56,494 bases of DNA. Source: an uncultured Algimonas sp. (GTDB lineage Bacteria > Pseudomonadota > Alphaproteobacteria > Caulobacterales > Maricaulaceae). The translations under genes were made by a program, and so were the position numbers. The stretch is taken from NCBI GenBank assembly GCA_937923575.1, contig CALDUL010000012.1, positions 1-56,494 on the forward strand. Reading direction: 5' to 3'. Shown piece by piece: positions 1 to 56,494 of the stretch (positions are counted from its first letter, which is position 1; the number at the start of each line of letters is the position of its first letter). The notes under the pieces were generated by a model. The model worked only from the letters and a program-made list of their open reading frames with translations, searched no databases and was not told the DNA's origin.

Positions 1-57
1 GTGACGAAGGCCTTTGCGAGCAAGCAGCTTCGCGAAAACATGGATCTGTTTGAGTAG
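1..57 (+). CDS. C-terminal fragment of an unidentified protein
   Basis: An open frame enters from the left edge and ends at a TAG at 55-57, giving the last 18 residues of a protein that ends in DLFE. The piece is too short to assign to a family. It lies on the + strand, convergent with the SDR gene that ends at 100. The 42 bases between them hold nothing I recognise. The frame could also be chance. Confidence 0.35.
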   Translation: MTKAFASKQLRENMDLFE

Positions 58-99
58 GACTATCTCGAATGGAGCCGAGAGCCGGGACGTAGCTGTCTT

Positions 100-837
100 C
101 TAGAACTCCACCCGCTGCCCATCCCAGGCAAAGAGCGAACCCGTATCCTCCGCTCCTACTTGGTCGCATACAGCGAGCAATCGCTCCGCCGAGAACTCCG
201 GCGTGAACAGCTTACCATCCGGCACATTGCCCTGGAACGGCTTGGATAGTCCCGTGTCGACCGTGCCCGGATGCAGCCCGATGACGACTTGCTGCTTGAA
301 GCGCCGCCCAATCTCGATGGCGAAGCATTTGAGCATCATGTTCAGCGCTGCCTTGGACGCGCGGTAGCTATACCAGCCGCCCATGCGATTGTCCGAAATC
401 GAACCTACGCGCGCTGACAGCGCCGCAAACACCGCTTTGCTGTCGCGGTCGAGCAGCGGGACGAAATGCTTGGCCGTGATGGTTGGGCCAAAGGTGTTGA
501 TCTCGAAGCTATGGCGCATCTGCTCTAGCGTGAGATTGCGCATGGTCTTCTCCGGCGCGATGCCTTCGCCTTGCAACAGTCCTGTCGCCACGATGATCAG
601 ATCGAACCGCCCGACCTCGCGCAAGGCTTCGGCGGCGGCTTCGACGCTTGCCTCATCGGTGAAGTCGAAGGTGAGGTTGCGGACCTTGGGCGAGGGGTGG
701 CTCGCGCCGCGCCGAGACAGTGCGTGTACTGTTGCGACTCGGTCGCTCGCGGCGAGCTGCTCCACCAGCGCTGCACCAATTCCGCCCGTGGAGCCCACGA
801 CCACGGCGCGGATGTCGTCCTTGAAACTGTCCAGCAT
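100..837 (-). CDS. SDR family NAD(P)-dependent oxidoreductase
   Basis: A 245-residue short-chain dehydrogenase/reductase, cytoplasmic. The N-terminus has the Rossmann glycine motif (GSTGGIG), and the catalytic pair YRASK lies in the middle after a Ser-containing strand. Length and motifs fit the classical SDR class, near the csgA/C-factor-like branch. The substrate cannot be read from sequence. I chose the ATG at 837 because the family begins just before the nucleotide-binding strand and because this ATG shares one base with the stop of the DUF2256 gene upstream (TGATG), which implies translational coupling. Together with that gene it forms a two-gene unit divergent from the photolyase at 1044. 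Confidence 0.85.
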   Translation of the reverse strand: MLDSFKDDIRAVVVGSTGGIGAALVEQLAASDRVATVHALSRRGASHPSPKVRNLTFDFTDEASVEAAAEALREVGRFDLIIVATGLLQGEGIAPEKTMRNLTLEQMRHSFEINTFGPTITAKHFVPLLDRDSKAVFAALSARVGSISDNRMGGWYSYRASKAALNMMLKCFAIEIGRRFKQQVVIGLHPGTVDTGLSKPFQGNVPDGKLFTPEFSAERLLAVCDQVGAEDTGSLFAWDGQRVEF

Positions 838-986
838 CAGCTCACTTTCTTCTTGTTGCGGCGACAGCGCTCGGAACAATAGCGGACCTCGTCCCAGTTC
901 CGCTCCCACTTCTTGCGCCAGGAAAACGGCAGGCCGCAGGTGGCGCAGTCCTTGGACGGCAGGTAGCTCTTGTTTCCCTTACTCAC
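837..986 (-). CDS. DUF2256 small Cys-rich protein
   Basis: A 49-residue basic protein with two Cys pairs (CATC near the start, CSERC near the end), a [16 protein letters not shown] core and a Lys-rich tail. This is the DUF2256 signature, a small zinc-ribbon-like protein of unknown role that is often found beside photolyase/cryptochrome genes. The start is a GTG at 986. A longer reading to 1103 would run into the photolyase gene and has no family similarity. Its stop overlaps the ATG of the downstream SDR by one base. The divergent photolyase begins 57 bp away, so the two units probably share a control region at 987-1043. Confidence 0.8.
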
Positions 987-1043
987 GGTCTCATTACGGC
1001 GCGCGTGGGGAAACAGTTGCGCGGGGCTGCGCGTAAAGCTCTC

Positions 1044-2594
1044 ATGAGCACGCTTCTCCCCATTTTCGCTGACCAGCTCTCGCACGGGCTGGCATCGCTG
1101 CAATATGCGGATAGGGCGAACGCGCGGGTGCTAATGGTCGAAGTCCGGCACGAGGCGGAGACCGTGCCGCACCACCGCACCAAGCTGATCTTCCTCTTCT
1201 CCGCCATGCGCCATTTCGCCCAGGAGCTGCGGGAGGACGGCTGGCAGGTTGACTATGTCGATCTCGACAATTCCGAAAACACACAGAGCTTCACGGGAGA
1301 GCTGGAGCGCGCGCTGGGGCGGCATGATATTTCGGAAATCGCGCTGACGCTCCCGGGAAATTACCGCGTGCTGGAGACGGTCCGGGGCTGGTCGCAGAAA
1401 TTCGGCCTGCCCGTGACCATCTCGCCCGATGACCGCTTCATCTCCACACCGGAAGAGTTTGCCGACTGGGCGGAGGGCCGCAAGCAGCTCCGCATGGAAT
1501 ATTTCTACCGAGAGATGCGGCGCAAGACGGGCCTGCTGATGGACGAAAAGGAGAAGCCCGTCGGCGGGCAGTGGAATTTCGACAAGGAGAACCGCAAGCC
1601 ACCGAAATCCGGCATGGATTACCCCGACAATGCGCGCTTCCAGCCCGACGGTATCACCCGCGCGGTCATGGAGATGGTGCGCCGCGAGTTTCCAAACCGC
1701 ATCGGCAATGCCGAACAGTTCTTCTGGGGCGTCAACCGTGCGGACGCGCTGGCTGCGTTGGACAACTTTCTGGATGAACGGCTAAAATTCTACGGCGACT
1801 ATCAGGACGCCATGGTGGTGGGCCAGGACTTCATGTTCCACGCGCTGATCAGCCCCTATCTGAACGCCGGATTGCTGACCGCGCGGAAGGTCTGCGAGGC
1901 GGTGGAGGCGCGCTACACCGCCGGCGATGCGCCCATCAATGCGACGGAAGGGTTTATCCGCCAAATCATCGGTTGGCGCGAATATATCCGAGGCATCTAT
2001 TGGCTAAAAATGCCGGGCTATGAGGACGAGAATGTCTTCGGCAACACGCTCGACCTGCCGGAGTTCTACTGGACCGGCGACACCGACATGCAGTGCCTGA
2101 AGAGCACGATCGGACAGACGCTCGACCACGCCTATGCCCACCACATCCAGCGCCTGATGGTGACGGGCAATTTCGCCCTGCTTATCGGCGCGGACCCGCA
2201 CGCCGTCCACGAATGGTATCTGGCGGTCTATCTGGATGCGTTCGAATGGGTCGAGCTACCGAACGTGGTGGGTATGAGCCAGTATGGCGACGGCGGCCTG
2301 CTCGGCTCCAAGCCCTATGCGAGCTCTGGGGCCTATATCAACCGGATGAGCAACTATTGCGGGTCGTGCCGCTACAAGGTCAAGGAGCGCGTGGGCGATG
2401 ATGCCTGCCCGTTCAATTCGCTCTACTGGCATTTCTTCGCGCGCAATGAGGACAAGCTCCGCGGCAACAACCGCCTCAACATGGTGTACCGCAACCTCGA
2501 CAAGATGGAGCCGGAGACGCGGGACGCGCTATTGGAACAGGCGGACGCGTTCATCGCGGGGCTGAAGACGGTCCCGGCGAAGGACTATGTGTGA
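1044..2594 (+). CDS. phrB: Iron-sulfur cryptochrome/photolyase (FeS-BCP, PhrB-like)
   Basis: A 516-residue flavoprotein of the COG3046 family, the iron-sulfur bacterial cryptochromes/(6-4) photolyases that use light to repair DNA or to signal. It opens with the antenna-domain strand (LPIFADQLS). The C-terminal half holds the FAD fold ([29 protein letters not shown]). Four Cys sit where the family binds a 4Fe-4S cluster: C351, C439, C442 and C455. From memory, the Agrobacterium PhrB ligands are 350, 438, 441 and 454, so the spacing is the same. I use the ATG at 1044 because residues encoded from 1005 do not resemble the family. Repair versus photoreceptor function cannot be decided from sequence. 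Confidence 0.92.
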
Positions 2595-2597
2595 GAG

Positions 2598-3302
2598 CTA
2601 GAACGGCACATCCGCACTCACCCTAATCCGCTCTCCGCCGCTCGGCTTGTGGAGCTCCAGCCACTCCGCGTGGAGCAGCAGGCGCTCGCTCGCGGCCAGA
2701 GCGTCACCATCCGCATAGAGCTGGTCACCCAGGATCGGATGTCCCAGCTCGCGGCAGTGGACACGGAGCTGATGGGCGCGGCCGGTGAGGGGGGTGAGTT
2801 GTAGTCGCGTGCGATTAGGCAAACGCTCGATGACCTCCCATTCGGTGACGGCGGAGCGGCCGTTCTCACGGCACACCATCTGGCGCGGACGCTGCTCCCA
2901 GTCGGTGCGCAGGGGCAGGTCGATTGTGCCGCGTTCGTCCTCGACCCGGCCCCAGACAACGGCGACGTAGCGCTTGTCTGTGTGACGGCGTTCGAATTGC
3001 AGGCCGAGGTGACGCTGCGCCGCCTTGTTCCGGGCAAAGACAATGACGCCGCTGGTGGCGAGATCCAGGCGGTGCACGGTCAGCGCTTCCGGGAATTGCC
3101 CGCGCAGCCGCGCCTCCACGCAATCCGGCTCATAGCGGCCGGGGACAGATAGCAGTCCCGGCGGCTTGTCGATGAAGATGAGGTCGTCGTCCAGATAGAG
3201 AACGGGGAGCGGACCCGGCGGCGCGGTCGTCAGCGCGCGGCGGCGGGCCTGTTCTTCCGGGCTGACATCCGGCGCGGGTGGTCCGGCGAAATTTCGGCTC
3301 AA
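2598..3302 (-). CDS. RluA-family pseudouridine synthase
   Basis: A 234-residue RNA-modifying enzyme that isomerises uridine to pseudouridine in tRNA or rRNA. It carries the RluA active-site motif HRLD (VHRLDLATSG) with the catalytic Asp, the RYVAVVWG strand, and the C-terminal motif GRAHQLRVHCRELGHPILGD. It has no S4 domain, and its length fits the RluA (rRNA U746/tRNA U32) branch better than RluC or RluD. It is convergent with the photolyase (3 bp between stops) and lies in the same direction as rnd 24 bp upstream, so the two may be cotranscribed as an RNA-processing pair. The target RNA is inferred, not shown. Confidence 0.87.
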   Translation of the reverse strand: MSRNFAGPPAPDVSPEEQARRRALTTAPPGPLPVLYLDDDLIFIDKPPGLLSVPGRYEPDCVEARLRGQFPEALTVHRLDLATSGVIVFARNKAAQRHLGLQFERRHTDKRYVAVVWGRVEDERGTIDLPLRTDWEQRPRQMVCRENGRSAVTEWEVIERLPNRTRLQLTPLTGRAHQLRVHCRELGHPILGDQLYADGDALAASERLLLHAEWLELHKPSGGERIRVSADVPF

Positions 3303-3326
3303 AGCCCCGCTCTCAAAGCTCTGCTC

Positions 3327-4562
3327 TCAAAGCTCTTCTGCGATCACGTCGTCGCCGTCCAACCGCAGTCCGATCTCGCCGCGCAGCATGGCCAGCGCGT
3401 CCTCTCCGAAGACTTCGCGTCGCCAGCCCTTCAGCGCCGGAATGTCGGCCTTGTCTGCGAAGGCGGCAAGCTGGTCGATGTCGCGCGCGCCCGCCACGAG
3501 CCGGGGTGCGATGCCGACGACTTCGGTCTTGAGCCGCAACAGTGTCTTCAGCATTTCGATGCGCGGCCCTAGGTTGGGCGGCATGGATTTGGCTTTCTCG
3601 ACCACGGGAGCGTAATCTTCAGCGTCGTCCATGGCACGCTTGATGTCGGCGACCAGCGTCTTGGCGGAGCGCGACCGTTCGAACCCATTGGGAATGCCGC
3701 GCAGTTTGGATAGCGCCTCGATGGTTGTGGGTTTCTGCGCCGCCAGATCATACATGGCGTCATCCTTCAGCACGCGGCGGCGCGGAATGTCGCGGTCGAT
3801 GGCCTGGCGTTCGCGCCAAGCGGCGGCGGCTCTCAGCACGGCCATGTAGGGCTTGCGCGGATTGCGGATCTTCAGCCGCTGCCAGGCGTCCTCGGGTTCA
3901 AACGCATAGAGCGACGGGTCCATCTGCCCGTCCATCTCTTCCATCACCCAGCGCATGCGGCCGCGCTCTTCCAGCTCGTCGACGAGCGGCAGGAAGAGAT
4001 CGCGCAGGTGGGTGACGTCGGCCAGCGCGTAGGAGAGCTGGGTGTCGGTCAGCGGACGGCGCGACCAGTCGGTAAAGCGCGCGCCCTTGTCGAGCGAGAT
4101 GCCGAGCCGGCCCTTGACCAGGCTGGAATAGCCGACGCTGTCGCCATAACCGACAGCCATGGCCGCGATCTGGCTGTCGAAGATCGGGCCGGGGACTTCC
4201 TTGTCGCAGAGCTCAAAGAAGATCTCCATGTCCTGCCGGGCGGCATGCATGACCTTCACGATCTGGTCGTCCATCAGCAGGTCGCAGAAGGCGTCCAGAT
4301 CGATGCCGTCCGCCATGGGGTCGATGATGACGGCGTCGTCCTCATGGGCGACCTGGATCAGGCAGAGGATGGAGAAGAAGGTCTTCTCCCGCATGAACTC
4401 CGTGTCGACGCAGATGAAGTCGTACTGAGCGGCCTCGTCGCACCAGTCTTCGAGCTCCTCCGTTGTGCGGATGACCCGGATGTCACTGTCTTTAGCGATG
4501 ACTAGGCGTCCACGCCGTGCATGGCGAAATGCTTGGCGAGCAGGTCCATGGTCGCGGCCCAA
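3327..4562 (-). CDS. rnd: Ribonuclease D
   Basis: 3'-5' exoribonuclease that trims tRNA and other stable RNA ends. The DEDD domain is clear: CVDTEFMRE (first D and E), the middle Asp region near HAARQDMEIF, and YALADVTHL with the final Tyr/Asp motif. An HRDC domain follows (LAAWRERQAIDRDIPR). Mature length would be about 390 residues. The start is odd. The only canonical start codon before the conserved region is a TTG at 4562, which overlaps the upstream hydrolase gene by 61 bases, while the family-like N-terminus begins close to an ATC at 4499, just after that gene's TAG (4502-4504). I list the TTG but cannot exclude the ATC. Confidence 0.88.
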   Translation of the reverse strand: MGRDHGPARQAFRHARRGRLVIAKDSDIRVIRTTEELEDWCDEAAQYDFICVDTEFMREKTFFSILCLIQVAHEDDAVIIDPMADGIDLDAFCDLLMDDQIVKVMHAARQDMEIFFELCDKEVPGPIFDSQIAAMAVGYGDSVGYSSLVKGRLGISLDKGARFTDWSRRPLTDTQLSYALADVTHLRDLFLPLVDELEERGRMRWVMEEMDGQMDPSLYAFEPEDAWQRLKIRNPRKPYMAVLRAAAAWRERQAIDRDIPRRRVLKDDAMYDLAAQKPTTIEALSKLRGIPNGFERSRSAKTLVADIKRAMDDAEDYAPVVEKAKSMPPNLGPRIEMLKTLLRLKTEVVGIAPRLVAGARDIDQLAAFADKADIPALKGWRREVFGEDALAMLRGEIGLRLDGDDVIAEEL

Positions 4563-5236
4563 CTCTGCGTCGCGGCGTATTCGTTATACTTCAGGCCCAG
4601 TTCGTCATTATCGGCTTCGGGTACCATGAAGGCGTGCTTGGTATTGCCGAAGCTCATCAGCGTCCAGTCGCAGCCGGACGCGGACAGCTCTTCGGACACG
4701 GCCATAACGGCGGCATGGTCGCTCATCGGGTCGTCCCAACCATGGCAAACCAGCACATCGGCCTTGATCTTTTTCTTCGGTAGCTCCGGCTGGTCCAGCA
4801 GCCCGTGATAGGAGACGGCCGCTTTCAAATCCAACCCGGCGCGCGCCATGTCCAGCGTGCAGAGCCCGCCAAAGCAGAAGCCCATTGCAGCCATGGCTTT
4901 CTCGTCCACCATGTCGAGTGCGGCTGCTGCCTTATAGCCCGCCTTGAGGCGCTTGAGCAGCAGCTTGCGGTCTTCCTTGAGCGGGCCCATCAGCGCCATC
5001 TTGTCGTCAACGGAGTCGGGCTGTTGGCCGTCACCATAGTTGTCGAGGCAGACGCCAACATAGCCGAGAGCAGCCATCTGAATCGCCTTGTCTTGCGCGA
5101 AGTCGTCAAGACCACCCCAAGCGTGATTGATGATGATACCCGGTTTGGGGTCGACCTTGCTCTCGTCCCAAGCGACTTGCCCGATGCAGGTGGTCTTTCC
5201 GTCCTTATATTCGAACGGCTTGATACGGATGTTCAT
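4502..5236 (-). CDS. Dienelactone hydrolase family protein
   Basis: A 244-residue alpha/beta hydrolase of the dienelactone hydrolase family, cytoplasmic. The nucleophile elbow reads GFCFGG, with Cys121 in place of the usual Ser as in true dienelactone hydrolases. The Asp follows in the HGWDDPMSD strand, and the His near the end (NTKHAF). The natural substrate is unknown, because many such proteins sit outside chlorocatechol pathways. I chose the ATG at 5236; a TTG five codons upstream is less likely. It lies just upstream of rnd in the same direction and is divergent from the LysM lipoprotein at 5392. Confidence 0.85.
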   Translation of the reverse strand: MNIRIKPFEYKDGKTTCIGQVAWDESKVDPKPGIIINHAWGGLDDFAQDKAIQMAALGYVGVCLDNYGDGQQPDSVDDKMALMGPLKEDRKLLLKRLKAGYKAAAALDMVDEKAMAAMGFCFGGLCTLDMARAGLDLKAAVSYHGLLDQPELPKKKIKADVLVCHGWDDPMSDHAAVMAVSEELSASGCDWTLMSFGNTKHAFMVPEADNDELGLKYNEYAATQSWAATMDLLAKHFAMHGVDA

Positions 5237-5391
5237 TGACGAGGGTCCCAACTTTACAATTGTCGCGTCTTAGCGCGTCCGTAACCGCAACGCAAAGCGC
5301 GCGTCCTATTGACCGTCCATTAATATTAACCGGATGTTGACTCTGATGCGCGACGATGTCGGCCTGTCCAACCCACCTTTCGGTGAGACCC

Positions 5392-6033
5392 ATGACCTAT
5401 CGCATCGCCCTGATCCTGTCCTCCGCCGCCCTGCTGGGTGCTTGCGCAACGGCGCAGGAAAACCCGAATTACAAATTCTCGTCCAAATATAATCCTGGAA
5501 CGCAGGTGACCCAGGTCGCCAGCGTACCGGCGCCCGAAGTCACCGTTGCCGTGTACGAACCGATGGAGTCGACGGACTATGTCGTGGTGCAGCCCGACTA
5601 TCCCGCGCAGGTCGCGACAACGTCTGTCGGTCCAGCCGTCTCCGCGACCGAGGAAGTGTTCGACGCCAGCACAATGGACGGGACGCCGGGCTACCAAATC
5701 TTTGTCGAAGACACAGCCACGCCGTTCGGCGCGCCTATTGGCGCTCCCTCGGAATCCCCTGTCTTGGGCCGCGGAACGCCCGTGAACTATGATTATTCCC
5801 AGAATATCATCGTCGCCGGTGCGGATGTCGAGATGATGCCGAGCGAGACGCGTCGTCTCGGCAATGTTCAGCTTGGTATGGAGCGCTACACCGTCGTGCC
5901 GGGCGATACCGTCTATTCGCTGTCGCGCGCGCGCTGCGTCGGAATCAACGATGTCACCGCGCCAAACGGAATCGGCAGCGACTTCGCCATCTCCATTGGA
6001 CAGCAGATCACCCTGCCGCGCTCCCGCTGCTAG
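5392..6033 (+). CDS. LysM-domain lipoprotein
   Basis: A 213-residue exported protein. It begins with a short basic stretch and a hydrophobic signal that ends in a lipobox (LLGAC, Cys18), so it should be a lipid-anchored envelope protein. A long Pro/Val/Thr-rich low-complexity middle follows. The C-terminal 45 residues form one LysM peptidoglycan-binding module (YTVVPGDTVYSLS ... SIGQQITLP). Two Cys in the LysM region could pair. The likely role is attachment to, or sensing of, the cell wall; no enzyme domain is visible. The ATG at 5392 is chosen because it starts directly before the signal peptide. Confidence 0.85.
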   Translation: MTYRIALILSSAALLGACATAQENPNYKFSSKYNPGTQVTQVASVPAPEVTVAVYEPMESTDYVVVQPDYPAQVATTSVGPAVSATEEVFDASTMDGTPGYQIFVEDTATPFGAPIGAPSESPVLGRGTPVNYDYSQNIIVAGADVEMMPSETRRLGNVQLGMERYTVVPGDTVYSLSRARCVGINDVTAPNGIGSDFAISIGQQITLPRSRC

Positions 6034-6100
6034 CGAGTAATCTCCCCAACAGCCGTGTTTTCCGGTGCAAGCGCGAGCGCGTCTTGCTAGTCGCGCGGCC

Positions 6101-7507
6101 ATGAGACATCGCTTTGCCAAAATTCTTGCCACTCTTGGGCCTGCATCTCGCGCGCCCGATACGATGCGACTGTTGGCCGATGTCGGCGTCGATGCCTTCC
6201 GCCTGAACTTCAGCCACGGCTCGCATGACGACCACAAGGCCAATATCGAAGCGATCCGCAAGATCGAGCAGGACACGGGCCGCTCCATCGCGATCGTCGC
6301 CGATATGCAGGGGCCGAAGCTGCGCGTTGGCGAGATGGGCGATGGTCTGGAGCTGCGCTATGGCGACACGGTCAAACTGCGCCGCGCCGAGCAGAGCGAC
6401 GGCACGGACATCGTGCATCCTCACGTCGAGCTCGAGCAGATCCTGGAACCCGGGCTGATCCTGAAATTCGACGACGGCAAGCTGCAGGTCACCATGATCA
6501 GCGACACGGAGGCCCGCGTTGACGTTCCGGGCCTGCTGAAATCGCGAAAGGGCATCAATGTCGTGAACAAGGTGCTGCCGATGAGCGCCATGACGCCCAA
6601 GGACGAACGCGACATGCAATTCGCCATGGACAATGGCGCTGACTGGATTGCGCTGTCCTTCGTGCAAACCGCTCGCGACGTCGTCGATGCGCGCAAGGTC
6701 ATCGATGCCCACCCCAAGGCGGCGGGTACCGGCATTATCGTGAAGATCGAAAAGCCCTCCGCGGTCGAAGATCTGGACAGCATTCTGTCGATTGCCGACG
6801 CCGCCATGGTCGCGCGCGGCGATCTCGGCGTGGAGCTCCCTCTGGAGCGCGTGCCGGTCGTGCAGCGCCGCATCATTCGCAAGGGCCGGGAACTCGGCAA
6901 GCCCGTCATCGTCGCGACTCACATGCTGGAATCCATGATAGACGCGCCGACGCCGACCCGCGCCGAAGCATCAGACGTGGCCACGGCTATCTATCAGGGC
7001 GCGGACGCGGTCATGCTGTCGGCTGAAACAGCTGTCGGCCGCCACCCGGCGACCGCTGTTGCCATCATGGATCGCATCATCTCCGCGGCCGAAGGCGACC
7101 CGATCCTGTGGGAATATTTCGGCCAGACTGAACTCCCGCATGAGGGAAGCGCCGAAGACGCGATCAGTCGTTCGGTCAAGACAATCGCCAAGACCATCGA
7201 TGCCAAGGCCGTGTTCGGCTACACGCGCACCGGATCGACCGTCGCTCGCATTTCGCGTGAACGCCCGCCCTGCCGCATCATCGGGCTGACGCCGTCTCGC
7301 CGCACCGCGTCGCAAATGGCACTGATCTGGGGCACGCATCCGGTGCTGACGTCCGATCCGACCGGGTTCGATGCCATGGCCGAACATGTGCAGATCATCG
7401 CCAAGGATGTCGGGCTGAACACGGGCGACCGCATCCTGATTAGCGCAGGCGTACCGTTCGGCGTACCGGGCACGACCAATACGCTGAAAATCGACACAGT
7501 CGGTTAG
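6101..7507 (+). CDS. pyk: Pyruvate kinase
   Basis: A 468-residue pyruvate kinase that converts phosphoenolpyruvate and ADP to pyruvate and ATP in the last step of glycolysis. It starts with the standard RFAKILATLGPAS strand, followed by the FRLNFSHG motif, the active-site signature IIVKIEKPSAVEDLD with the catalytic Lys, MVARGDLGVE (metal ligands Glu/Asp), and the C-terminal domain. Length is normal. I chose the ATG at 6101; a GTG at 6065 would add 12 residues without family similarity. It is a single-gene unit closed by a strong terminator at 7567. Confidence 0.96.
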   Translation: MRHRFAKILATLGPASRAPDTMRLLADVGVDAFRLNFSHGSHDDHKANIEAIRKIEQDTGRSIAIVADMQGPKLRVGEMGDGLELRYGDTVKLRRAEQSDGTDIVHPHVELEQILEPGLILKFDDGKLQVTMISDTEARVDVPGLLKSRKGINVVNKVLPMSAMTPKDERDMQFAMDNGADWIALSFVQTARDVVDARKVIDAHPKAAGTGIIVKIEKPSAVEDLDSILSIADAAMVARGDLGVELPLERVPVVQRRIIRKGRELGKPVIVATHMLESMIDAPTPTRAEASDVATAIYQGADAVMLSAETAVGRHPATAVAIMDRIISAAEGDPILWEYFGQTELPHEGSAEDAISRSVKTIAKTIDAKAVFGYTRTGSTVARISRERPPCRIIGLTPSRRTASQMALIWGTHPVLTSDPTGFDAMAEHVQIIAKDVGLNTGDRILISAGVPFGVPGTTNTLKIDTVG

Positions 7508-7566
7508 GCCGGGAGGCCATGCTTGCGCGGTCCTTCCAGACCGTCTTGATCAACTGCAAGCAACAG

Positions 7567-7599
7567 GGCGAGACGCGTGGTAGCGCGTCTCGCCTTTTT
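7567..7599 (+). terminator. Rho-independent terminator of pyk
   Basis: A perfect 11-bp stem (7567-7577 with 7584-7594) and a 6-nt loop, followed by five T. It lies 60 bases after the pyk stop and just before the end of the convergent TonB receptor gene. Confidence 0.92.
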
Positions 7600-7607
7600 G
7601 TGTAGCG

Positions 7608-9602
7608 CTACAGCTTCGCACCCACCGAGAACTTGAAGTTCCGGCCGGGCAGGGGCGCGCTTTCCTTCAGGAAGCTCGTGTGCTGGCGTGCTTCCTCATC
7701 CGTCACATTGTCCACGCCGATGCGGAATGTGATCTGGTCGTCGAAGCTATAGGCCGCGGACAGGTTGAGCATGGTAAAGCCCTCTGTCGCCTCCTCGAAG
7801 GCGGAGATCTTGTCCTGATCATCTGCCCATTCGACCTCGGCCCTCAGGAAGATGCGGTCCGTCGCGGCCTCGACGCCGCCCAACAGGGACAGCGGCGGAA
7901 TGCGCGGCAGATTGCCGTCATCCGTCTTGGCGCGGACATATTCCGCGAGGCCGTCCACTCCGAGGGACCATTTGTCGCCCGTGTAGAGCTGCTGCTCGAC
8001 TTGGGCCTCCATGCCGTAGAACTCGGCAGGGAGGGCGGTGAACTGGAACACGTCCAGGCCATCTTCCTCGTCGCCCGTGGCGCGCTCGAAGATGTAGTCG
8101 TCATAGTCCGTGTAGAACAGGTTCAGCGTGATGCCGTGACCGCCCTCGCGGTGACGGATCGCGACTTCCGCGCCGGTCGCCGTTTCCTTGCCGAGGTCCG
8201 GATCGCCGAGCTCGAACTGTTCTGTCGCGAGGTGCGGTCCGTTGGAGAACAGCTCCTCGGTCGATGGCGCGCGCTCCGTGCGGAACACGGTCCCGCCGAT
8301 GCGCACGGCGTCGGACACGTGGTAATCCGCGCCGGCTGACAGGCTGATCGTGTCGAAGCGACGGTCCGCTCCACCCGTCGAATCTTCCTGATCTGTCCGC
8401 TCCAATCGCGCTGCACCTTCGAGATGCAGATCGTCGAAGTCGAATTCGTTGAAGGTGTAGAGCGCGATCTGCTTGGTCTCGGTTGGCGGCACGAAGGCCT
8501 CCTCGCCAATCGCCGTGAAGTCCCGGCGGCGCAGTTGAATACCGTGAGCGGCCGTCCAAGCGCCCCGTGCGCGCTGGATCAGCTCCACCCGCGATTCGAT
8601 TCCTTCATTGGTGAAAACCGTCCCAATCTCGCCGGGGCCTTCGAACTCGGTGTGCTCATAGTCGGCGTAGCCACCGAAAAGCTGCAGACGCTCAAAGATG
8701 CCGTCCATCTCGACGGCGGCGTTTACATCGAAACGGATCTGGTCGAGCTCGATGAAGATGTTTTCTTCTTCCTCTTCCTCCTCCTCATCGTGCTCCTCGC
8801 CTTCCTCGTGCTCTTCCTCATCTTCCTCATGGCCATGGCCGCCGGGGATGCCGTAGGTGGTCTCGAATTTCGACAGGGCAACGCCGAAGTGGCCACGCTC
8901 GCCAATGAAAGAGCCGCCGATCGTGCCGGAACGCGAGTCCACGAAGCTGTTCTCGATCTCGTCGCCGTCACCGTCGTCATAGTTGCCGGAACCCTTCTCG
9001 GTCCCGTCGATGTGGAGCGCGAAATTGCCGAGCTTCTGGTCGAGCGAGACAGCCGCTTCATGGCCGCCGTCGACCGAGGTCGCACCGAGGCGGAAATTGA
9101 CGTCCGTGCCGTCGGGCAGTTCGGTCGGGATGCGGCCGTCAATGACATTGACGACACCGCCTGCGCCGCTCGAGCCGTAACGCAGGATACCCGCGCCGCG
9201 CAGCACTTCGATGCGCTCCGCCTGGGCGGGCTCGGCCGCGACGGCATGGTCGGGCGACGCAGACGAGGCGTCGATGGAGCCGATGCCGTTGCTCAGCACG
9301 CGCACGCGGTCGCCGCCTTGGCCGCGGATGATTGGACGCGATGCGCCGGGGCCGAAGAAGGTCGAGCTGACGCCCGGCTCCTGCTTCAATGTTTCGCCGA
9401 TATTGCCGGCCAGATTGCGCTGTAGCTCTTCACCGGAGAGAACCGACACGCCGGTAATGGCGTCGTCCAGCGTACGGGCGAGAGGAGAGCCGGTGACAAT
9501 GATCTCGTCCTCGAACGGGACGGAAGAATCCTGTGCGTGTGCCGATGTGGCAAACAGGATGACAGAGAGGCTCGCAGCGGAGCCGAGGATAACTTTGGAC
9601 AT
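7608..9602 (-). CDS. TonB-dependent receptor with His/Glu-rich loop, probable metal uptake
   Basis: A 664-residue outer-membrane receptor. It has a signal peptide ending near AHAQDSS, a TonB-box-like segment (EDEIIVTGSPL), a plug domain (GVSVLSGEELQRNLAGNIGETL ... PIIRGQGGDRVRVLSNG) and a 22-strand-type barrel ending in an aromatic strand. Residues about 255-281 form an extracellular-loop-like run of His and Glu/Asp that begins GHGHEEDEEEHEEG, resembling the metal-capturing loop of ZnuD-type zinc receptors. The gene follows, in the same direction, a small exported His-containing protein with a PRGPP tail, a pairing I know from zinc/copper receptor loci. Zinc or another divalent metal is the best guess. 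The substrate is not proven. Confidence 0.88.
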   Translation of the reverse strand: MSKVILGSAASLSVILFATSAHAQDSSVPFEDEIIVTGSPLARTLDDAITGVSVLSGEELQRNLAGNIGETLKQEPGVSSTFFGPGASRPIIRGQGGDRVRVLSNGIGSIDASSASPDHAVAAEPAQAERIEVLRGAGILRYGSSGAGGVVNVIDGRIPTELPDGTDVNFRLGATSVDGGHEAAVSLDQKLGNFALHIDGTEKGSGNYDDGDGDEIENSFVDSRSGTIGGSFIGERGHFGVALSKFETTYGIPGGHGHEEDEEEHEEGEEHDEEEEEEEENIFIELDQIRFDVNAAVEMDGIFERLQLFGGYADYEHTEFEGPGEIGTVFTNEGIESRVELIQRARGAWTAAHGIQLRRRDFTAIGEEAFVPPTETKQIALYTFNEFDFDDLHLEGAARLERTDQEDSTGGADRRFDTISLSAGADYHVSDAVRIGGTVFRTERAPSTEELFSNGPHLATEQFELGDPDLGKETATGAEVAIRHREGGHGITLNLFYTDYDDYIFERATGDEEDGLDVFQFTALPAEFYGMEAQVEQQLYTGDKWSLGVDGLAEYVRAKTDDGNLPRIPPLSLLGGVEAATDRIFLRAEVEWADDQDKISAFEEATEGFTMLNLSAAYSFDDQITFRIGVDNVTDEEARQHTSFLKESAPLPGRNFKFSVGAKL

Positions 9603-9669
9603 GATATGACTTCACGGATGTGCGCGCACGCTCGCGCGCGAGGGTAGGGACTGGCTTGAAATGTGAAGT

Positions 9670-9960
9670 CTAGGCCGGGGGTCCTCGAGGTGGTGGTGCG
9701 CGAGGTTCGAAGCGAGATGCAACGCGCTCTGCCGTAGGCAGAGCGTGGGCCACGACAGGCTGTTCAGACAGGATCGGCGTGTCGATGATGACAGGCTCCG
9801 GCGCGACTGCCTGCTCCTCGGCCATGACCGTGACCGAACAGGCCACGCCGTCATGATCGTGATCGACCGGGTTCAGCCCCGCGTGAGCGGACGCCACGCC
9901 CTGCAGCAGCAGGAAAAGCGTGGCGAGTATCAAGCCGATATGTCTCGCGAAGCGGGTCAT
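9670..9960 (-). CDS. Small exported metal-locus protein (HDHDG / PRGPP type)
   Basis: A 96-residue protein with a clear signal peptide (MTRFARHIGLILATLFLLL ... ASAHA), a HDHDG motif just after cleavage, one Cys, and a Pro-rich end (PRAPPPRGPPA, approximately). Such small proteins sit before TonB receptors for zinc or copper. They may bind metal in the periplasm or surface, but no biochemical role is established that I can name. The ATG at 9960 is chosen because it starts the signal peptide. It precedes the TonB receptor by 67 bases and probably shares its transcript. A Zur-like palindrome lies directly upstream (9965-9977). Confidence 0.7.
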   Translation of the reverse strand: MTRFARHIGLILATLFLLLQGVASAHAGLNPVDHDHDGVACSVTVMAEEQAVAPEPVIIDTPILSEQPVVAHALPTAERVASRFEPRAPPPRGPPA

Positions 9961-9964
9961 AGCC

Positions 9965-9977
9965 GTTACGCTATAAC
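9965..9977 (-). promoter_or_regulatory. Zur-like palindrome
   Basis: GTTACGCTATAAC is an inverted repeat with GTTA and TAAC ends. It differs at two inner positions from the core I remember for Zur boxes (GTTATAnTATAAC). It ends 5 bases before the start codon of the small exported protein, so it would overlap the -10 region or ribosome site of a short-leader transcript. Confidence 0.4.
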
Positions 9978-9997
9978 ACGGGGGACGAACGACGTAA

Positions 9998-11344
9998 TTA
10001 CAAAAGCGTCGGGTCGACTGCTTTTTGCACAACCTTTTTGATCGTCAATCCCTGCACGATGATCGAGAAAACCACGATGCCGTAGGTCGCCGTGAGGATC
10101 AGCGGCTTGTAGTCCGTATCGGGCAGGCTGAGGGCTAGGGCGACGGAGATACCACCGCGCACACCGCCCCAGGTCAACACGGGGATCGCGCCTTTGGTGA
10201 ACTCCTTGAATGCTCCGATCAGACGCATGGGCACGGACACGGCGGTCAGGCGGGCCAACAGCACCAGCGGGATAGCGATCAGCGTGATGAGGCCGAAGCT
10301 CGGGTTCAAGCCAAGTACCAGAATTTCGAGGCCGATCAGCAGGAACAGCACGGAGTTCAGGATTTCGTCAATCATGTGCCAGAAGCCGAACAGCGTCTCG
10401 CGCGTTTTCTCACTCATGGCGAAGGCCGCGCCCTGATTGCCGATCATCAGACCGGCGATCACGACGGCGATAGGGCCGGACAGGTGATGGCCCAGAATGT
10501 CGATGCGGTAGCAAAGCGCATAGGCGCCCGCGACGAGCGCGAGGCTGATGAGGATTTCAATGGCCGGATCGTCGATCTTCTTCATCATGAGAAATGCGAC
10601 ATAGCCCGCGATGCCGCCGAGGATCGCCCCGCCGACAGCGTCCACCAGGAAGAGCTCGACGACGTCCAGCACGCCGACGCTCGCGCTGCCCGCTGTTGCT
10701 GTCGCCGCCTGGACGGGACCGGCGAGCAGGGTGGTGTCCGTAACTAGGGCATGCGCGGATGCACCGCCTGTCGCGATGGCCACAATCAGCGTGAAGACGA
10801 CCACGCCCACGCCGTCATTGAAGAGGCTCTCGCCCGCGATTTTGGTCTCCAGCGATTTGGGCATCTTCACGGTCTTGAGGATCGACAGTACGGCGACTGG
10901 ATCGGTCGGGCTGATCAGCGCGCCGAAGACGAGCGCCCAGATATAGGGAATGTCCGCGCCGAACAGCTTGGCCAGATAAAAGAAGCCCGTACCGACGATG
11001 AAGGTCGATAGCACCACACCAAAGGTCGCCATGGCGCCAATGGCCCACTTCGCCTGCTTTAGCTTCGTTATGTCGACGTGCAGTGCGCCTGCGAATAGCA
11101 GGAAGCCAAGCATGCCTTTCATCAATGTCTCATTGAAGTCGATCTGCCCGACCGCTCCCGTTAGCGTCTCGTAGATCCGCAGCCCCGGCGCGACGGCATG
11201 CAGGATCATCACGCCAAACGATGCCAGCAAGGCCATCACCAGCAAGCCGATCGTATGGGGCAGCTTCAGATAGGCGCGGTTGATGAAGGACAGCACCGCG
11301 GAGAGCACCAGCAGCAGGGCCGCAATTTCGAAGAGGGTCAGCAT
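9998..11344 (-). CDS. Na+/H+ antiporter, CPA1 (NhaP-like) family
   Basis: A 448-residue inner-membrane cation/proton antiporter with about 12 hydrophobic segments. CPA1 features include FLLFAGALHVD near residue 85, the SPTDPVAVLSILK helix (ion-binding Asp), ESLFNDGVGVVVF (the conserved ND pair) and the GGVRGGISVALAL loop near the end. It exchanges Na+ or K+ for H+ in pH and salt homeostasis. The cation cannot be told. There is no cytosolic C-terminal domain. The ATG at 11344 begins the first membrane segment. It is divergent from the phasin gene at 11489, and its end is 37 bp from the start of the small metal-locus gene. Confidence 0.9.
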   Translation of the reverse strand: MLTLFEIAALLLVLSAVLSFINRAYLKLPHTIGLLVMALLASFGVMILHAVAPGLRIYETLTGAVGQIDFNETLMKGMLGFLLFAGALHVDITKLKQAKWAIGAMATFGVVLSTFIVGTGFFYLAKLFGADIPYIWALVFGALISPTDPVAVLSILKTVKMPKSLETKIAGESLFNDGVGVVVFTLIVAIATGGASAHALVTDTTLLAGPVQAATATAGSASVGVLDVVELFLVDAVGGAILGGIAGYVAFLMMKKIDDPAIEILISLALVAGAYALCYRIDILGHHLSGPIAVVIAGLMIGNQGAAFAMSEKTRETLFGFWHMIDEILNSVLFLLIGLEILVLGLNPSFGLITLIAIPLVLLARLTAVSVPMRLIGAFKEFTKGAIPVLTWGGVRGGISVALALSLPDTDYKPLILTATYGIVVFSIIVQGLTIKKVVQKAVDPTLL

Positions 11345-11488
11345 AAGCGTGCGCTTAGCCGGGCAGCGCGAGCAGGGGAAGGAAAAGCGATTAGGACGCG
11401 CTTTCTAATTCGTCCCCCTATCTGGGTCATATAGAACAACCCCGCACGACACCGTGTGGGCGCACACCACAAATCGAAAGACATCATC

Positions 11489-11899
11489 ATGACCAAAACT
11501 GTCGAAAAGACCGAAACCAAGATCTCCCTCGAAGACGTCCGCGCGACGGCTCGCAAATCCGCTCTCGCCTATGTCGGTCTCTACGGTCTGGCCTATGAGC
11601 GCGCTCAGCTGCGTCTGGACCAGCTGAAAACCGGCACCGGCTCGCTCGTCGAAACGCTGATCAAGCGCGGCGAAGTGATCGAGGAAAAAGGGCTGGAGCT
11701 GACCAAGGACGCCCGCGCCAAAGCCACCGAGCTACGCAAGGAAACGGTCGAGACCGTCTCCAAAGTCGTTCCGCTGAACCGCGCCGACCGCCGTGTCGAA
11801 GAGCTGGAAGCCGAAGTCAAAACGCTCAACAAGAAGATCAAGGCTCTGTCGAAAAAGGCCGCTACACCGCGCGCCAAGACCGAGAAGAAAGCCGCCTAA
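11489..11899 (+). CDS. Phasin, PhaI/PhaF-like PHA granule protein
   Basis: A 136-residue helical, charged protein of the poly(hydroxyalkanoate) granule-associated family. A hydrophobic/amphipathic segment (SALAYVGLYGLAYERAQLRL) should lie on the granule surface. A long Lys/Glu coiled-coil region with heptad leucines/valines follows (RRVEELEAEVKTLNKKIKALSKKAA), then a basic Ala/Lys tail. The ATG at 11489 fits; 11 residues upstream look unrelated. It is the first gene of the PHA locus, followed by its own terminator (12023) and then phaC. It would coat granules and set their number and size. Confidence 0.8.
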   Translation: MTKTVEKTETKISLEDVRATARKSALAYVGLYGLAYERAQLRLDQLKTGTGSLVETLIKRGEVIEEKGLELTKDARAKATELRKETVETVSKVVPLNRADRRVEELEAEVKTLNKKIKALSKKAATPRAKTEKKAA

Positions 11900-12022
11900 G
11901 GCTCTTCTGACCTCATACCCGCCGCGCATTCCGACCCTCCCCTTTTTCGGTGAGCGCTGGCGGCGATCCGACGTCCTCAACTTCGTCTCTCTCCCCGACT
12001 GACATCAGGGGTTTCCGGATCC

Positions 12023-12056
12023 GGCGCGTGCAACTTGGGTTGCACGCGCCCTTTTT
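12023..12056 (+). terminator. Rho-independent terminator after the phasin gene
   Basis: A perfect 12-bp stem (12023-12034 with 12039-12050), a 4-nt loop and a T tract. It separates the first phasin from phaC, so the abundant phasin can be made independently of the synthase, which must then have its own promoter at 12057-12118. Confidence 0.93.
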
Positions 12057-12118
12057 GTTTGCGGCCATCGCGAAAATGCGGTTGTGTGATCGAAAGCAAG
12101 AAATCAGAGGGTGGGTGA

Positions 12119-13798
12119 ATGGCCGAGAAGACGGAAAAAGTCGGAAAACAGGCAGCGGAGACGACCACGGCAGTCAACTCCATCGTAGGCTTCCGCCGCT
12201 CCGAAGTCGTCAAATCGCTCGGTCTTATGGCGGGCTATATCGCCAAGCAGCCCAAACCCTTTGCCAAACACGTCACCGCCTATGGCAAGGAGCTGATCGA
12301 GATCGCCAAAGGCGATAGCGAGCTCGCGCCTCATCCCAAGGACCGTCGCTTCAAGGACGAGACATGGTCCAAGAACCCGATCTACAAACGCGGATTGCAA
12401 AGCTGGCTCGCCATGCGCCGAGAGCTGGATGGCTGGATCAAAGATTCCGGCATGCATCCGGCCGATAAGGCGCGCGCCAAATTCGTGACCGACCTGATCG
12501 GCGACACGCTCGCGCCGACCAACTCCCTGCTCGGCAATCCGGCGGCGATGAAAAAGCTCTACGAGACAGGCGGCAAGTCGCTCGTCCAGGGGCTGAAGAA
12601 CGCCTATGACGATCTTCGCAATAACGGCGGCATGCCAAGCCAGGTCGACGGCCGCCCCTTCGAAGTCGGCAAGAACCTCGCCACCACACCCGGCTCCGTT
12701 GTCTACAAGACGGAGATGATGGAGGTCATCCAGTACAGGCCGACGACCGAGCAGGTTTTCAAGATCCCGCTGATGATCATCCCACCGCAGATCAACAAAT
12801 ACTACGCCGTTGATCTGGACGCGCAGAAGTCGCTGATCCGCTTCCTCGTGAAATGCGGCTTTCAGGTCTTCGCTATATCGTGGCGCAACCCATCGCGTCA
12901 GCACGCGCATTGGGGTCTGGAATCCTATGTCGAGGAGCTGATCGACGCGTCGGATGCCGTGCGCAAGATCACACGGACGAAGCGACTGAACGTGACCGGA
13001 GCCTGCTCCGGCGGCACGACCATGGCGCTGATGCTGTCCGAACTGGCGGCCCGCGGCGATGACCGCGTCAATTGCTTCACGCTTATGGTGTCCGTGCTGG
13101 ACGGCAAAAAAGCAGATTCCGAAGTCGGCCTCTTCGTGACGGACTCCGCCATTGAACAGGCGCGAAAGCACTCCAAGCGCAAGGGGATATTGGCGGGTGA
13201 CGAGCTCGCGCGCAGCTTTGCCTGGATGCGCCCCAACGATCTGATCTGGAATTACGTCGTCAACAACTACCTTATGGGCGAAAACCCGCCGCCGTTCGAC
13301 GTGCTCTATTGGAACAATGATTCGACCAATCTGCCGGCGCAGCTGCACAGCGATTACCTCGACATCTTCCAGAAACGCACCTTCCGTCCCGACCGCACAG
13401 AGCTGTTCATGGACCACATCGTGGATTTGTCTGCCGTGACGCAGGACAATTTCATGGTCGCGGGCGTGACCGACCACATCACGCCGTGGAAGGCGTGCTA
13501 CCGCAATGTGCGGCTGTTTGGCGGCGAGACGACCTTCATCCTGTCGAACTCCGGCCATATCCAGAGCCTCATCAACCCGCCCGGCAACCCCAAGGCGCAA
13601 TACTTCACTAACGCGACATTCCCGCCGCGCGCGGACCGCTGGCTGGAAGGCGCGGAAAGCTATGGCGAGAGCTGGTGGCTGCGTTGGAAAGACTGGCTCG
13701 GCGAGCGCTCCGGCGAAATGAAAGCGGCGCCAAAGAGCTTGGGTAACAAAGCCAACCCACCCATCTCGCAGTCGCCGGGCGAATACGTCTTTACATAA
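12119..13798 (+). CDS. phaC: Class II poly(3-hydroxyalkanoate) synthase
   Basis: A 559-residue PHA polymerase that joins (R)-3-hydroxyacyl-CoA units into polyester at granules. The lipase-like box is GACSGG with Cys296. The Asp is D452 (VTDHITPW) and the His is H480 (SNSGHIQS). Long stretches match what I remember of Pseudomonas PhaC1: NNGGMPSQV, FEVGKNL, PPQINKYY, FAWMRPNDLIWNY, SLINPPGNPKA, SWWLRWKDWLGER. The length also equals PhaC1 (559), so this is the class II, medium-chain-length type and not the class I type expected in alphaproteobacteria. No PhaE or PhaR partner is present. The ATG at 12119 has a purine-rich site before it (AGAGGGTGGG). Confidence 0.95.
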   Translation: MAEKTEKVGKQAAETTTAVNSIVGFRRSEVVKSLGLMAGYIAKQPKPFAKHVTAYGKELIEIAKGDSELAPHPKDRRFKDETWSKNPIYKRGLQSWLAMRRELDGWIKDSGMHPADKARAKFVTDLIGDTLAPTNSLLGNPAAMKKLYETGGKSLVQGLKNAYDDLRNNGGMPSQVDGRPFEVGKNLATTPGSVVYKTEMMEVIQYRPTTEQVFKIPLMIIPPQINKYYAVDLDAQKSLIRFLVKCGFQVFAISWRNPSRQHAHWGLESYVEELIDASDAVRKITRTKRLNVTGACSGGTTMALMLSELAARGDDRVNCFTLMVSVLDGKKADSEVGLFVTDSAIEQARKHSKRKGILAGDELARSFAWMRPNDLIWNYVVNNYLMGENPPPFDVLYWNNDSTNLPAQLHSDYLDIFQKRTFRPDRTELFMDHIVDLSAVTQDNFMVAGVTDHITPWKACYRNVRLFGGETTFILSNSGHIQSLINPPGNPKAQYFTNATFPPRADRWLEGAESYGESWWLRWKDWLGERSGEMKAAPKSLGNKANPPISQSPGEYVFT

Positions 13799-13816
13799 GG
13801 GCTTTCCCACAAAACT

Positions 13817-13920
13817 CGCTCACCCCGTGCTCGACACGGGGTCCAGCTTGCAAGCCTGTGCGATGCCTGACCTTGTGCGCGCACCGATGGCTGGACCCCG
13901 TGTCAGGCACAGGGTGAGCG
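13817..13920. repeat. Long imperfect inverted repeat between phaC and phaZ
   Basis: Arms 13817-13847 and 13890-13920 (31 nt each) are reverse complements at 28 of 31 positions, with a 42-nt loop. Each arm itself contains a smaller palindrome around CGTG..CACG and ends in GGTCCAGC. It looks like two facing copies of an alphaproteobacterial intergenic palindromic repeat. In RNA it would fold into a very stable stem. The rest of the 13799-14093 gap holds the GTTAAC palindrome listed separately. Confidence 0.85.
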
Positions 13921-14002
13921 ACGGCGGACTTAGTGTGCGACGCGCACCCTCTCCACACTCGCAAACCGTGCTCCCAGTTACCCCGCTGCCTCAATGCAAC
14001 TG

Positions 14003-14031
14003 CGTTAACTATTTAACAACGCTGGTTAACG
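14003..14031. promoter_or_regulatory. CGTTAAC/GTTAACG palindrome upstream of phaZ
   Basis: A 7-bp inverted repeat (14003-14009 and 14025-14031) with a 15-bp spacer that contains a further TTAAC. It lies 63 bases before the phaZ start in an AT-rich patch, and looks like an operator for a dimeric regulator. The PhaD-type protein encoded at 15500 is the nearest candidate. No experimental consensus is known to me. Confidence 0.35.
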
Positions 14032-14093
14032 AGGTAATGTCCTAACGCGCTGGGGGCTGTGGACCCGAAGCCGATACACGCTTCGAGGACGAC

Positions 14094-15008
14094 ATGAGTT
14101 TCCAACCCAACCTGCCGCGGATTTTCTTTTCCAAATTCGGAAACCAGAAACTGCGCACTGCGATCTGGTCCGGCACGGACAAGGGCTATGGCAAGCGTAC
14201 GCCGCTGCTGTTCTTCAACGGGATCGGCGCCAACCTAGAGATTGCACAGCTATTTGCCGACACTTTTACCGGTCGCGACATCATCACCTTCGATATGCCC
14301 GGCGTCGGCGGCTCGCCCGATCCGGTGCTGCCCTATCGTCCCAAATGGGTGGCCAAGGCCGCGCGGCAGATCCTCATCGACAATGGCTATCATCGCGTCG
14401 ATGTGCTCGGCGTCTCCTGGGGCGGTGGTCCGGCGCAGCAATTCGCGCACACGAATCGTGACATGATTCGCCGTCTCGTGCTCTGCGCGACGTCTCCGGG
14501 CTGGACCATGGTGCCCGGCAATCCCAAGGCGCTGTCCAAAATGGCGAGCCCGCGCCGCTATATTGACCGCGACTTCCTGAAAAAGAATTTCGAGACGCTC
14601 TACGGCGATGCCGCTTCGGGCGTCGGCGACTTCTCGGTCAACATGGTCCCGCCGTCGATCAAGGGCTATCTGTTCCAGCTCGGCGCCATGGCTGGGTGGA
14701 GCGCCATTCCCTTCATCCGCCGCATCCGCGCCAAGACCCTCATCGTTATGGGCTCGAACGATCACATCGTGCCAGTCGTAAACGGTCGCATTCTCCACGC
14801 GCTGTACCGCCGCTCGCGGCTGGAGGTCATCGACGGGGCAGGGCATCTGTTCCTGCTGACCCGCCGCGACGAGACGGTCGAGATCATCCGCGATTTCTTC
14901 GGCGAGCCTGAAATGCCGTTCCCACATGCGGAACCGGTCGAAGTGCCGTCTGTCGCCGCCTCAATCGTTCACGCCAATGACCGCACTATAAAGGGCGCAC
15001 TCGCCTAA
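14094..15008 (+). CDS. phaZ: Intracellular medium-chain-length PHA depolymerase
   Basis: A 304-residue alpha/beta hydrolase closely resembling Pseudomonas PhaZ, the enzyme that releases 3-hydroxyacids from mcl-PHA granules. Shared landmarks are LLFFNGIGANLE, FDMPGVGGS, GVSWGGGPAQQFAH, the region MVPGNPKALSKMASPRRYI, and GHLFLLTR. The triad is Ser108 (GVSWGG), Asp223 (SNDHIVP) and His251 (GAGHLF). There is no signal peptide, as expected for a granule enzyme. It lies downstream of phaC as in the Pseudomonas phaC1-phaZ-phaC2-phaD cluster and is followed after 13 bases by a phasin gene. Synthase and depolymerase in one locus allow carbon storage and recovery. Confidence 0.92.
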   Translation: MSFQPNLPRIFFSKFGNQKLRTAIWSGTDKGYGKRTPLLFFNGIGANLEIAQLFADTFTGRDIITFDMPGVGGSPDPVLPYRPKWVAKAARQILIDNGYHRVDVLGVSWGGGPAQQFAHTNRDMIRRLVLCATSPGWTMVPGNPKALSKMASPRRYIDRDFLKKNFETLYGDAASGVGDFSVNMVPPSIKGYLFQLGAMAGWSAIPFIRRIRAKTLIVMGSNDHIVPVVNGRILHALYRRSRLEVIDGAGHLFLLTRRDETVEIIRDFFGEPEMPFPHAEPVEVPSVAASIVHANDRTIKGALA

Positions 15009-15021
15009 TCAGGAGCCTGCA

Positions 15022-15483
15022 ATGTCCGATGACAAGATCCCTTCCGACAAGAAAACGGGAGACGTCGCGCGCCGCATCTGGCTAGCGGGCATCGGCGCTT
15101 ACGGCAAGGCATTCGAAGAGGGCAAGGACACGCTCAAGGGTCTGACCGGCGGCACGTCCGGCGTCTTCGACGACCTCGCCGCCAAGGGTGAGAAGATCCA
15201 GCAGGCCGCCATGGTCAAAGGCGCGCAGCTGGCGGGCAAAGCGTCCGACCTGAAGGACGACATCAACGCCGAAGAACGCATCAGCGCCATGCGCGCACGC
15301 CTCCTGGGCGGCGGGTCCGGCGACCGCATCGACGCCGTAGAAGCGCGGCTTGCGAGCATTGAGGACAAGCTCGACGCGCTGCTGAAAATGCAGACCAAGC
15401 CAACGCCGAAACGTGCGGCGACAAGACGGACGACGACCACGAAGAAGACTGCGGCGAAGAAGAAGCCAGCCGCGAAAAAATAG
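15022..15483 (+). CDS. PhaF-like phasin with Lys/Ala/Thr-rich tail
   Basis: A 153-residue protein. The N-terminal part is a phasin domain (ARRIWLAGIGAYGKAFEEGK). A heptad-like segment follows (VEARLASIEDKLDALLKMQ). The last 35 residues are almost only Lys, Ala, Thr, Arg and Pro, like the histone H1-type tail of Pseudomonas PhaF, which binds DNA and helps share granules between daughter cells. The start ATG at 15022 has AGGAG 8 bases before it. It lies 13 bases after phaZ and 16 bases before phaD. The nucleoid-binding role is inferred from composition. Confidence 0.88.
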   Translation: MSDDKIPSDKKTGDVARRIWLAGIGAYGKAFEEGKDTLKGLTGGTSGVFDDLAAKGEKIQQAAMVKGAQLAGKASDLKDDINAEERISAMRARLLGGGSGDRIDAVEARLASIEDKLDALLKMQTKPTPKRAATRRTTTTKKTAAKKKPAAKK

Positions 15484-15499
15484 CGGCAGCGCTCGACCC

Positions 15500-16144
15500 G
15501 TGACCGCCGCGCGCTCCAAGACCAAGGACACCATCCTGCGCACGTCGCTGGGCCTGTTCAACAATGAAGGCGAGCACGCGGTGAGTTCCGTGGACATCGC
15601 CTCGGTCATCGGCATCAGTCCGGGCAATCTCTATTACCACTATAAGGGCAAGGAGCCCATCATCGCGGCCCTGTTCGAGGATTTCGAGGTCGAGCTACGC
15701 CAGGTCCTGAACGCGCCGATTAACGAACCGCTCGCGCTGCAGGACAATTGGGTCTTTCTCTACATTATCTTCGAGGAGATTTGGGACTTTCGTTTCTTCT
15801 ACCGCAACCCGGCCGAGATCGTGATGCGCGTGCCGGAACTCAAGGGGCCGTTCTCGCGCTTGCTTGCTTTGAAGGAACGCACCGCATTTTCGCTGCTCTC
15901 CGACCTCGAAGAGAGCGGCCATTTGACTTTCGGCGAGGGCGAGAAGGCCGCACTGTCCGCGCGGCTGGCGCAGCATTTCACCTTCTGGATTCAATATCAC
16001 GAGCTGCGGGACGGCTTTGAGAGCCTGCCGACAAAAGCGCTGATCGACCGCGGCGTCTATATGAGCCTGTCCATGATCACGCCCTATTGGTCGCGTGGAG
16101 AGGGCTTTGCAGAGCTTCTGCGCGAAGCCGAGCCAGTGGCGTGA
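15500..16144 (+). CDS. phaD: TetR-family regulator of PHA genes, PhaD-like
   Basis: A 214-residue TetR-type repressor/activator. The N-terminal helix-turn-helix is TKDTILRTSLGLFNNEG ... ASVIGISPGNLYYHYKGKE. The remainder is a helical ligand-binding domain with the PhaD-like region that follows the NLYYHF motif. In Pseudomonas, PhaD senses a CoA intermediate and activates pha genes, and the same job is inferred here from the locus. The start is a GTG at 15500, just before the conserved SKTKDTIL; an upstream reading from 15413 would lie inside the phasin tail. It ends the pha unit; the next gene starts 73 bases later. Confidence 0.85.
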   Translation: MTAARSKTKDTILRTSLGLFNNEGEHAVSSVDIASVIGISPGNLYYHYKGKEPIIAALFEDFEVELRQVLNAPINEPLALQDNWVFLYIIFEEIWDFRFFYRNPAEIVMRVPELKGPFSRLLALKERTAFSLLSDLEESGHLTFGEGEKAALSARLAQHFTFWIQYHELRDGFESLPTKALIDRGVYMSLSMITPYWSRGEGFAELLREAEPVA

Positions 16145-16217
16145 CACGCCAGCCCGATGAACGGAGTGTTAACGGCCCTGTCAGTCTGGCCTCAACCTTG
16201 CTAGGGTAGGCGCGACT

Positions 16218-17609
16218 ATGACCCGATATCTGCGCCTCGCCCTCGGAACGTCCTTCGCCGCCTCGCTGCTCGCGCTGGCAGGCACGGCCAGTGCGCAGGA
16301 CATTGCGCGGTCATCCTACAACACGCAGATCGCGCTGCCCGACTTGTCGGCCGAGGACATCGCGCGCGACGTTCGCACGCAATATAATCCACGTACCGGC
16401 TCGCCCGAGCGTATTGCTCCGACATTCGATCCGTTCGAATCCGATCCGGATCTGGCGGCGGAAGCGAGCCTGCGCAGCGCCGACCCGGTGTTCGACCTCG
16501 ATGGTCGGCGCATGGGCAATGGCGCGGTGCTCGACCTGTCGCTCTATTACACCAGCGAGGGCACGCGCGATCACGGCCGCGTGCGTGACGCGCTTTATGT
16601 AAGCGGACAGCCGGTCCCGATTATCCGCCGAGACAGCCGAGAGCTCGAGTGCTCCAGCCGCGTGACCGAAACGGTCTATGAATCAGGTCGTTATTACGGA
16701 GGCTATGCCAGCTACGGCGGTCTGACGCGCGTCCGGCCGCGCTATTACGGCCATTCGGGCTTCGGCCAAGGTTACGGCTACAGCTATGGCGGCCTCGGTT
16801 ACGATCGCTATAGCTACGGCGTCGGTCGCGGTGGTCTTGGCTATGGTCGGCGGGGTCGACGTGGCCGTCGCGGCGTCCGGACTCCCGTCGCTGTACAACC
16901 GAGCGCGCCCGACGTCGTCACGCCGCACACGATCGACGGCCCAGTTTCCGATACGCACACGGGTCGCCCGGGTCGTCGCACCGGAATACGTTCTGGTCGC
17001 GGTGGTCGGGTCGTTTCTGGCACACGGACATCGCCGCGCGTTAAGCCCAAGCGCCAAAAGCCAGCGATCGTTCCGATCTCTCGCGTCCGGAATTCCAACA
17101 GTCCCGCGCCAAGGCTGACGGCGCCGAGAACGCAGCCGCGCGTACAGCCCCAGACCACGTCTCGACCCCAGACCACGTCTCGGCCCCAGACCACGTCTCG
17201 ACCCCAGACCCGGTCCCGTCCCAAGCCAGCGACCCGCTCACGGCCGGTCTCCAAGCCGCGCACGGCACCGGTCTCCAAGCCGCGTTCCCGCCCGCCGACC
17301 AACCCGCGATCGCGCGGGGGCAATCGCCAGCTGGAGCTCTTCCCGAATGGTTACGGTGATGCAGTCGTCATCTCGAGCCGTCGCGACTGCGCGCGCGAGG
17401 ACCAGCTGTCGGTCTTCATTCCGGCCGAACGGCTCGATGCCGCGCGCTTCGACGGTTTGACGCTGATCGTGCGGGATGTCGTGACCAATGGCGCAAACGG
17501 GCTGACGCAAGTCTATGACGAGCGCCCGCTGTATATTCCGCCGAACTATATCGAAGGATTCCGTCTGGCCATGTCGCGTCCAGATCTGGGGCAGACGGTC
17601 GTTCGATAG
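16218..17609 (+). CDS. Secreted Arg/Pro/Tyr/Gly-rich hypothetical protein with tandem repeats
   Basis: A 463-residue exported protein not assigned to a family. A signal peptide ends near ASAQD. The first 150 residues are ordinary (one Cys in ELECSSRV). A Tyr/Gly-rich segment follows (GYGYSYGGLGYDRYSYG), then a highly basic Arg/Pro/Ser/Thr region with four copies of a six-residue unit RPQTTS or close to it, and finally an ordered ~90-residue C-terminal domain with a second Cys (RRDCAREDQ). The 18-bp DNA repeat lies at about 17150-17215. The composition suggests a surface or matrix protein with ordered ends joined by a basic linker. It is monocistronic, with an upstream gap of 73 bases. Confidence 0.75.
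   Translation: MTRYLRLALGTSFAASLLALAGTASAQDIARSSYNTQIALPDLSAEDIARDVRTQYNPRTGSPERIAPTFDPFESDPDLAAEASLRSADPVFDLDGRRMGNGAVLDLSLYYTSEGTRDHGRVRDALYVSGQPVPIIRRDSRELECSSRVTETVYESGRYYGGYASYGGLTRVRPRYYGHSGFGQGYGYSYGGLGYDRYSYGVGRGGLGYGRRGRRGRRGVRTPVAVQPSAPDVVTPHTIDGPVSDTHTGRPGRRTGIRSGRGGRVVSGTRTSPRVKPKRQKPAIVPISRVRNSNSPAPRLTAPRTQPRVQPQTTSRPQTTSRPQTTSRPQTRSRPKPATRSRPVSKPRTAPVSKPRSRPPTNPRSRGGNRQLELFPNGYGDAVVISSRRDCAREDQLSVFIPAERLDAARFDGLTLIVRDVVTNGANGLTQVYDERPLYIPPNYIEGFRLAMSRPDLGQTVVR
17150..17215 (+). repeat. 18-bp tandem repeat inside the Arg/Pro-rich gene
   Basis: About 3.5 copies of the unit CCAGACCACGTCTCGRCC in tandem encode repeated RPQTTS hexapeptides. The first three copies are nearly identical and the last is diverged, so copy number may vary between strains by slippage or recombination. 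Confidence 0.85.
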
Positions 17610-17664
17610 TCGGACTGCGCCTGGAAAATTGCGGATATTTCGCTAATTTCCCCATTGGCGCGAA

Positions 17665-17681
17665 CTGGCATTGTCCTTGCA
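17665..17681 (+). promoter_or_regulatory. Sigma-54 (RpoN) -24/-12 promoter
   Basis: CTGGCATTGTCCTTGCA carries GG at -24 and GC at -12 with exactly 10 bases between, and a full TTGCA second element. Only two positions of the usual TGGCACG element differ. The transcript would start near 17692. The next features are two hairpins and a terminator, then the acyl-CoA synthetase gene at 17853. Confidence 0.6.
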
Positions 17682-17691
17682 ACACTCAGGG

Positions 17692-17802
17692 TAATTCGAG
17701 GAGCATCTCCGAGAATTCCCACGTGCATCCGTCATCGCGACGGTTGATCCAATCGACTTCACCCCGTCTTGCGCCCACCCGCGCTGGCGGGGTTTCTTTT
17801 TG
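17692..17802 (+). ncRNA. Candidate small RNA or attenuated leader from the sigma-54-like promoter
   Basis: Between the predicted start (~17692) and a T-rich end lie three hairpins. 17693-17717 pairs AATTC..GAATT outside and GGAG/CTCC inside. 17729-17743 has the stem CCGTC/GACGG. 17778-17791 is CCCGC-GCTG-GCGGG, followed by TTTCTTTTT. An alternative stem (17761-17766 with 17788-17793) competes for the same 3' arm, as in attenuators. No convincing reading frame lies in it. It could be a free ~110-nt RNA or the regulated leader of the acyl-CoA synthetase operon. Confidence 0.45.
17778..17802 (+). terminator. Rho-independent terminator before the acyl-CoA synthetase gene
   Basis: A 5-bp GC stem with a 4-nt loop, followed by TTTCTTTTT. 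The stem is short but entirely G-C. The nearest upstream genes on this strand are the secreted repeat protein (170 bases away) and the candidate small RNA. Confidence 0.55.
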
Positions 17803-17852
17803 GAATATTCGGCTTAAAGCACAGCTCAAATCTCTAACGACGCAGGACCCAC

Positions 17853-19643
17853 ATGCTCACCACCTTGAAGCGAGAAGCGTCCTATGTTGGCGGGCTGGCG
17901 CGCATGTTGCGGTCCGTGAAAGGCGTTGACGCGGCCGGCAATCATTTGATCGCTGATGAGCTGGAATTGCGCGTCGACAGCTTCGGCCCGCGCCCCGCCT
18001 TCATCGAAGACGAGCGCAGCTGGAGCTATTCCGACGTCGAAGACTACGCTAACCGCGTCGCAGGGTGGTGCGAAGCGAACGGCGTAAAGACAGGCGATAC
18101 CGTGGCCGTCTTCGTGCGCAACCGGCTGGAATATGTGCCGCTCTGGTTCGGCCTGTCCAAGCGCGGCGTCATTCCGGCGCTGATAAACTTTCAGCTGACC
18201 GGAAAGGCGCTGGCGCACTGCATCAATATTTCCGAGGCCAAGCACGCCGTCGTCGACATGGACCTGGTCGAAGGCTGGAAGAGCGCGCGTTCGGCTATCG
18301 AAGTCGATCTGACGGAGTGGGCCGCCTACGGCGCGCCGGGCGAGGGCATGGAAGGCTTCGATGCCGCTGTCGCCGCGCAAGCCGCGACGCGTCCCGACAA
18401 GGCGATCCGCGCCGATATCACGGCGGGCGAGCAGGCGATGAAGATGTTCACCTCGGGTACAACCGGCCTGCCCAAAGCGGCCAAGGTCACTCACGTGCGC
18501 GCGCAGAACTATATGCGCGGGCTGGGCGCAGGCGCGAAAGCGGGCAAGGACGATCGCATGATGCTGGTCCTGCCGCTCTATCATGCGACCGGTGGTCTGG
18601 TCGGCATGGGCGCGGCGTTCACCAATGGCGGCGCGTCGATCATCCGGCCGAAGTTTTCCGCTTCGACCTTCTGGGACGACGCCGTGAAATACGGCGCGAC
18701 CATGTTCACCTATGTCGGCGAGCTCTGCCGTTTCCTGCTGTCCTGCCCGCCCCATCCCAAGGAGCGCGAACACAAGATCCAGTGGATCATGGGCAATGGT
18801 CTGCGGCCCGAAGTCTGGGAGGATTTCGTCACCCGCTTCAACATTCCGCATGTCATAGAATTCTATGGTGCGACAGAAGGCAATGTTAGCTTGATCAATG
18901 TCGACGGCCCCATCGGTGCCGTGGGCCGCGTGCCGAGCTATCTGAAGTGGAAGTTCAATATCGAGATCGTGCAATATGACGTCGAGAGCGGCAGCAATCC
19001 GCGCGGTTCCGACGGTTTTGCGATCCGCACGGATGACGGCGAAGTCGGCGAAGTCATCGGCGAGATCCGCAATGACGACCCGCGCTTCCGCTTTGAGGGA
19101 TACGAGACCAAGGAAGCGACGCAGAAGAAAATTCTGCGCGACGTCTTCAAGCCAGGCGACGCGTGGTTCCGCACCGGGGACCTGATGAAGCGCGACGGCC
19201 ACGGCTACTACTATTTCATGGACCGCGTCGGCGACACATTCCGCTGGAAGGCAGAGAATGTCGCAACCAACGAGGTCGCGGGCCAGCTGTCCGAATTCGA
19301 CGGGATCACCCAGGCCAATGTCTATGGCGTTAAAGTGCCCGGCTATGACGGCAAGGCGGGCATGGCGGCGATCGTGTCAGAAGTCGAGCCGGACCTCGCC
19401 GCGCTCAAGGCGCACATCGATGCCGAGCTGCCCCACTATGCGCGGCCTGTCTTCCTACGGCTCTCGCGTGAGAGCGAGACGACGTCCACCTTCAAGTTCA
19501 AGAAGACAAACCTCGTCAAAGCCGGGTTTGACCCCGACCGCATCAGCGATCCGGTCTTTTTCGCCAACCCGAAAAGCGGTGCCTATGAGCGGGTCGACGC
19601 CGACACATTCGCCAAGATCAACAATGGCGACATCCGTCTATGA
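17853..19643 (+). CDS. Long-chain acyl-CoA synthetase, FATP/very-long-chain type
   Basis: A 596-residue ANL-superfamily enzyme that activates fatty acids with ATP to acyl-AMP and then acyl-CoA. The AMP-binding loop is MFTSGTTGLPKAAKVTH. The A5 region reads EFYGATEGNVSLIN, and the TGD motif FRTGDLMKRDGHGYYYFMDRVGDTFRWKAENV is the FATP/VLACS signature. It is cytoplasmic or membrane-associated. It starts an overlapping gene run (its stop shares ATGA with the next gene). Placed 1.7 kb after the PHA locus and behind a sigma-54-like promoter, it could supply acyl-CoA for beta-oxidation and mcl-PHA precursors. That link is inference. Confidence 0.93.
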   Translation: MLTTLKREASYVGGLARMLRSVKGVDAAGNHLIADELELRVDSFGPRPAFIEDERSWSYSDVEDYANRVAGWCEANGVKTGDTVAVFVRNRLEYVPLWFGLSKRGVIPALINFQLTGKALAHCINISEAKHAVVDMDLVEGWKSARSAIEVDLTEWAAYGAPGEGMEGFDAAVAAQAATRPDKAIRADITAGEQAMKMFTSGTTGLPKAAKVTHVRAQNYMRGLGAGAKAGKDDRMMLVLPLYHATGGLVGMGAAFTNGGASIIRPKFSASTFWDDAVKYGATMFTYVGELCRFLLSCPPHPKEREHKIQWIMGNGLRPEVWEDFVTRFNIPHVIEFYGATEGNVSLINVDGPIGAVGRVPSYLKWKFNIEIVQYDVESGSNPRGSDGFAIRTDDGEVGEVIGEIRNDDPRFRFEGYETKEATQKKILRDVFKPGDAWFRTGDLMKRDGHGYYYFMDRVGDTFRWKAENVATNEVAGQLSEFDGITQANVYGVKVPGYDGKAGMAAIVSEVEPDLAALKAHIDAELPHYARPVFLRLSRESETTSTFKFKKTNLVKAGFDPDRISDPVFFANPKSGAYERVDADTFAKINNGDIRL

Positions 19644-20191
19644 AGAGGTCGCAGGACGTTCTCGCTTTCTGGTTCTCGGACGAGGCCAAACCGCGCCATT
19701 TCGACAGCACGCCGGAGTTCGACGCGCAGATCAAAGAGACGTTCGAAGCGACGGCGACCGCACTTGCAGACGGCCCGCTGCCCAATCCGGAATGGGAACG
19801 CGATGCGGAGGGCAGGCTCGCGCTCATCATCGCGCTCGATCAGTTTCCACGCAATATGTACCGGGGCGAGAAGCGGGCCTTCCTCTGGGACGACCTCGCG
19901 CTCGCCGCCGCTGCGCGCATGATTGACGCGGGCCATGACACGCATCTGTCCGAGGAACGTCGCGCCTTCGCCTATATGCCATTCATGCATGCCGAAGACC
20001 TCGAAGCGCAGAACCGCTGCGTGAAACTGACCGACGGTTTGGGTGATGGCAACACGCACAAATTCGCCAAGGACCACCGCGAGGTCATCCGAAAGTTCGG
20101 CCGCTTTCCACATCGGAATGAAGCCATGGGCCGCGATACCACGCCCAAGGAACGCGCCTATCTGGACGACGGAGGTCACGACTTTTCGTGA
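19640..20191 (+). CDS. DUF924 family protein
   Basis: A 183-residue cytoplasmic helical protein matching the DUF924 (TPR-like) family. It has the N-terminal DVLAFWFSDE, the conserved middle ALIIALDQFPRNMYRG, FAYMPFMHAED, and the end KFGRFPHRNEAMGR with KERAYL. The biochemical function is unknown. The ATG overlaps the stop of the acyl-CoA synthetase by four bases, so translation is coupled, and its own stop overlaps the GTG of the next gene. It is often found beside lipid genes, but this says little about its role. Confidence 0.9.
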   Translation: MKRSQDVLAFWFSDEAKPRHFDSTPEFDAQIKETFEATATALADGPLPNPEWERDAEGRLALIIALDQFPRNMYRGEKRAFLWDDLALAAAARMIDAGHDTHLSEERRAFAYMPFMHAEDLEAQNRCVKLTDGLGDGNTHKFAKDHREVIRKFGRFPHRNEAMGRDTTPKERAYLDDGGHDFS

Positions 20192-20826
20192 GCGCTGATC
20201 CCGTCTTCGACCCGCCGCGCGAGATTGGCATACTGATCTTCGATGATGTTGAGGAATTGGACTTCGTCGGACCGTGGGAGGTGTTGCAGATGATCAACAC
20301 CGTGGCGCGGCATCTTGGCGAAGCCGCTCGGGTCCGTGTGCGCTTGATCAGTCCCGATGGTGGCGACATCACTGCAGTGAAGGGCATGCGCGTCGGGGCT
20401 CACGCGGCGATGGCCGACGTGGACGCGCTCGACGTGATCCTCGTGCCCGGCGGCAACGGCACGCGGCCGCTGATCGAACGCGACGACGTTATGGAATGGG
20501 TGAGCCGTATCGGCAAACAGGCCCGGCTCGTGACCTCGGTCTGCACCGGAGCCTTCGTCATCGCCAAGGCAGGCTTTCTCAAGGGCCGACGCGCTGCGAC
20601 CTACTGGGCAGCCTTTGACGAGTTCAGGGCGCTCGGCCTGGAGGGAGAATTGGTCCCGGACGTCCGATATGTCCGCGACGGCAATGTCGTGACCAGCGCG
20701 GGTGTGAGCGCCGGCATCGACATGTCGCTCTGGCTGGTCGGGCAGTGGTATTCGCCCGCTTTTGCGCGGATGGTCGCAAGAGGCATGCAATACGATCCCG
20801 CGCCGCCTTACGCCGCCGACGTTTGA
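20188..20826 (+). CDS. DJ-1/PfpI family protein (isonitrile hydratase-like)
   Basis: A 212-residue class I glutamine-amidotransferase-like protein. IGILIFDDVEELDFVGPWEVL at the start is typical of GlxA/InhA-type members, and the nucleophile elbow is TSVCTGAFVIAKAG (Cys about residue 114). It lacks the AraC-type DNA-binding domain of GlxA-type regulators and so resembles stand-alone enzymes such as isonitrile hydratase or a glyoxalase/deglycase-like protein. It starts with a GTG that overlaps the stop of the DUF924 gene (GTGA). The substrate is unknown. Confidence 0.85.
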   Translation: MSADPVFDPPREIGILIFDDVEELDFVGPWEVLQMINTVARHLGEAARVRVRLISPDGGDITAVKGMRVGAHAAMADVDALDVILVPGGNGTRPLIERDDVMEWVSRIGKQARLVTSVCTGAFVIAKAGFLKGRRAATYWAAFDEFRALGLEGELVPDVRYVRDGNVVTSAGVSAGIDMSLWLVGQWYSPAFARMVARGMQYDPAPPYAADV

Positions 20827-20843
20827 TCGCTATCTAACCGATC

Positions 20844-21779
20844 GTGACCAAGCCTAATTTTATCGAATCCCTCGCGGGCGTCATCACCGAGCAGGTGCAG
20901 AAGCTGACGCCCGACGCTGATTTTCTGGAGACCTTCCAGGACAATTTCCGTACAGCCACACGTCGCTTCGATGCGCCGGGGCCGGAAATGCGGGTAACGG
21001 AAGAGTTCGAGGCCGACGGAGTTGCGGTCAAATATTTCGTGCCCTTCGGCCCGCTCCCCGATCCGTCGCCAACGCTGATCTACGTGCATGGCGGCGGGTT
21101 CGTAACCTGTGACACCGACAGTCACGCGGGCATCATTCGGCGTCTGGCGAACAGTTCGCTCTGCCGCGTGGTCTCGGTCGACTATCGGTTGGCGCCCGAG
21201 CATCCGTTTCCGGCGGGACCGGACGATGTCGAGCGCGTGCTGCAGTGGGCGCTGGCGGGCAAGGGTCTCTCGCGCGGGATCGATCCCGACAATATCGCAG
21301 TCGGCGGGGACAGTGCGGGCGGCAATATATCAGCTTGGCTGGGCCAAGCCTATCGCAACGATCTGCGTGCGCAGCTGCTGCTCTACCCGCTGATGCAGCT
21401 GGTCGATGTGAAGCCTGCCAAACCCGGGCCACAGGACTGGCTGCAGATCGGCACAGTGGCGCTGAAATACATTCAGGAACATTATGTCGCCGGGGCCGAC
21501 CCGACGGATCCCAAGGTCTCCCCACTCTATGAGACGGACCTTGTCGGCCTGCCGCCCGCATGGGTGCTGACCTGTGGGCTCGACCCGCTGCGCGACGAGG
21601 GTAAGCTCTATGCGGAGAAGATGATCGCGGCTGGTAATGTGGTGGAGCACCGCTATGAGCGCACCATGCCGCATGGCTTCCTCAACTTCGCCAAGGCCTT
21701 CCCAAAGGGCGGGACCGTGCCGCTCGATGCTGGCGAATTTCTGCGCAACCAGTTCGATGTTCTCAAGGACCTGACATGA
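20844..21779 (+). CDS. Alpha/beta hydrolase, HSL-type esterase
   Basis: A 311-residue carboxylesterase of the hormone-sensitive-lipase family (type IV). It shows the oxyanion motif YVHGGGFV, the Ser elbow GDSAGGN, the Asp in CGLDPLRDEG and the His in MPHGFLNF. There is no signal peptide, so it is intracellular, probably acting on short-chain esters. The start is a GTG at 20844, 17 bases after the PfpI-like gene. Its stop overlaps the ATG of the GST gene by four bases. Confidence 0.92.
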   Translation: MTKPNFIESLAGVITEQVQKLTPDADFLETFQDNFRTATRRFDAPGPEMRVTEEFEADGVAVKYFVPFGPLPDPSPTLIYVHGGGFVTCDTDSHAGIIRRLANSSLCRVVSVDYRLAPEHPFPAGPDDVERVLQWALAGKGLSRGIDPDNIAVGGDSAGGNISAWLGQAYRNDLRAQLLLYPLMQLVDVKPAKPGPQDWLQIGTVALKYIQEHYVAGADPTDPKVSPLYETDLVGLPPAWVLTCGLDPLRDEGKLYAEKMIAAGNVVEHRYERTMPHGFLNFAKAFPKGGTVPLDAGEFLRNQFDVLKDLT

Positions 21780-22411
21780 TCCAGCTCTATTTCCACCCGA
21801 TTTCCAACCCGTCACTGCTGCCGCTTTTTGTCGCCGCGGCCGGGGGTCTGGAGGTCGAGCGCAAGATGGTGGATCTGCAAAATCAGGAACAGCATGGCGA
21901 CGACTTCAAGCGGGTCAACCCGTTTGCGCGTGTGCCCGCCATGCGCGACGGCGATCTCTTTCTGGGTGAGAGTGGCGCCATCGCTCGCTATCTCGCGCGC
22001 AAGTCGGGCACGGACATCTATAGCGAGGATATCGCCGAAGCCGCGCTGATCGACCAGTGGTGCGACTTCATCGCCCATCACATCCGCGCCAATGTTGCCC
22101 GCGTTCAGTTCAACCGCTTCGTCGCGCCGCTGGTGGGGCAGGAGCCGGACCCGAAATCCGTCGAGATGGGTCTGGAATTTCTCGCCAAGAACCTGCCGCA
22201 TGTCGAGCTCGCACTCGACCGTGACGGTCACCTGCATGGCGATCGGCTGACGCTGGCCGATATCGCGCTCGTCGCTGCCATGGAGCCGCAGTTCACGGCC
22301 AAGCTCGACATGAGCGACTATCCGATCACGGCGGCTTGGCTCGATGAACAGCGCAAGTCCGACTGGTACCAAACCGTGCACACCCATTTCGGCGCGGAGA
22401 TGGGACTATAG
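21776..22411 (+). CDS. Glutathione S-transferase family protein
   Basis: A 211-residue protein with a thioredoxin-fold N-terminus (LYFHPISNPSLLPLF), the cis-Pro region NPFARVPAMRDGDLFLGESGAIARYLA, and an all-helical C-terminal domain (GDRLTLADIALVAAMEP) that contains the N-capping motif. It resembles theta-like GSTs, with a Ser (ISNPS) as the possible thiol-stabilising residue. The ATG overlaps the esterase stop. Its TAG overlaps the first plausible codon of selO. Being next to SelO, which acts on glutathionylation in other bacteria, hints at a shared redox role. Confidence 0.9.
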   Translation: MIQLYFHPISNPSLLPLFVAAAGGLEVERKMVDLQNQEQHGDDFKRVNPFARVPAMRDGDLFLGESGAIARYLARKSGTDIYSEDIAEAALIDQWCDFIAHHIRANVARVQFNRFVAPLVGQEPDPKSVEMGLEFLAKNLPHVELALDRDGHLHGDRLTLADIALVAAMEPQFTAKLDMSDYPITAAWLDEQRKSDWYQTVHTHFGAEMGL

Positions 22412-23739
22412 AGTTTCAGCCCACCACCGCGATCCTCACCCTCGGCGAGGACTTCTTCGACGAAGTTTCTCCCGCTCGCTTTCCCGAACACACCCTTCGC
22501 TACGCCGATGAGCACAGCGCCGCGTCCATCGGTCTGTCGGACGTCGACTGGGAAGCCCGCTTCGCGCGGTTCGAGCCCTTTGCCGGTTCTCTCCCTGAAC
22601 CTTTCGCCCTGCGCTATCATGGCCACCAGTTCCGCCAGTACAATCCAGAGATCGGGGACGGTCGCGGGTTTCTCTACGCGCAGTGCCGCGACGCGCAGGG
22701 TCGCCTGCTCGACCTCGGCACGAAAGGCTCCGGGCAGACGCCCTACTCGCGCAGGGGAGACGGGCGACTGACGCTGCTCGGCGGGGTGAGGGAAGTTCTC
22801 GCCACGCGCTATCTCGAGCATCTCGGCGTCAACACCTCGCGCAGCTTTGCGCTGTTCGAAACGGGCGAGGAACTCATCCGCGGCGACGAGCCATCGCCGA
22901 CGCGCTCCGCCGTGCTGACGCGGCTGCAGCACAGCCACATCCGGTTTGGGACGTTCCAGCGGCAGGCCTTCCTCGGCAAGCGCAACAATCTCGAAGCGTT
23001 GGTCGCCTATTGCCGAGAACACTTTTACCCGGAGGCCAAGCGCCCCGCCGATCTTCTGCGCTCGGTCGCCGCGCGCTCTGCCGATCTGGTCGCCAGCTGG
23101 ATGGCCGCGGGCTTCGTGCACGGCGTGATGAACACGGACAATATGAACATCACAGGCGAGGTCTTCGACTTCGGCCCCTATCGTTTTCTGCCGCATTACG
23201 AGCCGGGTTTCACGGCCGCCTATTTCGATCATGGCGGGCTGTATGCCTTCGCGCGCCAGCCAGAGGCCATGGGCTGGAACCTCGCCCAGCTGGCGCAGAG
23301 CCTGTCCCTGATCGAGGAGGACGAGGCGCTCATCGACGCGCTGAACAGCTATGCGCCCGCCTATGAGCGCGCCGCGATCGCTCATTGGTGTGCGCGGTTG
23401 CGAATTACCGAGCCGGAAGATGGGACGGCATTTCTGAAGCTGTCATTCGATGCGCTCCACGCGTCGCGCGCGGGCTTTGCGGAGTTTTTCCACGACTGGG
23501 CGGGCGGGCCAAACCCCGCGCCGTTGCAGGACTATCCCGACGACATCTGGGGCGACTGGAAGGCGGCTTACACTAAGCTAATGCCGACAGGCCCGCGGCC
23601 CGAGACCAAGCGTCCCGCGACCCTAGTCTATGAGGAAATCGGCGCACTTTGGCAGCCTATCGCGGAGCATGATGACTGGAGCGCGTTTCATGCTAAGCTG
23701 GGCACATTCTCGCGCCGGGACTACGCCGCGCAACTCTAG
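22408..23739 (+). CDS. selO: Protein adenylyltransferase SelO
   Basis: A pseudokinase-fold enzyme that AMPylates redox proteins on Ser/Thr/Tyr. In the N-terminal half I read RYHGHQF, EIGDGRGFLYAQ, LDLGTKGSGQTPYSRRGDGRLTL (nucleotide-binding Lys/Arg), then VREVLATRYLEHLGV, FVHGVMNTDNMNITGEVFDFGPYRF (catalytic Asn and metal-binding Asp). The total is about 443 residues, a shorter SelO variant. The oddity is the start. The conserved frame is open from at least 22411, but the first canonical start codon (GTG) is at 22786, far inside the fold. The family-like N-terminus (EFQPT..) is preceded by an ATA at 22408-22410 that overlaps the GST stop. So initiation is at a non-canonical codon or the 5' end has been altered. 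Confidence 0.88.
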   Translation: MEFQPTTAILTLGEDFFDEVSPARFPEHTLRYADEHSAASIGLSDVDWEARFARFEPFAGSLPEPFALRYHGHQFRQYNPEIGDGRGFLYAQCRDAQGRLLDLGTKGSGQTPYSRRGDGRLTLLGGVREVLATRYLEHLGVNTSRSFALFETGEELIRGDEPSPTRSAVLTRLQHSHIRFGTFQRQAFLGKRNNLEALVAYCREHFYPEAKRPADLLRSVAARSADLVASWMAAGFVHGVMNTDNMNITGEVFDFGPYRFLPHYEPGFTAAYFDHGGLYAFARQPEAMGWNLAQLAQSLSLIEEDEALIDALNSYAPAYERAAIAHWCARLRITEPEDGTAFLKLSFDALHASRAGFAEFFHDWAGGPNPAPLQDYPDDIWGDWKAAYTKLMPTGPRPETKRPATLVYEEIGALWQPIAEHDDWSAFHAKLGTFSRRDYAAQL

Positions 23740-23748
23740 GAGACACTC

Positions 23749-24402
23749 ATGAAAAAGCTGATCTGGCTTGCCGCTCTGCCACTACTCGCTGCCTGCGGCA
23801 ACGCTGCGACCGATGCGCCGACGACCGCCAAGGCAGTCGCCGAAAAAGTCGCGTCCGAAGCTCGTGCGCCTTTCGATTTCGCGGCGCTGCCCGCCGGAAC
23901 CTATACGGATGAGGACGGACACGCCTATATCCAGTTTTCCTACGACCATCAGGGCTTTTCCAAGCCCATCCTGCGTTGGTCCGAGTTCGAAGCGACGGTC
24001 GATTACAATCCCGAAGACCCGTCCGCGTCCAAGCTGACGGTTGTCATTCCGGTCGACAGTATCGACAGCATGGTGCCCGCATTCGACGAACATCTGCGCG
24101 GCGAGGACTTCTTCAATGCCGCAGCCTTCCCGGAAATTCGGTTCGAAAGCACATCCATGACCGTGAACCCGGACGGCTCCGGCACCATCACGGGCGATCT
24201 GACGGTCAAAGATATAACCAAGCCGATCACCTTTGACGGCCAGCTCAACAAGATTGGCAAGCACTTCCGTTCCGGCAAGGACATGTTCGGTATTTCCGGC
24301 ACGGGCTCGCTGAAGCGATCCGACTACGGCGTCGGTAAATATGCGCCGAATGTCGGTGACGAAGTCGATCTGGTGATGGAAGTTGAGTTTCAGAAAGACT
24401 GA
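23749..24402 (+). CDS. YceI family lipoprotein
   Basis: A 217-residue exported protein. A signal with lipobox LLAAC (Cys at 16) is followed by a short linker and a YceI lipocalin-like beta-barrel (IQFSYDHQGFSKPILRWSEFEATVDYNPEDP; FPEIRFESTSM; GDLTVKDITKPITFDG). YceI proteins bind isoprenoid chains such as quinone precursors. The lipid anchor is less usual, since most YceI are soluble periplasmic. It lies 9 bases after selO with a good ribosome site (CTAGGAGACACTC) and 2 bases before cytochrome b561, the usual partner, so the pair likely handles quinone-linked electrons. Confidence 0.92.
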   Translation: MKKLIWLAALPLLAACGNAATDAPTTAKAVAEKVASEARAPFDFAALPAGTYTDEDGHAYIQFSYDHQGFSKPILRWSEFEATVDYNPEDPSASKLTVVIPVDSIDSMVPAFDEHLRGEDFFNAAAFPEIRFESTSMTVNPDGSGTITGDLTVKDITKPITFDGQLNKIGKHFRSGKDMFGISGTGSLKRSDYGVGKYAPNVGDEVDLVMEVEFQKD

Positions 24403-24404
24403 CG

Positions 24405-24953
24405 GTGAGCCAGGCTCCGGCGCGCTACACGCGGGTCGCCGTCCTGTTTCACTGGGCGCTGGCGGCCCTGCTGATCGGCACCTTCATTGGCGGGGAGCTG
24501 ATGGTACGCGAGTGGGTGCCTAACCGGTTCACGCTCTATCAATGGCATAAGACCTTCGGAATTCTGATCCTTGTGCTGAGCGCGGGGCGGCTGCTGTGGC
24601 GGCTGAGCCATAAGCCGCCCGCGCTACCCGGCGACACGCCAGCATGGCAGCGCGCGGCGAGCCACGGGACTCATTGGGCGTTCTACGTGTTGATGATCTC
24701 CATGCCGCTGCTGGGCTGGGCCATGGTCAGCGCATCAAGCCTGCCCGTTCCGACAGAGCTGTTCGGCGTCATTCCGTTGCCTGATCTGCCCGTGGCCGAG
24801 AGCGAAGCTGCGGAGCAGCGCTTCAAGGACTGGCATCATACCGGCGCAAAGATTTTTTTCGCGCTCTTCCTGCTACATGTCGGCGCGGCGCTCTGGCACC
24901 ATTTCGGAAAGCGCGACGGTCTGTTGTCGCGGATGAGCCTGCGTCGGCGCTAG
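24405..24953 (+). CDS. Cytochrome b561
   Basis: A 182-residue inner-membrane di-heme b-type cytochrome with four hydrophobic segments. Candidate heme His are in FHWALAALL (helix 1), YQWHKTFGIL (helix 2), GTHWAFYVLM (helix 3) and HTGAKIFFALFLLHVGAALWHHF (helix 4). It should pass electrons between quinol and periplasmic acceptors. It starts at a GTG 2 bases after yceI and ends 1 base from the stop of a convergent gene. It is the last gene of the long co-directional run that begins at 17853. Confidence 0.92.
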   Translation: MSQAPARYTRVAVLFHWALAALLIGTFIGGELMVREWVPNRFTLYQWHKTFGILILVLSAGRLLWRLSHKPPALPGDTPAWQRAASHGTHWAFYVLMISMPLLGWAMVSASSLPVPTELFGVIPLPDLPVAESEAAEQRFKDWHHTGAKIFFALFLLHVGAALWHHFGKRDGLLSRMSLRRR

Positions 24954-24954
24954 A

Positions 24955-25359
24955 TTAGCCGTGGAGTGCGCGGCGCTCCAGCAGGTCCTCGATCATCTCG
25001 ACCGGATAGCAGGCGTGACCGACACGGCGCATCATCTCCGCACTGTCGCGCAGCACGGCGAGCTGTGGCCGTGTGAAAGGCAGATTGCTCTGCAACAGGT
25101 GAATGCCGAGCGACATTTGGAACGAGGCGAAAAGGTGCCGATCGGGGCGCACGGCTGGCTCGCGGCGGTCCAAGGCGGTCGTGCAAACTCGCGCCAGATC
25201 CCGGTCCGTGGCTATGAGGCGAAAGGCGCGCCAGGAGAGCGACCGGCCTACGGGAAATTCGCCATCGGGCAGGGGGGTGCCGCACATTTCCTCGAAAACC
25301 CGGCTGAGAAAGCCGCGGTTGTAGTGAGTTTTGACTGGAACGACGCGGATCTCTGTCAT
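24955..25359 (-). CDS. Hypothetical cytoplasmic protein
   Basis: A 134-residue protein I do not recognise. It has no signal or membrane segment, is mixed alpha/beta in character (TEIRVVPVKTHYNRGFLSRVFEEM), and is rich in Arg, with two Cys. The ATG at 25359 is strongly supported by a GGGGAGGG ribosome site six bases upstream. It is convergent with cytochrome b561 and followed upstream by tRNA-Arg on the same strand. No function is offered. Confidence 0.65.
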   Translation of the reverse strand: MTEIRVVPVKTHYNRGFLSRVFEEMCGTPLPDGEFPVGRSLSWRAFRLIATDRDLARVCTTALDRREPAVRPDRHLFASFQMSLGIHLLQSNLPFTRPQLAVLRDSAEMMRRVGHACYPVEMIEDLLERRALHG

Positions 25360-25436
25360 GTGCAAGCCCTCCCCGGCTCGCTCCAACGGTCGGGCAACAG
25401 GGTTAACGAAGTATTGATCGGGGCTGCGCAAAGGCG

Positions 25437-25513
25437 TGGCGATCCCGGGTGGATTCGAACCACCGGCCTCCAGATTAGGAATCTGATGCTCTATCCGACT
25501 GAGCTACGGGACC
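25437..25513 (-). tRNA. tRNA-Arg (anticodon CCT)
   Basis: A 77-nt cloverleaf on the minus strand: acceptor GGTCCCG/CGGGATC, D arm GCTC..GAGC, anticodon stem TCAGA/TCTGG (approximately) with loop TTCCTAA, T arm GGTGG-TTCGAAT-CCACC, discriminator G and an encoded CCA. The loop reads anticodon CCT, decoding AGG. No integrase or direct-repeat att copy is visible beside it. Confidence 0.96.
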
Positions 25514-25594
25514 GTCTTGCTCGAGATTAGCGTGGGCGCGGCGAGGCGGGAAGTCGGATTCGACAGCTGAGTTTCATCGGCTTAGCGTAGCGCC

Positions 25595-26383
25595 GTGACC
25601 CGACACGCGACCATAACTCGCCGCTTGGCACTCATCGGCGGCGCGGCCGCTGGCCTCAGCTTTACCGGCAGGCTGTCCGCGGCCGAGCTGAAGACCGGGG
25701 AGAGCGGAGTTGTCGCGGCCGTGACGAGCGGCTCGACCTTGCGGCTGGGCGACGGCCTCTCCGTCAAACTCGCGGGCATTGCCGTGCCCAAACGTGCGGA
25801 AGCCTTCGGTCGCGAAGCGCGCGAGGGCCTCGCCGGACTGGTGCGCGGGCGTCCGGTTCAGCTGTCATACGGGGGCGACCCGCGCGATCGCTATGACCGC
25901 GCTCTGGCGCAGCTGCATACAATGAGCCCGGGCGGAGAGCCGGACCTTTGGGTGCAGGCGGAGTTGGTGCGGCTGGGCCTGGCGCGCGTCTACAGCTGGC
26001 CTGACGAGGCTCTGGATACGGACGCGCTCTACCGGATTGAGCGCGAGGCGCGGGCGATGGGGCGCGGGCTTTGGGCAGACCCCGCCTATGCCGTGCGCTC
26101 CCCAGATCCCGATCCGCTGGCGCAGCATGTCGACAGCCTACAGCTGGTCGAAGGGCTGATCACCAGTGTCGCGGATGTGCGCGGGCGAACCTATTTGAAC
26201 TTTGGCGCAGATTATAAGACCGACTTCACCGTGACCGTCGCCAAGTCGCACAAGCGTCGTTTCAAATCATTCGATCTGTCGGCTCTGGAAGGGGCCCGGG
26301 TGCGCGTGCGCGGCTGGGTCGAGCTGATCAACGGCCCGATGATCTTCGCCAACCACCCAGCGCGGATCGAGGTTTTGAATTAG
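25595..26383 (+). CDS. SNase-like protein, catalytic Glu apparently lost
   Basis: A 262-residue exported protein with an OB-fold of the thermonuclease (SNc) family (VKLAGIAVPK ... DRYDRALAQL ... LVRLGLARVY ... EREARAMGRGLWAD). The N-terminus carries ITRRLALIGGAAAG, a Tat-like signal. In active nucleases the motif after the second strand is D-T-P-E. Here it reads A-V-P-K, so both the calcium-binding Asp and the catalytic Glu seem missing, while the DRY.R segment is kept. It may bind nucleic acid or protein rather than cut. A C-terminal beta-rich extension of about 80 residues follows. Start GTG at 25595. Confidence 0.8.
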   Translation: MTRHATITRRLALIGGAAAGLSFTGRLSAAELKTGESGVVAAVTSGSTLRLGDGLSVKLAGIAVPKRAEAFGREAREGLAGLVRGRPVQLSYGGDPRDRYDRALAQLHTMSPGGEPDLWVQAELVRLGLARVYSWPDEALDTDALYRIEREARAMGRGLWADPAYAVRSPDPDPLAQHVDSLQLVEGLITSVADVRGRTYLNFGADYKTDFTVTVAKSHKRRFKSFDLSALEGARVRVRGWVELINGPMIFANHPARIEVLN

Positions 26384-26760
26384 CCGGCTAACGCGCGGCA
26401 TCGCGCCACTTGCGTCAGCCGCGTCACGGTCGGTGTCTCGCCGTCCCTTGAAAGATAGCAGGCGCCATCCCTCCCGCTCATCAGCCGGTAGACGGGTGTC
26501 GGCGCGGTGATGCGCGGCTCCGACCCGCGCAGCATCGGCCGCTCATCGACGCGAAGAATGGGCGATTGCGCGAGGCTGTCGGGATCGATGCGCAGCGCGT
26601 CGCCGCCGTCCTGTCGCACGATCACGCGCAGGTTCTCGCGCACGGCATTGTCCTCCGGGTTGAGCAGCACGGCCTCGCGCAGCTCTGCTGTCGCGCCGTT
26701 CGTGGCGCAGGCCTGCAGCCCCAGCGCGGCCACTACGGCCCATGCAGCGCGGACGCTCAT
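26380..26760 (-). CDS. Small hypothetical lipoprotein
   Basis: A 126-residue protein with a signal and lipobox (LGLQAC, Cys18). The mature part begins TNGATAELREAVLLNPEDNAVRENLRVIV, which resembles a TPR-like helix pair, and it ends with a segment containing two Cys (GACYLS, VARCRALAG) that could form a disulfide. No family is recognised. It overlaps the stop of the S41 protease gene upstream by four bases (ATGA), so the two are coupled and may work together at the envelope. Its 3' end overlaps the convergent SNase-like gene by four bases. Confidence 0.65.
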   Translation of the reverse strand: MSVRAAWAVVAALGLQACATNGATAELREAVLLNPEDNAVRENLRVIVRQDGGDALRIDPDSLAQSPILRVDERPMLRGSEPRITAPTPVYRLMSGRDGACYLSRDGETPTVTRLTQVARCRALAG

Positions 26761-28430
26761 TTGTCGTCCGCCAGCGCCGTGCCGCTCATGTCGAGCACGC
26801 CCTGCTGGGCCATATAGGCGCGCACGCCCGGCATCTGCATGAGAGGGTCGTCCAGCGTGCTGCCGACAAAATCCATGCTCTCCGCGCCCAGTGGACCGTT
26901 GGCGTCCTTGCTGGCCGTAGCCGTGGCATCCGCCGGGCAGCCGTCACCGCGCGCAAAGCTGAGCGCGGCAGCCAGCAGTGCCTCATTCTCGTCGCCGAGC
27001 GGGTTGGAGAAGTCGTCCTCGACCTCGCAGCCCGGAATGACGGGTCCGTTGTCGCCGGTGATCTCATTGGGCGCGAAGCCGCCGTCGAAATCGCCGAAGC
27101 CTTCGGCATTCACACCGCGGAAGTGCAGCGGCACATAGGTGATACCGCAGTTGTCCAGCGGGATCTGGCCCGTTGCCTTGCCGCATGTGCGCGTGCCGAT
27201 CTGGAAGGCATCGACGCCGATACCGTTCAGCCCGTTCAGCACGGCCTCGGATGCGGAGCAGGAGCGGCTGGTCGTCAGGATGAAGACGCGCGGCAGGTCG
27301 AGCGAGGGTAGGGGGCGTCCAGCATCGACCGAGAAGCCGACCGTTTCCGGGATGAAGTCGATCGGGGCGACACGGCGGCCGGAGATCGGATTGGTATTGG
27401 GTGCGCGGCTCTGGAATTCCTGGGCGTAGAACACGCGGTTCAGGCTCTGGTCGCCCGCCACCATATAGCCGAGCTGCGCGGCGAGCGCGAGGAGACCGCC
27501 GCCGTTGTAGCGAAAGTCGAGCACGACATCGTCCACGCCCGCGCGCGACAGCGTGGTGAAGGCGTCGAGCAGCTGGGCCTCGCCCGTACGCGGGCCGAAG
27601 GTCTGGTAGTGGACGTAGCCCACGCGGCGGTCGGCGTCCTGGATGATGCGGACATCCTGCACCGGTTCGATGGTGATGGATTGTGACACCACGGTGATGT
27701 CGGCTTCCGTGCCATCGGGATAGCGCACGCCGAAGACATGCTCCTCACCGACAGAATCGGGGAAGAGGCCGTCATTAAGCGTCTGCAGGACCTCGGGCGA
27801 CGTTCCGTTTAGGAAGTCCGCGCCGTCGATTGTCAGCAGGCGCGCGCCGCGCGTCAGCCCGGCCGTTTCCGCATTGCTTCCCTCCTGGGTAAAGGAAATC
27901 CGCCAGTCGCGCGGCAATCCGCTGTTCTGCAGCACGGCGAGCGATGCACCATAGCCGAAAACGGGCGCGCCGGAGCTGCGGGCCTCGAACGCTTCCGTCG
28001 TTTGGGTGAAGGAGAAACGGTCCAGCAGTGGCCCGGCGGCCGTCCTGACATCGGTGACGACCTCGTCGAAATAGGCCTGGCGGTCGGAAAAACCGCTCGG
28101 ATCGACATCGTTCATCTCCTCCCAGTAGAGGTAAGTCTCGTTCATCCAGGAGCGGATCCAGAACAGCTCGTCGATCAACTCGCCCCGCTGGTCGGCGCGC
28201 GGATTGCCATCGGGTGTGTTGTCCGTGCGGACCGTCGCGCATTGATTTCGAAATTGCGACGAAGGCGGGAAGACGCCAGCCTGGTAGACCGGCCCAGCAG
28301 GTGAAGTCGCGACGCCGGGCGGGGGCGGCGCGATGATGGCTGGGCTTTCCGCGCCGCCGCCACTGCCGCAAGCCACCAGCAGGGGCAGGGCGCAGGCGCC
28401 GATCAGCGCGGTTCTCAAGGCATGTGTCAT
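26757..28430 (-). CDS. S41-family C-terminal processing peptidase-like lipoprotein
   Basis: A 557-residue envelope protein. The signal ends in a lipobox (LLVACGSG). A helical region follows (ELIDELFWIRSWMNETYLYW, a common S41 N-terminal motif), then a PDZ-like domain with RGARLLTIDGADFLNG and the S41 catalytic core (VDDVVLDFRYNGGG; ILTTSRSCSASEAVLNGLNG with the nucleophile Ser). The conserved Lys position is taken by TCGKATGQ. Several Cys in the C-terminal third may form disulfides. It probably degrades or trims periplasmic proteins. The ATG at 28430 is preferred over 28466 because it opens the signal peptide. Confidence 0.88.
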   Translation of the reverse strand: MTHALRTALIGACALPLLVACGSGGGAESPAIIAPPPPGVATSPAGPVYQAGVFPPSSQFRNQCATVRTDNTPDGNPRADQRGELIDELFWIRSWMNETYLYWEEMNDVDPSGFSDRQAYFDEVVTDVRTAAGPLLDRFSFTQTTEAFEARSSGAPVFGYGASLAVLQNSGLPRDWRISFTQEGSNAETAGLTRGARLLTIDGADFLNGTSPEVLQTLNDGLFPDSVGEEHVFGVRYPDGTEADITVVSQSITIEPVQDVRIIQDADRRVGYVHYQTFGPRTGEAQLLDAFTTLSRAGVDDVVLDFRYNGGGLLALAAQLGYMVAGDQSLNRVFYAQEFQSRAPNTNPISGRRVAPIDFIPETVGFSVDAGRPLPSLDLPRVFILTTSRSCSASEAVLNGLNGIGVDAFQIGTRTCGKATGQIPLDNCGITYVPLHFRGVNAEGFGDFDGGFAPNEITGDNGPVIPGCEVEDDFSNPLGDENEALLAAALSFARGDGCPADATATASKDANGPLGAESMDFVGSTLDDPLMQMPGVRAYMAQQGVLDMSGTALADDK

Positions 28431-28481
28431 CTTTGCGTCTCCAACGGCGTCTCGTCTCCCTCCCACTCCGGACTATGCATG

Positions 28482-28509
28482 AAAAAGGCCCCCGCGAAAG
28501 TGGGAGCCT
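28482..28509 (-). terminator. Rho-independent terminator of carD
   Basis: On the minus strand, AGGCTCCC pairs with GGGGGCCT (one G-U), with an 8-nt loop and a T5 run. It lies 60 bases after the carD stop. Confidence 0.85.
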
Positions 28510-28569
28510 CAGTGATTGGGATCACATTTAAGCGCAAAACGCGCTGATGGTGCAATGACTTGCAGAGGG

Positions 28570-29172
28570 CTAGGCCGCCTCTTCGTCGCCCGCATTGTCA
28601 TTGCCTTCCTTGTCCGCTGCGGCCTTTGCGGCCTTGGCAGCCAGACGCGAACGCGCCTTGGTCAGCGTGTCGATGATGTCTTCCATCGCTGCGTCATTGG
28701 AGCTTTTGCGGATGGCAGCCACTTCGCGCATCATGCGGTCAAGCGAACGTTCGTAGAGCTGACGTTCAGAATAGGACTGCTCTGGCTGGGCTTCGGTGCG
28801 GTGCAGATCGCGCACGACTTCGGCCACGAGAATGAGGTCACCGGAGTTGATCTTCGCCTCATATTCCTGCGCGCGGCGCGACCACATGGTGCGTTTGATG
28901 CGTGCGCGGCCCTTAAGGGTCGTGAAGGCATCCTTGAGTATCAGGTCGTTCGACAGCGCCCGCATCCCGGAATTGCCGGCTTTGACCGTGGGCACGCGCA
29001 GGGTCATCTTGTCCTGCTCGAACTTGACCACATAGACTTCGATGTCGAAGCCCGCGATGACTTCCTGCTCGATAGCAATGACCTCGCCGACGCCGTGCGC
29101 CGGGTAGATGATGTGCTGGCCGACCTTGAAGGTCACCTGTTTTGCGGGCTTTTTCTTCTTGCGTGTCGCCAT
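28570..29172 (-). CDS. carD: CarD-family RNA polymerase-binding regulator
   Basis: A 200-residue global regulator that binds the RNA polymerase beta subunit and stabilises open complexes, chiefly at rRNA and growth-related promoters. The N-terminal Tudor-like RNAP-interacting domain is FKVGQHIIYPAHGVGEVIAIE. The helical DNA-contacting domain contains RIKRTMWSRRAQEYEAKINSGD and the conserved Trp. The C-terminus is a long Ala/Lys/Glu-rich acidic tail. Unlike in many alphaproteobacteria it is not next to fdxA (here 21 kb away). Its leader has two hairpins, listed separately. The ATG at 29172 is clear. Confidence 0.95.
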   Translation of the reverse strand: MATRKKKKPAKQVTFKVGQHIIYPAHGVGEVIAIEQEVIAGFDIEVYVVKFEQDKMTLRVPTVKAGNSGMRALSNDLILKDAFTTLKGRARIKRTMWSRRAQEYEAKINSGDLILVAEVVRDLHRTEAQPEQSYSERQLYERSLDRMMREVAAIRKSSNDAAMEDIIDTLTKARSRLAAKAAKAAADKEGNDNAGDEEAA

Positions 29173-29193
29173 AGGTGGGAGTCCTTGATCGAA

Positions 29194-29211
29194 TGTCCGG
29201 TTCTCCGGACA
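29194..29211. repeat. Perfect 7-bp hairpin in the carD leader
   Basis: TGTCCGG, TTCT loop, CCGGACA. It lies 22 to 39 bases upstream of the carD start codon. It could be an operator or an RNA hairpin near the ribosome site. Confidence 0.7.
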
Positions 29212-29222
29212 CTATTGGTTTT

Positions 29223-29270
29223 CACACAAGCGGCGCGGCACTCCGTTGGGAAAGCCGCGCCGCTTGTGTG
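29223..29270. repeat. 17-bp perfect hairpin upstream of carD
   Basis: Arms 29223-29239 and 29254-29270 are perfect reverse complements with a 14-nt loop. There is no T tract on either side, so it is not a standard terminator. It lies 50-100 bases upstream of the carD start. The rest of the 29173-29426 gap holds only the smaller hairpin and the terminator of the TonB receptor gene. Confidence 0.85.
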
Positions 29271-29371
29271 GGTTGATTTCCTTCATAGCACAAAATCAGG
29301 GCAAATGCGACTCGTTGTGCAGATGGGACGAGATGGCGGCAAATTGCGCCGCCACTCGCGGTCCGCCCATG

Positions 29372-29400
29372 AAAAAAGCCCCGGTCTCTCGACCGGGGCT
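29372..29400 (-). terminator. Rho-independent terminator of the large TonB receptor
   Basis: A perfect 10-bp stem (29377-29386 with 29391-29400) and a 4-nt loop, then T6 on the minus strand. It is 27 bases after the receptor stop. Confidence 0.93.
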
Positions 29401-29426
29401 CCTGAACTTTGCTGTGGTGCGTTCGC

Positions 29427-32123
29427 TTAGAAGCTCACACGCAGCTTGGTGTAGTACTGACCACCGTTGAAGCCGGTCGGTGCGGCTTCGGGATAGAGCT
29501 GGCCCGTGCCATTCTGGCCTGGGTTCTCGTCCGGGAAGTTGTCGAACAGGTTGTTGGCGCCGACGATCAGCTCGATGCCGTCCTTGACTTCCCAGCCCAG
29601 CTCGGCGTCGATCAGCACTTCGCTGCCGACATCGAAGCCGTTGCCGCTATCGAACCAGCCACCGAAGTAGTTGGCGCGCAGCAGACCGCGAAGGTTGCCT
29701 TCGGAGTGCGACCACTGAGCGAATCCCTTCAGGTTCGGCAACAGATCTTCGAGTGCACGCACGCGGTTGTCACCGATACGCTGGATCGAACCCGCTTCGC
29801 CGCGGTCCTGGACCTCGGTTTCGTTGTAGTTCGCAGCCACGGTGATTTCCGAGAAGCCTTCGCCGAAGTCGAACGGCAGGCGACCGACGACGTCAACGCC
29901 CTTGGTGCGTGTGTCGAAGCTGTTGGTGAAGAAGCGGAACTGCGACAGATCCTCCAGGCCGGTGAAGGCGCTGCGGTCAATGACGCCGGCATCCGCCAGT
30001 CCAGTGATACCTTCGGAGACGGTCGCGAAGTCTGTGCCCGTCGTGTTGAAGGCGTTCAGCGCATCGAGGAAGTTGATGTTAGCACCCAGTGCGATGCGGT
30101 CATCGACATCGATCTGGTAGGCATCGATCGTCCAGCTTGTCGGACCGTAGTCGAATGCAAAGCCAGCCGTGTAGATCTTCGCATCTTCGGTGCCGAGCGT
30201 CGGACGCGCCCCGTCACGCTGCTCGATGAAGTCCGCGGCCAATTGACCCGCGCCCGAGCTGAGCGGGAGCGTGCCTTGATCGACCAGCACACCGCCGACA
30301 TTTTGCGTCGTCACGTTACGGATGTTGGTCTGACCGGCGGTTGGTGCGTGGAACGCGGTGGAGTGCGAGGCGCGGACCTTGAAGCCTGGTGTGACTTCGT
30401 AGAGACCGGCGATCTTGTAGTCCAGCGTGTCGCCAAAGGCCGAGTAGTCCTCAAAGCGCAGGGCACCTTGCAGTGTCAGGGCTTCGGTCACATCGGCTTC
30501 CAGCTCGGTATATAGCGCGTAGCTGTCCTGTGTGGCCGTGAAGCCTTCTGGGAAGCCGCCGAAGCCGTTGGACGAGGACGAGAAGCCCTGGTCTGCGAGC
30601 GGGCCGAGCGCGAACGAGTTCGGGTCGCCTTGGAAGAGCTCGAAGGTCTCCTCGCGGTATTCACCACCAAAAGCGATCGACAGATCGGAGGCAAAGCCCG
30701 TTGGCAGGAGATAGGCGAAATCGGCGTTCAGCACGACTTCGGACTGCTCTTGGCCACCGGGGACGAAGTCGCGCGGCGTGTTCGGGCCGAGCGAGGCGTT
30801 GACCGTGTTGCGGATGAAGAAGTCGGTCTTGTTCGAACCGGCTGTCACCGAGAGGTCATAGGTCAGGCCGTCGCCCAAGTTCAGGTCGCCGCGGATACCG
30901 GCCGAGATGCCGCTATCTTCATTGTCGCCACCGAAGCGTGGGACGAAGCCACCGGGAATGGTCTCGGTGAAGGCAAAGCAGTTCGGATCGGCTGCGACGT
31001 CTGCGAAGATGTCGGGATCCTGGATCAGGCCGCCTTCTTCGGAAAGCGGAATGCCGGCCACGCAGTCGCCGCCGACGCCGACACCGTCGAGATCGCCAAC
31101 GCGCACGGACGGGATATCGCCGCCTGCATTGCCGTCCTCATCGACCAGCGGGCCACGGTAGACGCCGCCACGGTTGGTTGGGTTACGGAAGAAGAAGCCA
31201 CCGGTGACGGTCCGCGATGCGTAGTTACCGTAAGCGTAGAGCTCGACGCTGTCGGACAGCTGCAGAGCGGAATTGGCGAAGAACTTGATGTCGTCCTCGA
31301 CATCCGGCTGACCCCAATATTGCGTGAACTGATCGGTGTAGGAGTTGATGGTCTCGAAATCGGCCACGGCTGTGTTGCCGGCGGCGATCAGCGCTTCGAC
31401 GTCGCTGCGCGGAGCCGAACGGATGGTGCCGTTGGTGTCGCCATATTCACCCGACAGGTTGATGAAACCCTGGTCACCAAGTGGCAGGCCGATATTGCCC
31501 GAAAGACGCCAGTTTTCGCCGTCATTGGCATAGGTCTGGCCGTATTTGGCTTCGAACGTGCCGCCTTCGGGGCTGTCCTTCAGCACGAAGTTCAGCACGC
31601 CGGCGATGGCGTCCGAACCATATTGGGAGGATGCACCGTCACGCAGGACTTCGACCTGCTTCAGCGCGATGGACGGGATGGACGAGATGTCGACGCCTTG
31701 TGCACCATCGGAAATGCCGCCGCCCAGGAAGGAGATGACGGAACCGCGGTGACGGCGCTTGCCATTGACCAAGACCAGCGTCTGGTCGGGCGAGAGGCCG
31801 CGCAGGTTGGCCGGACGCACGATCGATGCGGCGTCAGAAATCGGCTGGGCGTTGATGTTGAACGAAGGAACCGAAGTCCGCAGCAGGTCCTGGACATCGT
31901 CGGATGCGTTGCGTGTGAACTCGACGCCGGAAATGACATCCACGGGAGCAGGCGTGTCAGCGGCGGAGCGCTGCAGGCGACGCGTGCCGATCGTGATGAT
32001 CTCGTCCTCGACGATCGTGTCTTCGAGCGAGTCTTGGGCAAGCGCGCCGGTGCTCATGGCAGTGGCGATCATGGCGCTGGATGCGCCCATGGCCAGGAGT
32101 GCCTTCAAATTCAGGTCTTTCAT
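29427..32123 (-). CDS. TonB-dependent receptor, large Caulobacter/Sphingomonad type
   Basis: An 898-residue outer-membrane receptor. The signal ends near GALAQDS, followed by a TonB-box-like EDEIITIGTRRLQRSAADTPAPVDVI. The plug domain includes RPANLRGLSPDQTLVLVNGKRRHRG and DGASSQYGSDAIAGVLNFVLK. A long barrel ends in YYTKLRVSF (terminal Phe, needed for assembly). Two Cys in an extracellular loop (GGDCVAGI, DPNCFAFT) may be paired. The substrate is unknown; this class takes up oligosaccharides, peptides or siderophores. I chose the ATG at 32123; a much longer frame to 32729 exists only as overlap with the GNAT gene. It has its own terminator. Confidence 0.93.
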   Translation of the reverse strand: MKDLNLKALLAMGASSAMIATAMSTGALAQDSLEDTIVEDEIITIGTRRLQRSAADTPAPVDVISGVEFTRNASDDVQDLLRTSVPSFNINAQPISDAASIVRPANLRGLSPDQTLVLVNGKRRHRGSVISFLGGGISDGAQGVDISSIPSIALKQVEVLRDGASSQYGSDAIAGVLNFVLKDSPEGGTFEAKYGQTYANDGENWRLSGNIGLPLGDQGFINLSGEYGDTNGTIRSAPRSDVEALIAAGNTAVADFETINSYTDQFTQYWGQPDVEDDIKFFANSALQLSDSVELYAYGNYASRTVTGGFFFRNPTNRGGVYRGPLVDEDGNAGGDIPSVRVGDLDGVGVGGDCVAGIPLSEEGGLIQDPDIFADVAADPNCFAFTETIPGGFVPRFGGDNEDSGISAGIRGDLNLGDGLTYDLSVTAGSNKTDFFIRNTVNASLGPNTPRDFVPGGQEQSEVVLNADFAYLLPTGFASDLSIAFGGEYREETFELFQGDPNSFALGPLADQGFSSSSNGFGGFPEGFTATQDSYALYTELEADVTEALTLQGALRFEDYSAFGDTLDYKIAGLYEVTPGFKVRASHSTAFHAPTAGQTNIRNVTTQNVGGVLVDQGTLPLSSGAGQLAADFIEQRDGARPTLGTEDAKIYTAGFAFDYGPTSWTIDAYQIDVDDRIALGANINFLDALNAFNTTGTDFATVSEGITGLADAGVIDRSAFTGLEDLSQFRFFTNSFDTRTKGVDVVGRLPFDFGEGFSEITVAANYNETEVQDRGEAGSIQRIGDNRVRALEDLLPNLKGFAQWSHSEGNLRGLLRANYFGGWFDSGNGFDVGSEVLIDAELGWEVKDGIELIVGANNLFDNFPDENPGQNGTGQLYPEAAPTGFNGGQYYTKLRVSF

Positions 32124-32360
32124 TGCAAATCCTTGCTGGTGTGTTTCTTCCCTCAATCTCGCCCCCTGCGCCTGCCGGATTATACGATGGTCGCATCCGG
32201 TGTTTGTGGTTTCCAAGCGGGCAAAACCTGCCGCGCCATACGTCTTTATGACACTTTCGCAATAAGCTCCGTCCGCATAAGGCAAAATCCTCGTGAACCT
32301 GTTGCTTTCGTGCAACATATGTCGCGACCGCCACGCAGCCATCTGAAAGGCCGAAAATCC

Positions 32361-32933
32361 ATGACCCAGACACGTGCCGTCCCGCCAAACGCTGTCCTGC
32401 GTCTGCGCCTTGCGACGCTGGATGATGTCGATGCGATCAGCGCGTTGCAGCAACGCGCGATCATGGAATTGCAGCAGGCCTTCCTCACCCCCGTTCAGGT
32501 CGAGGCGAGCCAGGCCGCTATGGGTCTGGACACGCAATTGATAGAGGACGGGACCTATTTCTGCGTCGAGGACATGAGCGGCGACAAGGCGGAGCTCGTC
32601 GGATGTGGCGGCTGGTCGTATCGCGCGACGCTCTACGGTGGCAACCACTCGGCCGGGCGTAGCGCCAGGCCGCTCGATCCGGCAACCGAGCGCGCCCGCA
32701 TCCGCGCCATGTACACCCACCCCGAACACACGCGTAGGGGAGTCGGCCGCATGGTCATTGCAGCCGGGGAGCAGGCCGCTCGCGGGCGAGGCTTTACGGC
32801 TATGGAGATGGCAGCAACCGAGGCGGGAAAGCCGTTCTACCTGTCCTGCAACTATGCCGTCGAAGAGGCTTTTATGGACGAGGGCGGGGCAGTAGCTGTG
32901 CCGCTCTACCGCATGGCAAAAACCTTGAAATAG
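32361..32933 (+). CDS. GNAT family N-acetyltransferase
   Basis: A 190-residue acyl-CoA-dependent acetyltransferase. The fold begins LRLRLATLDDVDAISALQQRAI, and the CoA-binding motif A reads AMYTHPEHTRRGVGRMVIAAGEQAA (R-x-x-G-x-G type). The C-terminal strand region includes NYAVEEAF. The target is unknown. Start ATG 32361. The gap 32124-32360 to the divergent TonB receptor holds a short CCGGAT..ATCCGG inverted repeat (32175-32200) and a GTTGC..GCAAC hairpin, and otherwise nothing I recognise. Confidence 0.87.
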   Translation: MTQTRAVPPNAVLRLRLATLDDVDAISALQQRAIMELQQAFLTPVQVEASQAAMGLDTQLIEDGTYFCVEDMSGDKAELVGCGGWSYRATLYGGNHSAGRSARPLDPATERARIRAMYTHPEHTRRGVGRMVIAAGEQAARGRGFTAMEMAATEAGKPFYLSCNYAVEEAFMDEGGAVAVPLYRMAKTLK

Positions 32934-33013
32934 CGCATTAATTTTCGGGAACTTCCCCTTGCTAAGGGCGTTGTGGCATTGGCACGAGGGTTTAGCAGCC
33001 CGGAGGCGTACCC

Positions 33014-33029
33014 TTAGGTTAGCGTTAAC
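33014..33029 (+). promoter_or_regulatory. CtrA-like box upstream of the hybrid kinase
   Basis: TTAG-N7-TTAAC, one base from the CtrA consensus TTAA-N7-TTAAC. It lies 102 bases before the kinase start, in the 32934-33130 gap. Such half sites occur by chance at a moderate rate. Confidence 0.35.
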
Positions 33030-33130
33030 CCAATCCTGCCAACCCCGTTACCAAAATAAGCTGCCTGATGGGATGGGCAGCCCCAGATTTGGGAAAGTGC
33101 GGCCCTGCGGGCTGCAGGGGGACTGATACT

Positions 33131-35197
33131 ATGCGCGGTATAACTCGGTCGGTCAAAACCAGAACAAACGCATCGTCAGCCCTGCAAGAGCCAAAGTTGG
33201 ACGCCGACTTCGTCGCAAAGGTCGTCGCCGCCACCGACAGTGCCTGCGTCTTTACAGGGCAAGACGGCAATGTCTCGGCGGTATATGGCAATTTCGCGCG
33301 AATTTCTGGCTTCGGTGAAAAAGACAGCATTGTCGGCCAATCGATGATCGAAATCATGCAAGCCCTCGATCTGCGCGATCTCGACGGCAATATTTTCATG
33401 AAAAATGACGAATTGGCCGACGCCCTGCGCGGCATGCTCGCGTCCAACACGGAAGTACGCCTGCAAAACATGACGACCCGCGCCGATGGCGCGATGGTCT
33501 TGCTGGAAAGTTTCTTTCCCGGCGATGGAACGATCCTGTCGGTTCTGCGCGATATCACGGACGTTGCCGAAGACCGCGCCATGCTGCGCTACGCCATGAA
33601 CACGGCAAGTGCGGGCTATTGGTCAATGGACTTGCGCACGGGAGCGTTCTCATTCTCCGACAGCGTCAATGCGCGGCTGTCGGACAAGGAGCGCGCGCAG
33701 ATCGCCGAGCGCGGCCTGTTCGCGATTATTCACAAGGACGACGTCGCACGCATGGCCACGGATTGGCAGAATATCGTCTCCGGTTTGGGCGAATTTGACC
33801 TAACCTACCGTGTCGTGACTGAGGCCGAAGGCGTGATGTGGCAGCGCTCCATCGGCGAAGTCCAGACGCTACCGGATGGCACGCGCGTCAAAGCGACGGC
33901 TTTTGTTATCGAGATTACGGATGACATGAAGGCGCGTGAGGATTTGCAGGAAGCGCAGGACACGGCCGCGCAAAAAGAAGATTTCATGGCCCGGATGAGC
34001 CACGAAATTCGCACGCCGCTCAACGCCATCATCGGTATGGCGGATAGCCTGCAGGACGAGGACATGTCCCCGGTCGTCCGCGATGTGGTCGGAGATATTG
34101 AGGCCGCTGCCGACAATCTCAGTCAATTGCTGACGCATACGCTTGATCACGCCAAGCTTTCTTCGGGTACAGTGAAGGCAGATTTCGAGCCCTTTGATCC
34201 GCGAGTGTTGATCAACAGCTGTATGCGGACCTGGCGCGCGAAGATGACTGCCAAGGGTCTCGAGTTCAAAGTGGGCATGGCGGACGATGTTCCTGAAAGC
34301 CTGCCGCTCGATAATTTCCGCGTCCGCCAATGCCTCGACAACATGCTGTCCAATGCGGTGAAATTTACGCAAAAAGGCCGCGTCATATTGGCGGCACGCA
34401 AGGTCGAACACGCGGGTCGTCCTCATCTCGCGCTGATCGTGCAGGACAGCGGCATCGGTATGACGCCAGAGCAACAGCGCAAGATCTTCAACGCCTATAA
34501 TCAGGCCGACGATACCATTTCCCGGCGCTATGGCGGCACCGGGCTCGGCCTGTCGATCTCGCGCCAGCTGGCTGTGCTGATGGGCGGGTCGCTGACGGTG
34601 CGGTCAACTCCGGGCAAGGGATCGGCCTTCGTGCTGATGCTGCCATTCGATCCGCAAGCTGCTTTGAACGAAAATTCTGCAGCGGCTACGATAGATGTCG
34701 CCGCCACCGGAGCTCCTGCAGCGCCGACCGCTGCTGCCTCCGCTTCGCAGCAGCCAGCGCCCAAAGCCGAGGTGCCGCGCCTGCCGTTCGAGGGGCTGTC
34801 GGTTCTCTGCGTTGAGGATAATCCGATCAATCAGAAGGTTGTCGAGCGCCTGATCGGTTCACGTGTATCGCAGCTACACTTCGCCAATCACGGCAGAGAA
34901 GGTCTCGCGGTTCTGAACACCGTGCATATCGACGTGGTACTGATGGATATTCACATGCCCGTCATGGACGGCATCGAGACGACGATGGAAATCCGCTCGT
35001 CCAACAAGACCTATGCCAATGTCATCATCATCGCACTGACGGCCGACCCGGATTATCAGCAGATGCGCATCTGCCGGAACATCGGGATGAATGACACCAT
35101 CGCCAAACCCGTGCGCCGCGAAGACATCCTCGAAGCCTTCAATCGCACGATGGGCAGCCTGTCCGATTCGCATGGCGTCCAGGTCGCTCTCGGCTGA
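33131..35197 (+). CDS. Hybrid sensor histidine kinase/response regulator
   Basis: A 688-residue cytoplasmic signalling protein (no membrane segment). Two PAS domains occupy about residues 20-270. A dimerisation/phosphoacceptor domain carries FMARMSHEIRTPLNAIIGM (His291). The HATPase domain follows, with the N box and the G boxes DSGIGMT and GGTGLGLSIS. A Pro/Ala linker leads to a receiver (LCVEDNPINQ; LMDIHMPVMDG with Asp606; KPVRRED). The lack of membrane segments implies an internal signal sensed through PAS. No partner phosphotransferase gene is adjacent. A CtrA-like box upstream suggests cell-cycle control. Start ATG 33131. Confidence 0.93.
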   Translation: MRGITRSVKTRTNASSALQEPKLDADFVAKVVAATDSACVFTGQDGNVSAVYGNFARISGFGEKDSIVGQSMIEIMQALDLRDLDGNIFMKNDELADALRGMLASNTEVRLQNMTTRADGAMVLLESFFPGDGTILSVLRDITDVAEDRAMLRYAMNTASAGYWSMDLRTGAFSFSDSVNARLSDKERAQIAERGLFAIIHKDDVARMATDWQNIVSGLGEFDLTYRVVTEAEGVMWQRSIGEVQTLPDGTRVKATAFVIEITDDMKAREDLQEAQDTAAQKEDFMARMSHEIRTPLNAIIGMADSLQDEDMSPVVRDVVGDIEAAADNLSQLLTHTLDHAKLSSGTVKADFEPFDPRVLINSCMRTWRAKMTAKGLEFKVGMADDVPESLPLDNFRVRQCLDNMLSNAVKFTQKGRVILAARKVEHAGRPHLALIVQDSGIGMTPEQQRKIFNAYNQADDTISRRYGGTGLGLSISRQLAVLMGGSLTVRSTPGKGSAFVLMLPFDPQAALNENSAAATIDVAATGAPAAPTAAASASQQPAPKAEVPRLPFEGLSVLCVEDNPINQKVVERLIGSRVSQLHFANHGREGLAVLNTVHIDVVLMDIHMPVMDGIETTMEIRSSNKTYANVIIIALTADPDYQQMRICRNIGMNDTIAKPVRREDILEAFNRTMGSLSDSHGVQVALG

Positions 35198-35212
35198 GGA
35201 AACCGGGCCTCG

Positions 35213-35884
35213 CTAGCGGGGCAATCCCACGAATTTACCGTCACGCTCCAGCGCGCGCAGCCATGCGGGGCGCTGGACCATGCGTTCCACATAGTCCGTG
35301 ACGGAGGGGTAGGGGTCGAGCAACCCCTCGCGCAACCGCGCCATATAGAGCGTGTAGCCAAAGGCGATGTCGGCGGTCGTGAAGCGGTTGCCCGCAATAA
35401 AGTCATGAACTGTCAGCTGCTCGTTCAGTGCAGATAATGCCGCTTTCAGCCGCGGTCCGGTGAAGGCCTTGTCCACCGCGCCCAGCACGCCTTTGGCCAC
35501 GCCGCGCACGATGAACGGCGCGCGTTCGCCCGCAATTCCGTGCACGAATTGCGTGGTCAGAAGCGGCTGCACCGTCGCTCCGGCCGCGTGGAACCAGAAG
35601 AGATAATCGGCGCGTAGAGGATCATCCGGACCGGGCCGTAGATCGCTCTCGGGTGCGCGGTCCAGGACGTAGTCGATGATTGCCGCGCTCTCGCTAATCG
35701 CGACATCGCCGTCGGTCAGCAGCGGTGCGGTGCCAAAGGGCGACAGCGCCTTGAATTCGTCCGGCGCCAGCATGGTTACCGGGTCGCGGTCATACATGAC
35801 CAGCTGATGCTCTATGCCAAGCTCCTCCAACAGCCAGAGAATGCGAATGGACGCGGAGTTTTCCAGGTGGTGAAGCGTGATCAT
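35213..35884 (-). CDS. Glutathione S-transferase family protein
   Basis: A 223-residue protein with an N-terminal thioredoxin fold (TLHHLENSASIRILWLLEELGIEH), cis-Pro segment (SPFGTAPLLTDGDVAISESAAIIDYVLD) and helical C-terminal domain (NRFTTADIAFGYTLYMARL). NSAS/R near the start matches the active-site Ser area of beta/theta-like GSTs. The ATG at 35884 overlaps the panC stop by four bases, so it is the last gene of the minus-strand operon dacA-like, 42-aa peptide, panC, GST. Its job in this operon is unclear. Confidence 0.9.
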   Translation of the reverse strand: MITLHHLENSASIRILWLLEELGIEHQLVMYDRDPVTMLAPDEFKALSPFGTAPLLTDGDVAISESAAIIDYVLDRAPESDLRPGPDDPLRADYLFWFHAAGATVQPLLTTQFVHGIAGERAPFIVRGVAKGVLGAVDKAFTGPRLKAALSALNEQLTVHDFIAGNRFTTADIAFGYTLYMARLREGLLDPYPSVTDYVERMVQRPAWLRALERDGKFVGLPR

Positions 35885-36762
35885 GTCGGGTCCACGGCGC
35901 AGTTGTCGATAAGGCGGACCAGGCGATCCGGGGCAGGGCAATGCGCCGCGATGAGCAGCCGGGCGGGGCGCTCGATCGGGCCACGCGTAATTGGCGCGAG
36001 GCTTTCCGCATCCGCCAGGCTGACGTAGTCGACGGCGGCGAAACCGGCATCCAGCAGCGCGCGCGCCGCCCAATCCAGCGTCGCTTCGACGGACTGCTTG
36101 TCCTCCAGCCGGGTCTTGGCACCGAACATCACACCGTTGAGCGCGCGTGCGGTCTCCAGTCCAGCGTCGTCGAAATATCGGTTGCGCGAGGACAAGGCGA
36201 GGCCATGACCGTCCCGCGCGATCTTGGCTCCGATGATGTCCAACGGCATGTCGAGATCGCGCACCAGACGCCGGATGACGGCCAATTGCTGATAGTCTTT
36301 CTCGCCAAAAACGGCGGAGTCCGGCTGTACGCGGTTCAGCAGCTTGGCGACGACCAGCGCGACCCCGTGAAAAAACGTCGGGCGGTGATCTGTCTCCAGA
36401 TTATCGCCCACACCACCGACACGTACAGTGGTGGAATGGTCGTCGAAATACATGTGATCGCGACTGGGCGTGTAGATGATGTCCACGCCCAACCCGGCCA
36501 GCAGCTTTCGATCCGCTTTCAGGTCGCGTGGATAGGCTTCGAAATCCTCGCCCGGCGCAAATTGGGTCGGATTGACGAAGATTGACACGATGACCCGTTC
36601 GGCCCGCCGTTTCGCCAGCCGGATCAGCGACAAATGCCCCTCATGCAACGCGCCCATCGTCGGTACGAATGCGATGCGGTCACCCTCGCTGCGAAATGCC
36701 CGCACGCGCGTGCGCAGGCTCGAAAGCGAACGAATGGTGGCGGGCTGATTGCGGTTGGTCAT
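35881..36762 (-). CDS. panC: Pantothenate synthetase
   Basis: A 293-residue enzyme that joins pantoate and beta-alanine with ATP to make pantothenate, the last step before coenzyme A precursors. It has the HIGH-like motif (VPTMGALHEGHLSLI), IFVNPTQFAPGEDFEAYPR, FGEKDYQQL, and the KMSKS-like SSRNRYF. Length is normal. Start ATG 36762, which overlaps the stop of a 42-codon gene (ATGA). Coupling to that peptide may set the level of PanC. The stop overlaps the GST start. Confidence 0.95.
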   Translation of the reverse strand: MTNRNQPATIRSLSSLRTRVRAFRSEGDRIAFVPTMGALHEGHLSLIRLAKRRAERVIVSIFVNPTQFAPGEDFEAYPRDLKADRKLLAGLGVDIIYTPSRDHMYFDDHSTTVRVGGVGDNLETDHRPTFFHGVALVVAKLLNRVQPDSAVFGEKDYQQLAVIRRLVRDLDMPLDIIGAKIARDGHGLALSSRNRYFDDAGLETARALNGVMFGAKTRLEDKQSVEATLDWAARALLDAGFAAVDYVSLADAESLAPITRGPIERPARLLIAAHCPAPDRLVRLIDNCAVDPT

Positions 36763-36887
36763 TCGTTGTCTCCGCCGTCTCGCTCGGATCTCTGCTTGTG
36801 CCAGCGTATCATCATGATTCCGACGGCTAGACTTAGCGCCGCCCAGAGCGGGAAAGTAGCGATGGCGTTCTGGATGGTGGAGCCCAT
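36759..36887 (-). CDS. 42-residue single-pass membrane peptide, coupled to panC
   Basis: A short gene. ATG at 36887 is preceded by a strong GGGGGCGG ribosome site, and the TGA overlaps the panC ATG by four bases. The peptide has a polar N-terminus, one hydrophobic helix (AIATFPLWAALSLAVGIMMI), a positive patch (RWHKQRSERD) and an acidic end (GGDNE). Positive-inside logic places the C-terminus in the cytoplasm. No family is known to me. It sits 18 bases after the carboxypeptidase stop. Confidence 0.6.
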   Translation of the reverse strand: MGSTIQNAIATFPLWAALSLAVGIMMIRWHKQRSERDGGDNE

Positions 36888-36905
36888 GGCCGCCCCCTAG
36901 CGCGT

Positions 36906-38021
36906 CTATCCGCCGGAGAGAACCATGCATCGGCGCGCGGACGTCGAGAGGATTGCGGCGTGGTCGGCGCAGAGCTGTCGAGCTTGTGCGGAGCTTAGGC
37001 CTTCGACACGCGCGGCGTGGACCGGGCGACCATTGGCGTGACCGCTGCGGCGCGCGACGCGTCCTTGTCCCGCGGCTCGTAGCAAGGTTTCGGCGTGGAT
37101 GGCGGCTTCGGCGGGACTGGCGTAGCCGCCGATCTGGACGGCCCAGCCAGATTGCGCGCTCGCCATGATCGGCGTGGTCTTGGCCTCTACGGGTTCGCGG
37201 CGCACAATGCGGCGGGGCTGCGCGGGCGGCGCATCGATCTGGGCCATGACGTCGAAGCCGCGCTCGATCAGCTCCTCCATATGGGTGTTGCGAGAGGTCT
37301 TGGATGCTCCGCCCAGCACCACCGCGATCAGGCGGCGCGGGCGACCGTCCATCTGCCGCACGGCACTGATGACGAGATTGTGTCCTGAGGCGCGGGTGTA
37401 GCCGGTCTTGAAGCCGTCCACATCCGGGCGGACCAGCAACGCGTTGGTCGACCTGCGGCCGCGAAACTCGGTCTGGCCGAAATAGTGATAGTGCTGCGGA
37501 AAGCGGGTGAGGGTGGCGTGGGCGAGCTTTGCCATATCGCGTGCCGTCGTGATCTGGTCGTCATTGGGCAAGCCGTTGGCATTGCGGAAGGTCGTGCGCT
37601 GCATTTTGAGGCTGCGCGCTGTGTCGGTCATCTTCGCCGCGAAGGCCTGTTCGCTGCCTGCCAGCGCTTCGGCCAGCACGACAGCGGCGTCGTTGGAACT
37701 GCGAACGGCGACGGCCTGCACGAGCGTCTCGACACTGACCGATTGTCCGGTCTTCAGGCCCATTTTTACCGGCGGCGTGCGTGCCGCGTTTGCGGAGACT
37801 TTCAGCGGTGTGTCCATGCGGATGCGGCCTGCATCAATGGCCTCGAATGTCAGGTAGAGCGTCATGATCTTGGTCAGGCTCGCCGGGTGGCGCGGGCCGT
37901 CGATATCGCGCGCGTGCAGAACTTCGAGGCTGTCCGCATCCACGATGATCGACGCATAGCGCCCATCTGCGAAGGCAGGGGCGCTCCACAACATCAGCAA
38001 TATGGTCAGAAGTGCCCTCAT
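36906..38021 (-). CDS. D-alanyl-D-alanine carboxypeptidase (S11) with SPOR domain
   Basis: A 371-residue exported peptidoglycan enzyme that trims the terminal D-Ala from stem peptides. A signal peptide ends near PAFADG. The S11 catalytic motifs are SLTK (residues 48-51, Ser nucleophile), SSN in AVRSSNDAAVV, and KTG in DGFKTGYTR. After a linker a SPOR-like domain (SGWAVQIGGYASPAEA) begins at about residue 292. SPOR domains bind denuded glycan at division septa, so the enzyme probably acts at the septum. The C-terminal amphipathic anchor of classical PBP5 is replaced by this domain. Upstream member of the panC operon. Confidence 0.93.
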   Translation of the reverse strand: MRALLTILLMLWSAPAFADGRYASIIVDADSLEVLHARDIDGPRHPASLTKIMTLYLTFEAIDAGRIRMDTPLKVSANAARTPPVKMGLKTGQSVSVETLVQAVAVRSSNDAAVVLAEALAGSEQAFAAKMTDTARSLKMQRTTFRNANGLPNDDQITTARDMAKLAHATLTRFPQHYHYFGQTEFRGRRSTNALLVRPDVDGFKTGYTRASGHNLVISAVRQMDGRPRRLIAVVLGGASKTSRNTHMEELIERGFDVMAQIDAPPAQPRRIVRREPVEAKTTPIMASAQSGWAVQIGGYASPAEAAIHAETLLRAAGQGRVARRSGHANGRPVHAARVEGLSSAQARQLCADHAAILSTSARRCMVLSGG

Positions 38022-38113
38022 GAGACGCGGCTAGGGCGTGCGTGGTTAATGAAACGTTATGTACACATACCTCCCCTAGGCAAATCACTCTTCGCCCACT
38101 ATTTGGCTGCGAT

Positions 38114-38470
38114 ATGATCTCGCCCACCCTCGGACCCGATAAGCAAGCGCCCAACACGCCGGGCGGTGATGAGGGTGTGGAACGCGGCGTTGCGACCAAG
38201 GTCCGCGAAAAGACCAAGAAGCCCGCCATGTACCGCGTGCTGCTGATGAATGACGACTACACGCCGATGGAATTCGTCGTCTCGATCCTCATGGGCATCT
38301 TCAAGAAGACGCAGGAAGAGGCGACGCAGATCATGCTCAACGTCCACCAGAGCGGGATCGGGACCTGCGGTGTCTATACTTTCGAGGTCGCCGAGACCAA
38401 GGTGGCGCAGGTCATGGACGCAGCGAGGCGCAATCAGCATCCGCTGCAATGTACCCTGGAGAAGGCATAG
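38114..38470 (+). CDS. clpS: ATP-dependent Clp protease adaptor ClpS
   Basis: A 118-residue adaptor that delivers N-degron substrates to ClpA. A Lys-rich, flexible N-terminus precedes the core [18 protein letters not shown] (with the N-degron pocket residues of the NDDYTPM loop), then [27 protein letters not shown]. Length is normal for the alphaproteobacterial form. Start ATG 38114. Divergent from the carboxypeptidase operon and 223 bases before clpA in the same direction, with a GC hairpin between them. Confidence 0.95.
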
Positions 38471-38492
38471 CGCTTTTCCTGATCCGAGAGGG

Positions 38493-38515
38493 GCTCCCGG
38501 CGACTGTCCGGGAGC
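38493..38515 (+). terminator. Possible weak terminator/hairpin between clpS and clpA
   Basis: A perfect 8-bp stem (38493-38500 with 38508-38515) and a 7-nt loop, without a good T tract (GAGCCTTTGCG). It probably slows or partly stops transcription, or stabilises the clpS mRNA end. The rest of 38516-38693 shows no gene. Confidence 0.45.
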
Positions 38516-38693
38516 GAGCCTTTGCGCTTACGCCGCCCCGATCTCTTCGGACATACCGCCACATGGCGCTGGGCTTGACCCACGTTAAAGCTGTGACATC
38601 GATTTCACGAAACGGTGCGCAGATCGCCGCATTCGGGGCGTTGCAAAGGTCCATCCGCCTCCCCAAGTCGGATAGTCGAAAGGAAGGCTAATT

Positions 38694-41009
38694 ATGGCAT
38701 CATTCTCTCCAGTCTTGGAAGAAACCATCCATCGCGCCCTGACGCTCGCCAGTGACCGTAAACACGAACTGGCGACGCTGGAGCATCTGCTGCTCGCGCT
38801 GCTGGATGATCAGGACGCCGCCGCCGTTATCAAGGCGTGTGGTGTCGATATTGAACCCCTGCGCGCAGACGTGACGCGCTATCTCGACGAGGACCTCGCC
38901 TCGTTGGTCGTCGAAGAGTTCGAAGAGGCACGCCCGACCGCCGGTTTCCACCGGGTGATCCAGCGGGCCGTGATCCACGTGCAGAGCTCCGGCCGCGAAG
39001 AAGTGACGGGCGCCAATGCGCTGGTCGCACTCTTTGCCGAACGCGAGAGCCACGCCGTCTATTTCCTGCAGGAGCGGGACATGACGCGCTATGACGCCGT
39101 GAACTACATCAGCCACGGCATCGGCAAGAACGGCGAAAAGACGCAAGCCAAGGCTCCGACAGGCGCAGGCGAGGACGGCGAAGATTCCAACGCCAAGGAT
39201 CCGCTGGCCGAATACACGGTCAACCTCAACCAGAAGGCTCGAGACGGCGACATCGATCCGCTGATCGGTCGCGCTGACGAGGTCGAGCGCTGCATCATGG
39301 TGCTGAGCCGGCGCCGCAAAAATAACCCGCTGCTGGTGGGGGATCCAGGCGTGGGCAAGACCGCCATCGCCGAAGGCATCGCGCGCCGCATCGTCAATGA
39401 CGACGTGCCGGATGTGCTGGCTGACAACACGATCTACTCGCTCGATATGGGCGCGCTGCTCGCTGGTACCCGCTACCGCGGAGACTTCGAGGAGCGGCTG
39501 AAGGCTGTCGTGACCAAGCTGCAGGACACGCCCGGCGCGATTCTGTTCATCGACGAAATCCACACCATCATCGGTGCGGGCGCAACGAGCGGTGGGGCGA
39601 TGGATGCGTCCAACCTGCTGAAGCCCGCGCTGCAGAGCGGCAAGCTGCGCTGCATGGGCTCGACGACCTATAAGGAATACCGTCAGCACTTCGAGAAGGA
39701 TCGCGCGCTGTCCCGTCGCTTCCTGAAGATCGACGTGTCCGAGCCGACGTCCGACGATGCGGTGAAGATCCTGCAGGGCCTCACGCCTTACTTCGCGGAG
39801 TTCCACAAGGTCGAGTACACACCCGAAGCCATCGAACAGGCCGTGCGCCTGTCGGTCCGTCACATCACGGACCGGAAGCTGCCGGACAAGGCCATCGACA
39901 TCATCGACGAGGCGGGTGCGCGCACCAAGCTGGTGCCGGAAGACGAGCGAAAGTCCGTCATCGGCGTCAAGGAGATCGAGGCCGTCGTGTCGAAGATCGC
40001 TCGTATTCCTCCCAAGTCCATCTCCCGCGATGACGAGAAAGCTCTCGCCTCGCTGGAACAGGACCTCAAGCGCATGGTGTTCGGCCAGGATAGCGCCATC
40101 GAGCAGGTCGCGGCGGCTGTGAAGCTGTCCCGTGCCGGTCTGCGCGAGCCCAACAAGCCGATCGGCTCCTACCTCTTCGCTGGCCCCACGGGCGTCGGCA
40201 AGACCGAGGTCGCGCGCCAGCTCGCCATGACGCAGGGCTTGGAGCTGCTCCGGTTTGATATGTCGGAGTATATGGAGCGCCACACGGTGTCGCGCCTGAT
40301 TGGGGCGCCTCCGGGCTATGTCGGCTATGATCAGGGCGGTCTTCTGACCGATGCGGTCAATCAGAACCCGCATTGTGTGCTGCTGCTTGACGAGATCGAG
40401 AAGGCCCATCCGGACATCTACAACATCCTGTTGCAGGTGATGGACAATGGATTCCTGACCGACAGCAATGGTCGCAAGGTCGACTTCCGCAACGTCATCA
40501 TTATCATGACGACCAATGCGGGCGCAGCCGACGCGGCCAAGGCTGGCATCGGCTTTGGCCGGGGCACGAAGGATGACGAGCAGGAGGCCGCGATCAAGCG
40601 CCGCTTCACGCCCGAATTCCGCAACCGCCTCGATGCCGTGGTCATGTTCGCACCGCTGTCCAAGGAGCACATTGCGCGTGTCGTCGACAAGTTCGTCATC
40701 CAGCTGGAAGCTCAGCTGGCCGATCGCAAGATCGAGTTCGAACTATCGAAGGGTGCCAACGCCTGGCTGGCCGAAAAAGGCTATGACAAGCGCTACGGTG
40801 CCCGTCCGCTCGGCCGCACGATTCAGGAGTTCATCAAGAAGCCGCTGGCTGACGAGATCCTGTTCGGAAAGTTGAAATATGGCGGCCTGGTCAAGGTCGG
40901 CGTGGACCGAAAGAAAGAGGACAAGAACCTGACGTTCAAGTTCGTCCCGGCTCCCAAACCGAAGACGCCAAAGGACGAGGGGTCTGAAAGTCCGAAGGAG
41001 GACGCGTAA
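38694..41009 (+). CDS. clpA: ATP-dependent Clp protease ATP-binding subunit ClpA
   Basis: A 771-residue AAA+ unfoldase that partners ClpP. The double Clp N-domain comes first (residues 1-145), then AAA-1 with Walker [10 protein letters not shown] (about residue 217) and Walker [11 protein letters not shown], then AAA-2 with GPTGVGKTE (about residue 498), [12 protein letters not shown] and the C-terminal D2-small domain ([20 protein letters not shown]). No ClpB-type middle coiled coil is present. Length and order fit ClpA. The ribosome site AAGGAAGG precedes the ATG by 7 bases. The terminator at 41066 closes the unit. ClpS immediately upstream supports the N-end-rule role. Confidence 0.97.
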
Positions 41010-41065
41010 GCGCCGCAAGCTCTAGCGAATGGACGCGTGCCGTGCGCGGAAAACGCAACAAAACC

Positions 41066-41096
41066 AGCCGCTCCGGGATACCCGGGGCGGCTTTTT
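41066..41096 (+). terminator. Rho-independent terminator of clpA
   Basis: A 12-bp stem with one G-U pair (41066-41077 with 41081-41092), a 3-nt loop and a T run. It is 56 bases after the clpA stop. Confidence 0.93.
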
Positions 41097-41129
41097 CTTG
41101 TGTGTAGGAGGAGACGGCGTTCTGCGAGT

Positions 41130-41176
41130 GGTCAGATGATGCGGTTCAAGACCGCAACATCTGAGGTCCCCTGACC
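41130..41176. other. Structured intergenic segment between clpA and ktrB
   Basis: In the 466-base gap 41098-41563 I see one nested hairpin (41133-41163: CAGATG..CATCTG outside, GCGGT..ACCGC inside) with GGTCAG/CTGACC extending it at 41130 and 41171. No open frame or promoter that I trust lies in the gap. It might be a small RNA, or a remnant. Confidence 0.3.
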
Positions 41177-41563
41177 GAGCATAAAAGCGTGCTGGTCTCG
41201 CGCGACACCTTGGCGTCGGCAGCACTGAAAGCTTCGATCGGGGTAACATGTGTCTGTTCACCCGCCGTCTATCGGACACGGTTCGGCTAATTTCAGGACA
41301 GAAGGCTCCGTCCAAGATTGACGATGGTGTGACTGTCGAAAACTCAGACAGGTGGCCAACGCCATTCTCAGTAGAGTGGGCGCACCTTGTTTGCGATCCG
41401 GGAGAGTGCCGATTGCCCCCTCAAACCAGACAATCTTAGCCCCGCATGGAAACTACAGCGACCATAGGCGCATCGGCTCTTGCAACGATGAGCTCCGACA
41501 TCTGCAAGACCGCTCGTGCATGCGCTTAACACGCAATCCGTGCCGGTCAGAACTATTCCGACC

Positions 41564-42871
41564 TCATCCGAAATATACACGCCCCTCGGGATAGTGAAGC
41601 CGCGGGGGCGTTTTCGTCGCAAGAAGAAAACCGAGTGTCAGCGGTCCAAGGCGGCCGAGGAACATCACGACGCAGATGGTCAGCTTGCCGACGGTGTCGA
41701 GTTCTCCTGTCGCGCCGCGCGACAGGCCCACCGTGCCAAAGGCGGAGAACACCTCGAACGCCGCGTCGAGGAAATCCAACTCCTGCGTGGCGACGAGTGT
41801 GAAGAGCGCGATGAAGATCAGCATCAGGCCAACGAAAAGCAATGCCATGACCTTGAGGCCCGCGCTCGGCCCGATCTGGTTGCGTTGGATCGTGATCGTG
41901 CCGGACCGTTTGAAGAAGGCGATCGTCGCGAGCAGAAGGACAAAGGCCGTCGTGACCTTGATGCCGCCGGCCGTCGACGTCGCCCCGCCGCCGATGAACA
42001 TAAGCACGATGGTCAACAGCGCAGTCGCATCTCGCACGCCGGCCGTGTCCATGGCATTGAACCCGGCCGTGCGCGGCGTCACGCCCTCGAACCACGAGGC
42101 TTGAAGCTTGGCGCCAATGCCGTCGAGCCCGGCAAGCGTCGCTGGGTTGGTCCACTCCAGCGCGGCATAGCCTCCGACACCCGTGGCGATAAGCAGAGGG
42201 GTGCCGATCAGCATAAGCCGACTGTGCAGCGACAGGCGACGCCAGCGGCGCTCGCGCATCAATTCGGACAAAACGAGAAAGCCCAGTCCGGAGAGTATGA
42301 ACTGCAGGCTGATGACCCAGACGATGACCGGATTGCCAACCCAGCTCATCAAGCTGTCGGAAAAGGTCGAGAAGCCCGCATTGTTGAAGGCCGAGATGGA
42401 ATGGAACAGGCTGTGCCAAAGGCCCATGCCCCAGCCATATTCCGGCACAAACTGCGTCGCGATCAGCGCCATTCCGATCAGTTCGCAGAATACGAAGATG
42501 ATAAGGATGCGTCGCACGAACGGAATCAATCCGCTCATCGAGTCGATGTTAAGTTCTTCCGCGAGGTAGCGCTGCTTGGAGACACCTATTCGCGCTCCGA
42601 CCGAGGCCAGTACGAAGACGGCGAAGGTAATCAAGCCGAGACCGCCAAACTGAATCAGCAGCATGATGACGCCTTGGCCGAACATCGTCCAAACCGTGCT
42701 CGTGTCCACGGTGATTAGCCCCGTGACAGTCACGGCTGATACGGAGGTGAAGAAAGCATCCACCCACCCGACGGGTGACGTGGATGCAAAGGGCAGCTTC
42801 AACAGTGCCGTGCCCGCAGCGATCCAGCTGCCGTAAATGACGACGAGCCACGCGGGGATGGAAAGCTTCAA
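41564..42871 (-). CDS. ktrB: KtrB/TrkH-type potassium channel subunit
   Basis: A 435-residue inner-membrane K+ translocator of the Trk/Ktr superfamily. It has four P-loop repeats with signature-like turns (SAVTVTGLITVD; FNNAGFSTFSDS; GVTPRTAGFNAMDTAG; SAFGTVGLSRGATGE) and many membrane segments. Each selectivity filter position carries a Gly. The start is a TTG at 42871, preferred because it opens the KLSIPAWLVVIYG helix and sits 3 bases after the ktrA stop. Together with KtrA it forms a nucleotide-gated K+ uptake system, divergent from a Kef-type antiporter. Confidence 0.9.
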   Translation of the reverse strand: MKLSIPAWLVVIYGSWIAAGTALLKLPFASTSPVGWVDAFFTSVSAVTVTGLITVDTSTVWTMFGQGVIMLLIQFGGLGLITFAVFVLASVGARIGVSKQRYLAEELNIDSMSGLIPFVRRILIIFVFCELIGMALIATQFVPEYGWGMGLWHSLFHSISAFNNAGFSTFSDSLMSWVGNPVIVWVISLQFILSGLGFLVLSELMRERRWRRLSLHSRLMLIGTPLLIATGVGGYAALEWTNPATLAGLDGIGAKLQASWFEGVTPRTAGFNAMDTAGVRDATALLTIVLMFIGGGATSTAGGIKVTTAFVLLLATIAFFKRSGTITIQRNQIGPSAGLKVMALLFVGLMLIFIALFTLVATQELDFLDAAFEVFSAFGTVGLSRGATGELDTVGKLTICVVMFLGRLGPLTLGFLLATKTPPRLHYPEGRVYFG

Positions 42872-42874
42872 GGC

Positions 42875-43537
42875 CTAGCCTACTTTTGCAAAACGGTTGA
42901 TGTCAGCCCGGTCGCCCACGACAATTAGGCGGTCCGTGACGTTGAGCGCGTGATCCGACACGTGATCGAGAATGATCCGTTCGCCAGTATCGATGCCGAT
43001 GCAAGTCAAGTTGTGAGCGTTGAACGGAATCTCGTCTGCTGTCCGGAAGGCCCCTCCGATCGGAGCGCCCAACGTCGCAATGACATGCGAGCCGCCGAGC
43101 TCCAGATAATCGAGCACTTTGGGATTGTGCAGGAAATGTGAGAGGCGCCTCGCAAAACTCTTCTCGGGTTCGAGCAAGTTGCTGACGCCCATGGCTTTCA
43201 GAATGCGCGCATGTTCCGGGGTTTGGGCTTTAACATAGACATTGTTGCATCCGGCCTCGCTAAGCCCGAGGATCGTGAGAAGGCTGCTCTGCATATCCTC
43301 CCCAATGGCCACAATGACACTGTCGAAATTCTCGACACCGATATGTCGAAGTACCTTGATGTCGGTGGCATCCGCCTGGACGACGCTGTCGATCTTGCCG
43401 TCCAGTTTCGTGATACGCGCGGTATCGCGGTCTATGCCGGTGACATTGTCCCCGATACGCGTCAGTTCCTTGGCGACGGCTGTGCCGAACGTACCTAGAC
43501 CGATCACGGCGATATCGCGTCTTTCAGCCATATTCAT
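42875..43537 (-). CDS. ktrA: KtrA/TrkA-type RCK regulatory subunit
   Basis: A 220-residue cytoplasmic protein. The N-terminal Rossmann RCK_N fold is RRDIAVIGLGTFGTAVAKEL with the acidic end of strand 2 (GIDRD), and the C-terminal RCK_C domain begins after a linker (FNAHNLTCIGID). It binds ATP/ADP or NAD(H) and gates KtrB. Three start codons lie close together (TTG 43546, ATG 43537, ATG 43531). I list 43537. The region 43538-44059 between this gene and the small gene at 44060 holds no gene I can support. Confidence 0.9.
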   Translation of the reverse strand: MNMAERRDIAVIGLGTFGTAVAKELTRIGDNVTGIDRDTARITKLDGKIDSVVQADATDIKVLRHIGVENFDSVIVAIGEDMQSSLLTILGLSEAGCNNVYVKAQTPEHARILKAMGVSNLLEPEKSFARRLSHFLHNPKVLDYLELGGSHVIATLGAPIGGAFRTADEIPFNAHNLTCIGIDTGERIILDHVSDHALNVTDRLIVVGDRADINRFAKVG

Positions 43538-44059
43538 GTCTTTCAAACTTGGGATCGGCTTGCGGAGGGCAGCAGATCACGTCACGCTCCAATCACAAGG
43601 TAAATCTCGGCACAAGCAGATTGATGGCCGACACTCAACGTGCGTTTTTCGGGCCGATAGTCAGTGCCTGTCCGACGCCATTCGGCGCGGCCTCTCCCTC
43701 CGCGGATCCGCGACCGGGCCAAGATATCACGAGTCCGTCTGTTCGCCGACGAAGGTGAGGTGAGGCGCGTGTCCGCGATGTGCAAAATTTGACGTCAACT
43801 CGCTGCACCGCTGCGCCAAGGCTGACAACGTGTTCAACCGAACAAAGAGCTACGGCGTGCGTCAACGCGTGACATCTCCAGAGCTGCTCTCTCCAATCCT
43901 ATAGACTAAGCCTAATATTTGTCGTCCTTTGCCCTCTTCGACCACACTGCTCCCATTTCAAAAGATCGGGGGCATCTTGTTGGGATGGACGAGCAACGCG
44001 GCCCGCGCTTTCGTGAGGTTTGTCTCGTCTATGCTCTAGCGATAGCTTAGAAGATCCTC

Positions 44060-44350
44060 ATGGAGACTATCGCGCTCAGCTGGCTACAGAACGTGTGCGC
44101 GCGCCTCGCGCAGCTAAGCGCTGACACGCAGGAGCGCGCAAAAGAACACTGGGCGAAGAGCCAAAAGCTGTTGCAGACGAACCGACCATCCGGAGATCCA
44201 TCCCTCACCGTCGAGATGGCGGCGCTCGGAAAAATTGTCTTTAACGCGACCATTCACTGCTCGACCGAGCGAGTGACAAACATCGAGGCGACGATAACGA
44301 CACTTGTTTTGGCTGAAGTGGCCAAGACAACACAGGCCGAAACGGCGTAA
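44060..44350 (+). CDS. Hypothetical 96-residue helical protein beside the Kef antiporter
   Basis: A small protein of unknown family. The N-terminal half is amphipathic helix (METIALSWLQNVCARLAQLSADTQERAKEHWAKSQK) and the second half a Thr/Val-rich helix ending in AEVAKTTQAETA. It has two Cys and no signal or membrane segment. It starts 522 bases from ktrA on the opposite strand and ends 10 bases before the antiporter, so it is probably cotranscribed and could be a small cytoplasmic partner of the antiporter. This is inference only, and its coding status is moderate. Confidence 0.5.
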   Translation: METIALSWLQNVCARLAQLSADTQERAKEHWAKSQKLLQTNRPSGDPSLTVEMAALGKIVFNATIHCSTERVTNIEATITTLVLAEVAKTTQAETA

Positions 44351-44360
44351 GGTTGCAGGC

Positions 44361-45521
44361 GTGACCATCGACCCGTTTCTACAACCGACCGCGCTCGCGC
44401 TGCTGGTCATATTTGCGACCGGTCTGGGTCTGCAACTTCTAAAGCAACCTCATGTCATCGCCTATGTCATTGCAGGCGTGCTTCTCGGCCAGTCGGGGCT
44501 AGGCCTGATCGAGGACGGCGAACCTGTCGAACGTCTCGGGGCGTTGGGCGTGACACTTTTGTTGTTCTTCGTTGGTATGGAGACGCATCCGACCCGTCTC
44601 ATCAAGGGGTGGCGCGTCTCCGTCGTCGGCACGGTGGTTCAGATCGCGCTTTGCCTCGCCCTCAGCTTCGCGATCGGCGCTGTCTTCGGTTGGCCACCGA
44701 TGCGCAGCCTCTTGCTGGGCTTTGTCATCTCGCTCTCCAGCACGGCCGTCGTCCTCAAGCTCATGGAAGATTACGGGGAAACGCAAACCCAATTCGGCCA
44801 GGACACGATCGGGGTTCTTATCGTCCAAGACATCGCCGCCATTGCTATGATCATAGCCCTGGGCGTGTTGGCGACCGGCTCCGACCAGGTGTCGGCAACA
44901 CAACTGGTCACTCAGATCATCGGCGGGGTTGCCCTGACAGGTCTTATCATCTGGATCAGCCTTGGAAAATCGATCAGGCTCCCATTTGCAAACATGGTCA
45001 GCAAAGCTCCGGAGATGCAGGTCTTCGGCGCGCTCACCCTGTGCTTTGGCTTGGGCTGGCTCGGTGCGGCGCTCGGACTATCGACGGCGATAGGGGCGTT
45101 TGCAGGCGGGCTCATCATCGGCGCGGCCAAGTCCACACAATGGGCGACGACCGCGCTTGCGCCCTTCCGTACCGTATTTCTAGGTCTGTTCTTTGTCTCG
45201 ATCGGATTGCTGCTCGACTTGTCCTTCATCTGGGACCGCATCGGCATCATTGCCTTGCTCGTCTTCGTCGTGCTGGCGTCCAGCATGGTGTTCAACACGT
45301 TGATCTACAAAATCGCGGGGTATCCCATGCGCCGGTCTCTCTATGCGGGTGCTTTGCTCGCTCAGCCCGGAGAGTTCAGCTTTGTCCTGGCCGCCATGGG
45401 TGCTACGACGGGACTTATTACGGGCGTGGGCTACCAGCTCTCCCTGTCCGTCATTGCGCTGTCGCTGGCAGTAAGTCCCATACAGATACAGATCGTGCGG
45501 CGGCTCTCGCAGCCAGAGTAA
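44361..45521 (+). CDS. Kef-type (CPA2) cation/proton antiporter, membrane domain only
   Basis: A 386-residue membrane protein of the monovalent cation:proton antiporter-2 family. It shows 12 hydrophobic segments, the N-terminal LLKQPHVIAYVIAGVLLG, the region LVIQDIAAIA (approximately LIVQDIAAIAMI, with the conserved QD) and GAFAGGLIIG. It lacks the C-terminal RCK domain of KefB/KefC, so gating must come from elsewhere, or it works ungated. The start is a GTG at 44361, just before the first helix. Located opposite KtrAB, it makes a K+ uptake/efflux module. Confidence 0.88.
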   Translation: MTIDPFLQPTALALLVIFATGLGLQLLKQPHVIAYVIAGVLLGQSGLGLIEDGEPVERLGALGVTLLLFFVGMETHPTRLIKGWRVSVVGTVVQIALCLALSFAIGAVFGWPPMRSLLLGFVISLSSTAVVLKLMEDYGETQTQFGQDTIGVLIVQDIAAIAMIIALGVLATGSDQVSATQLVTQIIGGVALTGLIIWISLGKSIRLPFANMVSKAPEMQVFGALTLCFGLGWLGAALGLSTAIGAFAGGLIIGAAKSTQWATTALAPFRTVFLGLFFVSIGLLLDLSFIWDRIGIIALLVFVVLASSMVFNTLIYKIAGYPMRRSLYAGALLAQPGEFSFVLAAMGATTGLITGVGYQLSLSVIALSLAVSPIQIQIVRRLSQPE

Positions 45522-45691
45522 AGCATTCCCTGAGTGAGTCCGTCCGCTCATCATGATGATGGGAACAGTCATCGAGACAGAAATCGCTGAGTCACACTCT
45601 GTGATGCATCGCCGAAATCGGTCTCAGCGCTAAAGTTTAAGTCTCTCTGGGTGTAACGATAGCCCTTCCCCTAATGGGCGCTCGCCTACTC

Positions 45692-46108
45692 TCAATCCCA
45701 GTCCTTCCGACGCAGCGTCGCCAGCACTTCTTCGCCCTCGCCATAGAGCGTCAGCTCCATATGGTTTGCCTCTGCCGCCCGCACTTTGCGCAGCAGATCC
45801 AACCATTCGCGTTCGCCGTCCATGATGGGTTGAGGGCAGGCCTTCTTGGTGGACGCCAGCGGGCCGAAGCTCAGCGCGCGGCCGTCTTGTGTGAAGGAGC
45901 CGAAGAAATTGTTGCAGCCGCCGGAGCCGACGACTTCGCCGCCCATCTTGAAGGCCACGAAGCGGCCGTCATCCTGCAGCCCCCACTCCGTCCCGACCAG
46001 TGTCGCGAGAGGGCGCAGCTGGGCGTCTTTCAGCACCTTCTGGCATGCGGCCAGCGCGCCCGCCGCCAGGATTGGAACCAGAACCCGAATGATGAGCGAA
46101 CCCGCCAT
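45692..46108 (-). CDS. META-domain lipoprotein (HslJ-like)
   Basis: A 138-residue envelope lipoprotein with lipobox LAAC (Cys22). The META domain reads LVGTEWGLQDDGRFVAFKMGGEVVGSGGCNNFFGSFTQDGRALSFGPLASTKKACP, matching HslJ-type proteins linked to stress and novobiocin resistance. The exact role is unknown. The ATG at 46108 overlaps the stop of the upstream TIGR02301 gene by one base. The gap 45522-45691 before its 3' end contains only a short CATCATGATGATG palindrome. Confidence 0.88.
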   Translation of the reverse strand: MAGSLIIRVLVPILAAGALAACQKVLKDAQLRPLATLVGTEWGLQDDGRFVAFKMGGEVVGSGGCNNFFGSFTQDGRALSFGPLASTKKACPQPIMDGEREWLDLLRKVRAAEANHMELTLYGEGEEVLATLRRKDWD

Positions 46109-46551
46109 CAGCGCGCATCCCGGTAAGGATCGCCCAACATCGACGCGATGGAGCGGCCATTTTCCGCAAGAGCGGCGACGTCGGCGCTGACGGATGTGTT
46201 ACACGCGTCGTGGCGGCCCTGTTCTTCATAAAAGCCGGCGTTGAAGGCGCGCGTCAGCTCGCGGCGGACCTCGGCGTCCGTGCGTGCTTCGATGGACAGC
46301 ATCTCCGCCATGTAATCGCGCCAGCGCTGATCGTCCTGACCGAAGCAGAGCGTGCGCAGATAGTGCAGCTGGCCGAGGTTCTTGGCCATCGCCTCGATCA
46401 GCGACGTCATGGTGACCATGCCTTCCTCGACGCGAAGCTCCGCGCGCTCTCGCGCCTCCAGCGCCGCGCGTCGGCGATCGGCAGCCGAATCCTGGGCGAC
46501 GGCCGGGACAGGCAGCAGGAGCAGCACAGCGATGAGGGCGAACGCACGCAT
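46108..46551 (-). CDS. TIGR02301-type exported hypothetical protein
   Basis: A 147-residue protein with a signal peptide ending AVAQDS and a helical mature part (LGQLHYLRTLCFGQDDQRWRDYM ... RAFNAGFYEEQGRHDACNTS) typical of the TIGR02301 family, found in alphaproteobacteria and of unknown function. Two Cys (RTLC and DACN) could form a disulfide. Overlaps the META gene by one base, so the two are probably cotranscribed. Confidence 0.8.
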   Translation of the reverse strand: MRAFALIAVLLLLPVPAVAQDSAADRRRAALEARERAELRVEEGMVTMTSLIEAMAKNLGQLHYLRTLCFGQDDQRWRDYMAEMLSIEARTDAEVRRELTRAFNAGFYEEQGRHDACNTSVSADVAALAENGRSIASMLGDPYRDAR

Positions 46552-46652
46552 AAGGTGAGGTTAGCGGGTTTGTCCGCGCGAGGCGAGGGGGTTGGTGCAG
46601 GGGAGGCGGGATCAGTGATCCGTCGCTCCTCCTGCTCGGGGAAAGGGACATA

Positions 46653-47078
46653 CTACTTTGACTGGTTTCTCAACGCCCAAGCCTCCCGGATGACCTCTTC
46701 CGTCTTCCCCCACATGCCCAACGCGCCAATCCGTGCGATCTCTACAAATGCCGCCTCCAGCGCGTCGTCGGCGCCGACGGGCTCGCCGCTGATCCAATCC
46801 GCGGCGTAGTCGTGCAGGCGGTAGGAGAAACCCTCGAAATCCGCGTCGATGACCGCCACTTTTGCGCCGAGCTCCGCTTCCACGCCGGTCTCCTCGCGCA
46901 ATTCTCGAAGCGCCGCGTCGCGTTCGCTTTCGCCCGGCTCTATGCGCCCTCCCGGCAGGGACCACTCGCCCGCTCTGGGCGCTTGTCCGCGGCGGATCAG
47001 CAGCACGCTCTCGCCGCGAAAGCAGACGACGCCGACGCAGTCGATCCGTCCGCTGTGCCTTCTCTTAGTTTCCGTCAT
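46653..47078 (-). CDS. Nudix hydrolase
   Basis: A 141-residue Nudix enzyme. The box reads GGRIEPGESERDAALRELREETGVEAEL, with the metal-binding REEXEE-type glutamates. The N-terminal strand VGVVCFRGESVLLIRRG leads into it. The region preceding the box (GEWSLPGG) and the size suggest an ADP-ribose/NADH-pyrophosphatase or housecleaning NTP hydrolase. The substrate cannot be told. I chose ATG 47078. It is divergent from the HMCES gene 34 bases away; a shared promoter is probable. Confidence 0.9.
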   Translation of the reverse strand: MTETKRRHSGRIDCVGVVCFRGESVLLIRRGQAPRAGEWSLPGGRIEPGESERDAALRELREETGVEAELGAKVAVIDADFEGFSYRLHDYAADWISGEPVGADDALEAAFVEIARIGALGMWGKTEEVIREAWALRNQSK

Positions 47079-47112
47079 TGCGTGCTCCCGCCGCTCTGCT
47101 ACGCCCGCGCCC

Positions 47113-47808
47113 ATGTGCGGCCGCTATGTTCTCGATGGCAATCTCGACCAGATTGCGACCCGGTTTGAGGCGAAGACGGACCATATTGGCGATAGCTGGG
47201 CCTGGGAGCCGCGCTTCAATATCTGCCCGACCCAAGTTGTGCCCGCAATTACGCAGGACGAAGACAAGGTCCGTCAGATCGTGCCCATGCGTTGGGGACT
47301 TCATCCGCATTGGAGCAAGGACGCGCCGGGCGAGAGCAAATACGGCCCGCTCTTCAATGCGCGCTCTGAGACCGCGGCCAAGAAGCCGTCCTTTCGCACA
47401 CCGTGGAAAAGACGCCGCGCGCTGATTCCGGTGACCCATTGGTACGAATGGACCGGCGAGCAGGGCGGCAAGGTGCCGTGGTGCATCCGCGTGGAAGACG
47501 AGCCGATGACGGCCTTTGCCGGGCTGTGGGACCGCTGGCGGGTGGATGAGGGCATAGAGCTGCTGTCCTGCGCGATACTGACGACTGATGCCAATGGGCC
47601 GCTGGAGCGCCTCCACCACCGCATGCCCGTTCGCCTGCCAGAGGAATATTGGGACGACTGGCTCGATACAGATGAGCAGGACGGCGCAGACCCGAACATG
47701 CTGCTGGAGACGCAGCTGGACGGCGAAGACTTGATCTTCTGGGAAGTTGGCCGTTCCGTTGGCAATTCGCGATCTCGCGGGCCGGAGCTCATCGAACCCG
47801 CGGTCTAG
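47113..47808 (+). CDS. SOS response-associated protein HMCES/YedK
   Basis: A 231-residue SRAP-domain protein that shields abasic sites in single-stranded DNA by a Cys-DNA crosslink. The N-terminus is MCGRYVL, so Cys2 is free after Met removal. Other conserved residues follow: NICPTQ (Asn), HWYEW (Glu), and LTTDANGPLERLHHRMPV (His). Length is standard. Start ATG 47113 is fixed by Cys2. Divergent from a Nudix gene. I find no clear LexA box in the 34-base gap. Confidence 0.94.
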   Translation: MCGRYVLDGNLDQIATRFEAKTDHIGDSWAWEPRFNICPTQVVPAITQDEDKVRQIVPMRWGLHPHWSKDAPGESKYGPLFNARSETAAKKPSFRTPWKRRRALIPVTHWYEWTGEQGGKVPWCIRVEDEPMTAFAGLWDRWRVDEGIELLSCAILTTDANGPLERLHHRMPVRLPEEYWDDWLDTDEQDGADPNMLLETQLDGEDLIFWEVGRSVGNSRSRGPELIEPAV

Positions 47809-47814
47809 ACGCGC

Positions 47815-48990
47815 TCATTTCGGCGTCACCTTCAACGCCGCAACCGATCGCAGTGCTTCGGACGCATCGATGTCGGGAGCTTGTTCGATGACTTCGTTCA
47901 ACTGCGCTTTAACGATCTCCTTGGTTTCCACCGGAATAGGCGCGGTCGGCGCGTCGGGGGCGGATGCGTCCGGTTCCATAAATTGCTCGGCCAGGTTCGG
48001 CGCATGAGGAAAGCGCTCCGGGAAGAGGCGGCGCATGGCCACGGTCAGAAAGTCCGCCATGCGGGCTTCGCGCATCCCGATCTCGCGCTCAAACCCGCGC
48101 GTCGTGTCGGCCAGCGTCTGGCGCTCCAACTCCGCATTCAGCTCGGCTCCGATAATCACAACCATGGCCGACAGCCAGAACCAGAGCAGCAGCACGATGA
48201 CGGCGGACAGGCCGCCATAGGTGGCGTCATAGCGGCCAAACGTGCGCACGAAGAGCGAAAAGCCCCAGCCGATGGCGAGCCAGGACAGCGTCGTGAAAAC
48301 GACACCGGGCAGCACCCAGCGCTTCTTCGGCGGCCGGCGATCCGGACCGAAGCGGTAGATCACACCCGCGCCGAAGGCGAAGGCCAGCACCAGCACGACC
48401 CACGGCAGCACACCTGACAGCAGGCTCGCCGTGCCGTCGAGCTGCAAATATGCGAGCATCGCGGGGATGACAACGATCACACCCAGGCAGAGATAGACGA
48501 AGAGAAAGAGTCCGACCGTCAGCCCCACCGCCGTCAGATAGAACACGAAGATGCTGCGAGTTTCGTCCTCGCCATATGCCACGTTCATCGCGCGCAACAC
48601 GGCACGAATACCGGCGCCCGCCGTGTAGAGCGCCAGGCCCAGCGAAAAGAAAAAGCGGAAGGACAGCTCTTGCTTTGGCGCGCTGATGACCGAGGCTATC
48701 TGGTCGGAAATGATCGTCCACGCGCCTTCCGGCATGAGCGGCCGGAGCAGGGTGGCCATATTCTGCATGTCCGACAGATCGGCGAAATAGCCATAGATCG
48801 ACAGCATGGCACTGATCATCGGGAACATGGACAGCAGGGCGAAAAACGCCACGCCTGCGGCCACGACGGGGACATTGTCCTTGTTCAGCTGCCCAAAGGT
48901 CCGCGCCGCGATCTGCAAATATTCGCGCGGCGTGAAACCGAACGGCGTGGTGACATGCCGCTGGACGAAGTCGAGTGAGGCGAGTTTCAT
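47815..48990 (-). CDS. YihY/BrkB-type membrane protein
   Basis: A 391-residue inner-membrane protein with six predicted helices. Family landmarks are AAGVAFFALLSMFPMISAMLSIYGYF, GIRAVLRAMNVAYGEDETR, and a C-terminal helix region before the ADFLTVAMRRLFPERFPHAP tail. The family is sometimes named ribonuclease BN, but that is a misnomer; the function is not established. A roughly 50-residue Pro/Ala-rich C-terminal extension (PDASAPDAPTAPIPVETKE) is unusual for the family. Confidence 0.9.
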   Translation of the reverse strand: MKLASLDFVQRHVTTPFGFTPREYLQIAARTFGQLNKDNVPVVAAGVAFFALLSMFPMISAMLSIYGYFADLSDMQNMATLLRPLMPEGAWTIISDQIASVISAPKQELSFRFFFSLGLALYTAGAGIRAVLRAMNVAYGEDETRSIFVFYLTAVGLTVGLFLFVYLCLGVIVVIPAMLAYLQLDGTASLLSGVLPWVVLVLAFAFGAGVIYRFGPDRRPPKKRWVLPGVVFTTLSWLAIGWGFSLFVRTFGRYDATYGGLSAVIVLLLWFWLSAMVVIIGAELNAELERQTLADTTRGFEREIGMREARMADFLTVAMRRLFPERFPHAPNLAEQFMEPDASAPDAPTAPIPVETKEIVKAQLNEVIEQAPDIDASEALRSVAALKVTPK

Positions 48991-49017
48991 CCAGCGGACT
49001 TTCGACGAGTTGTCTGA

Positions 49018-49809
49018 CTAGCGCTTGTTTTTTGGCGCAGGCTGCGGACGCTCGAACACAAGCTCCGTATCAGTGGAACGCTCTTCGGACAGTTTGTATC
49101 CGCCCGCATCGAAACGCGGCAGCTCGGACGCTGCGTCGATCCGGTTCTGGATGACCCAGCGCGCAAACATGCCGCGGCCGAATTTGGTGTAATATTGCAC
49201 GGGCCGGGACTTGCCGTCTTTCTCCTCCATGAACTTCACATTGATCACCGGATGGCCCAGCTCGCCCAGCCGTGCGGCTTTGGAATATTCGTTGGATGCC
49301 AAATTTAACACGGTGCTATCGTCATGCTCGGACAGCTCATCTGCGAGCCTGTTGCGCAATCGTTCGCCCCAGAACTCATAGAGATTCTTGCCGCGCGGAT
49401 TTTCCAGCTTCGTACCCATCTCCAAGCGGTAGGGCTGGATCTCGTCCATGGGTCGCAACAGGCCGTAGAGGCCGGACAGGATCCGCAGGCGGTCTTGCGC
49501 AAAATGCAGATCGGCGTCCGAGAGCGATTTTGCCTCCAGCCCCCAATAGACATCGCCGTCAAAAGCCAGTCCGGCAGGCTTCATACCCTCGGCTTGGTCG
49601 TCGAGACTGAAGGCGGCGAAACGCTCGGCATTGAGCTGTGCGAGATTGTCAGAAAGATGCATAAGCCGCTTCAAATCGGCCTGGGACTGCGTCTTGGCGA
49701 CGGCGCCCAGCTCGCGAATGTCCTCGCGAAAGCTCGGTCGTGTGACCGGCACCGCGCCCGCATAGGCGCTCATATTCATTTTCTTGGCAGGGGAGAGCAG
49801 GGTCAACAT
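49018..49809 (-). CDS. yaaA: Peroxide stress protein YaaA
   Basis: A 263-residue DUF328 protein. The start MLTLLSPAKKMN matches the family motif LISPAK, and the core includes YWGLEAKSLSDADLHFAQDRLRILSGLYGLLRPMDEIQPYRLEMGTKL and ADELSEHDDSTVLNLASNEYSKA. YaaA lowers free iron during peroxide stress and binds DNA. Length is normal. The start ATG is at 49809. It lies 27 bases upstream of yihY in the same direction and has a 3' gene neighbour of unrelated function. Confidence 0.93.
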   Translation of the reverse strand: MLTLLSPAKKMNMSAYAGAVPVTRPSFREDIRELGAVAKTQSQADLKRLMHLSDNLAQLNAERFAAFSLDDQAEGMKPAGLAFDGDVYWGLEAKSLSDADLHFAQDRLRILSGLYGLLRPMDEIQPYRLEMGTKLENPRGKNLYEFWGERLRNRLADELSEHDDSTVLNLASNEYSKAARLGELGHPVINVKFMEEKDGKSRPVQYYTKFGRGMFARWVIQNRIDAASELPRFDAGGYKLSEERSTDTELVFERPQPAPKNKR

Positions 49810-49974
49810 GATCGTGTTGTATCCTCATGACAGCGAGCCGGGATTGGCTTGTCCGCGTGGGTGAGGTGACGATGTAGGCGAGGGGCCGAGCGAAAGGAAG
49901 GGGGCAGGAGGTAGCGGGCGCGGGCAGGGTGCGATTGAGCCTGGACTATAGAATGCGACCGCTGTCGCGCTCGT

Positions 49975-50072
49975 CCCGCCTCATAAGGCGGGTTCCAGCT
50001 TTGCTGGACGGTCCTAGCGGACGCTAGCCCGAGAACCTCGTGCTCAGTTTACCCGCCAATTTGATCGGCGGG
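49975..50072. repeat. Cluster of short hairpins between yaaA and fdxA
   Basis: In the 316-base gap 49810-50125, four perfect 6-bp hairpins follow in a row: 49975-49992 (CCCGCC/GGCGGG), 49994-50008 (TCCAGC/GCTGGA), 50014-50027 (CTAGCG/CGCTAG) and 50052-50072 (CCCGCC/GGCGGG). It looks like a REP-like palindromic repeat unit, related through the TCCAGC/GCTGGA stem to the element at 13817. The remaining gap (49810-49974) shows nothing I recognise. Confidence 0.75.
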
Positions 50073-50125
50073 CGCGCCGCCCTTGGGCTGTGGGAGAGGG
50101 GAGTATCAGAACGAGGGTTATGGTC

Positions 50126-50470
50126 CTAGACGTCCCCAGCCCCAGGCTTCTCGCTGAAGTACTTCTCGAACTTGCCGGTCACGTCCTCGAACTGCTTGTG
50201 GTCCGCGGGTGGGTCCTTCTTGACCGTGATGACGGGCCAGAGGTCGGCATATTTGGTGTTGATAGCGAGCCACTTGCCGTCCGGGTCATCCTCTGTGTCG
50301 GGCACGATGGCGTCGACGGGGCATTCGGGTTCGCAGACGCCGCAGTCGATGCATTCTTCAGGATGGATGACGAGCATGTTCTCGCCCTCATAGAAGCAGT
50401 CCACGGGACAGACTTCGACGCAATCCATGAACTTGCATTTGATGCATTCGTCTTTGACAATATAGGTCAT
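50126..50470 (-). CDS. fdxA: Ferredoxin FdxA (7Fe type)
   Basis: A 114-residue bacterial-type ferredoxin. The N-terminus is [28 protein letters not shown] and the second cluster motif [21 protein letters not shown], together holding one 3Fe-4S and one 4Fe-4S cluster as in Azotobacter/Rhodospirillum FdxA. The first motif carries the CxxxxxxC plus CP pattern. Length is normal. ATG 50470 is chosen. It lies 67 bases downstream of the S4 gene, as in many alphaproteobacteria, where CarD often follows; here carD is elsewhere. Confidence 0.95.
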
Positions 50471-50537
50471 GGCGGCGCTTTGGCGACGGGGCGATTGACT
50501 GTCAACAGGACGAGGCGGCGCGGGGCGTAGCTGTCGC

Positions 50538-50840
50538 CTAATCGTGATCTCCGGCACCCTCTGTCATGTCGATATAGAGCGTGCGCGCCTCGGTCGCGGG
50601 GCCGCGTCGCGTGCCGGGGGCGACGACCTCCACATCGGTCAGCGCGCGGTGCCGCATGAAGGAAACGCGGTCGCCGGGGCGCACCTGATAATGCGGCTTC
50701 TTGACCCGAGACGTTTCGCCCGCCCGGGTCAGGCGCAGACGGCCCTTGTTGATGATCCCTTGCGCTTCCGCGCGCGACTTGCACAGCCGGGTGCGAAACA
50801 GCCAGACGTCGAGGCGGCAGGTGAGTGCGTCGTCGCTCAG
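50538..50840 (-). CDS. RNA-binding S4 domain protein (Hsp15-like), CTG start
   Basis: A 100-residue basic protein. An S4 RNA-binding module ([31 protein letters not shown] ... [11 protein letters not shown]) is followed by a short tail ending in GAGDHD. It probably binds stalled 50S subunits like Hsp15. No ATG, GTG or TTG exists before the S4 fold. The best start is a CTG at 50838-50840 that overlaps the helicase stop by four bases (CTGA), the same geometry as the common ATGA. I read it from the sequence because standard start-codon scans miss it. Confidence 0.8.
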
Positions 50841-53800
50841 GACTTGCTCTCGTCTGGCTTGTCGGTCTTTGACTTGTCGGCCTTGACCTTGCCTTCGGCG
50901 TCGTTCTTCGCGGGCATCTGCAGGGCGGCCAGAGCAGCGAAGGGGGAGTTCTCCATCGACTTGCGTGGTCTCGGCGCCTTGCCAGCGGAATAGCCGCCGG
51001 AGCTCTGGCCAGTGCGGTCTTTTCGTGGGCCGCGGTCTTTCCTGCCGCCCTTGAAAGCCTTGCTGCGGTAATCGCCGCGGCCTTTTCCACCGCCACTACC
51101 ACGCTGCTGGTTGCGATTGCCGCCGCGCTGAGCGTTGCGCTGACGCGGGGCGAGCGACCAATATTCGAGATTGGGCAGCTCCGTTGTCGTGCCGTCTTCG
51201 GCTGTCTCACGCGGGACATAGACGTTGAGCGGCGCACGCGCGCGGCCCCGCTCGCGTTTAGACGGCTTGGGCGTTTGCGGCGTTGCGGGAGCGGGCGCAT
51301 CGGTAATCGGAATCTCGGCGGAGGCAGGCGGAGTAGAGGCAGGTGCTGGCACTTCCGGGACGGAGCTTTCCTCCGAGGCGGCCGCATCCGCAGCTGTCGG
51401 TGCAGTGGGCGTTGGCGTCGCCGGAGCAGCTTCGGACGCAGGTGCAGGCTCTGCGGCCACCACTGGCTTCTCCAACGGCGCGTCCTCTGTGCGTGACTTG
51501 TAGCCCAGCGCCTGCAGCACGCCCTGAACTTCGGCATGAGTGCTACCGAGAATGGCGAGCATTTCGGCCATGATCTGGAACGTCGGCCGCTTGGGCTTGT
51601 CGGTCGCGACCTTTTCGAACTGCCCCTGCGCGTCGCGAACCTGCGTTGCCAGGCGGTCGAGAATATCGAAACGAACGATGCGCGGGCCAACAGCGCGGTA
51701 GCCCGCGACTGCGAGCGCTTGTGGCGCGTAGTGCTCGGACGCCAGATCGCCCTCATTGGCGATGGAGGTCACGCCAGCGAATGGGATGAACGGTTTGCGG
51801 TCGCCGCCCGCGCCGTAGGAAAGCAGCAAGCTCAACAGCCGTGCGGGCTTGGGCCGGATCATCTCTGGCATCCAGACATTGTACTGGCCGAATCGCACGC
51901 CCGCACCGCGCAGGTCGCGTCGCTCGTCGGGTCCAAGATCGCGCACGGTCTTGCCGTGTACGCGGCGGTCCAGCGAGCCGTGGTTTTCCTCCACCAGATA
52001 GGCAAATCCCTTGGAGCCGGGCAGGATGTCGTCACGGCCTTGGAGTTCCTTGAGCGTCTTCAGCGGCGCGAGATGGGTCTCGACCTCGTTCTTCAGGAAA
52101 GCGCGCATCCGCTCCAGCGCCATGTCGCGCAAGGTCGCGTTGCCCAGCTCTCCGCCGACCAGTTCCACATCCGGGTTGAAGATAGAGCCGGACTTGGCAA
52201 TGCGCCCGACCGGATTGCCGCCCCAGACAATCTCGCCCTGATCTGACAGGGTGAATACGGCCGTTTGCGCCGAGGCAATAGACGTCAGGCGGCGGTCGAC
52301 TTCGGGGCTGACGGCCTGACCGGCGGCGGCTTCCAGCGCTTTGGCTTCAAGGTCGGACGCCCCTCCGTCACGCGTGAATTGCAATCCGCGCAGATGGCCG
52401 ATCATCTGGTCGTCGACGAAGACGCTGCCGTCATCCTTGATAGACGCTGTCATGTCCGCTCCCGCGCCAATCGTTCTCAACAGTCTGGACGTCCGCTTGT
52501 CCACGAACCGGGCGATGAGGCCTTCGTGCAGCGCGTCGGACAATCCGTCCTCCACGCGGCGGGCTTCGCTCGCCCATTTCTCGGGCTCGGCCATCCAGTT
52601 GGATTTGGACGCGCAATAGGTCCAAGTGCGGATGCGCGCAAGCCGCGCGGATAGCGTGTCTACATCGCCGGTCGTGTCGTCGCAGCGCCCGATTTTGCGC
52701 GCCATGAAGTCGTCTTTCAGCCGCCCGCCGCCACTGACAAGGGCACGGTAGATGTCCTGGAGCAGCCTCACATGGGCGTCGATGGTAAGGTTGCGGAAAT
52801 CGGGGACAGAGCAGACATCCCAGAGCTGGCGCACCTGGGCGGGCACATGGATGTTGTTGGATACCTCCGGGATCGCCATCATGCGTTCCAGGCTCAGCTC
52901 GTCCTCTGCGCCCTTGATCCGGCGCAGGCGCTTGGTCGGGCGCGGCGCATGCAGGGACTCCACCAGACCGGTGAGGCTGGAGAAGTCGAGGTCGGAATTG
53001 CGCCATTCGACATAGTGGAGCGGCTCGAACTGATGCCGGACGATCTTGTCGACCAGATCATCCGGCATTTCCGGGCAATCGCCCGTCGTGCCGAATGTGC
53101 CATTGGTGCGGAAGCGCCCGGCGCGGCCCGCAATCTGCGCGGCTTCCATAGGGTGGAGGTAGCGGCGGCGACGACCGTCATATTTAGAGAGGCCCGCGAA
53201 GGCGACGTGGTGCGTGTCGAGGTTCAGCCCCATGCCGACGGCGTCGGTCGCGACGAGAAAATCCACCTCGCCGCTTTGGAACATCTCGGCCTGCGCATTG
53301 CGGGTCCGGGGCGACAGCCCGCCCATCACGACCGCTGCGCCGCCTCTCAGCCGCCGCAGCGCCTCGGCCAGTGCGTAGACTTCCTTTGACGAAAACGCGA
53401 CGACCACGGAGCGTTTGGGCAGGCGGTTCAGGCGCGTGGGGCCGGCGTAGCTCAGCTCGGAGAAGCGCTCCCGCCGGTCGAACATCACGTCCGGCACCAG
53501 AGTGCGGATCACGTCTCGCGCGGTCTCGGCGCCGAGAAACAGCGTCTCCTCATAGCCGCGCATATGCATGACACGGTCGGTAAAGACATGGCCGCGCTCG
53601 TGATTGCCCATCAATTGCACTTCGTCGATGGCGACAAACGCAAAGCGACGGTCCACAGGCATGGCTTCGACTGTGCAGACAAAATAGCGCGCATGCGGCG
53701 GGACGATCTTCTCTTCGCCCGTGACCAGTGCGACATTGGCCGCGCCGACACGCGCAGCAATCCGGTCATAGACCTCGCGCGCCAGCAGTCGCAGCGGCAG

Positions 53801-53899
53801 GCCGATCACGCCCGAGCTCCGGCCCAGCATCCGCTCAACAGCGTAGTGCGTCTTGCCCGTATTGGTCGGTCCGAGGACGGCCTTTAGAATCGGCTGCAT
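50837..53899 (-). CDS. SUV3-like DExH RNA helicase
   Basis: A 1020-residue helicase of the alphaproteobacterial SUV3-like group. Walker A is GPTNTGKTH near residue 11; motif II is DEVQLMGNHERGHVF; motif VI includes AGRAGRFR. C-terminal SUV3 domains follow, then a long Ala/Pro/Glu linker (about residues 780-880) and a basic Arg/Gly/Lys-rich tail (RGGNRNQQRGSGGGKGRGDY), suited to RNA binding. It probably acts in RNA turnover. Start: ATG 53899 or GTG 53905. Its stop overlaps the S4 gene. Confidence 0.9.
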   Translation of the reverse strand: MQPILKAVLGPTNTGKTHYAVERMLGRSSGVIGLPLRLLAREVYDRIAARVGAANVALVTGEEKIVPPHARYFVCTVEAMPVDRRFAFVAIDEVQLMGNHERGHVFTDRVMHMRGYEETLFLGAETARDVIRTLVPDVMFDRRERFSELSYAGPTRLNRLPKRSVVVAFSSKEVYALAEALRRLRGGAAVVMGGLSPRTRNAQAEMFQSGEVDFLVATDAVGMGLNLDTHHVAFAGLSKYDGRRRRYLHPMEAAQIAGRAGRFRTNGTFGTTGDCPEMPDDLVDKIVRHQFEPLHYVEWRNSDLDFSSLTGLVESLHAPRPTKRLRRIKGAEDELSLERMMAIPEVSNNIHVPAQVRQLWDVCSVPDFRNLTIDAHVRLLQDIYRALVSGGGRLKDDFMARKIGRCDDTTGDVDTLSARLARIRTWTYCASKSNWMAEPEKWASEARRVEDGLSDALHEGLIARFVDKRTSRLLRTIGAGADMTASIKDDGSVFVDDQMIGHLRGLQFTRDGGASDLEAKALEAAAGQAVSPEVDRRLTSIASAQTAVFTLSDQGEIVWGGNPVGRIAKSGSIFNPDVELVGGELGNATLRDMALERMRAFLKNEVETHLAPLKTLKELQGRDDILPGSKGFAYLVEENHGSLDRRVHGKTVRDLGPDERRDLRGAGVRFGQYNVWMPEMIRPKPARLLSLLLSYGAGGDRKPFIPFAGVTSIANEGDLASEHYAPQALAVAGYRAVGPRIVRFDILDRLATQVRDAQGQFEKVATDKPKRPTFQIMAEMLAILGSTHAEVQGVLQALGYKSRTEDAPLEKPVVAAEPAPASEAAPATPTPTAPTAADAAASEESSVPEVPAPASTPPASAEIPITDAPAPATPQTPKPSKRERGRARAPLNVYVPRETAEDGTTTELPNLEYWSLAPRQRNAQRGGNRNQQRGSGGGKGRGDYRSKAFKGGRKDRGPRKDRTGQSSGGYSAGKAPRPRKSMENSPFAALAALQMPAKNDAEGKVKADKSKTDKPDESKS

Positions 53900-54014
53900 G
53901 GTCACGGATGTAGTGGAGAGGCACGGCGATTGCGACTGCGACAGACACGCATTGTGTGGGCCGCTAACGCATCCGTAACTTGCAGATCATCCGCGCAATC
54001 CACAGCTAAGCGGC

Positions 54015-54854
54015 ATGAAGAAGCGCTACAAGATATTGGGCGGCGTGGCTGCCGTGCTCACTCTGGGAGTCGGAGCGGGGCTCGCCAGCGGGCTGCATAT
54101 TGACGAGGGCGTCGTTTTCCAGCCGCGCCCGCACATCCCGCGTGACACGCTCACCTTGCGCGGGGAGAGCGGGTTCGAGCAGGTCCGGCATGAGCGCGTC
54201 AACCTTGGCGGACAGACCCTCGCTATTTCTACCTTCGGCGCGGACACCGGCCCGCTCATCGTCAACTGTTTCGGCAACGCTGCCGACCGCCGCTCGTCGG
54301 GCCAGCAATATGCCTCCAAAATCGTGCCGCACGGCCAAGCGCTGTTGTGGGACTATCCCGGCTATGGCGACAGCGCCGGTGCTCCCAGCGTCGCGGCAAT
54401 CGATGCGGCCGCTGACGCGCTGGTCGCGCTCGCCGAGTCGCGGGCAGGTGAGCGCGAGCTGATCTATTGGGGGCATAGCCTGGGCGGGTTTGTGTGCAGC
54501 ACACTCGCCGCGCGCAGCCCTGAGGCCGATGCGCTGATCCTGGAGACCACCGCTCCCAGCGTCGGCGCGGTGGCCAAGGCGTGGACGCCGACCGGCGTAC
54601 CGCTGCGCGTGACATTCGACGAGAGTCTCTCGCGCTACGACACGCCTGATGTGCTGTCCGATTTCGAAGCGCCGATCCTGGTGATTGGAGCCGGGAAGGA
54701 TCGCGTGCTGCCGGTTGAGCTCGCGCGGGACCTGGCAACGGAGTTGGAGGCCGACGGTCGCGACGTGCGCTATCTGGAGCTACCGAACGCGAACCACTTT
54801 GCTGCGGGGTTTGATCCGAAGGCGCAAGCGGCGGTCAAGGCGCTGTTGGACTAG
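54015..54854 (+). CDS. Alpha/beta hydrolase, membrane-anchored or exported
   Basis: A 279-residue alpha/beta hydrolase. An N-terminal basic-hydrophobic segment (KKRYKILGGVAAVLTLGVGAGLA) is a signal anchor. The Ser elbow is GHSLGGFV, with Asp (GAGKDRVLPVE) and His (ANHFAAGF) in order. It resembles the YfhR/ABHD-type hydrolases found at membranes. The substrate is unknown. It is convergent with a DUF3108 gene; the stops overlap by four bases. The gap 53900-54014 to the divergent helicase is featureless to me. Confidence 0.85.
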   Translation: MKKRYKILGGVAAVLTLGVGAGLASGLHIDEGVVFQPRPHIPRDTLTLRGESGFEQVRHERVNLGGQTLAISTFGADTGPLIVNCFGNAADRRSSGQQYASKIVPHGQALLWDYPGYGDSAGAPSVAAIDAAADALVALAESRAGERELIYWGHSLGGFVCSTLAARSPEADALILETTAPSVGAVAKAWTPTGVPLRVTFDESLSRYDTPDVLSDFEAPILVIGAGKDRVLPVELARDLATELEADGRDVRYLELPNANHFAAGFDPKAQAAVKALLD

Positions 54855-55777
54855 TCCCCGTAAGTCACGAGACGTCCCGTGTTCGCTTCGATCACTGTCA
54901 GATCGCTTACTTTCACGATCGCCTTGAACCCACTGACTTTGTAGGAAAACCTTACCGGCACATACATATTAGCCTCGTCGAAATACTGAAAATAGACATC
55001 GACCGGCGTCGCCGCTTCTTCGTCAGTCGGCAGGTCTTCGGGGTCAAAACCGGCGACGGGCTCGTAATAGACGTGGCAGTGGATCGCCTCCTGCTTGTCG
55101 CCGAGAAACTTCACGCGATCAGATCCGACGGGCTCAAGGCGCAGGTTGTAGCGCTGCTTGCTGTCGAACACCGGAACGCTGCGCGTGCAGAGCTCATCCG
55201 CGCTCGCAGGCTTGGCCATATGGAGCAGGGTGGTGAGCGTATCCATGGCGGAGAAGCGCTCGGCCGGGGTCGCGGCGGGCACGCCCTGACTGCCAAGCGG
55301 GGGCACGATGTTGACATCGATGCCGCGCGCGCCGTTGTCGTAATTCATCTCGACCCGGCGGTTCTTCTTGTCGGTATTTTGCTGCACATGCCAATCGGGG
55401 CGCAGCGTGCCGTCCGCGCCGACGCGGCCCTTGGTCACCGCCCAGATTTCCATCTTCTTCAGCAACGCACCCAGCCCTGCGGTCTTCGCATCCGCATAGG
55501 CCGCGTATTCACGCTCGCCGACATAGCCGATATACTGGCTTTTGATCAGGCGAATACCGAAGACATAGCCCTTAAGTTCGAAGGCGAACTGCGTGGCATC
55601 CGCGGGCGCCCGGCCAGCGTCGTAGCTGCGCTCGCCCAGGTTCTGTGCGTTCAGCACGGCGATATTGCGCGCCTGGTCGATAATCTGCACAGGAGCTGAT
55701 TGCTGCGCACTGCCATTGGCCGCCAGCAGGGCCGCGGCCGCAGTCGTGGCGAGCACGGTTTTGAGTCGGGTCATCAT
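54851..55777 (-). CDS. DUF3108-type exported protein
   Basis: A 308-residue exported protein. The signal ends at NGSAQQS. The mature protein has the DUF3108 pattern: FELKGYVFGIRLIKSQYIGYVGEREYAAYADAKTAGLG near the N-terminus, a Cys-containing segment DELCTRSVPVFDSKQRYNL and CHVYYEPVAGFDPEDLP toward the C-terminus. DUF3108 proteins are periplasmic and of unknown role. Two codons (55777 and 55774) are possible starts. The divergent rpmB unit begins about 90 bases away. Confidence 0.8.
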   Translation of the reverse strand: MMTRLKTVLATTAAAALLAANGSAQQSAPVQIIDQARNIAVLNAQNLGERSYDAGRAPADATQFAFELKGYVFGIRLIKSQYIGYVGEREYAAYADAKTAGLGALLKKMEIWAVTKGRVGADGTLRPDWHVQQNTDKKNRRVEMNYDNGARGIDVNIVPPLGSQGVPAATPAERFSAMDTLTTLLHMAKPASADELCTRSVPVFDSKQRYNLRLEPVGSDRVKFLGDKQEAIHCHVYYEPVAGFDPEDLPTDEEAATPVDVYFQYFDEANMYVPVRFSYKVSGFKAIVKVSDLTVIEANTGRLVTYGD

Positions 55778-55889
55778 GGCCTCTCATTAGTCAGCCCGGC
55801 TTGCATCTCACATGAACAGTTGGGTTGAGCCTCATTAAACCTTATTCAGGCTTAAGATGTTCCCGTTGCGCTACCCAAAGGCTGCTCGC

Positions 55890-55976
55890 CCGAGTGTTTG
55901 GGAGGCTTGACGGAACGCGACTCGGCCACTATCGCCCAGCGCTTGATAGTGCCCGTCATCAAAGGCGGGTTTTTTC
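55890..55976 (+). ncRNA. Structured terminated leader or small RNA before rpmB
   Basis: Three successive elements occur. CCGAGT (55890-55895) pairs ACTCGG (55920-55925). CACTATC (55927-55933) pairs GATAGTG (55945-55951) around an 11-nt loop. Then comes the terminator at 55952. A further CCCAAA/TTTGGG pair (near 55874 and 55897) competes with the first. No frame is evident. The rpmB ATG is at 56019. It may be an attenuator sensing ribosome status, or a separate small RNA. Confidence 0.45.
55952..55975 (+). terminator. Terminator within the rpmB leader
   Basis: A stem CCCGTC/GGCGGG (one G-U) with a 6-nt loop and six T. It is placed 44 bases before the rpmB start, so read-through must occur or a second promoter lies at 55977-56018. 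Confidence 0.8.
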
Positions 55977-56018
55977 GTGGGACAATACTCCCGCACACCG
56001 CAAACGAAGAGCAAATCG

Positions 56019-56324
56019 ATGTCCCGCACCTGCGACCTGCTTGGCACCGGCCCGATGAGCGGCCACAATGTGTCCCACTCCAACATCAAGACGAAGCGCC
56101 GGTTCGAAGTGAACCTCTGCAACGTCACCCTGCGCTCCGACACGCTCGGCCAGGACTACAAGCTGCGCATCGCCGCCAAGACGCTGCGTACCGTCGATTT
56201 TAAAGGCGGCCTCGACGGCTTCCTGCTCGGCACGAAGAACCACAAGCTTACGCCCAAGGCGAAGAAGCTGAAAAAAGCTGTCGCCGCTGGCACGGCTTCG
56301 CTGGAAGCTGCAGCAGCCGAATAG
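56019..56324 (+). CDS. rpmB: 50S ribosomal protein L28
   Basis: A 101-residue L28, longer than the roughly 78 residues of E. coli as usual in alphaproteobacteria. The N-terminus SRTCDLLGTGPMSGHNVSHSNIKTKRRFEVNL is the bL28 signature; a middle RIAAKTLRTVDFKGGLDGFL follows, and the tail is Lys/Ala-rich. It belongs to the large ribosomal subunit near the E site. Start ATG 56019, with a purine-rich site (GAAGAG) before it. Followed by a strong terminator and convergent with purA. Confidence 0.96.
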   Translation: MSRTCDLLGTGPMSGHNVSHSNIKTKRRFEVNLCNVTLRSDTLGQDYKLRIAAKTLRTVDFKGGLDGFLLGTKNHKLTPKAKKLKKAVAAGTASLEAAAAE

Positions 56325-56349
56325 GGCGCACAGACAGAATTGAATGAAG

Positions 56350-56373
56350 AACCCGCCGCGAGGCGGGTTTTTT
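56350..56373 (+). terminator. Rho-independent terminator of rpmB
   Basis: A perfect 8-bp stem (56350-56357 with 56362-56369) and a 4-nt loop, then a T run. It is 26 bases after the rpmB stop. The convergent purA gene ends 26 bases further on. Confidence 0.93.
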
Positions 56374-56398
56374 GTTGGGTGTGGCGGCTAAGGGTTCG

Positions 56399-56494
56399 CT
56401 AAATCGCCTTGAACGGATCCCGCATCAGGATCACGTCTTCGCGCTCCGGCGATGTGCTCACCATGCTCACCGGGCAGCCGATCAGCTCTTCGAT
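56399..56494 (-). CDS. purA: Adenylosuccinate synthetase, C-terminal end only
   Basis: The last 31 residues of a gene that continues beyond the right edge: [19 protein letters not shown], then [12 protein letters not shown] and a TAG at 56399-56401. This matches the C-terminus of alphaproteobacterial PurA, the first enzyme of AMP synthesis from IMP (STSPERE..IL..DPF is typical). The piece is short, so the call is likely but not certain. Confidence 0.75.

Follow-up and report, generated by a model that had tools for sequence, protein, structure and literature searches.

An alphaproteobacterial class II-lineage polyhydroxyalkanoate locus with a candidate PhaD operator

Gene content and organization

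Five genes, all on the + strand, lie between positions 11489 and 16144 of the window (the whole 56,494-nucleotide stretch of DNA analysed), in the order phasin–PhaC–PhaZ–Lys-rich phasin–PhaD. The host genome is Hellea-like (Robiginitomaculaceae) and comprises 2.58 Mb; it is a bin, 85% complete, and genome-wide absences given below are to be read within that scope. Every gene called in a first-pass annotation of this DNA is present where it had been placed. The GC content of the locus (60%) is the same as that of its neighbours, in agreement with the earlier remark that base composition is unremarkable, and no compositional deviation indicative of transfer is found. The same gene order is also kept in Robiginitomaculaceae, Parvularculaceae, Kordiimonadales and Tepidicaulis.

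The first gene (11489..11899, +; 136 aa) matches PF05597 weakly (17.6 bits, below the cut-off), but orthologues from Phycosocius and Tepidicaulis score above the cut-off and relatives carry it in the same place; it is also a phasin (phasin 1). The phaC gene (12119..13798, +) encodes a synthase of the single-subunit type of approximately 560 aa, with PhaC_N and hydrolase domains. The length of 559 residues and the Cys296-Asp452-His480 triad read in the first-pass annotation are confirmed. The phaZ gene (14094..15008, +) encodes an intracellular PHA depolymerase of the alpha/beta hydrolase fold, which scores 194 bits against TIGR02240 (cut-off 250) and whose Ser108/Asp223/His251 triad aligns with Ser102/Asp221/His248 of the Pseudomonas enzyme. 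Phasin 2 (15022..15483, +; 153 aa) starts 13 bp after phaZ. It is PhaF-like, passes PF05597 (35.0 bits) and has a Lys/Arg/Ala-rich tail with a pI of 11.8. The TIGR01837 cut-off is likewise not attained in a profile search of the locus. The TetR-family (PF13972) regulator gene phaD (15500..16144, +) most likely starts at the GTG at 15500 rather than at 15413. Its product is a reciprocal match to Pseudomonas PhaD and shares with it the recognition helix ISPGNLYYH. Searched with Pseudomonas PhaZ and PhaD, the entire genome gives one match to each, and both matches are in this locus (42 and 40% identity, respectively); the two proteins that were earlier noted to resemble those of Pseudomonas are true orthologues.

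Upstream of phasin 1 is an 18-bp imperfect palindrome, TTAGGACGCGCTTTCTAA (11391..11408, no strand assigned), a conserved match to TTAGRA-N6-TYCTAA that ends 80 bp before the start codon. A search of the locus for canonical sigma-70 promoters found none, and a possible −10 box, TATAGA at 11430, was discarded as it is not kept in relatives. Between phasin 1 and phaC is an intrinsic-terminator-like hairpin (12023..12050, +) with 12 perfect pairs and a T-rich tail; similar hairpins of other sequence occur in 14 of 22 related loci. A long imperfect hairpin (13816..13921, no strand assigned; 32-nt arms, 91% complementary, z −5.8) separates phaC from phaZ, at the point where the locus divides in two in two relatives, G006 and G017. 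It is not a genome-wide repeat, there being just one more copy of a hairpin half in the genome.

Class and descent of the synthase

PhaC scores 713.3 bits against the class II profile TIGR01839 and 514 against the class I profile TIGR01838, and is 48–51% identical to Pseudomonas PhaC1 and 35–41% identical to class I PhaC. The curated TIGR01839 cut-off (855.4 bits) is not reached by this protein, nor in any of 289 sampled alphaproteobacterial genomes, and therefore describes the Pseudomonas subgroup. Phylogenetic analysis places PhaC on the class II side (support 100/100) and not with class I enzymes, the outcome against which the first-pass annotation had set its reading. It falls within an alphaproteobacterial branch (100/99) that covers many families and includes Hyphomonas, Kordiimonas, Parvibaculum and Marinicaulis, and the PhaZ tree shows an identical split. 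Class II-lineage synthases are present in nine of the 289 genomes (approximately 3%), and in most of the window's genus. The exceptional import of a Pseudomonas type envisaged earlier is thus not borne out, and the accompanying view that any transfer is old agrees with a position in an old branch and with the composition. A literature search found no paper dealing with a class II phaC from Hyphomonas, Parvibaculum, Kordiimonas or Robiginitomaculum.

The phaC of the locus is the only one in the genome, as it is in 15 of 18 genus genomes. In the 85% complete genome, no canonical phaB was found, nor a PHB locus of class I type, in which such a gene accompanies a class I PhaC; among the 18 genus genomes, only one has a canonical phaB above the cut-off.

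The Pseudomonas pha cluster may itself have come out of the alphaproteobacterial branch, or a single unsampled donor may have supplied both, with later duplication of phaC and relocation of the phasins; we regard this as a serious contender, at somewhat less than even chances. In a phylum-wide sample, strong matches come from 16 Pseudomonadaceae and 17 Alphaproteobacteria and from no other group, the latter spanning several orders. Phasins, PhaD and the palindrome occur in both branches and are missing from the Burkholderiaceae/Bradyrhizobium loci. The PhaD tree groups Pseudomonas PhaD with alphaproteobacterial PhaD located after phaZ (98/99), although not decisively (p = 0.26). Against this, the PhaC tree pairs Pseudomonas with Burkholderiaceae/Bradyrhizobium (96/90), and the branches are long; the grouping of Pseudomonas with Alphaproteobacteria is nevertheless not rejected by the approximately unbiased (AU) test (p = 0.109), and neither PhaC nor PhaD decides the direction of donation.

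Substrate supply and monomer length

As the first-pass annotation stated, there is no phaJ nearby, yet a PhaJ-like MaoC gene is present elsewhere in the genome (contig C99), between acyl-CoA-dehydrogenase-like genes. Its product is 48–56% identical to the MaoC proteins whose genes adjoin class II phaC elsewhere in the Proteobacteria. A long-chain acyl-CoA synthetase gene (17853..19643, +; NF006134, above cut-off) lies after phaD, both in the window and in three relatives (G014, G006 and G017), in the last two of which the phaZ unit is apart from phaC. This conserved linkage adds weight to the earlier suggestion that the synthetase may feed PhaC.

Class II synthases prefer C6–C14 monomers, but the specificity residues of this PhaC are mixed (D129, S325, S478, Q482 and I485). 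Gln482 (position 481 in 61-3) is the residue of class II, none of the 14 class I rows having it, whereas Asp129 is the class I residue. The PhaC2 of Cupriavidus pinatubonensis is class II by tree and approximately 50% identical to the Pseudomonas enzymes, but takes 3-hydroxybutyryl-CoA and not 3-hydroxyoctanoyl-CoA, a short-chain preference for which Ile484 is suspected by the authors (PMC4636328). Monomer length can therefore not be read from class membership. With this precedent, it is conceivable, if rather unlikely, that this synthase of class II descent makes a short-chain (C4/C5) polymer, the locus being a PHB-type store in practice. Asp129 is in keeping with this, as is Ile485, at the position of Cupriavidus Ile484; Leu is found there in every Pseudomonas PhaC1 and in 44 of the 56 alphaproteobacterial relatives. 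However, among members of the genus and close family, only two (G011 and G028) share Ile485, the others having Leu, and both the class II-type Gln482 and the lack of a canonical phaB speak against a short-chain store.

A candidate PhaD operator

The site at 11391..11408 is the sole exact match to TTAGRA-N6-TYCTAA in the genome. The position of the palindrome is kept across Robiginitomaculaceae, Kordiimonadales and Hyphomonas; in Pseudomonas, it lies upstream of phaC1 and the phasin. With a matrix trained on the window's clade only, 29 of 31 Pseudomonas loci have their best site in the promoter of phaC1 or of the phasin. Of 93 test loci, 56 have the palindrome at the promoter of a phasin gene or of phaC, whereas 300 permuted matrices gave 0.5 on average and 14 at most; the loci are not independent samples. 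Where phaD is present, 60 of 71 loci have the site, as against none of 22 class II loci lacking PhaD; the 11 PhaD-containing loci with no site at the threshold include those of Parvularculaceae and Caulobacteraceae. One further genomic site precedes an unlinked phasin-DUF2853 gene by 80 bp, the same spacing as at phasin 1. No strong site is present upstream of phaC or phaZ in the window, and no palindromes common to the genus were found before these genes.

Pseudomonas PhaD binds the phaC1 and phaI promoters (PMC7204398). The palindrome appears, from its sequence and distribution, to be a candidate PhaD operator common to two proteobacterial classes. That it is instead a core-promoter feature of phasin genes, or the site of another regulator, seems improbable: conservation continues 3' of it in a promoter-like T-rich run and CCTA, but it is dyad-symmetric, is absent from loci without phaD and marks both Pseudomonas promoters reportedly bound by PhaD.

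Transfer of the locus from Pseudomonas to the window's lineage is very improbable, since, although the class II lineage, PhaD, phasin type and palindrome are common to both and one Pseudomonas phaC1 promoter contains an identical 18-mer, forcing the window's clade together with Pseudomonas is 113 log units worse (AU test, p = 5e-7), PhaC is 48–51% identical to PhaC1, the alphaproteobacterial branch extends over many families, and the Pseudomonas C1/C2 duplication is absent from the window's lineage. Tree and AU test rule out an origin within Pseudomonas, and PhaC does not take the place inside the Pseudomonas clade that the first-pass annotation had looked for. A separate event, an ancient transfer basal to the entire alphaproteobacterial branch, may have occurred.

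Proposed function and significance

With reasonable confidence, we interpret the region as a working polyester-storage locus that belongs to an old branch of class II PHA systems in Alphaproteobacteria, with a granule coat predicted to be under PhaD control. PhaC would polymerize (R)-3-hydroxyacyl-CoA, drawn mainly from beta-oxidation, with help from the MaoC/PhaJ-type hydratase encoded elsewhere and probably from the linked acyl-CoA synthetase. The polymer would be remobilized by PhaZ, and the granule coated by the two phasins, the Lys-rich one perhaps also anchoring it to DNA in the manner of PhaF. PhaD would bind the palindrome of the phasin 1 promoter and that of the phasin-DUF2853 gene, and could so adjust the granule coat to fatty-acid supply.

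A broader proposal, which we hold somewhat less firmly, is that PhaD, together with its 18-bp operator, constitutes a PHA regulon of ancient origin, common to Pseudomonas and many Alphaproteobacteria. Its constant target would be a phasin gene, including the unlinked phasin-DUF2853 fusion; phaC control would be a Pseudomonas addition, and class II would have replaced class I as the sole PHA synthase in much of the Robiginitomaculaceae.

Class II PHA loci are treated as a Pseudomonas trait, but they form a broad alphaproteobacterial branch. Annotation tends to overlook these loci because model cut-offs fit Pseudomonas, and several plasmid relatives outside Pseudomonas are annotated merely as 'alpha/beta fold hydrolase'. 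The palindrome offers a concrete, testable regulatory prediction that spans two classes of bacteria. The branch also supplies synthases whose specificity residues are mixed.

Comparison with known systems

The class I PHB loci typical of Alphaproteobacteria share the storage function and phasins with the present locus, but their PhaC is 35–41% identical and has Ala at position 482, and the canonical phaB is missing here. The phaC2 clusters of Burkholderia group C and Cupriavidus JMP134 (PMC8231600, PMC4636328) resemble it in class II lineage, a single synthase and an adjoining phaZ; they differ in that MaoC and, in many cases, an acyl-CoA ligase adjoin phaC, and in lacking PhaD and the palindrome. 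JMP134 PhaC2 is short-chain only (PMC4636328).

The Pseudomonas phaC1-phaZ-phaC2-phaD/phaI-phaF cluster shares a class II-lineage synthase, PhaZ and PhaD orthologues, a PhaF-like phasin and a phasin-promoter palindrome, and to this extent the description of a Pseudomonas-type locus stands. It does not extend to the arrangement. In Pseudomonas, two synthases flank phaZ, the phasins form an oppositely transcribed operon and a site precedes phaC1; here, a single phaC has no site before it, and the phasins, one upstream and the other between phaZ and phaD, are transcribed in the same direction as the rest. The Hyphomonas/Maricaulis-type class II loci found in this analysis have PhaC, PhaZ and PhaD orthologues and the palindrome before a phasin gene. 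Unlike in the window, their phaD is divergent, between the phasin and phaC, and many of these genomes also carry a class I phaC.

Organization of the locus

All five genes of the pha locus lie on the forward strand: a small phasin gene (phasin 1, 11489–11899), phaC (12119–13798), phaZ (14094–15008), a Lys-rich phasin gene (phasin 2, 15022–15483) and phaD (15500–16144, GTG start). The locus belongs to a genome bin of 2.58 Mb (122 contigs, 85%-complete), and its PhaC shares 96% identity with the PhaC of a public 'Hellea sp.' bin of the Robiginitomaculaceae. Gaps of 13 bp between phaZ and phasin 2, and of 16 bp between phasin 2 and phaD, make these three genes look like a single operon. There is a terminator-like hairpin of 12 pairs between phasin 1 and phaC, and a long imperfect hairpin (13816–13921; 32 nt arms around 42 nt; RNA z -5.8) between phaC and phaZ. 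Together with the tight downstream spacing, this suggests that the locus probably comprises three transcription units.

Both arms of the phaC/phaZ hairpin match CTGGACCCCGTGTCNNGCACNGGGTGA, a motif with one more genome copy, on contig C1. In the related genomes G006 and G017 (L229–L231), phasin 1–phaC lies apart from phaZ–phasin 2–phaD–acyl-CoA synthetase; the break is the gap which in the window contains this hairpin. A 463-aa protein with RPQTTS repeats, encoded between phaD and the acyl-CoA synthetase gene (16218–17609), has no Pfam or NCBIfam match; it is retained in G006 and in another related genome, G014, and was not found in G017.

Protein assignments and phylogeny

The first-pass annotation described PhaC as class II with the triad C296, D452 and H480. 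All three residues are present, and the class II model outscores the class I model (713 vs 514 bits), but the score is below the class II cut-off (855). Gln occupies position 482 in the window PhaC, in every Pseudomonas row of the alignment and in 55 of the 56 class II rows from Alphaproteobacteria, whereas 14/14 class I rows have Ala there. The resemblance of phaZ and phaD to Pseudomonas genes was borne out, each Pseudomonas query having its sole match in the whole genome at this locus. Phasin 1 itself has a weak Pfam match, and its orthologues in other families exceed the Pfam cut-off.

In a maximum-likelihood tree of 69 PhaC rows, rooted on class I, the class II-lineage synthases split off with 100/100 support, the window PhaC among them and not with class I. 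PhaC1 and PhaC2 of Pseudomonas group together in a single clade (100/99). The window PhaC falls not within it but in a 35-row alphaproteobacterial clade (100/99) of Parvularculaceae, Kordiimonadales, Hyphomonas, Parvibaculum, Caulobacter and one Sphingomonadaceae; a 97-row quick tree agrees. Joining the window's family to Pseudomonas PhaC was 113 log units worse (p = 5e-7); Pseudomonas as sister to the entire alphaproteobacterial clade was not rejected (p = 0.109). PhaZ shows the same split. In the PhaD tree, Pseudomonas adjoins alphaproteobacterial PhaD encoded after phaZ (98/99), and a constraint holding the alphaproteobacterial rows together was not rejected (p = 0.26). On this evidence, transfer from within Pseudomonas is excluded.

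A candidate PhaD operator

The promoter comparison within the family reveals a conserved 18-mer before phasin 1, TTAGGACGCGCTTTCTAA (11391–11408), an imperfect dyad of the form TTAGRA-N6-TYCTAA and the only exact match to this pattern in the genome. Pseudomonas PhaD operators reportedly consist of 6-bp inverted half-sites 8 bp apart, a form that fits the palindrome read as xTTAGR-N8-YCTAAx. Several Pseudomonas carry the same pattern before phaC1, one with the identical 18-mer, and one Robiginitomaculaceae promoter matches a Pseudomonas phasin promoter at 29/31 bp, extending beyond the palindrome.

A matrix trained on 16 sites (six different sequences, Alphaproteobacteria only) was scanned against loci outside the training set. 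Of 31 Pseudomonas loci, 29 had a locus-wide best site with a score of 9 or more, and all 29 of these sites fall in phaC1 or phasin promoter zones, which make up ~8% of a locus. The site was present in 31 of 40 PhaD+ alphaproteobacterial test loci and in 0/22 PhaD- loci. Overall this gives 60/71 against 0/22, with a nominal Fisher p of 2e-13 that overstates independence, since the loci are related. Permuted matrices (300) gave a mean of 0.5 and a maximum of 14 loci, against 56 of 93 for the real matrix. The recognition helix ISPGNLYYH is common to PhaD of the window and of Pseudomonas, in which PhaD binds the phaC1 and phaI promoters and acts as an activator (PMC7204398). On these comparisons, PhaD is predicted to bind the palindrome at 11391–11408.

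With one mismatch allowed, three more places in the genome match. Since a reversed control pattern does so five times, presence alone carries no significance. Of the three, one is placed exactly 80 bp upstream of the start of a gene unlinked to the pha locus, the distance seen at phasin 1. This gene (contig C42:3861–4577 of the window's bin, G000; L243) encodes a phasin-like N-terminus fused to DUF2853, which may be a granule-associated domain.

Substrate supply and polymer

Enzymes of the PhaC family require (R)-3-hydroxyacyl-CoA. Neither the window's bin nor 17 of the 18 genomes of the genus has a canonical phaB scoring above its cut-off. A MaoC on contig C99, flanked by genes reading as acyl-CoA dehydrogenases, is 48–56% identical to the MaoC adjoining class II phaC elsewhere in the Proteobacteria. 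The window, G014, G006 and G017 also have a gene for a long-chain acyl-CoA synthetase downstream of phaD. Together, these observations suggest beta-oxidation as the likeliest route by which precursor would be delivered; the synthetase, as proposed in the first-pass annotation, may feed the locus. In Pseudomonas, an acyl-CoA synthetase is also found on the PHA granule (PMC5658603).

We lean towards a medium-chain or mixed polymer. A short-chain-only product seems less likely; it is suggested by PhaC2 of Cupriavidus JMP134, class II by tree and restricted to short chains, for which Ile484 is suspected by its authors (PMC4636328). The window PhaC likewise has Ile in this column, where its relatives mostly have Leu.

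Distribution and comparison with known systems

Among 36 genomes of the window's family, 22 carry the class II type only, 10 class I only, four neither and none both; many genomes in the remainder of the order carry both together. Three genus members lack both phaC and phaZ. Class II-lineage synthases above 600 bits occur in 9 of 289 sampled alphaproteobacterial genomes, none over the curated class II cut-off. Strong matches in a phylum-wide sample comprised 16 Pseudomonadaceae and 17 Alphaproteobacteria. Hyphomonas-like pha loci in L104 (titled Acidobacteria bacterium; its PhaD closely resembles the PhaD of a Hyphomonas bin) and L107 (Candidatus Sulfopaludibacter) point to probable mislabelling or contamination of both bins. 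In the non-Pseudomonas plasmid records L034, L035, L176 and L177, class II-lineage synthases beside genes named phaZ are labelled only 'alpha/beta fold hydrolase'.

In the open-access literature, which leaves out most subscription journals, no paper was found on an alphaproteobacterial class II pha branch or on PhaD-site conservation within it. Class II genes outside Pseudomonas are already known from Burkholderia sensu lato, Cupriavidus and Actinobacteria (PMC8231600, PMC4636328, PMC8312272). Named non-Pseudomonas cases lie on plasmids of Caballeronia, Paraburkholderia, Bradyrhizobium and Pukyongiella, in which MaoC adjoins phaC and phaD is absent.
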